Assembly: GCA_003551435.1 (NCBI GenBank)
Contig: PUMQ01000011.1
Span: 1-36,885 of the forward strand
Reading direction: 5' to 3'
From: Candidatus Nealsoniibacteriota bacterium
GTDB lineage: Bacteria; Patescibacteriota; Minisyncoccia; Minisyncoccales; PWPS01
Length of the DNA stretch: 36,885 bases
Part shown: one piece after another, positions 1 to 36,885 of the stretch
How positions within the stretch are numbered: position 1 is the first letter of the stretch
How the letters are laid out: each line of letters begins with the position of its first letter
Notes under the pieces: generated by a model
What the model was told of the DNA's origin: nothing
Databases searched by the model: none
The model's input: only the letters and a program-made list of their open reading frames with translations
Position numbers and translations under genes: made by a program

Positions 1-2
1 AA

Positions 3-113
3 TGGAAAACTGTTTATCAGTGGCTTGATTATTACAATTATCAAAGAATACACTTATCAATTAACGGATTAACGCCTGAAGAAAAGTTAAAAAGTGTTAC
101 CCTTGAGTGTTAA
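3..113 (+). pseudogene. C-terminal fragment of an IS481/IS3-like (rve/integrase-core) transposase, truncated by the window edge
   Basis: Frame 3 reads WKTVYQWLDYYNYQRIHLSINGLTPEEKLKSVTLEC*, typical of the C-terminus of rve-type transposases (W..YYN..R.H..L.G.TP..KL). Confidence 0.7.
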
Positions 114-134
114 CTATACAGAAAGGTGACAACA
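108..134. mobile_element. Putative right terminal inverted repeat of the IS element
   Basis: TGTTAACTATACAGAAAGGTGACAACA overlaps the transposase stop codon and ends in ACA; its reverse complement TGTTGTCACCTTTCTGTATAGTTAACA has the TGT start typical of IS481-like ends. The partner end is outside the window. Confidence 0.5.
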
Positions 135-153
135 CAATCAATTTAGTTATAAT
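126..153 (+). promoter_or_regulatory. Putative sigma70 promoter for coaD (GTGACA-N16-TATAAT), with the -35 box inside the IS end
   Basis: GTGACA 126-131, TATAAT 148-153, 16-nt spacer. Confidence 0.5.
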
Positions 154-174
154 AAACAAAGTGATAACTTAAGC

Positions 175-202
175 CTTTGCCGGGAAAAAATAAACGGCAA
201 AG
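175..202 (+). promoter_or_regulatory. Hairpin immediately upstream of the coaD start
   Basis: CTTTGCCG (175-182) and CGGCAAAG (195-202) are perfect inverted repeats, 6 nt before the ATG at 209. Confidence 0.5.
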
Positions 203-208
203 AAAAAA

Positions 209-655
209 ATGGAAAAAGAAACAAGAGTAGTTGCCGGAGGAACCTTTGACTCTTTCCATAAAGGCCACGAACATTTTCTAAAAAAAGCATCTTCTTTGGG
301 AAGAGTAAAGATAGGGCTTACTTCCGACAGAATGGCACGAGAAACGAAAGGAGAGGAAGTTGAAACGTATGAGGAAAGGAAGAAAAATTTACTGGATTTT
401 CTTCCGGAGGCGGAAGTGGAAAAAATTGAAGACCCCGTCGGCTTTGCCGTTGAAGAGGATTTTAATTACATTATTGTCTCTCCGGAAACCAGGAGCCGCG
501 CGGAGAGAATTAATACGGAAAGAAGGGAAGCCGGAAAAGGAGAGATAGAGATTGTGGAAGTTGACTTTGTGTTTGCCCAGAACGGAGAACCCATATCATC
601 CACAAAAATCAGAAATGGAGAAATAGACAGAGAGGGAAAGGTATTAACTCAGTAA
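209..655 (+). CDS. coaD: Phosphopantetheine adenylyltransferase, archaeal/eukaryotic-type (COG1019-like)
   Basis: GGTFDSFHKGHEHFLKKA nucleotidyltransferase motif, YEERKKNLLDFL, IIVSPETRSRAERIN, PISSTKIRNGEIDREGKVL. Confidence 0.82.
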   Translation: MEKETRVVAGGTFDSFHKGHEHFLKKASSLGRVKIGLTSDRMARETKGEEVETYEERKKNLLDFLPEAEVEKIEDPVGFAVEEDFNYIIVSPETRSRAERINTERREAGKGEIEIVEVDFVFAQNGEPISSTKIRNGEIDREGKVLTQ

Positions 656-667
656 AGTTATTTTTTA

Positions 668-967
668 ATGCCCACAAAGCAAATAATGGATTTCCGGGAG
701 ATTGAAAAAATACTCACGGAAGCTTTTCTTAAAAAAAGAAAGTTGGAGATTTATTATCCGCGAACGGAGACCAGTATTGAAGGATGGCGCAGGGTTGAGC
801 CGAAAAGCATTACTACCGATATCCCTCCAAACGGAGAGGTGCTGGTAATTGGAAAAGACAGGCTAAGCCCGGGCCATATTTTAAACGCTTACGATGAGCA
901 AAAAAAGGAAGAAAACGGAATGCGCTCGTTTATTATCGGGAAAATAAGGCGGGCGCGTTGTGCTTAA
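668..967 (+). CDS. Small WYL-like domain protein (start may be 686)
   Basis: AFLKKRKLEIYYPR...GWRRVEPKSI...RSFIIGKIRRAR resembles the WYL core (I.Y...RR.ePy.l...F...rI). Confidence 0.5.
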   Translation: MPTKQIMDFREIEKILTEAFLKKRKLEIYYPRTETSIEGWRRVEPKSITTDIPPNGEVLVIGKDRLSPGHILNAYDEQKKEENGMRSFIIGKIRRARCA

Positions 968-2400
968 AAAACCATATGGAAGCGTATTACAAAACAATCG
1001 TAGAAAAGGCAAACGACGCCATAATGCTAATAAAAGATGGATCCGTCAAATATGCTAATCCTTATGCGGGAAAGATTTTAGGATGCAAACCAGAAGAGAT
1101 TAACGGGGAAGAATTTCTAGATTTTGTAGCCGAAGAGCACAAGGAAAAGGCAAAAAAAAGTTTAGAAGAAAGCGTTTTAGAAGAAGAAACCTTTCCTTAT
1201 GAAGCGGAACTCCGGAAAAAAAGCGGTGAGACAATACCGGTGGAAATCCACGTTCGGAAAATAAAATACCACAAGGAAGAAGCAGACATTGTCTTTATAC
1301 GGCACATAAGAGCGAGGAAAAAAGTAGAAAGGATTTTTGAAGAGCAAGAGAAAAGATTCCAAGACCTTGCCGACAATACTCCCGATATAATCGCTCGTTT
1401 TGACGAAGAATGCCGGTACGTATATGTTAATAAGGCGGCAGAGCAGATTTTCGGTATTCCTAAAAAGGAATTCTTTTGGAAAACCGACGAAGATCTTAAC
1501 TTGGGAGGAGAACGGGCAAAAGCGTTCAAAGACGCCATTTTATCGGTTTTTAAAAATAAAGAGAAAAAGACTTTTTACAGTGAAGCGGTAATACAGGGTG
1601 AAAAGAGATATTATTATACCGTTCTTCTCCCGGAATTTTTTAATGACGGAGAAGTTAAATCGGTGCTTAGTATCACAAGAGATATTACAGAGATAAAAGA
1701 AGTTGATCAAATAAAATCGGAATTTATTTCCATTACTTCCCACCAGCTTCGCTCTCCGCTTTCGGTGATAAACTGGTGTTCCCTCTCTCTTTTAAGGGAA
1801 GATGTCGGGAAAATTAACGAAGAGCAAAAAGAGTATCTCGGAAGAATATACGAATCGGTAAGAAAGCTGGTTAAAATTACGGACGTGTTTTTAAATACCA
1901 CCATGATAGATCTTGAAATGTTTGTTTTTTCTCCCAGAAAAACCGATTTAGCGCTTGAGTTTCAAAAAATAGAACGAGAATTTGAAGAAATTATAAAAAA
2001 GAGAAAGATTCATTTTCAAAAAGAATTAGAAGGCAGTCTCTCTGTCAAAATTGATTCCCGGGTTTTTAAAATTATTTGTCGCGGACTTATTTCCAACGCT
2101 CTGGACTACACAAGCAAAAAAGGGAGAGTTTACTTCCGCATGAAAAAAGAGGAAGGGAAGATATTTATGGAAATCGGAGATGACGGGTGCGGAATTTCTT
2201 TTGGGGATCGGGAAAGAATATTTACCAAATTTTACCGGTCCGAAACAGCGAGAAACATTAAAGCATACGGAACGGGACTGGATCTGTATCTTATAAAATC
2301 CCTTCTTGCCAAAATAGAAGGAGAGATAAAACTGGAGTCTCCCAATCCTATGTTCGGCAAAGGAACGGTTTTCTACGTGTCCATACCGGTGTCCGACTAA
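958..2400 (+). CDS. PAS-domain sensor histidine kinase with no obvious transmembrane segment (start may be 976)
   Basis: Two PAS-like segments; HisKA box SEFISITSHQLRSPLSVINW; HATPase N box NALDYTSKKG, DDGCGIS, GTGLDLYLIKSL. Confidence 0.88.
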   Translation: MCLKNHMEAYYKTIVEKANDAIMLIKDGSVKYANPYAGKILGCKPEEINGEEFLDFVAEEHKEKAKKSLEESVLEEETFPYEAELRKKSGETIPVEIHVRKIKYHKEEADIVFIRHIRARKKVERIFEEQEKRFQDLADNTPDIIARFDEECRYVYVNKAAEQIFGIPKKEFFWKTDEDLNLGGERAKAFKDAILSVFKNKEKKTFYSEAVIQGEKRYYYTVLLPEFFNDGEVKSVLSITRDITEIKEVDQIKSEFISITSHQLRSPLSVINWCSLSLLREDVGKINEEQKEYLGRIYESVRKLVKITDVFLNTTMIDLEMFVFSPRKTDLALEFQKIEREFEEIIKKRKIHFQKELEGSLSVKIDSRVFKIICRGLISNALDYTSKKGRVYFRMKKEEGKIFMEIGDDGCGISFGDRERIFTKFYRSETARNIKAYGTGLDLYLIKSLLAKIEGEIKLESPNPMFGKGTVFYVSIPVSD

Positions 2401-2410
2401 TATTAAAAAA

Positions 2411-5400
2411 ATGAGCTCCCGGACAAAAAAAAGGGCAACTCCCGCCAGAGGGAGCTATCAGAAAAGGTACAAGAAACTCGATGCTGGGCAAAAAATGGCA
2501 GTGGATTATATTGACGGGCCGCTTCTTATTATTGCCGGGCCAGGGACCGGCAAAACGGAGGTTTTGGGATTAAGAGCAGGAAATATACTAAAAAAAACGG
2601 ACGTTCCTCCGGAAAGTATTCTTTGTTTAACTTATACCGAAGCGGCTTCTTCAAATATGCGGGAACGGTTGATTGATCTTATGGGAGAAGACGGATACAG
2701 AATTTCCGTGCACACTTTTCACGGATTTTGCCAAAAAATAATTGAGTCTTATCCGGAATACTTTTTTAAAAGCGCTTTTTTTAACGTGGCAGACGAGGCG
2801 GTAAAAACGGAATTTTTGGAAGAAATAATAAGTAAACTGAATCACACGGATCCTTTTGCGGGCAAGCACCCCAAAGAAGGCTATATCCACCTTAAAAACA
2901 TAAAAGAGGCCATCGAAAATATAAAAAAGAGCGGGCTTACCTCTCAAGAGTTTGGAGCGCTTCTTAAAGAAAACAAAGCGTTTCTTAGAAAAACAAAAAA
3001 AAGGGTAAACGAAATTTTCGGCCAACGGGTGCAAAAAGGCCTGATCCCGGAAATAAGACGTTTTCTCCGGGAGATAGAAAACGAAGAAAAAGCACCGGGG
3101 CGGGCAAGAAGCCTTTCTTCTACTGTCTTTTTTTCGCTTTCTTTGGCCCTTGAGGCGGACGGTACGGAAAAAATTTCTTTATGGAAAAAAAGGTGGACGA
3201 GAAAAATGGGTAAAAAGACGGTTTTAAAAGACCTGTATAAAATAGAGAGGGTGGAGAGTTTGGCAAACATTTACGAAAAATATGAAAAGAAAATGCAACG
3301 CGAAGGGTACTATGATTTCCAAGATATGCTGATTGGAGCGGTTTTGGAGATAGAAAAAAATGAATCTTTAAGAAGTGATCTTAAAGAAAAGTACCTGTAC
3401 TTTTTAGCCGATGAGTTCCAGGATACAAACGGAGTTCAAATGCGTATTTTAAATTCACTTACTAAAGAAGATGTTGACGAAAAACCCAACCTTTGTGTAG
3501 TGGGAGACGATGACCAGGCCATTTACCGGTTTCAAGGAGCGGAGATATCCAATATTCTGGACTTTAAAAGAAACTATCCAAAAGCGAAAGTAATAACTCT
3601 TAACAGAAATTACCGCTCAAAGAGAGAAATTATCAGCGCGGCAAGAGGAGTGATTGTAAAAGGGGAAGAGCGGCTGGAAAATTTAATGCCCGGGATTAGA
3701 AAAGATTTTTTTCCCGAGAGGGAGGGAAAGGGCAGTGTTTCTTACTATCTTTTCGGAAAAAAAGAAGAAGAGTTTACTTTTTTGGCCCGGGAAATAAAAA
3801 GGGAGATAAAAAAGGGGAAAAAGCCGCCAGATATCGCTGTTATCGGGAGAAGACATAAAACGCTAAAAGAAGCAGAGCCCTTTCTTGCCTCTCTCAACGT
3901 GCCTTTTTACTCGGAAAGAAAAGATAATGTTCTGGAAAAAGAGCATGTCAGACAACTGATAACTCTTGTAAGATTTGCCGTTTGTTTTCCCGATGAAAGA
4001 GAAAAAGCAGAGCAACTCTTGCCCGAAATCTTAAGTTTTCCTTTTTGGAAAATAAAAAGAGAAAAAATTATCGAAATGTCACTTCGAGCGTATGAAAAAA
4101 GAAAATCCTGGATTTGGTGTTTTAGAAACGAAAAAGGACTAAAAAGCGCGGCTGAATTTCTGACAAACCTCTCTTTAAAAGCAAAACACAAATCCTTAGA
4201 AGAGATTATTGAGATGATTATTTCAGGGCTTTTTAAAGAATACTATTTTTCGGAGGAGATGCTCAAAAAAAATACGGGAAAGTATCTTGACTTCCTTTCT
4301 TCTTTGTTGTTTTTCACAGAGCAAGTAAAAGACTATAAAAAAGGGAAGTTTATAAAAGCAAAAGACTTGATAAATTTTGTGGAAATTCACGAAAAAAACG
4401 AAATACCTCTTCTCAATAAGAACCCTCTTACCCTGGATGATAAGAGCATCTCTCTTATTACCGCTCATGGCGCTAAAGGCAAAGAGTTCGATATTGTTTT
4501 TGTAATAAACTCCAACAAAGAAGAGTGGGATGAGAAAAGAGGCGGGAGAGGAGTAACTCTTCCCGGAAATCTGCCTTTCCAGCCTGCCGGAGATGAAAAG
4601 GACGACAGGTTGCGCCTTTTCTATGTAGCTCTTTCCAGAGCGAGAGATTCACTTTTCTTTCTCTCGCATGAAAAAAAAGAAGATGGAAGAAAAGCGTCGC
4701 CTCTCGAGTTTTTGGAAGGAGTAGGGGGCCGGAAGAAAACGGAGGAAGCGGACGTGAAAGCAATTGAATCTTCTCTTTTTTATGCCCCTCCTTTTAATAG
4801 AAAAGAAGCAGGGCTTCTTAAATCTTTTGTAAGGGATTATAAGATCAGCCCCACCGGGCTTAATAAATTTTTAGACGTAACCGATTACGGTCCCCGTGTT
4901 TTTCTTGAAGAAAATATTTTACGTTTCCCAAGGAAAAAAACGCCCTCTCTCTCATACGGAACCGCTGTCCACAGGACTATAAAGGAGATTTATGTTGAGA
5001 TAAGGAAGGGAAAAAGATTTCCTTCAAAAACAAAGATAATGAAACTTTTCAAGGAATATTTAAAAAAAGAAAGGTTGCCGGAAGAAGAATTTAAGAAACT
5101 GTTAAAACAGGGGGAGGAAGAGGTTACTTATTTTTGCAGAGAGAAAAAGGAGGATTTTTCTCCTCACCATCTGATTGAAAAAGATTTTCAGGGAGAAGAT
5201 TGTTTTTTGGGGGAAACAAAAATTACAGGAAAGATAGATAAGATAGTTCAAGAAGGAAGGGAAGTAAGGGTCTTTGATCTGAAGACGGGAAAGCCGTTGT
5301 CCGGATGGAAGGGAAAAACCAAACATGAAAAAATAAACGCGTGGCGATACAGAAACCAACTTATTTTTTATAAAATATTGATTGACTCCTCCAAAAAATT

Positions 5401-5641
5401 TAAAAAGAAAAATTTTGTTAAAGAGGGTTATCTTGAATTTTTAAAGCCCGGTGATGACGGAAGAATAGCCACCCTTCCTTTAGAGATAGAGAAAGGTGAA
5501 GAAGAAAGAGTAAAAGCGATTATAGAAGCGGTAGGGCAGAAGATTAGAAAGAATGACTTTCCTTGTATAAAAAAGTACAAAAAATTCGGATTCAAGGGAA
5601 TAAAGATGTTTGAGGAAGACCTTATTAAGAGAAAAATATAA
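2411..5641 (+). CDS. UvrD/PcrA-like SF1A helicase with C-terminal PD-(D/E)XK (RecB/AddA-like) nuclease domain
   Basis: Walker A IAGPGTGKTEVL; LADEFQDTN; VVGDDDQAIYRFQGA; LNRNYRS; LITAHGAKGKEFDIVFV; LRLFYVALSRA; C-terminal GTAVHRTIKEIY...GKIDKIVQ...VFDLKTGK. Confidence 0.9.
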   Translation: MSSRTKKRATPARGSYQKRYKKLDAGQKMAVDYIDGPLLIIAGPGTGKTEVLGLRAGNILKKTDVPPESILCLTYTEAASSNMRERLIDLMGEDGYRISVHTFHGFCQKIIESYPEYFFKSAFFNVADEAVKTEFLEEIISKLNHTDPFAGKHPKEGYIHLKNIKEAIENIKKSGLTSQEFGALLKENKAFLRKTKKRVNEIFGQRVQKGLIPEIRRFLREIENEEKAPGRARSLSSTVFFSLSLALEADGTEKISLWKKRWTRKMGKKTVLKDLYKIERVESLANIYEKYEKKMQREGYYDFQDMLIGAVLEIEKNESLRSDLKEKYLYFLADEFQDTNGVQMRILNSLTKEDVDEKPNLCVVGDDDQAIYRFQGAEISNILDFKRNYPKAKVITLNRNYRSKREIISAARGVIVKGEERLENLMPGIRKDFFPEREGKGSVSYYLFGKKEEEFTFLAREIKREIKKGKKPPDIAVIGRRHKTLKEAEPFLASLNVPFYSERKDNVLEKEHVRQLITLVRFAVCFPDEREKAEQLLPEILSFPFWKIKREKIIEMSLRAYEKRKSWIWCFRNEKGLKSAAEFLTNLSLKAKHKSLEEIIEMIISGLFKEYYFSEEMLKKNTGKYLDFLSSLLFFTEQVKDYKKGKFIKAKDLINFVEIHEKNEIPLLNKNPLTLDDKSISLITAHGAKGKEFDIVFVINSNKEEWDEKRGGRGVTLPGNLPFQPAGDEKDDRLRLFYVALSRARDSLFFLSHEKKEDGRKASPLEFLEGVGGRKKTEEADVKAIESSLFYAPPFNRKEAGLLKSFVRDYKISPTGLNKFLDVTDYGPRVFLEENILRFPRKKTPSLSYGTAVHRTIKEIYVEIRKGKRFPSKTKIMKLFKEYLKKERLPEEEFKKLLKQGEEEVTYFCREKKEDFSPHHLIEKDFQGEDCFLGETKITGKIDKIVQEGREVRVFDLKTGKPLSGWKGKTKHEKINAWRYRNQLIFYKILIDSSKKFKKKNFVKEGYLEFLKPGDDGRIATLPLEIEKGEEERVKAIIEAVGQKIRKNDFPCIKKYKKFGFKGIKMFEEDLIKRKI

Positions 5642-5648
5642 GCAATTT

Positions 5649-6695
5649 ATGAAGAAAAGAATCATACTGCATATCGATATGGACTATTTTTTCGCCCAGA
5701 TTGAAGAAAGGGAAAACCCGCAGTTTAAAGGAAAGCCGATTGTTGTGGGCGCCGATCCGAGAGGGGGGAAGGGAAGAGGAGTTGTATCAACTGCCAATTA
5801 TGAAGCGAGAAGTTTTGGGATAAAATCGGCTACGCCCATATCGCGGGCCTTCCGGCTTTGCCCCCAAGCAGTATTTTTGCCGGTTAATATGGATTTTTAT
5901 GAAAAAGTGTCTTTATCCGTTTTCAAAATAGTAAGCAAAAAGGCGAAAAAAGTGGAAAAAGTTTCTCTTGATGAAGCTTACCTTGACCTTTCGGACAAGT
6001 GCCGAAGCTACAAAGAGGCCGAAAAAGTGGGTGAGGAAATAAAAAAAGAAATCTATAAAAAAGAGCGGTTAACCTGCACTGTTGGCATTGGAGAAAACAA
6101 AATGATGGCAAAAATTGCTTGTGAGCTTGCAAAACCGGATGGGCTAAAAGTCATTAAGCCCTCTCAGACAAAAAAAATAATTGAAGAGATGCCCCTGGAA
6201 ACCATTCCCGGGATAGGCCCGAAAACGAAAGAAGCAATCCAAAAATATCTCAAAAAAAAGAATGCGAAAATAAAAGATGCCCGGAAAATTAAAAAAGAAA
6301 AACTGATAGATCTTTTTGGCAAAAGGGGAGATGATTTCTACCACAAGTTGCGAGGAGTTGACAACTCTCTTGTAGAGGGAGAAAGAAAGGCGAAGTCCGT
6401 TGGAAAAGAGCATACCTTCCAAAAGGACACGAGAGATCCAGAAAAAATCATAAAAGTTTTTAGGAGGCTCGTAGGAGATGTTTACCGGCAGGCAAAAGAA
6501 GAAAAAATAAAAGGGCTGGTTGTTGTTTGCCGCTTTGAAGACTTTGAAACTCACACCAAGCAAGCCTCTTTTGAGCCGGGAAATTACAAAGAAGATTTTT
6601 TATACAAGAAAGGAGTTTCTCTCCTTTTGCGGTTTTTAACCCGAAGTAATAAAAAAATCCGCCTTATCGGTTTCCGGGTTTCTCTTCCAGAGTAA
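5649..6695 (+). CDS. dinB: DNA polymerase IV (Y-family)
   Basis: MKKRIILHIDMDYFFAQIEERENP, GVVSTANYEARSFGIKSATPISRAFRLCP, VSLDEAYLDLS, TCTVGIGENKMMAKIACELAKPDGL; internal ATG at 5649 is the likely start. Confidence 0.93.
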   Translation: MKKRIILHIDMDYFFAQIEERENPQFKGKPIVVGADPRGGKGRGVVSTANYEARSFGIKSATPISRAFRLCPQAVFLPVNMDFYEKVSLSVFKIVSKKAKKVEKVSLDEAYLDLSDKCRSYKEAEKVGEEIKKEIYKKERLTCTVGIGENKMMAKIACELAKPDGLKVIKPSQTKKIIEEMPLETIPGIGPKTKEAIQKYLKKKNAKIKDARKIKKEKLIDLFGKRGDDFYHKLRGVDNSLVEGERKAKSVGKEHTFQKDTRDPEKIIKVFRRLVGDVYRQAKEEKIKGLVVVCRFEDFETHTKQASFEPGNYKEDFLYKKGVSLLLRFLTRSNKKIRLIGFRVSLPE

Positions 6696-6772
6696 GAGTG
6701 AAAAATGTTTGCCAAAACAAAAGCGAAAGTTTATACTTTCCCGGAAGCGTTATAAAAACATCAAAAAATAAA

Positions 6773-8077
6773 ATGACAGAAGTTCTTAAAAAATACAAAC
6801 TGGGAGGGGAAAACCCGGTTACCGTTTCCCAGTATATCGGGTTTCTAAATGAGGTCCTAAAAAGAATAAGTGCCCGAGTCGTTGGAGAAGTAACGGAGGT
6901 AAAAGAAGATAGCAGAGGGCATGTGTGGTTTTCTCTCGGAGACAAGGAAGAAGAAAGCACTTTGGGGTGCGTTATTTGGAAATCAACCTATAGGATGTGT
7001 GGGGTTAAAATTGAGGAAGGAATGGAAGTGGTTGTTTCCGGGTACGCGGATGTTTATCCTTTAAGGGGGACTTTAAAATTTAAGGCGGAAACGGTAGAGC
7101 TTGTCGGAGAAGGAGCGCTTAAAAAAGCGTATGAAAAATTGAAAGAAAAGCTCACCAAGGAGGGGTTGTTTGACAAAGAAGTAAAAAGGGCTATTCCGCG
7201 GTATCCGCAAAAAATAGGAGTGATAACCTCGGTGAAAGGAGCGGCTATCCACGACTTCACAAGCAACCTGGGGAAGTTTGGTTTTAAAGTCTACATGTGT
7301 GATTCAAGAGTGGAAGGGCAAGAGGCGGTAACCGACCTACTGCATTCGCTGAAAATAATGAAAGAAATAAGGCCGGACGTATTGGTAATTACAAGAGGAG
7401 GAGGGTCTCTTCAATCTCTCATGGCCTTTGATAATGAAATGCTGGTAAGAAAGATTAGGAGCTTTCCGGCTCCGGTGATAGCGGGAATCGGCCACCATGA
7501 GGACATTACTCTTGCGGCCTTGGCGGCCGATGTTTCCGAATCTACTCCTACTGCGGCCGCGGTTCGGTTATCGGAAGGATTTCGGGAAGCAAAAGAAACC
7601 GTCTCCTTATACCAATCGAAAATTGAAGAAATATTCAAGGAAACACTTTACGGGAAAAAAGAAAAAATCAACCGCTATGTGGAAACGGTAAGGGACTTTT
7701 TCCAAAAAACAATTGAAGAGTATAAAGCAAGCGAAGAAAGAATAAAAAGAATTGTTTTTAATGCGGATTACTGGATTAAAACAGGCGAAGAAAAAATAAA
7801 AAGAGATGCCAAAGAAATCAATTTTTCATTTGATTTGGCGGTGCAAAATATAAAAAAAGAGATCCGGCGGAACGAGGAGGTTATTCTGGCAAACAATCCG
7901 GAAAAACAACTTCGTTTAGGGTATGCTATAATGAAGAAAGAAGGAAAGGTTGTAAAAAGCGTTAAGGCTCTCAAAAAAGGAGACCGAGTAGAAACGGTGG
8001 TTTCCGACGGGAAGGCTGGCTCGGAGATAAAAAAAATAACACATTTTTCTTCCCGGAAAAACAATTACAAACAGTAG
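6773..8077 (+). CDS. xseA: Exodeoxyribonuclease VII large subunit (ORF opens at 6698)
   Basis: OB-fold then PQKIGVITSVKGAAIHDF, VLVITRGGGSLQSLMAFDNE, PVIAGIGHHEDITLAALAADVSESTPTAAA. Confidence 0.93.
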   Translation: MTEVLKKYKLGGENPVTVSQYIGFLNEVLKRISARVVGEVTEVKEDSRGHVWFSLGDKEEESTLGCVIWKSTYRMCGVKIEEGMEVVVSGYADVYPLRGTLKFKAETVELVGEGALKKAYEKLKEKLTKEGLFDKEVKRAIPRYPQKIGVITSVKGAAIHDFTSNLGKFGFKVYMCDSRVEGQEAVTDLLHSLKIMKEIRPDVLVITRGGGSLQSLMAFDNEMLVRKIRSFPAPVIAGIGHHEDITLAALAADVSESTPTAAAVRLSEGFREAKETVSLYQSKIEEIFKETLYGKKEKINRYVETVRDFFQKTIEEYKASEERIKRIVFNADYWIKTGEEKIKRDAKEINFSFDLAVQNIKKEIRRNEEVILANNPEKQLRLGYAIMKKEGKVVKSVKALKKGDRVETVVSDGKAGSEIKKITHFSSRKNNYKQ

Positions 8078-8105
8078 TTTTAAAATAAACTAAACTTTTA
8101 AAAAT

Positions 8106-8330
8106 ATGCCCCAAAAAAATAACCTTAGTGAAAATCTCAAAAAATTATCTCAAGTAGCCGAGTGGTTTGAAAAACAAGAAGATATTGATATTGAGGAGGC
8201 GCTTAAAAAAGTAAAGGAAGCGGTAGGAGTAATAAAAGAAAGCAAAAAAAGGCTTAAAGAAATAGAAAACGAGTTTCGTGAAGTGAGAAAAGAATTGGAG
8301 GAAAACAAAGAAGAGGCGGAAAAGGGCTAA
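8106..8330 (+). CDS. xseB: Exodeoxyribonuclease VII small subunit
   Basis: LSENLKKLSQVAEWFEKQEDIDIEEALKKVKEAV, size and position directly after xseA. Confidence 0.8.
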   Translation: MPQKNNLSENLKKLSQVAEWFEKQEDIDIEEALKKVKEAVGVIKESKKRLKEIENEFREVRKELEENKEEAEKG

Positions 8331-8417
8331 AAAACTTTCTTTTTTTGGTTTTTCTGCTAGACTAAATGACATAAAAATCAGGGTCGTAAATAAATTATTT
8401 ATAAGGAAAATAAAAAA

Positions 8418-8690
8418 ATGAGCAGTAAAAAAATACTTTTAGTTGTCGTAGGAATTTATTTTACTTTTTGTGCCATTTTGCACTTTGTTAGAATGGCATT
8501 TGAGATGGATGTTATTATCGGGAGATTTTATCTTCCTTCGTGGGCAAGTGCGGCCCTTATTATCTTTTCTGTGATTGTGGTTTACCAGGTGTGTAAAATT
8601 ATAAAAGAAGAAAAGAAGAAAAGCACTACGGAGACTGTGGCCGAAGAGAAAGAAGATAAGCCCGAAGAGAATGAAGAAGAGAATTATTAA
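8418..8690 (+). CDS. Small two-TM membrane protein with acidic C-terminal tail, unknown function
   Basis: Two hydrophobic stretches (ILLVVVGIYFTFCAILHFV, ASAALIIFSVIVVYQVC) and tail KEDKPEENEEENY. Confidence 0.65.
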   Translation: MSSKKILLVVVGIYFTFCAILHFVRMAFEMDVIIGRFYLPSWASAALIIFSVIVVYQVCKIIKEEKKKSTTETVAEEKEDKPEENEEENY

Positions 8691-8705
8691 TTAAAATTAC
8701 CAAAT

Positions 8706-9401
8706 ATGCCTTTTTACAAACAACCATGGGTCTGGATTATTGCTTTTTCGGTGGTAGTAGCCGGAGGAGTTTTTGTCTTGCGGGGGGAAGACGTGTTTCT
8801 TTCAAGAGATGAAGTTGTAATAGCAGTAAATGAAGAGGAGATGACAAGAAGAGAGTTTGATATAATTTTTAAAAATATTCAGGAAAGATATCTTCAAACG
8901 ATGGGAGAAGAGGAGACAGCGAAATTTACCGAAGAGATTAAAGAAGAGGCCAAAAATGCAGCCGTAGAACAGCTTCTGTTTGTAAGTTATGCAAAAAGCG
9001 AAGGAATAGAGATAAGCAGAGAAGAGGTAGAAGAGTTTTATCTGGAGGTTATTGAGGCGGATCCGGGGGTTGCTACCAAGGAAGATATCCTAAAAATATG
9101 GGAAGGCGAGGGTTTCCGCGAGGAAGATGCTGACAAGCAAGTAAAGTCTGCCCTTATGTATGAAAAAATTTATGATAAATATCTAGAGGAGATTGAGATT
9201 ACGGAAGAAGAGATAGAAGAGGCCTACAGGGATTACTTAGCTTGGGTGGACGAGGTAGGGGCACCGGAGGGAGAGGTAATGGAATTTAATGAAATTAAGG
9301 AAGAGTTGAAGGAATTTGTTTCCCAGGAAAAAATTTACCGGATAATTGAAGAAGAGATTGAGAAATTCAGAGAAGAAAGCGACATCCGGATATTCTTGTA
9401 A
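8706..9401 (+). CDS. Membrane-anchored SurA N-terminal-like protein without an obvious PPIase domain
   Basis: N-terminal TM (WVWIIAFSVVVAGGVFVL); VIAVNEEEMTRREFDIIFKNIQ...AVEQLLFVSYAKSEGIEISREEVEEF. Confidence 0.65.
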   Translation: MPFYKQPWVWIIAFSVVVAGGVFVLRGEDVFLSRDEVVIAVNEEEMTRREFDIIFKNIQERYLQTMGEEETAKFTEEIKEEAKNAAVEQLLFVSYAKSEGIEISREEVEEFYLEVIEADPGVATKEDILKIWEGEGFREEDADKQVKSALMYEKIYDKYLEEIEITEEEIEEAYRDYLAWVDEVGAPEGEVMEFNEIKEELKEFVSQEKIYRIIEEEIEKFREESDIRIFL

Positions 9402-9525
9402 AAAGGAAAGTTTGGTAGACTATTTTCGTTTTTTTATTCTCACAGTTTTTAAGGCCGGTTTTTGTTTCTCTTGATTTCCTATAAAAACAAGCAGAGACTG
9501 TTTTTGGTGAGTAAATCTTTATTTT

Positions 9526-10566
9526 ATGGAAACTAAAAAAATATTGTGGATTTCACATTCTGCAATCTCTTCATTTAAAAGGTGTCCCCATCTTTACTAC
9601 TTGGAATATGTATACCACAATCCCCGGACGGGAAACAGAATACAAGTAATAAACCCTTATCTTGCTCTGGGATCTGCAGTTCACGAAACAATTGAGGAGC
9701 TCTTGGATGTACCGATAAAAAAAAGGGTGCAAGCATCTCTTAAAGACCGGTTTTATGAGGTTTTTGAAAAATACAGGGGGTTTGAAGGAGGATTTATATC
9801 CCCTAAAAAAGAAAAAAGATTCCTAGAAAAAGGAGTGGAAATGGTAACGCGGGTGGAAAAGTCATCGCTTCTACGAAACCCCTCAGTAGGCACGGGAACA
9901 AAGCTTCCAACGGTCAATCTTCTCGGGGAAAGCGTGAAGCTGGTAGGAAGCCTTGATTGGGTAGAGGCCTTGCCAAAAGGCGGTTACCATATTATTGATT
10001 TCAAAACGGGGAATAATAAAGAAAAAGGGGACTCGTTACAGCTGCCGATTTATACGGTTCTGGCAGAAAAAAATCTACAAGAAAAAGTAAAGAAAGTGAG
10101 TTACTGGTATCTTCAGTACGATAGTGAACCCGTTGAACAGAAAATAAGAAAAACCGATGAATACTTTCCGTTGCTCAAAGAGAAAGCAGAAGAGATACAA
10201 AAAGCGGTTGAAGAAAACAGCTTTCCGTGCCATTACGAAAAAAAGTGTTTCGGGTGCCGTGACTATGAAAAGGTTTTTCAAGGTGAGGCGGTAAAGGTAA
10301 AGGGGCGGGACAATAGAAACAAGGATGTTTTCTGTGTTTTTAAAAAAGAAGAGGTGATTGAAAAAGTGATGGAAGAGGATTTTCTTGATGAGAGAGAAAA
10401 AAAGATATTTGAACTGCGAATGAAAAAGCCGATGGAAAAGGTAAACAAAGAGTTGCGGCTGACAAGAAAAAAAAGTGAAGAAATCGTCACTTGCCTTAAA
10501 GAAAAACTTAAAAAAAATCTTCATAAAAAAGAGCTTAAAGTCGTTATTAACACTCTCCAGGAATGA
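9526..10566 (+). CDS. PD-(D/E)XK (RecB/Cas4-like) nuclease with a putative C-terminal HTH
   Basis: SHSAISSFKRCPHLYYLEYV, LGSAVHETIEELL, GSLDWVE...YHIIDFKTGN, Cys cluster CHYEKKCFGC; C-terminus DEREKKIFELRMKKPMEKVNKELRLTRKKSEEIVTCLKEKLKK resembles sigma region 4/HTH. Confidence 0.8.
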   Translation: METKKILWISHSAISSFKRCPHLYYLEYVYHNPRTGNRIQVINPYLALGSAVHETIEELLDVPIKKRVQASLKDRFYEVFEKYRGFEGGFISPKKEKRFLEKGVEMVTRVEKSSLLRNPSVGTGTKLPTVNLLGESVKLVGSLDWVEALPKGGYHIIDFKTGNNKEKGDSLQLPIYTVLAEKNLQEKVKKVSYWYLQYDSEPVEQKIRKTDEYFPLLKEKAEEIQKAVEENSFPCHYEKKCFGCRDYEKVFQGEAVKVKGRDNRNKDVFCVFKKEEVIEKVMEEDFLDEREKKIFELRMKKPMEKVNKELRLTRKKSEEIVTCLKEKLKKNLHKKELKVVINTLQE

Positions 10567-11168
10567 ATAAAACGGAACGCTTAAAAAAAATAAAAGAAGA
10601 AGTTGTGGCGCTGACAGAGTCTCCTCTTTACAAAGAGAGAGTGGAAAACAAGGCCTTTCCGGTTATTGGTGAAGGAAATCATAATGCGGACGTTATGTTT
10701 ATAGGAGAGGCACCCGGAGCCAGGGAGGCGGCTACCGGAAGGCCCTTTTGCGGAAGCGCGGGAAAAATTTTAACCGAAATGTTGGAAAAAATAGGAGTAA
10801 GGAGAGAAGATGTTTATATCACAAACATTCTTAAAGACAGGCCTCCTAAAAACAGGGACCCTCTTCCCGAAGAGATTAAGATTTATACACCTTTTTTAGA
10901 AAGACAAATAGAGGTTATTTGTCCGCGGATTATTGTCTGTTTGGGGCGTTTTGCCTCCGAATATATTTTAGAAAAGTTTAACCTTAAAGAAGAGATAAAA
11001 CCCATTAGCGTTATTCATGGCAATATTTTAAAGGGAGAAGCAAATTACGGGCAGATAAAAATTATTCCCCTGATGCATCCTGCGGTAGCTGTTTACAATC
11101 AAAGTAAGAAAAAGGTTCTGCTTGAAGGATTTCTTTCACTTAAAAAAGCAATGAGCGAGAAAAAATAG
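10563..11168 (+). CDS. Uracil-DNA glycosylase, family 4-like, lacking the canonical Fe-S cysteines
   Basis: GEGNHNADVMFIGEAPGAREAATGRPFCGSAGKILTEML, VYITNILKDRPPKNRDPLPEE, IIVCLGRFA, LMHPAVAVYN. Confidence 0.85.
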   Translation: MNKTERLKKIKEEVVALTESPLYKERVENKAFPVIGEGNHNADVMFIGEAPGAREAATGRPFCGSAGKILTEMLEKIGVRREDVYITNILKDRPPKNRDPLPEEIKIYTPFLERQIEVICPRIIVCLGRFASEYILEKFNLKEEIKPISVIHGNILKGEANYGQIKIIPLMHPAVAVYNQSKKKVLLEGFLSLKKAMSEKK

Positions 11169-11173
11169 AAATT

Positions 11174-11818
11174 ATGATTATTGCCGTGTACAAGAAAAAG
11201 GGGCCTACATCCAGAGACTTGTTAAATGAAATAAAAAGAGTAACCAAAGAAAAGAAAGTAGGGCATGCAGGAACATTGGACCCGCTTGCCGAGGGGGGTT
11301 TGGTTGTCGGAATAGGAAGGGAAAGCACAAAAGAGCTTTTTAGCGGAAAATTTCAAGAGAAGGAGTATCTGGCGGTAATTAAGCTCGGAGAAAAAAGCTC
11401 CACCGACGATATGGAAGGGGATAAGGAAAAAGTATTCATTGAAAAACCTCCTTTTTTGTATGAGGTGGAAAAAGTACTGGCCAGTTTCAAGGGAACCATC
11501 ATGCAAGCTCCTCCCGTATTTTCCGCGGTAAAAATAAAAGGAAAAGAAGCTTACAAGTGGGCCAGAGAAGGAACACCCAGAAATCCGAAAAAAAGGAAGG
11601 TTTTTATAAAAAGCACCCGTCTTTTAAAGTACAAATATCCTTACTTAAAAATAAAAATTACTACGGGTAAAGGAGTTTACATCCGCTCTCTTGCCCGGGA
11701 TATTGGCAGGGCACTTGGTACGGGCGGATATCTGCACTCTCTCTTGCGCCTTAGAGTAGGGAAGTTCACTGTAAGTGATTGTGTCCCAGTAGAGTCTTTG
11801 CCGGACCGATTGAATTAA
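11174..11818 (+). CDS. truB: tRNA pseudouridine(55) synthase TruB
   Basis: VYKKKGPTSRDLLNEIKR...KKVGHAGTLDPLAEGGLVVGIGRESTK; GKGVYIRSLARDIGRALGTGGYLHSLLRLRVG. Confidence 0.93.
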   Translation: MIIAVYKKKGPTSRDLLNEIKRVTKEKKVGHAGTLDPLAEGGLVVGIGRESTKELFSGKFQEKEYLAVIKLGEKSSTDDMEGDKEKVFIEKPPFLYEVEKVLASFKGTIMQAPPVFSAVKIKGKEAYKWAREGTPRNPKKRKVFIKSTRLLKYKYPYLKIKITTGKGVYIRSLARDIGRALGTGGYLHSLLRLRVGKFTVSDCVPVESLPDRLN

Positions 11819-11868
11819 AATTATTTTACTGCTAGAATGGTCAAAATACTAAACATAATTTAAAAAAT

Positions 11869-12933
11869 ATGGATTTAATTCTAACAGGACCCTTGTGGGC
11901 AACTGAGTTTTTCGGAAATACATTGCGACAGTACGTTCTTTTTGTGGCTGTGATTGCTGTTCTTTCTTTTATTATTTTTCTTACAAAATACTTTCTTTTT
12001 CGGAAACTATCCAAAAGAATAAAGGAGCAAAAAATATTCAAGCTTTTCTTGGAAGTTATCGACAAAATACGCTCTCCCTTTTATATTTTTGTTTCTTTTT
12101 ACATAGCGCTTTCGGTTCTTCAGATTCCCGAGCTTCTTTTGAAGGTCTTTAAGCTTATTCTTATCTTCTGGGTAACCTACAGGGCGGTGCTTGTCGGCTA
12201 TCAGTTTATAGATTTCTTCTTTGAAACCTACGCCAAGAAGCAAGAAGGGAAGGCAAGCAAGGCGATGATTCGCGCTTTGGGAAATATCGCCAAAGGATTT
12301 CTCTGGGTGGTTGCTTTTTTTATTATTTTATCCATTTTCGGAGTGAACATTACCGCTCTTGTTGCCGGAATGGGAATAGGAGGTATTGCCGTTGCTTTTG
12401 CTTTGCAAAATATTCTGGCGGATCTTTTCAGCTCTTTTTCCATTTACTTTGATAAGCCGTTTGTGGAAGGAGACTTTATCGTAGTGGGAGATAACTGGGG
12501 AACGGTAGAAAAAATAGGAATAAAAAGTACCAGAATAAGGGCGCTTCGCGGAGAGGAGATTGTTTTCTCCAACAAGGAATTAACCTCTGCAAAGGTGCAC
12601 AACTTCCGAAAAATGGAGCGCCGAAGAGGGGAAATTAAAATAGGCATTGTTTACGAAACTCCAACCGAAAAAATGGAGAAGATTCCATCGATTATTAAAA
12701 GAATAATGGAAAAAGAAGAGCTGGTTGAGCTTGACAGGGTGCATTTCAGTGCTTTTAACGATTTTTCCCTAGACTACGTCGCTGTATATTTTGTTAATTC
12801 TTCGGATTATAAAATGTTTTTGGATATAACAGAAAGAATACTCCTTGACATAAAGCGTGAATTCCAGAAGGAAGGAATCGAGTTTGCTTATCCGACCAAA
12901 ACAATACATCTCACACAAAGTGGTAAACAGTAA
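11869..12933 (+). CDS. MscS-family mechanosensitive ion channel
   Basis: VAGMGIGGIAVAFALQNILADLFSSFSIYFDKPFVEGDFIVVGDNWGTVEKIGIKSTRIRALRGEEIVFSNKEL. Confidence 0.9.
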   Translation: MDLILTGPLWATEFFGNTLRQYVLFVAVIAVLSFIIFLTKYFLFRKLSKRIKEQKIFKLFLEVIDKIRSPFYIFVSFYIALSVLQIPELLLKVFKLILIFWVTYRAVLVGYQFIDFFFETYAKKQEGKASKAMIRALGNIAKGFLWVVAFFIILSIFGVNITALVAGMGIGGIAVAFALQNILADLFSSFSIYFDKPFVEGDFIVVGDNWGTVEKIGIKSTRIRALRGEEIVFSNKELTSAKVHNFRKMERRRGEIKIGIVYETPTEKMEKIPSIIKRIMEKEELVELDRVHFSAFNDFSLDYVAVYFVNSSDYKMFLDITERILLDIKREFQKEGIEFAYPTKTIHLTQSGKQ

Positions 12934-12938
12934 AAAGA

Positions 12939-14651
12939 TTGCCAATGGAGGAACTTCTCCCGGAAATTTTTGAAGGCATTGAGTTAACCGCACAAGCCGA
13001 GCTCGCGGTAGTGCTTGTTTTAGCCTCTATCCTGGGCATTGTTTTTCGTATTTTAAAGCAGCCTCTTATTCTTGCTTTTCTTGCCACCGGAATAATAATC
13101 GGCGCTTTTGGGCTTTTGAATCTTAAGGAAGGAGAGGTTATTGAAACATTCTCTTCTCTTGGGATAATGTTTCTTCTTTTCCTTGTAGGAATGGAAATGA
13201 ACTACGACGCTATCAAAAAAACGGGCGTCCTTGCTTTGTCAATCGGGTTGGGACAAGTTATTTTTACTGCTCTTGGAGGTTTCTTCATCGGATATTTCCT
13301 TTTCGGTTTCGGGTTTTTGCCAGCTCTTTATATAGCTATCGCCTTAACTTTTTCAAGTACGGTTATTATCGTAAAATTGCTTTCTGATAAAGGCAGTTTG
13401 ACAAGTTTGCACGGCCGAGCGGCTATCGGGCTTTTGCTTATTCAAGACCTGGTGGTTATTCTTATTCTAATTGTTCTAAATGCGATTGAAATAGGAGAGG
13501 GGGTGGGTGCTTTTTCTCTTGTAAGAACGGTATTTGCCGGAATAGGCCTTTTTGGATTGATGCTGCTCTTGGGAAGAAGCGCTTTTCCTTACCTTTTCCG
13601 AAAAATAGCACACTCCCAAGAACTTCTTTTCCTGGTTAGCTTAGCCTGGCTTTTGGCATTTGCCATTATTGTAAAGCAGTTTGGTTTCTCGGTTGAAATA
13701 GCCGGCTTTTTAGGCGGAGTGGCCCTGGCAAATTCTGCTGAAAAACACCATGTAGCAAATAAGATAAGGCCGCTTCGGGACTTTTTTGTTTTGATTTTTT
13801 TCGTCTTCTTGGGATCGCTGATGATTGTTTCCGGGCTTGAGGGATTAGCTCTGCCAATTGTTGTTTTCTCGTTGTTTGTCCTTATTGGAAACCCCCTTAT
13901 TGTTATGGTTATTATGGGGCTTATGCGCTACAAAAAACGTACCGGGTTTTTAACGGGAGTAACCGTAGCCCAGATTTCCGAGTTTAGTTTGATATTTGCC
14001 ACATTGGGGTTGGCGTTGGGACATATCGGTAACCAGACGTTTGCTCTCATTGTTTCCGTGGGAGTGGTTACTATCACTCTATCTACCTATTTAATTCTTC
14101 ATGCGGAAAAAATATTTCCCTACATCTCGGGGCTTCTTTCTGTTTTTGAAAGAAAAAACACCAAGGAAGAAGAGGGAGATTACGGGATATCAAAACCGAT
14201 TATTCTTATCGGCGCTAACAGAATAGGAAGAGGAATCATGAACTATATCGATAAAAAAAGCCTGCTGGTCATAGACTTTGACCCGGTAGTAACCGATTAT
14301 TTGAAGAAAAAGAACATTGATCGAATTTTTGCGGACATAAAAGATCCGCATCTTTTCGAAGAACTGAATTTAGAAAATACAAAGCTGGTGGTATCTACCA
14401 GTCCTCAGCTTGATGACAACCTTATGCTTGTTCAAAGAATAAAAGATATTGACAAAGACGTTAAAGTGGTAACTCGCGCAGAGAGCGAGGAGGAGGCGGT
14501 TGTCCTTTACGAAAAGGGAGTTGATTATGTCCTTCTTCCTCATTTTCTTTCCGGGAAATACCTGGGAAGTATTATTGATAAAAGCTTACAATTAAAAAAT
14601 TTGGAAAAAATTCGCAAGCAGGAGCTTAAATTTCTTAAAAACAACGCATGA
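12939..14651 (+). CDS. Kef/CPA2-type cation:proton antiporter with C-terminal RCK/TrkA-N domain
   Basis: Multi-TM; QPLILAFLATGIIIGAFGL, LTFSSTVIIVKLLSDKG, C-terminal KPIILIGANRIGRGIMNYIDKKSLLVIDFDP. Confidence 0.9.
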   Translation: MPMEELLPEIFEGIELTAQAELAVVLVLASILGIVFRILKQPLILAFLATGIIIGAFGLLNLKEGEVIETFSSLGIMFLLFLVGMEMNYDAIKKTGVLALSIGLGQVIFTALGGFFIGYFLFGFGFLPALYIAIALTFSSTVIIVKLLSDKGSLTSLHGRAAIGLLLIQDLVVILILIVLNAIEIGEGVGAFSLVRTVFAGIGLFGLMLLLGRSAFPYLFRKIAHSQELLFLVSLAWLLAFAIIVKQFGFSVEIAGFLGGVALANSAEKHHVANKIRPLRDFFVLIFFVFLGSLMIVSGLEGLALPIVVFSLFVLIGNPLIVMVIMGLMRYKKRTGFLTGVTVAQISEFSLIFATLGLALGHIGNQTFALIVSVGVVTITLSTYLILHAEKIFPYISGLLSVFERKNTKEEEGDYGISKPIILIGANRIGRGIMNYIDKKSLLVIDFDPVVTDYLKKKNIDRIFADIKDPHLFEELNLENTKLVVSTSPQLDDNLMLVQRIKDIDKDVKVVTRAESEEEAVVLYEKGVDYVLLPHFLSGKYLGSIIDKSLQLKNLEKIRKQELKFLKNNA

Positions 14652-15253
14652 AAGCATTAAAAGAAAAATGGGGAGCGGTTACTGAGAATATTGGGAAGTA
14701 TATTATTTTTTGTGCTTTGGTGTTCTTTGCTTTTTTTGTTTTGGGAATTTTTTTTGTTCACTTTTATCCCGAGCTTGCCAAAGAGTCATTTGAGGAATTA
14801 GGCGAAACTTTCTCTTTCCTTTTTGACCTTACCCCTCTACAGACGGGAGTGTTTATCTTTGCCAACAATTCCATAAAAGTTTTCCTTTTTATGTTTTTGG
14901 GATTGCTTTTCGCCCTGCCAACTGTTTTCTTTTTGGCGGTAAACGGATGGGTATTGGGATATGTTTCCGCGCTTGCTTATCCCGAGCTGGGGGTGTGGGG
15001 AGTATTTCATTCTCTCTTTTGGCACGGTACTTTTGAACTTGCGGCGCTTTTCTTGGGCTGTGCCTTGGGAGTACGGCTCGGAGTCTTGTTTTATAAAGAA
15101 GCAAAAAAAAGCAAGGATAAAAAGATATCTCCCTTTTCCTCTTTAGAACTTAAAAAAGCGCTTTCTTTGTCTGTAAATTTTTTCTTTTATTTTATTCTCC
15201 CTTTGATTTTTATTGCCGCGGTTATTGAAACTCTACTTATTTTCTTTCTATAA
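14648..15253 (+). CDS. SpoIIM (stage II sporulation protein M)-like membrane protein
   Basis: IFANNSIKVFLFMFLGLLFALPTVFFLAVNGWVLGYV...SLFWHGTFELAALFLGCALGVRLG. Confidence 0.75.
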   Translation: MKALKEKWGAVTENIGKYIIFCALVFFAFFVLGIFFVHFYPELAKESFEELGETFSFLFDLTPLQTGVFIFANNSIKVFLFMFLGLLFALPTVFFLAVNGWVLGYVSALAYPELGVWGVFHSLFWHGTFELAALFLGCALGVRLGVLFYKEAKKSKDKKISPFSSLELKKALSLSVNFFFYFILPLIFIAAVIETLLIFFL

Positions 15254-15879
15254 TGATTGTTTCAAAAAAAGAAGACGGCTCGATGGAAGTCCGTGAGAAT
15301 GTGGAAAGATTCCTAAAAAAAGAGGGAATTAATCCCGAGTCCCTTGTTTTGGGTGAACAGGTTCATGGAAAAAGGGTGAGAGTGGTAAACAAAAACGAGA
15401 CGGGAAAAGTTTTAAAAAATACTGACGGACTTATTACCTCCTCTCGCGAGATTGTTCTCGGGGTGCTAATTGCCGACTGTCTCCCCGTTTCTTTTGTATC
15501 GGAAAATATTTGTGGTATCCTGCATGTAGGATGGAAAGGATTACAAAAAGGAATTATTAAGGAAGCTCTTTTAAAGGTGGAAGAGAAAGAAAGGGTGGAA
15601 AATCTTTTTTTTGAGATAGGCCCGGGAATAGAAATGTGCCACTTCCAAGTAAGAGAGGATTTTGCCGAAAATTTTGAGAAAGATTTTGTAGGAAAATTTC
15701 TTAAAAAAAAGGAAAACAAACTTTTTTTTGATTTAAAAAAAGCTACCAAAAAGAAGATAGAGGAGTGTGGCGGAAAAAAAATCAAAACATCCGATATCTG
15801 CACTTTTTGTAGTGAAAAATATTTTTCCTACAGAAAAGGCAATATTACAGAGAGAATGATTGCATTAATAAAATTATAA
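15253..15879 (+). CDS. pgeF: PgeF/YfiH-family (laccase domain) purine nucleoside phosphorylase-like protein
   Basis: LGEQVHGKRV, TDGLITSSREIVLGVLIADCLPV, GILHVGWKGLQKGII, ICTFCSEKYFSYRKGN. Confidence 0.85.
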   Translation: MIVSKKEDGSMEVRENVERFLKKEGINPESLVLGEQVHGKRVRVVNKNETGKVLKNTDGLITSSREIVLGVLIADCLPVSFVSENICGILHVGWKGLQKGIIKEALLKVEEKERVENLFFEIGPGIEMCHFQVREDFAENFEKDFVGKFLKKKENKLFFDLKKATKKKIEECGGKKIKTSDICTFCSEKYFSYRKGNITERMIALIKL

Positions 15880-15891
15880 AATTTAAGAATT

Positions 15892-16770
15892 ATGAAAATT
15901 ACCAAAGCTGTCATTGCCGCAGCCGGATACGGCACAAGATTTCTCCCGGCAACAAAAAACCAACCCAAAGAAATGCTTCCCATTATTGACAAGCCCATTG
16001 TCCATTATTTGGTAGAAGAGGCCGTTAAATCCGGAATAAAAGAAATAGTTCTTGTGACGCGCTCCGGACAGACATCTCTAGAAGATTATTTTGATTCTCA
16101 CCGCGAATTGGAGAACGAGCTTGAAAAAAACGGTAAAACAAAACGCCTTCGGGAGATAAAAAAAATTCCCAAAATGGCCGATTTTATTTATGTTCGCCAA
16201 AAGAGCGATCTTCCCTACGGAAACGCAACTCCGCTTTTGGCGGCTTCTTCGGTTATTGATTCGCGAGAGCCCTTTGTCTATATGTTCGGAGATGATTTGA
16301 CCGTTTCCGATATTCCGGTGACAAAGCAACTCATTGATGTTTATAAAAAACACAATCCGGTGGCGGTTATGGGAGTTCAGGAGGTTCCCAAAAAAGAGGT
16401 ACACAAGTACGGAACTGTGAGGTATAAAAAAAACGCGGAGTATAAGCATGAAATAGAAGAGGCATGTGAAAAGTTTCCAGCAGAAAAAGCACCTTCCAGA
16501 ATGGCCGCTTTCGGAAGGTTCGTTTTCTCTTACGAAGTGGTAAAAAGGGCTCAAAAGAGCCCCTTGGGAAAAGATAATGAGCTGTGGGTAATAGATATTC
16601 TAAATTCGCTTGCTAAAGAAAACAAAAAAATTATCGCTCAACCTATTAAGGGAGAGTGGTGTACAACAGGAGATCCGCTCAGCTACCTTAAGACCTCTTT
16701 TAAGTTCGCTCTCTGTAAAGAAGATATCGGAAGGGAGCTGAAAAAATATCTTAAAGACCACTTAAAATAG
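15892..16770 (+). CDS. galU: UTP--glucose-1-phosphate uridylyltransferase
   Basis: KAVIAAAGYGTRFLPATKNQPKEMLPIIDKPIVHYLVEEAVKSGIKEIVLVT; MFGDDLTV. Confidence 0.92.
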   Translation: MKITKAVIAAAGYGTRFLPATKNQPKEMLPIIDKPIVHYLVEEAVKSGIKEIVLVTRSGQTSLEDYFDSHRELENELEKNGKTKRLREIKKIPKMADFIYVRQKSDLPYGNATPLLAASSVIDSREPFVYMFGDDLTVSDIPVTKQLIDVYKKHNPVAVMGVQEVPKKEVHKYGTVRYKKNAEYKHEIEEACEKFPAEKAPSRMAAFGRFVFSYEVVKRAQKSPLGKDNELWVIDILNSLAKENKKIIAQPIKGEWCTTGDPLSYLKTSFKFALCKEDIGRELKKYLKDHLK

Positions 16771-16776
16771 CAGTTG

Positions 16777-17703
16777 CTACTCAAGAACCAACCCCATAGA
16801 TTCCATATTGCCCTGCAGGAAGTCTTTCGAAGAAGTTGATTTTTTCCCCTCTATTTGCAGTTTCTTGATTAAAAGAAAATCCTTTCCCGTTTGTACGGCA
16901 ATGGTGTGATTGGTTCCCAAATATACCTTTCCGGGAACCCCAAAGGGGCCGTTTTCCGTCTGCTGCTGAATATCCGCTTCAAGAACTTTAAAAATTTTGC
17001 TTCCCATTTTACTGTACGTGCCCGGCCAAGGGTTAAGTGCCCTAACTTTTCTTTCAATAACTTCTGCCGGCTCGTTCCAATCTATTTTCCCATCCTCTTT
17101 TTTAAAAGATTTTGTGTAAGTCGCTTTTGCGTGGTTTTGCTGAACTTTTTTCTCGTTTCCTTTAAGAAGAGAGGGGATCGTCTTTAAAAGAAGATTTCCT
17201 CCTTTTTTAGCAAGCAGTTCTTCGGCTTCCGGGTAGGTTATCTTTGAATGGAAAGGAACCTCTTCTTTGGCGATAATGGGTCCCGAATCAATCTCTTTTT
17301 CCATTTCCATAAGCGTAACGCCGCTTTTTTCCACTCCTTCCATAATAGCGGTTTGAATTGGAGTAGACCCTCTGTATTTGGGCAAAAGAGAAGGGTGGAT
17401 GTTTACGAACTTTGCAAGGGGAAGTGTTTTTGCCGGAATTTTAAGCCCGAACCCGGCTACAATAACAAGAGACGGACTTTTTTCTCGGATAAGATGGTCA
17501 AAAGTGTCTCCGCTTTCCGTTTCGCTTATTTTAAGCCCGCCTTCTCTGGCAACGTTTTTTATAAAAAGAGGTTGATATTTTTGCCCCCTTCCTGTTTTTT
17601 TATCCGGAGCCGTAATTAGCATTTCCGGCTTTGTTTTTTCTTTTAGGATTTTTTTTAGGATAACTGTTCCGAAAGAGGAACTGCTCGCAAATACTATATT
17701 CAT
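16777..17703 (-). CDS. fmt: Methionyl-tRNA formyltransferase
   Basis: VNIHPSLLPKYRGSTPIQTAIMEGVEKSGVTLMEMEKEIDSGPIIAKEEV; RALNPWPGTYS. Confidence 0.92.
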   Translation of the reverse strand: MNIVFASSSSFGTVILKKILKEKTKPEMLITAPDKKTGRGQKYQPLFIKNVAREGGLKISETESGDTFDHLIREKSPSLVIVAGFGLKIPAKTLPLAKFVNIHPSLLPKYRGSTPIQTAIMEGVEKSGVTLMEMEKEIDSGPIIAKEEVPFHSKITYPEAEELLAKKGGNLLLKTIPSLLKGNEKKVQQNHAKATYTKSFKKEDGKIDWNEPAEVIERKVRALNPWPGTYSKMGSKIFKVLEADIQQQTENGPFGVPGKVYLGTNHTIAVQTGKDFLLIKKLQIEGKKSTSSKDFLQGNMESMGLVLE

Positions 17704-17801
17704 ATGACTTATAACTTATGACTTATGACCTATGACTTATGACTTATAACTTATGACCTATGACTTATAACTTATAACTTATGACCTATGACTTATGACT
17801 T
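17704..17801. repeat. 14-unit heptanucleotide tandem repeat (ATGACTT/ATAACTT/ATGACCT)
   Basis: Direct reading: 14 x 7 bp with no indels, variant order A B A C A A B C A B B C A A (A=ATGACTT, B=ATAACTT, C=ATGACCT), giving a 28-bp higher-order period; abuts the fmt start codon. Confidence 0.97.
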
Positions 17802-17831
17802 CCTTGTTATTTGTCATTAGTCATTGGTCAT
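17781..17831. repeat. Imperfect 19-bp inverted repeat linking the heptad array to the stop-codon region of the upstream gene
   Basis: ATGACCTATGACTTATGAC (17781-17799) vs GTCATTAGTCATTGGTCAT (17813-17831); the reverse complement of the latter, ATGACCAATGACTAATGAC, matches 17/19. Confidence 0.85.
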
Positions 17832-18546
17832 TTTTCCACTCGATTTCTTCTTCTTTTCCGGCAAACTCCAGCCAATCGCCGTGGCGATTTATGACAAACC
17901 ACTTTTTTTTAGACTCCGACCAAACCATGGGATCTCCATGAAAGTATGGTTTTTTTACTTTCTTCTTTGGTTTTAATCTGTTTATTTCCGGCCATTTTTT
18001 AAAAACCGTTTCAATAGCGTAATCAAGATTTCTTGAGTTGGCCCAAAGGGCGACTTTACTGATAGCCGCTTTGGCCTTCTCAACCGATCCTGCAAGTTCA
18101 AGAAGATCTTTTGCCGGTCTTGTGTACCGGGAATAGATAATTTTTCTCTTTCTTGCGTTTTCTTTTATCCCTTTAAGCGAGTAACCTTTGGTTTTAAAGT
18201 AGTGATTTACAACCGATTGGATATCGCTTTCTTTTTCTCGGGTAACCGCCCGAGTTGTTTTTTCTCCATTTTCCGAATACTTTAGCAGATCTTCAATCGA
18301 TTTCAAGTACAAAGAGACGGTTGTTTCTTTTAATCCTTTAGAAAAAAGATTTCTTTTAAATTTTAGAAGGTGTTTTTTTTCAAACTCACTCGGGCGGATA
18401 TCTTTCAGGCCTTCTTTTTCAAGCCAGGCCGTAAAAGCTTCAAGATTTTGCCTCTTTTTTTTTATAGTAGAAGGCGCCTTTCTCTCTCTTTTTAATTTTT
18501 CCAGGAAGGGAGAAATATGGTCTTTTATTTTCTTTTCTTTTTTCAT
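17821..18546 (-). CDS. Protein with N-terminal SAM-like/core-binding tyrosine-recombinase domain but no catalytic domain; C-terminus unknown
   Basis: ISPFLEKLKRERKAPSTIKKKRQNLEAFTAWLEKEGLKDIRPSEFEKKHLLKFKRNL...TTVSLYLKSIEDLLKY resembles Xer N-domains; no R-HxxR-Y catalytic motifs; C-terminal YFHGDPMVWSESKKKWFVINRHGDWLEFAGKEEEIEWK. Confidence 0.7.
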   Translation of the reverse strand: MKKEKKIKDHISPFLEKLKRERKAPSTIKKKRQNLEAFTAWLEKEGLKDIRPSEFEKKHLLKFKRNLFSKGLKETTVSLYLKSIEDLLKYSENGEKTTRAVTREKESDIQSVVNHYFKTKGYSLKGIKENARKRKIIYSRYTRPAKDLLELAGSVEKAKAAISKVALWANSRNLDYAIETVFKKWPEINRLKPKKKVKKPYFHGDPMVWSESKKKWFVINRHGDWLEFAGKEEEIEWKNDQ

Positions 18547-18550
18547 TTTC

Positions 18551-18835
18551 TTATAAAAGGTTTTTTATTCTTTCTGCCTCTTTTTGGACCTCTTTTCCGT
18601 GATATTCTCCGGCGTGGTCGGGAGAGTCCTTGTAGCGGGAAGCTTTCTGGTCAAGGTGGAGAAAGATTGCCTTTCGTACATCATCATAGTATGCGTGAAA
18701 ACGGGGATACCTGCTTCCCAGAAGAGATCTTGAAAAGGAAATTTTACTTCCTTGCTTGACTCTGTCCGGATGGTATCCCGCTTCCCTCATCAGATTACGG
18801 ACGTTTCCGGTGAAAAACTCAAGGCTTATTTTCAT
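18551..18835 (-). CDS. Conserved-looking hypothetical protein (94 aa)
   Basis: Clean ORF MKISLEFFTGNVRNLMREAGYHPDRV..., adjacent and co-directional with the 17821-18546 gene. Confidence 0.65.
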   Translation of the reverse strand: MKISLEFFTGNVRNLMREAGYHPDRVKQGSKISFSRSLLGSRYPRFHAYYDDVRKAIFLHLDQKASRYKDSPDHAGEYHGKEVQKEAERIKNLL

Positions 18836-18877
18836 TTTTCTATTGTATCATTAAACAGAGTAATTGGAAATAAAAGA

Positions 18878-18906
18878 TTGAAATACACCTCGTGATATGG
18901 TATTTT
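18878..18906 (+). promoter_or_regulatory. Putative sigma70 promoter for thpR-murC (TTGAAA-N17-TATTTT)
   Basis: TTGAAA 18878-18883, TATTTT 18901-18906, 17-nt spacer, in a divergent intergenic region. Confidence 0.45.
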
Positions 18907-18929
18907 AATAATACCTGACGACAATACTT

Positions 18930-19508
18930 ATGTTTAAAAGGCTTTTTTTTGCAATTAATCTCCCGGAAAAAACCAAAAAGGAAATTTCCTTTTTCCAAGA
19001 GGAAATAAAGAAAAGCTTAGAAAGAGGAGTAAAATGGGTAGAAGAAGAAAACCTGCATATCACAATGGCCTTTTTAGGCTCAGTAAGAGAAGAGAAAGTA
19101 AGCTCTGTTATAAGCCTGGCAAGTGAAATAAAAAAAGCCCCTTTTGAGGTCTTGTTAAACGAGATAACTTATATCCCCAAAGACAGGAGAAGGGCAAAGA
19201 TGATCTGGATTAAAGGAGAGAGCTTGCCTCTTGTATCTCTCAGAGAAAAGTTGGAAAAAAAACTGGAGGCCTCTTCTGTTATAAGTTACATCCCGGATAA
19301 AAGAGAGTTTACTCCGCACGTCACTCTTTGCCGTATGCGTTCTTTTGAGTGGCAGCGGCTGTCTCTTCTTCGGATTCCGTTGCTTGAAGAGTTTGAGGTG
19401 GATATACGTTTTTCTGTACCATCCTTTGAGCTTATGGAAAGCAAGATAAGCGGCCGGGGACCCGTTTATCGGACAATTGAGTCTTTTCCCCTCAAAAAGA
19501 ACTGTTAA
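18930..19508 (+). CDS. thpR: RNA 2',3'-cyclic phosphodiesterase (LigT/ThpR)
   Basis: RLFFAINLPEKTKKEI, NLHITMAFLG and FTPHVTLCRM (the two HxT motifs). Confidence 0.88.
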   Translation: MFKRLFFAINLPEKTKKEISFFQEEIKKSLERGVKWVEEENLHITMAFLGSVREEKVSSVISLASEIKKAPFEVLLNEITYIPKDRRRAKMIWIKGESLPLVSLREKLEKKLEASSVISYIPDKREFTPHVTLCRMRSFEWQRLSLLRIPLLEEFEVDIRFSVPSFELMESKISGRGPVYRTIESFPLKKNC

Positions 19509-19518
19509 ATCCTTTTAT

Positions 19519-20832
19519 ATGAAAGAAAAATACAATCATATTCATTTTGTGGGCATTGGAGGGATAGGCGTTTCTTCTTTGGCTCGCTACTACATCCCTT
19601 TTTCCGGAAGTATTTCCGGGTCTGATACTAATCCGTGTGACGACCTGAAAAAAGAGGGAATTCGCATTTTTCAAGGACACTCGGCAAAAAATGTTCCCCG
19701 AGAGACGGATTTTTTAATTCACAGCACCGCAGTTTTACCGGATAATCCGGAAATCAAAAAAGCAAAGAAAAAAGGTGTAAAGGTTTTGAGTTACCCGCAA
19801 GCACTAGGAGAGATTACCCAGAATTACTATACCATTGCCGTTTCCGGAACTCACGGGAAGGGGACAACTACCGCCATTCTCGCTCTTATCATGATTGAGA
19901 GCGGGCTTGACCCGACGGTAATTATCGGAACCAAACTAAAAGAATTCGGCAATACCAATTTTAGAAAAGGGAAGTCAAAGTACCTGCTGATTGAAGCTGA
20001 CGAATTTAAAGCCGCCTTTTTAAATTACCATCCCAAGATGGCGGTTGTTACCAATATAGAGGAAGATCACCTTGATTATTACAAAGACATTAACAGCATT
20101 CTTAAAACTTTTAAAAGGTATATAAGGGAAAATTTGAAAAAAGGAACGCTTGTTGTAAACAAGGACGATAAAAACTGCCGGACCCTTAAAAAAGAAGCCG
20201 TAGGAAAGGTTGCGGAGTACTCTTTAAAAGACGATATTGCCCGGGAAATAAAGCTTCCTCTTCCCGGCAAACATAATCTTTCCAACGCACTGGCCGCATT
20301 TAGAGCGTCAAAAGAATTAAGAGTTGGCAAAAAAGATGCTCTCAGGGCAATATCCGGCTTTAAGGGAACTTGGCGCAGGTTTGATGAAAAAGAAGTAATT
20401 TTAAAAAGCGGTGTGCCTATAAAAATAATAAACGATTATGCACATCATCCTACTGCTATCAAGGTAACTTTAAGCGCCGTAAAAGAAAAATACCCGGATA
20501 AAAAAATTGTAGCCGTTTTCCAGCCTCATCAGTACGAAAGAACATACAGGCTTTTTTCTTCTTTTGTAAAAGCTCTTTTATCTGCCGATGTAGACAAGCT
20601 TTTTATCGCCGATATTTATACTGTAGAAGGAAGAGAGTCAAAAGAGATTATAAAAAAAGTCAGTTCCGAAGATCTCTGCTTAAAAGTAAAAAAAGCTTCA
20701 TGTACGGGAGGGCTTGATAAAACAGAAAAAAGCTTGCTTAAGAATTTGCACGGAAATGAAATTCTTGTTATAATGGGAGCCGGAGACGTGTATACCTTGG
20801 AGGAGCGCTTAGTATCCAAGGTAACCGGTTAA
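19519..20832 (+). CDS. murC: UDP-N-acetylmuramate--L-alanine ligase (Mur ligase; ORF opens at 19477)
   Basis: HIHFVGIGGIGVSSLARYY, AVSGTHGKGTTTAILALIM, NIEEDHLDYYKD, YAHHPTAIKVTLSAVKEKYPDKKIVAVFQPHQYERT. Confidence 0.9.
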   Translation: MKEKYNHIHFVGIGGIGVSSLARYYIPFSGSISGSDTNPCDDLKKEGIRIFQGHSAKNVPRETDFLIHSTAVLPDNPEIKKAKKKGVKVLSYPQALGEITQNYYTIAVSGTHGKGTTTAILALIMIESGLDPTVIIGTKLKEFGNTNFRKGKSKYLLIEADEFKAAFLNYHPKMAVVTNIEEDHLDYYKDINSILKTFKRYIRENLKKGTLVVNKDDKNCRTLKKEAVGKVAEYSLKDDIAREIKLPLPGKHNLSNALAAFRASKELRVGKKDALRAISGFKGTWRRFDEKEVILKSGVPIKIINDYAHHPTAIKVTLSAVKEKYPDKKIVAVFQPHQYERTYRLFSSFVKALLSADVDKLFIADIYTVEGRESKEIIKKVSSEDLCLKVKKASCTGGLDKTEKSLLKNLHGNEILVIMGAGDVYTLEERLVSKVTG

Positions 20833-20874
20833 GCACAAAGGTCCCGGGAAAATTAAAAATTAATTTAAAATAAT

Positions 20875-21120
20875 ATGCCCGATAACTGGTTAACAATTCT
20901 TATTATTTTGGTATTGGCGGGAGCTGTTTGGTATATGATGCAAAAACAACGAGCCGAAAAGGAAGACCAGAAGAAAGAAGATTTAACGGAAGAGCCTTCC
21001 GTGCCCGAAGAGGGCCAGGTGGAAGAAACTCCGGAACCCGATTTGGAAACGGGAGAGGAGGTAGGAAAAGAGCCGGAAGAACCGGAAGAAGGAGGAAGTG
21101 AAGAAGAGAAGAATTACTAA
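20875..21120 (+). CDS. Small single-TM protein with strongly acidic tail, unknown function
   Basis: MPDNWLTILIILVLAGAVWYMMQKQRAEKEDQKK...EEGGSEEEKNY. Confidence 0.6.
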   Translation: MPDNWLTILIILVLAGAVWYMMQKQRAEKEDQKKEDLTEEPSVPEEGQVEETPEPDLETGEEVGKEPEEPEEGGSEEEKNY

Positions 21121-21131
21121 AAATGCCAAAA

Positions 21132-21190
21132 CGCTTTCAAGTAGAGAGAGGGCCCTGGTCCTCTCTTCTAGTTGCAGCTGTTTTTTAATA
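21132..21190 (+). terminator. Putative Rho-independent terminator
   Basis: GTAGAGAGAGGgCCctGGtCCTCTCTTCTAGT inverted repeat followed by T-rich CTGTTTTTTAATAATTTTTTTTG. Confidence 0.5.
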
Positions 21191-21241
21191 ATTTTTTTTG
21201 TGTTAAAATAAGGAAACAAATAAAGTTTTCCAAAAAAAATC

Positions 21242-22555
21242 ATGAAAATAAAAATAGACAAAATATCGGAAACAAAAAGGGAGATGGAAGTGATTATTCC
21301 GGTAGAAGAGATGAAACCTTACCTTGAAAAGGCTGCACAAAAGATCTCCGGAGAAATGAAGGTAAAAGGTTTTCGCCCGGGACATGTCCCTTCGGAAGTG
21401 GTGGAAAATTCGGTTGGAAAAGAGAGGGTTTTTGAAGAGGCCGCAAAAGAAGCCGTTCACGACACATACCCCAAGGCAATTAAAGAAAACGGCCTTTTCG
21501 CCGTTTCCGCCCCAAAGGTAGATCTTGTTAAGTGTGCTCCGGAAAACGATGTTGTTTACAAAGCAACCGTTTATGTTTTGCCTGAAATAAAGCTTCCGGA
21601 TTACAAAACAATTTCCGAAAAAACTCTCAAAAAAGAGAAAAAAGAAGTAGACGTAAGGGAGGAGGAAGTTAAAAAGGCAATAGAGAGCATCCGGGAAACA
21701 AGGGCCAAATTGCAAAAAGTAAACAGGGAGGCGAAAAAAGGGGACTCGGTAACCATTAATTTCAAAGGGGTTTTCGGCCAAAGCGAAGATAAAAAAATTG
21801 ATGAAAATAACTTTCAGATGGTTCTTGGCAGGGGAGATATGGCTCTTTTGGAAGGGTTTGAAGAGAAAATTTTGGGAATGAAGGAGGGAGAGAAAAAAAG
21901 TTTTTCTGTCACTGTCCCGGAGGTAAAGCCCCTTCCCGGAGAGGAGGGCAAAAAAGCGCTTTCCGGAGAAAAGATCAACTTTGACGTGGAAATGGTTTCT
22001 GTAATGGAAAGAGAACTTCCCGAGTTGGGGGAGGATTTTGCCAAATCATTTCCCGACACGAGAAGCGTTGAAGAGTTGAAAGAAAAAATAAAAGAAGGGA
22101 TAAAGAAAGATAAAGAAGCAAGGGAAAAAGAGGGTTTGAAGATAAAAATTATGGAAAATATTATCAAAGAGACTTCTTTTGAGGTGCCGGAAGTATTGAC
22201 GGAAAAAGAGCTTGACAATATGATTAAGACAGTAGAAGACCAGTTGGCTCAGAAAGGGTCTACTTTTGAGCAGTACTTGCAAGAGACAGGAAAAACAGAA
22301 GAGGACTTGAGAAAAGAGTGGAGAAAAAAAGCGGAAAAAAACGTCGCCTATGCTTTGCTTTTGCACGCTATAAGCGAGGAAGAGAAAATCGAAGTAAAGG
22401 ACGAAGAGATTGAAAAAGAGCTTGATAAGCACTTCGCCCTTTCAGGGAGAAAAAAAGAAGAGGAAAAAGAAGAAAACTTAAAAAGAGCAAAAGCATATAT
22501 TCACGATGTTATAAAAAACAGAAAAGTTTTTCGAGCATTGTCCATTGAAGAGTAG
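21242..22555 (+). CDS. tig: Trigger factor (peptidyl-prolyl isomerase chaperone)
   Basis: KVKGFRPGHVPSEVVE ribosome-binding motif, FKBP-like segment KKGDSVTINFKG...GFEEKILGMKEGEKKSFSVTVP. Confidence 0.9.
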   Translation: MKIKIDKISETKREMEVIIPVEEMKPYLEKAAQKISGEMKVKGFRPGHVPSEVVENSVGKERVFEEAAKEAVHDTYPKAIKENGLFAVSAPKVDLVKCAPENDVVYKATVYVLPEIKLPDYKTISEKTLKKEKKEVDVREEEVKKAIESIRETRAKLQKVNREAKKGDSVTINFKGVFGQSEDKKIDENNFQMVLGRGDMALLEGFEEKILGMKEGEKKSFSVTVPEVKPLPGEEGKKALSGEKINFDVEMVSVMERELPELGEDFAKSFPDTRSVEELKEKIKEGIKKDKEAREKEGLKIKIMENIIKETSFEVPEVLTEKELDNMIKTVEDQLAQKGSTFEQYLQETGKTEEDLRKEWRKKAEKNVAYALLLHAISEEEKIEVKDEEIEKELDKHFALSGRKKEEEKEENLKRAKAYIHDVIKNRKVFRALSIEE

Positions 22556-22600
22556 CCTTGTAAGCATAACAGGAGTTTTAAAAAAATAATTTAAAGAAAT

Positions 22601-22978
22601 ATGACCAATGAGGCCAAAAAAATTCTTGTTATTGAGGATGAAAAAATGCTTTCCGATATGTACAGAGAAAGGTTTTCACACGAAGGATTTGAAGTGCACT
22701 GTGCTTTTGATGCCGAAGAGGGGATGAAAATGGCGAAAGAATTAAAGCCCGATCTTATCGTCCTTGACATTCTCCTTCCAAGAGAAAACGGTACCGATTT
22801 TCTTAAAAAGCTCCGCCAGGAAGAAGGGTTTGCGGACACCAAGGTAATAGCTTATTCCAATTATGACGACGCAGAAGAGAGAAAAAAAGCAAAAGAACTT
22901 GGAGCCAAAGAGTATCTTATAAAAACAAATTACACTCCAAAAGAGATTGTAGAGCTGGTCAAAAAATATCTTACCTGA
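22601..22978 (+). CDS. Single-domain (CheY-like) response regulator
   Basis: KILVIEDEKMLSDMYRERF, PDLIVLDILLPRENG, VIAYSNYDDAEERKKAKELGAKEYLIKTNYTP; no output domain. Confidence 0.9.
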   Translation: MTNEAKKILVIEDEKMLSDMYRERFSHEGFEVHCAFDAEEGMKMAKELKPDLIVLDILLPRENGTDFLKKLRQEEGFADTKVIAYSNYDDAEERKKAKELGAKEYLIKTNYTPKEIVELVKKYLT

Positions 22979-23013
22979 CTGTCTTATCTCTTGTAAATTT
23001 TAAAATTGCCATC

Positions 23014-24426
23014 ATGAAAAGAGTTTTGACAGAAGATACGGTTTCCCGGGTAGGGGAGACCGTTAAAATAGCCGGATTTGTAAGCAGCGTCCGTATGCAC
23101 GGAAAGATTCTTTTTATTGATCTTCGCGATTACTCCGGGATAATGCAAACTGTTGTAATATCGGCCTGTAAGCATTACGCGGAAGCGAAAAAAATAAGGC
23201 CCGAATGGGTGATAGAAGTTACCGGCAAAATAAATGAGAGGCCGGAAAAGATGAAAAACGAGAGCATTAAGACAGGTGGCGTGGAGTTAGAGGCCGAAGA
23301 GGTAGTTGTTCTTTCGGAAGCAAAAACGATTCCTTTTTCCGTGGATACCGACGGGCACGAAATCAATGAAGAGACCAGAATGAAATACCGTTATGTGGAT
23401 TTAAGAAGGAAAAGACTCAATCAGAACCTCAAGCTCCGGCACAAACTTCTTTTAGAGTGTAGAAAATTTTTAGATAAAGAAGGGTTTGTAGAGGTTGAAA
23501 CACCAATCTTGACAAAATCCACTCCTGAAGGCGCCCGGGATTTTTTGGTTCCCTCCAGACTTCACTTTGGCCGGTTTTATGCACTTCCGCAAAGCCCTCA
23601 ACAGTATAAACAGCTTTTGATGGTAGCCGGCATTGAAAAGTACTTTCAGATAGCCAGATGTTTCCGTGACGAAGACCTGCGTGCCGACAGGCAGGCGGAG
23701 TTTACCCAAATTGATATAGAGCTTTCTTTCGTGGAAAAAGAAGACGTGTTACTTTTTGTAGAAAAAATGGTCACCGCTCTCGTAGAAACTCTTTTTCCGG
23801 AAAAAAAGATTACAAAAAAACCCTTTCCCAAAATCTCCTATAAAGAAGCAATGGAAAAGTGGAAGACCGATAGACCGGATTTAAGAGATAATCCGGAAGA
23901 TAGCGATGAGCTTGCTTTTGCTTTCGTGGTTGATTTTCCTATGTTTGAAAAAAATGAAAAAAAAGAGTGGGTAGCGGTTCATCATCCGTTTACCAAGCCC
24001 GATACGGAGGATCTAAAAAAAATCACTGAAAGCCCGGAAGAGATAAAAGGGCTTCAGTATGATCTGGTACTTAACGGAAATGAGATAGCCGGGGGAAGTA
24101 TAAGATCCCATGTTCCGGAAGTTATAGAGTCCGTTTTTCAGGTTTTGGGCTACCGGAAAGAAGAGGTAAGAGAAAAGTTCGGCCACCTTTTAGAGGCCTT
24201 TAAGTACGGTGTGCCTCCTCACGGAGGAATTGCCTTTGGCTTTGAGCGGTTTTTAATGGTTTTAACAGGCGAAAAAAATATTCGGGAAGTTATCGCATTT
24301 CCCAAAACAGGAGACGGAAGAGAACTTACAATGGGAACTCCCTCCGCCGATATTGAAAAAAGCCAGCTTGACGAACTGGGTATAAAGTATAAAAAGAACC
24401 CGAATCCAAAAAAAGGAGGATTATGA
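23014..24426 (+). CDS. aspS: Aspartyl-tRNA synthetase, bacterial-like but apparently lacking the GAD insertion domain
   Basis: OB-fold VKIAGFVSSVRMHGKILFIDLRDYSG; motif 2 FRDEDLRADRQAEFTQIDIELSF; motif 3 GIAFGFERFLMVLTGEKNIREVIAFPK; 470 aa. Confidence 0.92.
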   Translation: MKRVLTEDTVSRVGETVKIAGFVSSVRMHGKILFIDLRDYSGIMQTVVISACKHYAEAKKIRPEWVIEVTGKINERPEKMKNESIKTGGVELEAEEVVVLSEAKTIPFSVDTDGHEINEETRMKYRYVDLRRKRLNQNLKLRHKLLLECRKFLDKEGFVEVETPILTKSTPEGARDFLVPSRLHFGRFYALPQSPQQYKQLLMVAGIEKYFQIARCFRDEDLRADRQAEFTQIDIELSFVEKEDVLLFVEKMVTALVETLFPEKKITKKPFPKISYKEAMEKWKTDRPDLRDNPEDSDELAFAFVVDFPMFEKNEKKEWVAVHHPFTKPDTEDLKKITESPEEIKGLQYDLVLNGNEIAGGSIRSHVPEVIESVFQVLGYRKEEVREKFGHLLEAFKYGVPPHGGIAFGFERFLMVLTGEKNIREVIAFPKTGDGRELTMGTPSADIEKSQLDELGIKYKKNPNPKKGGL

Positions 24427-25397
24427 AAAACATATTTACGGCAATAACAAGAAAAAAAAAGATATTCTTTCCACTTTTTTTAGTGGCGCTTGTTTTTTTG
24501 CTTTTGGGGAATTTTTTTATCTTTTCTCAAGACAAGGAGAAAGTAAATGAAAAAGAAGAGGAAGTTGTAAAAACTGAAATTTATCCTAAATATGTAGGGG
24601 ATTCCGAAAATAACCCCTCTTTGGAATTGAGAGCGGCAATTTCTGTTTTTTATGACGGAGAAAAAGAGAAAACCCTCTACCGGGAAAATGCTGGCGAAGT
24701 ACTTTCTATAGCCAGCATAAGCAAGTTGATGACCGCCTTAATTGCTTTGGAAAACTATAACCTGGAAGACCCTGTCGGAGTTACCGAGTATGATGTTACA
24801 TCCAGGACAGAGTTCCGTGATTTTCGAGCCTGGAGCGAAACACCGATAAACGAAGTAATCCATCCTCTTATTATTGAATCCAACAACAGTTCTGCTTTTT
24901 CGTTAGCGCTTATCTCAAACCGCTATCTTCCCGGAGAAAAAGATCCGGTGGAGAATTTTGTCAATCGGATGAACAGCAGGGCAGAGCAAATCGGAATGGA
25001 AAACAGTGTTTTTATAAACCCCAGCGGATTGGACGGAGCTGAAAACTACAACCGCTCTACCGCGGAAGACCTTGCCTTACTCTCTCGCTATCTCTTGGAC
25101 AACCGTCCGGAAATTTTTGATATTTCTAGGATTCCCTACTACCGGGTTCACTCCCCGGATGGGCTGATTTATTACGAAGTGATTAACACCAATGTTTTTT
25201 TACTTGATGATGTGTGGGGAGAAAAAATAGCCGGAGGAAAGACGGGCTGGACGCGTACCGCTCGCGGTTGTTTGGTCCTTGTTCTTTTTTCTCCCGGAAA
25301 AGAAGGGTATATTATTAATGTCGTTCTCGGAGCCGAAGACCGGTTCGGAGAAATGGCAAAACTGGTAGATTACATTTACGAAAACTACCGTTTCTGA
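24423..25397 (+). CDS. dacA: D-alanyl-D-alanine carboxypeptidase (peptidase S11)
   Basis: N-terminal TM; SxxK ASISKLMTALIAL; SxN SNNSS; KTG GGKTGWTRTA; SD-like AGGAGG before the ATG. Confidence 0.88.
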   Translation: MKNIFTAITRKKKIFFPLFLVALVFLLLGNFFIFSQDKEKVNEKEEEVVKTEIYPKYVGDSENNPSLELRAAISVFYDGEKEKTLYRENAGEVLSIASISKLMTALIALENYNLEDPVGVTEYDVTSRTEFRDFRAWSETPINEVIHPLIIESNNSSAFSLALISNRYLPGEKDPVENFVNRMNSRAEQIGMENSVFINPSGLDGAENYNRSTAEDLALLSRYLLDNRPEIFDISRIPYYRVHSPDGLIYYEVINTNVFLLDDVWGEKIAGGKTGWTRTARGCLVLVLFSPGKEGYIINVVLGAEDRFGEMAKLVDYIYENYRF

Positions 25398-25407
25398 TCA
25401 AAAAAAG

Positions 25408-26499
25408 ATGGCCGAAGCAACTATTAACGTAATTAAAATATTTTCTATCGGTTTTTTTGCCTTTATGTGCGCTTTTTTGGCAACACCCGGTTTAGCTCAC
25501 TTTTTATACAAGCACGAACTTTGGAAAAAGAAACCAAAAGAAAAAGCGATAGACGGAGGAGATATCGGTTACTTCCGCCAACTTCATCCTGAAGAGAAAA
25601 TAAAAACTCCGCGCTTTGGCGGAATTCTTATCTGGATATCCGTTTTTTTTCTTATCTTCTTTTTCTTTATTTTATCCCGCTTTTTTGACTTTTTTTGGAT
25701 TGAAAAACTTAATTTTCTAAGCAGAGATCAAACATGGCTTCCGTTGTTTACTTTAGTGGCCGCCTCGCTTGTTGGGCTTGCTGACGATCTTTTGCAAACT
25801 ATTAAGCGCCCGCAAATCCGCTTTTTTTCAAGAATTTGGGAAAAATGTCTTGAGGGAGGATTGAACTTGCGTTACCGTCTGCTTCTGGTGAGCTTGATAG
25901 GGGCAATCGGTGCCTGGTGGTTTTACTTCCGCCTGGAGCAGAGCTTTATTTATCTTCCTACGGTAGGAGAGATTTACATCGGAATTTTTTACATCCCTCT
26001 CTTTATTCTGGTAATGCTCGCTGTTTACAGCGGAGGGGTTATTGACGGAATAGACGGACTTGCCGGAGGAACTTTTGCTTCCATTTTTACCGCTTACACG
26101 GTGATTGCATTTTCTCAAGGACAAATCAATCTGGCCGCTTTTTCCTTGGCGGTAGTAGGGGGTATTTTGGCTTTTTTGTGGTTTAACATTCCACCCGCCA
26201 GATTTTACATGGGAGAAACGGGAATAGTCGGCCTTACAGCCACTTTAACGGTTGTTGCCTTTTTAACCAATGCTGTTGCCGTTCTTCCCATAATCGCTAT
26301 TTTGCTCGTTTTTGCTTCCGGGTCGGTAATAATTCAACTTCTATCAAAGAAATTCCGAGGGAAAAAAGTATTTTTGGCCGCTCCGATACAACACCACTTT
26401 GAAGCCAAAGGATGGCCTTCTTACAAAGTGACGATGCGCTTTTGGATTATCGGAGTAGTAGCGGCAATTTTCGGAGTTGCCATTCATCTTTTAGGATAA
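25408..26499 (+). CDS. mraY: Phospho-N-acetylmuramoyl-pentapeptide transferase
   Basis: KTPRFGGILIW, LADDLLQTIKRP, GVIDGIDGLAGG, AFLWFNIPPARFYMGETG. Confidence 0.9.
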   Translation: MAEATINVIKIFSIGFFAFMCAFLATPGLAHFLYKHELWKKKPKEKAIDGGDIGYFRQLHPEEKIKTPRFGGILIWISVFFLIFFFFILSRFFDFFWIEKLNFLSRDQTWLPLFTLVAASLVGLADDLLQTIKRPQIRFFSRIWEKCLEGGLNLRYRLLLVSLIGAIGAWWFYFRLEQSFIYLPTVGEIYIGIFYIPLFILVMLAVYSGGVIDGIDGLAGGTFASIFTAYTVIAFSQGQINLAAFSLAVVGGILAFLWFNIPPARFYMGETGIVGLTATLTVVAFLTNAVAVLPIIAILLVFASGSVIIQLLSKKFRGKKVFLAAPIQHHFEAKGWPSYKVTMRFWIIGVVAAIFGVAIHLLG

Positions 26500-26503
26500 T
26501 TCA

Positions 26504-27769
26504 ATGATTCCGCTTTCTAAATTTAAAAATAAAAAAGTGCTTATTCTGGGCCTTGGAGAAGAGGGGATAGACAACTTTTTATTTTTTAAAAATAATATTT
26601 CCTGCAAAGCAATCGGGGTAGCCGACAAACTGCCTTTTGAAAAGCTCAGCGTCAAAGCGAGGAACTGTTTAAAAAGCGCCACCAATCTTTATTTGGGAAG
26701 AAATTATCTCTCGGCGGTAGAAAAATACGAAATTATTGTAAAATCTCCGGGAATACCATTACACCTTCTGAGTATTAAAAAGGGCCAGATACTAACTTCC
26801 CAAAGCGATATACTGCTCTCTAATACAAAAGCGAAAGTCATCGGTATTACCGGAACCAAAGGGAAAAGTACAACTGCTTCGCTAATTCACACGTGCTTGA
26901 GTCGGGCCGGCTTTTCGTCTCACCTTATCGGGAATATAGGGGTTCCTGCCTTGTCCCGTCTGACAAAAGAGAAAAAAGGAGATATTTTTGTTTACGAACT
27001 TTCCAGTTTCCAGCTGGCAACCGTAACCGAAAGTCCTCATATTGCCGTTATGCTCAACATTTTTACCGATCACCTCGACAAGCACAAAAATTTTGAAGAG
27101 TATGTTTCTTCAAAAGAAAAAATAACTGCTTTCCAAAAAAAGAAAGATTTTTTAATATATAATGAAAACGACGAGATTGTTGAAAAAATTGCAAAAAAAT
27201 CTTCCGCTCGGAAAATCCCTTTTTCAGATACGGAAGAAACAAAAAGTGCTGTTGCGCCGCTTGATGCAGTTTACAAAACCGTGAAAATTTTGGGCGTTTC
27301 TTTTTCCGACGTAAAAAAAGCCGCCACCGAATTTAAAGGGCTTCCTCACCGAATGGAGTATATTGGGAAGTACAAGGGAATTGATTTTTATAACGATTCT
27401 GCCGCGACCATTCCCGAAGCATCCGCCAAAGCGATAAATGAGTTGGAAAATATACAAACCGTAATTCTGGGCGGAGTAAGCAAAGGGGCCGATCAAAACA
27501 GCCTTCTTGAAGCGATAAAAAAAAGTAAAATAGGGAATATTGTTTTATTTAAAGGAAGCCCGAAAGAATTTGAAGAAGGGTTAGAAAAAACAGGCAGGAT
27601 AATTTTTCCGGCTGCCGATATGCGAGAGGCGGTTGAACACTGTTTTCGCAACACAAACGGGGGAAAAGGTTGCCTGCTCTCTCCCGGCTTTGCCAGTTTT
27701 AACATGTTCAGGGACTACAAAGAAAGGGGAGAGTTGTTTAAAAGTTTCGTAAGAGAATTTGAAAAATAA
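26504..27769 (+). CDS. murD: UDP-N-acetylmuramoylalanine--D-glutamate ligase
   Basis: VIGITGTKGKSTTASLIHTCLSRAG, YELSSFQLATV, NIFTDHLDKHKNFEEYVSSK, GLPHRMEYIGKYKGIDFYNDSAATIPEA. Confidence 0.92.
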   Translation: MIPLSKFKNKKVLILGLGEEGIDNFLFFKNNISCKAIGVADKLPFEKLSVKARNCLKSATNLYLGRNYLSAVEKYEIIVKSPGIPLHLLSIKKGQILTSQSDILLSNTKAKVIGITGTKGKSTTASLIHTCLSRAGFSSHLIGNIGVPALSRLTKEKKGDIFVYELSSFQLATVTESPHIAVMLNIFTDHLDKHKNFEEYVSSKEKITAFQKKKDFLIYNENDEIVEKIAKKSSARKIPFSDTEETKSAVAPLDAVYKTVKILGVSFSDVKKAATEFKGLPHRMEYIGKYKGIDFYNDSAATIPEASAKAINELENIQTVILGGVSKGADQNSLLEAIKKSKIGNIVLFKGSPKEFEEGLEKTGRIIFPAADMREAVEHCFRNTNGGKGCLLSPGFASFNMFRDYKERGELFKSFVREFEK

Positions 27770-27771
27770 AA

Positions 27772-28860
27772 ATGTCAAAAAATACGCCTGATAAAATCCT
27801 TCTTGGGATTACCGGAGCAATTATTTTTTTCGGGCTTTTCGTACTGGCCAGCGCTGCGTCGGTTGGATCGGACACGCGCTTTGCAGAGCAGCTCCTTTTC
27901 GGTTTTCTCCCCGGAGCGGCAGTTGCCTTTGCTTTTTTTAAAATTCCTCTCCCCGTGCTTCAAAAATGGGCTCCTTATCTTCTTTTGGGAAATATTATTC
28001 TTCTCCTTATGGTGTTTGTTCCTGCTTTTTCGGAAACAGCAAGAGGAGCTACAAGGTGGATATCTCTGGGATTTGTTTCTTTTCAGCCGGCGGAATTTTT
28101 AAAACTTACTTTTATTCTCTATATGGCCGGATTGCTCGCTCTAAGGAAAGAAAGAAAAAAGGGGAGGACAGGGTCCTTAAAAGAAACTCTTCTTCCTTTT
28201 TTAGTAGTAACGGCAGTTGTTGGATTTTTACTTATAAAACAACCTGATATCAGCACTCTGGGAATCATTTTTTTTGCTACCCTCATTATTTATTTTACCG
28301 CCCGAACACCGGTTTGGCACACATTAGCGCTCCTTGCTGCCGGAGGAATAACCGGATTTCTTGTAATACACTTCACTCCTTACAGGCTAAGCAGGATATC
28401 GGGACTTTTTAACCCCGATTTGGAGCCTCTGGGAGCCACTTATCAGCTCAGACAGGCGCTTATTACGGTAGGATCGGGAGGAATTTTCGGGCTGGGTGTC
28501 GGGATGAGCCAGCAAAAATTCGGTTTTCTGCCTTTTCCGGCCACCGATTCCATTTTTGCCATCCTTGCCGAAGAAACGGGGTTTATCGGGTCTGTCATTA
28601 TTATCTTTCTTTTCTCCGCTTTTCTTTTTCGGGGGTTTCAAATAGCCCTAGCCAGCAGAAGTGGGTTTGCCAGGCTTGTTGCTATTGGAATTTGCAGCTG
28701 GATTTTTATCCAAGCAACTGTTAATATAGGAACGATGGTGGGCCTTTTCCCGGTTACGGGCATCCCTCTTCCTTTAATAAGTTTTGGAAAATCGCACCTT
28801 ATTGCCGAGATGGCGGCTATAGGAATACTGCTTAACATATCCCGGTATACAAAGAAGTAG
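27772..28860 (+). CDS. ftsW: FtsW/RodA/SpoVE-family peptidoglycan glycosyltransferase
   Basis: GATRWISLGFVSFQPAEFLKLTFILYMA, KQPDISTLG, LGVGMSQQKFGFLPFPATDSIFAILAEETGFIG; between murD and murG. Confidence 0.9.
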   Translation: MSKNTPDKILLGITGAIIFFGLFVLASAASVGSDTRFAEQLLFGFLPGAAVAFAFFKIPLPVLQKWAPYLLLGNIILLLMVFVPAFSETARGATRWISLGFVSFQPAEFLKLTFILYMAGLLALRKERKKGRTGSLKETLLPFLVVTAVVGFLLIKQPDISTLGIIFFATLIIYFTARTPVWHTLALLAAGGITGFLVIHFTPYRLSRISGLFNPDLEPLGATYQLRQALITVGSGGIFGLGVGMSQQKFGFLPFPATDSIFAILAEETGFIGSVIIIFLFSAFLFRGFQIALASRSGFARLVAIGICSWIFIQATVNIGTMVGLFPVTGIPLPLISFGKSHLIAEMAAIGILLNISRYTKK

Positions 28861-28882
28861 TTCGGAGAAAAATTAAAAATTT

Positions 28883-30028
28883 TTGGTTATGCCTAAAAAA
28901 TATAAACTGATTTTAACAGGCGGAGGTACCGGCGGACATGTCTTTCCGCTTATTGCCGTGGTGCGCGAATTGAAAAAAATGATGCCGGCAGAAGATTTGG
29001 AAATTTATTATATCGGCCCCTGGGATCCGTTTTCCGGAAATTATCTAAAAAAAGAAGGGGTAAGTGTAAAATATATCAAAACCGGCAAGATAAGAAGATA
29101 TTTCGGCCTTAAGCCCGTTCTCCAGAATTTGGCGGACATTTTTTTTAGAATTCCAATGGGAGTTATTCAGGCCTTCATGCACCTTTACTCCATTTCACCG
29201 GACATGATATTTAGCAAAGGGGGCTACGGATCCTTTCCGGTTGTTTTGTCCGGAAGGCTTTTCCAAATTCCGGTTTTTTTGCACGAATCGGATATGATTT
29301 CCGGAGCGGCCAATTCTCTCTTACAGCGCTTTTCCGCAGAAGTGTTTGTTTCTTTTCCAAAGACGGAAAATGTAGACAGGAAAAAAATGCTTGTTGTCGG
29401 CAATCCTGTACGGAGTGAAATCACAAAAGGAGATAAAGAAACAGCGAAGTCCGTTTTTCAGCTAAAAGGGGAAAAGCCGCCAATTCTCATTTTAGGAGGA
29501 TCCCAAGGAAGTGAAAGGATAAATGATCTTTTTCTTTCCGCTTTATCCGGCTTTTTGGAAAAATTCGAGATAATCCACCAGTGCGGAGAGAACAATTATA
29601 AACGTGTCTTTGCGGAGGCCAATGCCGTTCTTACTAACGAAGAGTTAAAGAAAAACTATCATCTTTATCCATTTCTTGACGAAGAAAAGCTGAAACACGC
29701 CTATGCAGCAGCGGAGCTTGTAATAAGCAGAGCGGGGGCGGAAAGTATTTTTGAGATAGCGGCAACAGGCAAAGCGAGCGTTTTTCTCCCTCTTCCCGAG
29801 GCCGCTCAAAATCACCAAGTGAAAAACGCTTACGCTTACTCTTCTGCAGGAGCAGCGGTAGTTTTTGAAGAAGCTAACCTTTCCCCGCGCTTTTTTCTAA
29901 GGAAAATAGAAGAGCTTTTCTCTCCAATACAACAGATAAGAACAATGGGAAAAAACGCACTGAGTTTTGCCAAGCCTCGTGCCGGAGTGATAATCGCCTC
30001 CTATATCAAAGAGTATCTTACCCAATAA
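28883..30028 (+). CDS. murG: UDP-N-acetylglucosamine--N-acetylmuramyl-(pentapeptide) pyrophosphoryl-undecaprenol GlcNAc transferase
   Basis: LTGGGTGGHVFPLIAV, SKGGYGSFPVVLSGRLFQIPVFLHESD, VVGNPVR, ILGGSQGSERIN, ISRAGAESIFEIAATGKASVFLPLPEAAQNHQ. Confidence 0.93.
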   Translation: MVMPKKYKLILTGGGTGGHVFPLIAVVRELKKMMPAEDLEIYYIGPWDPFSGNYLKKEGVSVKYIKTGKIRRYFGLKPVLQNLADIFFRIPMGVIQAFMHLYSISPDMIFSKGGYGSFPVVLSGRLFQIPVFLHESDMISGAANSLLQRFSAEVFVSFPKTENVDRKKMLVVGNPVRSEITKGDKETAKSVFQLKGEKPPILILGGSQGSERINDLFLSALSGFLEKFEIIHQCGENNYKRVFAEANAVLTNEELKKNYHLYPFLDEEKLKHAYAAAELVISRAGAESIFEIAATGKASVFLPLPEAAQNHQVKNAYAYSSAGAAVVFEEANLSPRFFLRKIEELFSPIQQIRTMGKNALSFAKPRAGVIIASYIKEYLTQ

Positions 30029-30049
30029 AAAATCCTAACATGTTCCAGG

Positions 30050-30077
30050 AGTGCTTTACTAAAAGGCACTTTTTTTG
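30050..30077 (+). terminator. Rho-independent terminator after murG
   Basis: AGTGCTTTACTAAAAGGCACTTTTTTT: stem with one bulge followed by a 7-T tract. Confidence 0.65.
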
Positions 30078-30116
30078 AAGACTGGATTTTTACTCGAACT
30101 AAAGTAAAATAGAGGA

Positions 30117-31658
30117 ATGGATAGAAAAAAGAAAAACGAAATTCGCGTAAGGTTTGCTCCTTCCCCGACGGGGAATCTGCATATCGGAGGAGCAAGAACG
30201 GCTCTTTTTAACTATCTTTATGCCAAGAAAAACAAGGGCCGGTTTATTTTGCGCATAGAAGACACGGATAGAGAGAGATCAACCAAAGAGTACGAAGATA
30301 ATATTATGCGAAGTTTAGAGTGGCTTGAAATAAACAGCGACGAAGGGCCCTTCCGGCAAAGCGAGAGAGAAGAGATTTATAAAAAACATATTGAAAGACT
30401 GCTTGAAGAAGGGAAAGCGTACTACTGTTTTTGCACCAGAGAGCATCTTGAAAAAATGCGCAACAAACAGAGAGAGAAAAAAGAGCCACCCCGGTACGAA
30501 GGGAAGTGTTTCTCTTTAACCCAGAAAGAAAAAGAAAGGCTTTTGAAAGAAAAGAAAAACTTTTCCATTCGCCTTAAAATTCCGGAAAACGAGATTTTGG
30601 AGTTTGACGACCTTGTCCGGGGAAAAGTAAAATTCAATACCAAAGATATAGGCGGAGATTTTGTGATAGCAAGAGATGATTTTTCCGCCCTTTATAATTT
30701 CGTTTGTGCCGTTGACGATATGGATATGGAAATTACTCACGTTATCCGCGGAGAGGATCACATCTCAAATACCCCAAAACAGATACTTATTCAACGCGCT
30801 TTGGGTTTTCTTTCTCCCCGGTACGCTCATATCGCTATGCTTCTTGGAAGCGATAAGAGTAAGCTTAGCAAGCGCCATGGAGCGGCATCAGTAACCGAGT
30901 ACAAGGAAAAAGGATATCTGCGAGAAGCGTTAATCAACTTTATCGCTCTTCTGGGCTGGAGGCCGCCCGGAGAAAGAGAAATATTTTCCTTAACCGAGCT
31001 TATAGAAACATTCTCGCTCAAAGACTGCCAAAGGTCTGGAGCCGTATTTGACCTTCAAAAACTGGATTACCTGAATGGTTATTACATAAGAAACATGAAA
31101 AGAGAGGATCTGGTAAACGCCTGCATTCCTTATCTTGTTAAAGCGGGACTTATTGAAGCGAAATTTGAAGAAGACCGTTATCCGCCCGCTTACGGAGGTG
31201 TTGTTCCTCAAGCATCGTATTATGTTCCGGGAAAAAAAGAAAAAATATCTTTTCAAAAACTTGGAGAAATAATTTCTCTATATCAGGAAAGAATGAAAGT
31301 TCTTTCGGAGGTAGGGGAGTTTACAGACTACTTTTTCAAAGAGAATATTGATTACCAGAAGGAGCTTCTTTTTTGGAAAGATGCAAAGGAAGAAGACACG
31401 AGAAAGGCGCTGGAAAAAGCCGCCAGCATTCTTTCAAAGGTTGAAAACTGGAAGAGGGAAGAGATTGAGGAAAAGATGATTAAAGAGGCGAGTAAGGATA
31501 AAGATAAAGGAAAGCTTCTCTGGCCAGTAAGAGTAGCTTTAAGCGGAAAAAAGGCCTCTGCCGGTCCTTTTGACATTATGGAGGTGCTAGGTCCCGAAAC
31601 TACCTTTAAGCGCCTTAAATCGGCTAAAAATGCGTTAAAAAGGGCGGAAAACCAATGA
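30117..31658 (+). CDS. gltX: Glutamyl-tRNA synthetase
   Basis: VRFAPSPTGNLHIGGARTALFNYLYAKK (HIGH), KLSKRHGAASV (KMSKS variant), FILRIEDTDRERS. Confidence 0.93.
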   Translation: MDRKKKNEIRVRFAPSPTGNLHIGGARTALFNYLYAKKNKGRFILRIEDTDRERSTKEYEDNIMRSLEWLEINSDEGPFRQSEREEIYKKHIERLLEEGKAYYCFCTREHLEKMRNKQREKKEPPRYEGKCFSLTQKEKERLLKEKKNFSIRLKIPENEILEFDDLVRGKVKFNTKDIGGDFVIARDDFSALYNFVCAVDDMDMEITHVIRGEDHISNTPKQILIQRALGFLSPRYAHIAMLLGSDKSKLSKRHGAASVTEYKEKGYLREALINFIALLGWRPPGEREIFSLTELIETFSLKDCQRSGAVFDLQKLDYLNGYYIRNMKREDLVNACIPYLVKAGLIEAKFEEDRYPPAYGGVVPQASYYVPGKKEKISFQKLGEIISLYQERMKVLSEVGEFTDYFFKENIDYQKELLFWKDAKEEDTRKALEKAASILSKVENWKREEIEEKMIKEASKDKDKGKLLWPVRVALSGKKASAGPFDIMEVLGPETTFKRLKSAKNALKRAENQ

Positions 31659-31951
31659 AAAAGGTATTTTTACTTATTATCATCCTCGTTTTCACTTACT
31701 TTGCCGTTTCCTTCCTTAAAACGGAAGAAAAGGAAGGATATGCATATCTTTTAAAAGAAAGAGCAGTTGACCTTACAGGGCAAATAAAAGAGAGAGCCGG
31801 TATTTTTTTAGAGGAAAGAAGAGAGGCGGTAGAGGAAGAACTGGAAAAAGAAAAAGAAAAAGTTCAAGATAAAGTAGAAGAAAAGACAAAGAAAGTAAGA
31901 ACAGGTTTTTGGGAAAGAGTAAGAGGGTTTTTTACCAATTTACTACCCTAA
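31655..31951 (+). CDS. Small membrane-anchored, charged coiled-coil-like protein, unknown function
   Basis: N-terminal TM KKVFLLIIILVFTYFAVSFL, then E/K-rich segment EEELEKEKEKVQDKVEEKTKK; overlaps the gltX stop. Confidence 0.6.
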   Translation: MKKVFLLIIILVFTYFAVSFLKTEEKEGYAYLLKERAVDLTGQIKERAGIFLEERREAVEEELEKEKEKVQDKVEEKTKKVRTGFWERVRGFFTNLLP

Positions 31952-31973
31952 TTTAAAGGCTATTTTAGAGGTA

Positions 31974-32002
31974 TTGACAGTGGGAGGGATAGGGGTTATA
32001 CT
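31974..32002 (+). promoter_or_regulatory. Near-consensus sigma70 promoter (TTGACA-N17-TATACT) upstream of the Xer gene
   Basis: TTGACA 31974-31979, TATACT 31997-32002, 17-nt spacer. Confidence 0.75.
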
Positions 32003-32027
32003 TCGTATAAGATAACTTTATCGAAGT
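32000..32027. promoter_or_regulatory. Candidate dif-like Xer recombination site
   Basis: ACTTCGTATAA-GATAAC-TTTATCGAAGT: 28 bp with 11-6-11 architecture resembling bacterial dif (compare B. subtilis dif ACTTCCTAGAATATATATTATGTAAACT from memory). Confidence 0.45.
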
Positions 32028-32051
32028 TACAAAGTAACTTCTGATAAAGTT
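32014..32051 (+). repeat. 17-bp near-perfect inverted repeat in the Xer gene leader
   Basis: AACTTTATCGAAGTTAC (32014-32030), AAA loop, GTAACTTCTGATAAAGTT (32034-32051), one bulged base. Confidence 0.9.
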
Positions 32052-32054
32052 AGC

Positions 32055-32098
32055 GTAGATTATGCGTAAAGCAGAATACTCTGTTTCGCATAATCTAC
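32055..32098 (+). repeat. Second inverted repeat in the Xer gene leader
   Basis: GTAGATTATGCG (32055-32066) and CGCATAATCTAC (32087-32098), perfect 12-bp arms, with nested CAGA-ATAC-TCTG (32072-32083). Confidence 0.92.
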
Positions 32099-32139
32099 TT
32101 TAGTAAAGTTACAAGGAAATCTCTAAATACCATCAGTCT

Positions 32140-33093
32140 ATGAAAAAAAGTAATACCCCTATTATTGAACATATTCCGCGCTTTCTTGAGTACTTGGACA
32201 TCGAGAAAGGTGTTTCCAATAAAACTCAAGAAACCTACACCCGCTTTTTGCAGAGCTTTATAAACTGGCTTGAGCAAAACAAACTGTCCGGACTAAAACC
32301 CCACGAAATTACCGACAACCACATATGGAAATACAGAGTATTTCTTTCCAAAAAAACAACTCCCAAAAAAGAACCCATCAAAAAAAAGACCCGCAATTAT
32401 TACCTTATTGCCCTTCGCGCTCTTCTTAATTACTTCGCCGACCGGGATATTTCGTCTTTGCCGGCAGAAAAAGTCAAACTCACCAAAGAAGACAAAGAAA
32501 GGGTTGTAAAGTTTCTGGACCTTGCTCAAATTGAGAAACTTCTTCACGCGCCTAACACTTCCAACAAAGTCGGGCTTCGTGATAGAGCTATATTGGAAAC
32601 CCTTTTTTCCACCGGCTTGCGCGTTTCAGAGTTAATTGACCTGAACCGTGATCAGATTAAAATAACTCGTGATACCGATATTTTGGAAGTTTCGGTAGTC
32701 GGAAAAGGAGGTCATCCTCGTACCGTCTACTTCTCCGAGCGCGCTATTAAGGCTCTTGGGCGCTATCTTAGAACAAGAAAAGACAATGATAAAGCCCTCT
32801 TTGTGCGGTACAAGGGCCCCAAAACAAGTCCTAGGCGCCTTACACCCCGATCGGTAGAAAGCATTGTTAAAAAATACGCCAAAATAGCCGGCATTCCGGT
32901 CATGACTACTCCCCACACTTTACGCCATAGTTACGCCACGGATCTTCTGGCCCAAGGAGTAGATTTGAGAGTAATTCAAGAGTTTTTAGGACACCGCAAC
33001 ATTGCTACTACTCAAGTCTATACACATATTACCAGCCAAAGGCTCAAAGAAATCCACAAGAAGCTTCACAGCGGAAGAAAAATAAAAGAGTAG
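32140..33093 (+). CDS. xerD: Tyrosine recombinase XerC/XerD family
   Basis: N-terminal core-binding domain; ATLFSTGLRVSELIDL (Arg I), TPHTLRHSYATDLLAQGVDLRVIQEFLGHRNIATTQVYTHIT (HxLRH, GH, Tyr). Confidence 0.92.
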   Translation: MKKSNTPIIEHIPRFLEYLDIEKGVSNKTQETYTRFLQSFINWLEQNKLSGLKPHEITDNHIWKYRVFLSKKTTPKKEPIKKKTRNYYLIALRALLNYFADRDISSLPAEKVKLTKEDKERVVKFLDLAQIEKLLHAPNTSNKVGLRDRAILETLFSTGLRVSELIDLNRDQIKITRDTDILEVSVVGKGGHPRTVYFSERAIKALGRYLRTRKDNDKALFVRYKGPKTSPRRLTPRSVESIVKKYAKIAGIPVMTTPHTLRHSYATDLLAQGVDLRVIQEFLGHRNIATTQVYTHITSQRLKEIHKKLHSGRKIKE

Positions 33094-33139
33094 CTTACCT
33101 ACCCTTGTTTACCTACTGGTATTTATACTTCGCATAATA

Positions 33140-33328
33140 TTAGGGATCACTTACTTTCTCCTGGTCTTTATGATAGATCGGTTCTTCAAATTGGAGGGGT
33201 TCTTTTTCTTCCATTTTGGCCATTATATACCCGAGAGAAAAAGAAAGCATAGCCACCAGAAAGACGCCTGTAAAAAGAAGGATATCCTTCTTGTTTTCTT
33301 TGACAAAATGCTTAAATTTTGATATCAT
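33140..33328 (-). CDS. Small single-TM protein, unknown function
   Basis: MISKFKHFVKENKKDILLFTGVFLVAMLSFSLGYIMAKMEEKEPLQFEEP. Confidence 0.55.
   Translation of the reverse strand: MISKFKHFVKENKKDILLFTGVFLVAMLSFSLGYIMAKMEEKEPLQFEEPIYHKDQEKVSDP
33300..33328 (+). promoter_or_regulatory. Near-consensus sigma70 promoter for rpmA (TTGACA-N17-TATCAT)
   Basis: TTGACA 33300-33305, TATCAT 33323-33328, 17-nt spacer. Confidence 0.7.
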
Positions 33329-33371
33329 AGTCCCGTAAATTCAATCTTTTAACTTCGGTTTTTATAATCTT

Positions 33372-33659
33372 ATGGCAAAAACAAAATCAGCAGGTACGGT
33401 TAAAACGGGAAGAGACTCAAGGCCCAAGTATTTAGGGGTGAAGATTGCCGGCGGCCAAAAAGTTAAATGTGGAGACATAATTGTCCGCCAAAGAGGAAGT
33501 AGATTTCTTCCCGGGAAAAACGTAAAAAAAGGACGTGATGATACTTTATACGCTCTTAAAGAAGGAGTAGTAAAGTACCTGACCACAAGAAAGACCGGAT
33601 TTGACAGTAAACAGCGGATAGCGAAGGTGGTTAATGTAGACGCCTTAAAGAAAGTCTAG
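33372..33659 (+). CDS. rpmA: Ribosomal protein bL27
   Basis: [62 protein letters not shown]. Confidence 0.93.
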
Positions 33660-33661
33660 TT

Positions 33662-35302
33662 TTAAAGGGGCGCTCTTTTCTTGCCAGAAGCTTTAATAAA
33701 TTCAATAAATAGCGGATGGCCGGTTATCGGCTTTGATTTAAACTCCGGATGAAATTGCACTCCAACATAGAAGGGGTGTTTTTTTATTTCCATTATTTCC
33801 ACAAGATTAAAATCCGGATTTACTCCCGAAAAAACAAGCCCTTTGGTTTCAAGCAAGCTCAGGTATTCGTTATTTACTTCAAATCGGTGCCGGTGTCTTT
33901 CGCTTATCATTTTTTTCTTATACAATCGCCGAGCAACCGTACCGGGCTTAAGCTCACAATCATAAGCTCCCAATCTCATTGTTCCTCCGTATTTTTTCTT
34001 TCTTAATATCTCCTTTTGCGGCTCCATTACATCAATAATCGGGTGTTTTGTATTTTTTTCAAGTTCCGTTGAAGTAGCCTTGTTGAGCTTACAAACATTT
34101 CTGGCAAATTCAATTACCATAACTTGCATTCCAAGACAAATTCCCAAAAAAGGAATTTTTTTCTCTCGGCAGTATTTTGCAGCTCGAATCATTCCCTCTA
34201 CTCCCCTTTCACCAAAACCTCCCGGAATAATTACTCCGTCATAAGAAGACAATTCTTTAAGAGCGCTTTTTTCTTTTTCGTATTTTTCTGAAGAAAGCCA
34301 GGTAATACTTTCCTTATATCCCACTTTGTAGCATGCATGTTTTACCGCTTCAATAACAGAGATGTAAGAGTCTGTCAGCACAAAATTTCCTGTTTCAAAA
34401 TATTTTCCGACAATGGCGATTTTTACCGTTTTTTTCTTTTTCTTTATTTCTTTTGCAAAAAACTCCCACTTGTGAAAATCTCCTTTTTTCTTTTTTAAAG
34501 GAACTTCCATTTTCTTTAGTATCCTCTCCCCTATTTTCTCTTTGTCAAGATTAACCGGAACATCGTATATTGACTCCGCGTCCGGGGCGGAAATAACGTC
34601 TTTTTTATCTATATTACAGAAGGTTGATATTTTCTTTTTTCGGGCCTCATCCATTGGAAAAGGAGATCTCCCAACTATGATGTCCGGTTGTATTCCTGCC
34701 TCATTTAATATTCTGGCTGCGTTTTGTGTGGGCTTGGTCTTCATTTCCCCGATTGTTTCGGGCACCGGAAGATAGCTTACTAAAATAAAGAGCACGTCTT
34801 TTGGCGTTTGCAGGTGCATCATTCTGGCTGCTTCCAAAAAGAGGGAGTTTTGATACTCTCCTACCGTTCCTCCAATCTCCACTAAAACAAAGTCCGCCTT
34901 TGCAGCCTCTCCCGCCTTTTTAACCCGCTGGATTACTTCGTCGGGAATGTGAGGCACCACTTCTACGCATTTTCCTTTGTACTCTAGATTACGTTCTTTA
35001 TTGATAACCGTTTGATAAACCTTCCCCGTAGTTAAATAGTTCTCCTTGGTAATATTTTCTCCGGAAAATCTTTCGTAATTGCCAATATCCTGATCGCACT
35101 CCGCTCCGTCATCTGTAACAAAAACTTCGCCGTGTTCAATCGGATTCATCGTTCCCGCATCAACATTTACATAAGGGTCAATTTTCATCGCCGTAGCGCG
35201 ATACCCTTTCCCCTGCAAAATGCGCAGTACCGAGGCAGTAGTGATGCCCTTTCCTATCCCTGACATAACTCCGCCGGCAACAAAAATATATTTTCTTCTC
35301 AT
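33662..35302 (-). CDS. pyrG: CTP synthase (ORF opens at 35326)
   Basis: KYIFVAGGVMSGIGKGITTASVLRILQGKGYRATAMKIDPYVNVDAGTMNPIEHGEVFVTDDGAECDQDIGNYERF; GATase IPFLGICLGMQVMVIEFARN, GVQFHPEF. Confidence 0.96.
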   Translation of the reverse strand: MRRKYIFVAGGVMSGIGKGITTASVLRILQGKGYRATAMKIDPYVNVDAGTMNPIEHGEVFVTDDGAECDQDIGNYERFSGENITKENYLTTGKVYQTVINKERNLEYKGKCVEVVPHIPDEVIQRVKKAGEAAKADFVLVEIGGTVGEYQNSLFLEAARMMHLQTPKDVLFILVSYLPVPETIGEMKTKPTQNAARILNEAGIQPDIIVGRSPFPMDEARKKKISTFCNIDKKDVISAPDAESIYDVPVNLDKEKIGERILKKMEVPLKKKKGDFHKWEFFAKEIKKKKKTVKIAIVGKYFETGNFVLTDSYISVIEAVKHACYKVGYKESITWLSSEKYEKEKSALKELSSYDGVIIPGGFGERGVEGMIRAAKYCREKKIPFLGICLGMQVMVIEFARNVCKLNKATSTELEKNTKHPIIDVMEPQKEILRKKKYGGTMRLGAYDCELKPGTVARRLYKKKMISERHRHRFEVNNEYLSLLETKGLVFSGVNPDFNLVEIMEIKKHPFYVGVQFHPEFKSKPITGHPLFIEFIKASGKKRAPL

Positions 35303-35309
35303 TTTAAAT

Positions 35310-35429
35310 TTAATTTTCTTCAACAACTTTCAATTTTATTTCTATTCGCTCGCCATGCTTGAAGGATATCTTTACCGGATATTCTCCAAGGGCTTTTATC
35401 GGTTCTTCCAGTAGCACGTTTTCTTTTTC
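35310..35429 (-). pseudogene. rplI: Truncated ribosomal protein bL9 C-terminal remnant (or short L9-C-domain ORF) in the pyrG leader
   Basis: Minus-strand frame reads EKENVLLEEPIKALGEYPVKISFKHGERIEIKLKVVEEN*, preceded directly by a TGA; resembles the L9 C-terminal I.L..PIK.LGEY.V...L......L.V.VVEE pattern. Confidence 0.6.
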
Positions 35430-35440
35430 TCATCGGAAAA

Positions 35441-35469
35441 AATATAGCACAAAAAAAAGGAGATGACAA
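35441..35469 (-). promoter_or_regulatory. Putative promoter for the rplI-remnant/pyrG transcript (TTGTCA-N17-TATATT, with TGC extended -10)
   Basis: Minus strand: TTGTCA 35469-35464, TATATT 35446-35441, 17-nt spacer. Confidence 0.5.
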
Positions 35470-35471
35470 AT

Positions 35472-35501
35472 AAAAAAAGGTACCCTTTTTAGGGTACCTT
35501 T
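35472..35501 (-). terminator. Rho-independent terminator downstream of the SurA-like lipoprotein gene
   Basis: Minus strand: AAAGGTACCC-TAAAAA-GGGTACCTTT perfect 10-bp stem followed by a T run. Confidence 0.85.
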
Positions 35502-35530
35502 CAAGAGAACAAATCCTTTCCATTTAACTC

Positions 35531-36457
35531 TTATTTGACTATAAGTTTGGCTTCTTTTTCTCTCCTCTCAAGTTCATCAAACAGAATTTGGGATTTTATT
35601 TCTGTTTTTATCCACTCCTGAACTTCTTCAAGAGGAGGGATGTCTTCATGAAGGTTTTTTTGTCTTTTGTATTCTTCTTTCATTTCTTCTTTAGTTATAT
35701 CAAATCTATCTTTTGTTACTTCGTACAATTTCTGGAACCTTACTTGGACTTTTACTTCGTGTATTACCTCTTCCCTGGGAATTCCCCTCTCGTATTCCAT
35801 GAAAGTCAGGAATATCTGAGGGGTTGTAACTCCCCTTTCTTCTAGGTAGTCATCTGGTTCAATAATTGCTTCCATTATAAATTGATCTATATCCTCCTTT
35901 GTTACTTCAATTCCCCACTCTTCTACCAGTTGCAGAAATACCATTTCTCTAATTGCTCTTTGTTCCACTTCCTGATCTCTTCCTTCACGCTTTACTACTC
36001 CTTTTAAAAATTGAAGTTTTTCTTCTTCTATTTCTACAAATCTTTGCTCACGCAATGGACTGTACTCTTCGTTTAGCATTACATCAATCACTTCTTTGTT
36101 CTTTACCAAAACAATGGCTTGGTGCGAGGTTAGCACCGGTGCGGTTACCTCCCTGTTTTCAAGAGGTCCGTATCCGGCAAAATCAGTCTCAAAGGTAAAC
36201 TTTATTTCGTAAACCTTTTCTTCTGTTTCTACCTCGCTAACAAACTCCAGGTTCGAGCCTCCTCGCTCATTAAAAGTTGGGGAATTTTCTCGAATCCAGT
36301 TTTCCGCAATTACGGCGGGATCTTTTTCGACCACCTCTTCCTCGACTACCTCCTCTTCTTGAGGAGCTTCTTTTTCTTCTTCCGGCTCCGCTTCCTCGCA
36401 ACCAAGAAATAGTAAGCTCACGAGTACCAAAACTATCAAAACCTTCTTTAATAACAC
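35531..36457 (-). CDS. SurA N-terminal-like lipoprotein (ORF opens at 36487; GTG at 36457 preferred)
   Basis: Lipobox LFLGC after hydrophobic VLIVLVLVSLL; C-terminal SurA-like helices; AGGAGG SD 8 nt before the GTG at 36457. Confidence 0.75.
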   Translation of the reverse strand: MLLKKVLIVLVLVSLLFLGCEEAEPEEEKEAPQEEEVVEEEVVEKDPAVIAENWIRENSPTFNERGGSNLEFVSEVETEEKVYEIKFTFETDFAGYGPLENREVTAPVLTSHQAIVLVKNKEVIDVMLNEEYSPLREQRFVEIEEEKLQFLKGVVKREGRDQEVEQRAIREMVFLQLVEEWGIEVTKEDIDQFIMEAIIEPDDYLEERGVTTPQIFLTFMEYERGIPREEVIHEVKVQVRFQKLYEVTKDRFDITKEEMKEEYKRQKNLHEDIPPLEEVQEWIKTEIKSQILFDELERREKEAKLIVK

Positions 36458-36507
36458 CTCAGAAACCTCCTTTTTTTTATTGTTCAAAGTGCTTTTAAAC
36501 TTCTCCT

Positions 36508-36536
36508 ATTAAAACATAAATAATGAAAATAGTCAA
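36508..36536 (-). promoter_or_regulatory. Putative sigma70 promoter for the SurA-like lipoprotein gene (TTGACT-N17-TTTAAT)
   Basis: Minus strand: TTGACT 36536-36531, TTTAAT 36513-36508, 17-nt spacer. Confidence 0.55.
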
Positions 36537-36621
36537 CTATCGTTGTTAATTTTTAAAAACGTACGAAAAAAAGAGTTATTAAATACGATAACCCGATAAC
36601 CGAAAATTTTTGGAAGTATAT

Positions 36622-36774
36622 TTAGAGTCTATAGACCTTGTAGCCTTCTCTGACCTTGTCTTTCACTTTTATACCAACCGAATCTCCTTTTTTCGCTCGA
36701 TTCTTATGGTGTCCTCCACCTTCAGCTTGTCCGAAAGATCGATTATGGCCACACTAATCTTCCCGAAGTAGCGC
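36622..36774 (-). pseudogene. Broken EF-Tu-like-domain ('translation elongation factor-like', peptidase U32-associated type) gene with internal deletion and frameshift
   Basis: Minus strand frame 1 RYFGKISVAIIDLSDKLKVEDTIRIE, then a frame change to KKGDSVGIKVKDKVREGYKVYRL*; the usual central segment (T.F.Q.V.SMQ..H..V..A) is absent. Confidence 0.55.
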
Positions 36775-36885
36775 GATGCCCTTTCCTATCCCTGACATAA
36801 CTCCGCCGGCAACAAAAATATATTTTCTTCTCATTTTAAATTTAATTTTCTTCAACAACTTTCAATTTTATTTCTATTCGCTCGC
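36775..36885. repeat. 111-bp exact direct duplicate of 35243-35353 at the window end
   Basis: Base-by-base identical over 111 bp at a constant offset of 1532; includes the first ~20 pyrG codons and the last rplI-remnant codons. Confidence 0.97.

Follow-up and report, generated by a model that had tools for sequence, protein, structure and literature searches.

A probable dif site within the promoter of the sole detected Xer recombinase gene at the chromosome terminus of a Patescibacteriota genome

Between a near-consensus promoter and the start codon of a Xer recombinase gene, the genome of a Patescibacteriota bacterium carries a leader rich in palindromes, and the question that it raises is whether this leader holds the dif site at which chromosome dimers are resolved, an operator through which the recombinase controls its own gene, or both. 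The stretch of DNA analysed here (hereafter the window; 36,885 nucleotides) is contig 20 of 21 of a genome of 599,488 bp rated 100% complete, and its closest named relative locus is that of a Candidatus Nealsonbacteria bacterium. Taken as a whole, the locus is best explained, with a probability that we put at roughly 0.85, as the dif of a single-Xer system lying in the xer promoter, where FtsK would guide the resolution of dimers and xer would limit its own expression. Two protomers of the one Xer would occupy arms A and B of a 28-bp site; words of the (T)AGGGGAG type would guide FtsK, which would bring two copies of dif together at the septum; and Xer would recombine the paired copies, by which chromosome dimers would be resolved. 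Xer sitting on dif would also block the transcription of xer, making the supply of Xer self-limiting, and this block would be lifted once dif takes part in recombination or has just been replicated. Binding, recombination and autorepression are the steps of this scheme that we infer from sequence. Systems of this kind are known; what is new is the combination of dif with a phased promoter, candidate KOPS, polar satellite half-sites and a CTXphi-like hairpin, and no paper on dif or Xer in Patescibacteria was found within the literature collection searched. The scheme makes a concrete claim, namely that a chromosome-resolution recombinase would repress itself through its own recombination site.

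The 28-bp element (32000..32027, plus strand) is partly palindromic and reads ACTTCGTATAA-GATAAC-TTTATCGAAGT, with arm A at 32000-32010, a 6-bp centre and arm B at 32017-32027; the sequence-only reading had described the same dif-like 11-6-11 layout, and it agrees with ours to the base. A dif model was trained on 25 distinct sequences taken upstream of xer, across which a TCG.A.AA...T..A core is invariant, and the 11-6-11 layout is kept across the order. When 218 genomes of the order were scanned with this model, blind to position, it matched in 140, nearly always once per genome, and found no match in the other 78; about a quarter of the located genomes had trained the model, and the others constitute an independent test. 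The site is present as a single copy in the window's genome (E 1.9e-6). Among 105 relatives, dif is followed directly by a xer gene of like orientation in 101, the exceptions being G208 and three genomes whose contigs stop 6-116 bp behind dif (G006, G024 and G211), and the gap from dif to the xer ATG has a median of 35 bp, with inserts of more than 300 bp in five genomes. Outside the order but in the same class, 8 of 16 dif matches adjoin a xer gene, two of them divergently, and the adjacency is absent in some other orders of the class.

The position of the site on the chromosome was assessed from skew and word polarity in four single-contig genomes, two of them as complete chromosomes and the other two over 390-400 kb. 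In the complete chromosome G117 (a record in which 72 kb reads N), the cumulative GC-skew maximum at 422,269 is 37 bp from dif (422,291-422,321), and the cumulative peak within the 36.9-kb window is 57 bp from dif; the corresponding distance is 1.0 kb in G219, and 17 and 18.5 kb in G178 and G198. The strand switch of the word GGGGA falls at dif in all four chromosomes (-55..+59, -43..+488, -212..+229 and -265..+155 bp) and stays there even where the skew maximum is displaced by 17-19 kb; the polarity of G-rich words is a sharper terminus marker than GC skew. The suggestion made from the sequence alone, that the 28-mer is the dimer-resolution site, was thus borne out by its conservation upstream of xer across the order, its single copy and its location at the GC-skew terminus, and on these grounds we regard the element as almost certainly the chromosomal dif of a single-recombinase dimer resolution system.

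In two complete relatives, words of the (T)AGGGGAG type rank with the 7- and 8-mers of strongest strand polarity, and the most polarised 8-mers common to G117 and G198 are GTAGGGGA (38 leading, 3 lagging) and TAGGGGAG (50 leading, 5 lagging). The same polarity is seen in the window, where AGGGGA occurs 20 times on the plus and 4 times on the minus strand to the left of dif, and 0 and 5 times, respectively, to its right, and where the strand that carries TAGGGG changes within the interval from -24 to +142 bp around dif. Even the promoter spacer contains such candidate KOPS-like words, GGGAGGG and TAGGGG (31982..31995, plus strand), which point at dif and are opposed by a TAGGGG on the minus strand at 32156-32161. 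Since these G-rich words switch strand at dif as KOPS do, (T)AGGGGAG is a candidate KOPS and is predicted to orient FtsK; in E. coli the KOPS is GGGNAGGG instead. The dif motif, the candidate KOPS word and the terminus marker may be used to orient fragmented genomes of this large uncultured group.

The xer gene (32140..33093, plus strand) encodes a protein of 317 aa; no second tyrosine recombinase gene was detected in this complete-rated genome, which therefore has a single-recombinase Xer system. The protein combines a Phage_integrase domain with a SAM-like N domain, and its catalytic Arg, Lys, His-x-x-Arg, His and Tyr (RKHRHY) all align with those of E. coli XerD. In comparison with PDB entries it matches XerD (E 3e-38) and XerH (E 6e-13), and it stays below the curated NCBIfam cut-offs for XerC (230 against 335 bits), XerD (234/330), XerA (206/220) and XerS (124/267); it is no integron integrase (97.5 bits against a cut-off of 265). 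An FtsK with a gamma domain (96 bits, cut-off 30.6) is also encoded in the genome. Many relatives have an arm and centre, CGCATAATGTA, that match E. coli dif, and the window has CGTATAAGATA at this place. The system resembles E. coli XerCD/dif in site layout, arm sequence, the FtsK gamma domain and the polarised G-rich words converging on dif, and differs from it in having one recombinase rather than two and a site fixed to the recombinase gene. In these last respects it is like XerS/difSL of streptococci and lactococci, a modular system of one recombinase with a terminus site linked to its gene (PMC2731167, PMC5357621). However, difSL is a non-canonical site of 31 bp with an 11-bp centre, unlike the 11-6-11 site found here, and the window's Xer reaches only 123.9 bits against the XerS cut-off of 267. 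XerH/difH of Helicobacter and Campylobacter likewise comprises a single recombinase whose site is linked to the gene in most species (PMC2731167), but the site of the window has a different sequence and its protein is distant. The linkage of Xer and dif, expected at first to be unusual, is less so than was thought, since both XerS/difSL and XerH/difH form modules of this linked kind (PMC2731167, PMC9765430).

The promoter of xer consists of a -35 box TTGACA (31974..31979, plus strand) and, after a spacer of 17 bp, a -10 box TATACT (31997..32002, plus strand) which overlaps the first 3 bp of dif, and the xer ATG follows at 32140; this near-consensus promoter with its -10 box on the 28-mer had been recognized to the base from the sequence alone. 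It recurs, with a score of 12.8, in six genomes of the genus, where it is phased to dif and its -10 box begins 3 bp ahead of the site. More broadly, when the 80 bp upstream of dif were scanned for their best sigma-70 promoter, the score exceeded 8 in 79% of 101 genomes, as against 6% of shuffles. In 36 of the 80 promoter-bearing genomes the -10 box begins 17 bp before dif, which places dif over roughly bases 5-33 of the transcript. With dif either on the -10 box or at the very start of the transcribed region, bound Xer would block the transcription of xer. The phased promoter supports the earlier suggestion that Xer occludes its own promoter, the occlusion itself being what we infer, and on balance we favour a repression of xer by Xer bound at dif. 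Within the family to which the window belongs, G010, G012 and G013 show no good promoter over dif, and the operator role may therefore not be universal.

Further sites were missed by the sequence-only reading. Two exact 16-bp copies of ACTTCGCATAATATTA flank dif, each consisting of arm A only: one lies on the xer side (33127..33142, plus strand) and the other, on the opposite side, inside gltX (30299..30314, minus strand), and both read away from dif. Their 14-mer ACTTCGCATAATAT occurs exactly twice in the window's genome, at 30301-30314 (minus strand, gltX) and 33127-33140 (plus strand, behind xer). Around dif, a pattern of arm A followed by AATAT has 48 matches in 404,564 bp where 2.0 are expected, 47 of them outward; a scan of 216 genomes for the exact 16-mer gave 30 matches on dif-bearing contigs, all 30 outward. 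On contigs of the family carrying dif or xer every half-site match has the same polarity, and no match was found to the half-site pattern read backwards. Half-sites lie mostly 0.3-6 kb from dif, on either side. Within gltX, those codons under the half-site whose amino acid is unchanged (three codons only) are identical in three species, as compared with 32% of amino-acid-conserving codons of this kind. An interpretation of the half-sites as VGJphi-type integration scars was rejected because the order observed (dif, insert, half-site in the same direction, with an inverted one on the opposite side) is not that of VGJphi. Plain promoter operators were likewise rejected: half-sites do abut TTGACA in G058, G134 and G136, but the xer-side site of G117 lies between convergent genes. 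The half-site arm varies exactly with the dif arm within the window's family, but it does not do so in G033 or G161. A polar barrier or an FtsK-related element would require just such sites, reading outward to either side of the terminus. We therefore raise, as a speculative and rather unlikely reading, that dif is the centre of a polarised terminus box, in which Xer or a partner on the half-sites would form a polar element; this may be, for instance, a replication-fork barrier, an FtsK barrier or a loop anchor controlling xer. If this were true, the terminus, dimer resolution and the supply of the recombinase would be wired into one locus.

Between dif and xer, the window contains an optional long imperfect hairpin (32034..32113, plus strand) which, from its single-stranded DNA fold and a covariance model, resembles a folded attP or attC. 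It comprises an inverted, attP1-like dif-like site (32037..32070, minus strand; 12-11-11, with the 11-nt centre TCTACGCTAAC) and a direct, attP2-like one (32083..32109, plus strand; 11-5-11, with the 5-nt centre TCTAC and a degenerate arm B), and the two fold into one stem. The inverted-repeat arms 32055-32069/32084-32098 are 93% and the arms 32008-32022/32043-32057 are 87% complementary. The inverted repeats reported up to 32098, ahead of the xer ATG, are hence real, as are the arm-like half-sites at 32000, 32037 and 32083; what changes is the reading as two hairpins, which are better seen as an inverted and then a direct dif-like site, that is, one optional element with two inverted dif-like sites and spacers of 11 and 5 bp. 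The leader folds as RNA at -43.7 kcal/mol (z -6.4, a value that none of 200 shuffles reached), and the single-stranded DNA of 32028-32116 folds at -18.5 kcal/mol (z -6.9). The dif-to-ATG distance is 112 bp in the window versus 24-41 bp in insert-free relatives of the genus, and 164 bp in G001, which has a different leader. Absent from four genomes of the window's genus and from most of the order, the insert is found beside dif in genomes of several families. The same plan, with YGYAGATTNTGC as its core and a single bulged base at a constant column, is shared by the window, G006, G031, G113, G209 and G050; a covariance model (R2) matches the insert beside dif in G000, G006, G031, G112, G113, G050 and G209, and weakly in G183, the G112 and weak G183 matches having been found without training on them. 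The fold is weak in G031 (z -2.3) and no better than shuffles in G209 (z -0.7). In G006, two contig ends overlap and the unit is about 125 bp, which implies at least two tandem copies of the unit or a circle of it. Integron attC sites are folded sites with an extrahelical base and occur as tandem units, and the insert is alike in its bulge and in the tandem of G006. As with integron attI/attC, the gene for a Xer-related recombinase has a recombination site in its promoter region; unlike in integrons, there are no gene cassettes with an attC consensus and the enzyme is a housekeeping Xer at the terminus. In the attP(+) of CTXphi, too, a pair of inverted dif-like sites, one long-centred and the other short-centred, folds into a single stem beside a functional dif (PMC3089051), and the insert shows this very plan. 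It differs from attP(+) in its size (about 80-125 bp, without phage genes) and in its loop of 12-30 nt as compared with about 90 bp. Together with the polar half-sites, the CTXphi-like hairpin ties a housekeeping system to fork termination and to the borrowing of Xer by integrons and filamentous phages.

Two origins of the insert have about equal odds in our view, each being a tentative reading somewhat short of even. It may be an integration scar, or the minimal form of an integrating element, that arose when a folded single strand recombined with dif in the manner of CTXphi, leaving one functional dif and two non-functional inverted dif-like sites (a long-centre attP1 and a short-centre attP2), or it may be a functional xer leader, serving as an extra Xer-binding site whose arms are half a helical turn out of phase (11 versus 6 bp) or as an RNA structure that controls translation. 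The order of the sites and the asymmetry of their spacers (11 and 5 bp, as compared with 12 bp in attP1 and 6-7 bp in attP2 of CTXphi; PMC3089051) point to integration, as do the scattered distribution of the insert over distant families, its confinement to this one place in most of the genomes concerned, the tandem unit of G006 and the shared position of the bulge. However, no phage gene was found next to the insert and no Zot gene lies beside dif; Zot genes, considered as a sign of filamentous phages, were dropped as rare and never at dif. Scans of viral contigs gave 5 matches for the attP1-like core, 16 for the half-site and 5 for the dif consensus, which is near the level of chance as estimated by hand. 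Moreover, in each genome the inner arm B' is a copy of the resident dif arm, down to the private changes of G050, and such copying would not be expected of a foreign element without adaptation or gene conversion. Given the lack of phage genes and this copying of the resident dif, the insert may have a regulatory role or may have arisen by local template switching. A leader function agrees with the constant placement of the insert between dif and the xer start, always in one orientation, and with the covariation of paired positions (92% of cells paired, with 0 of 500 shuffles as high, in six sequences whose arms also follow dif), whereas it fits poorly with the four congeneric genomes, and the greater part of the order, in which the insert is absent and the xer leader is short and plain.

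Broader doubts concern whether the palindromic region is a recombination site at all. Were it only an operator or attenuator of xer, with the real dif elsewhere, a phased promoter and a strongly folded leader would be expected, as they are of any regulatory region; but an operator has no reason to sit at the terminus, and the single copy of the site at the switch of both skew and motif polarity, with its 11-6-11 layout kept across the order, makes this reading very improbable. That the palindromes and half-sites arose by chance in an AT-rich intergenic region draws on the observation that the window has 5 single 11-mer arms at one mismatch, where 3.4 are expected, so that such arms are no rarity in it. 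This origin is already refuted by the comparisons, in view of the order-wide conservation, the hairpin z below -6, the excess of half-sites over expectation with all but one of a single polarity and the uniformly outward exact set, and its probability is negligible. A dif in the xer promoter thus stays the preferred explanation.

Several other features were noticed near the terminus module. In the window, xer lies between genes for two small proteins whose N-terminal part includes a hydrophobic stretch (33140-33328, minus strand, and 31655-31951, plus strand); a family search returned none for the former and only a sub-threshold phasin match for the latter. In G117 (L093, 420,300-425,070), a reverse-transcriptase-like gene and an apparent toxin-antitoxin pair of the Panacea/RelE type, both recognized by eye, adjoin the module, and satellite half-sites lie between these genes and dif-xer. 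Four exact half-sites occur on four contigs of G210, where a transposase that by eye looks REP-associated (Y1) is located between two direct copies of ATAATGTCGCTTAATATTTCCTTGCCCTCGGCA (L166, 2477-3418); this sequence is a half-site-like word plus a small palindrome, and similar words are present in G209. Inserts of 0.5-1.7 kb with small open frames part dif from xer in L026 (G034), L158 (G202), L161 (G207), L196 (G205) and G198 (near 244.3 kb), and a half-site is found just upstream of the xer start in four of these five and inside the insert in G205. Finally, a leader word of about TTGCTTAAAACGCATTTTACGGCTTC recurs some 50 bp before xer in one genus (L180 of G131, L184 of G128, L170 of G129 and L202 of G132) and is doubled in G131.
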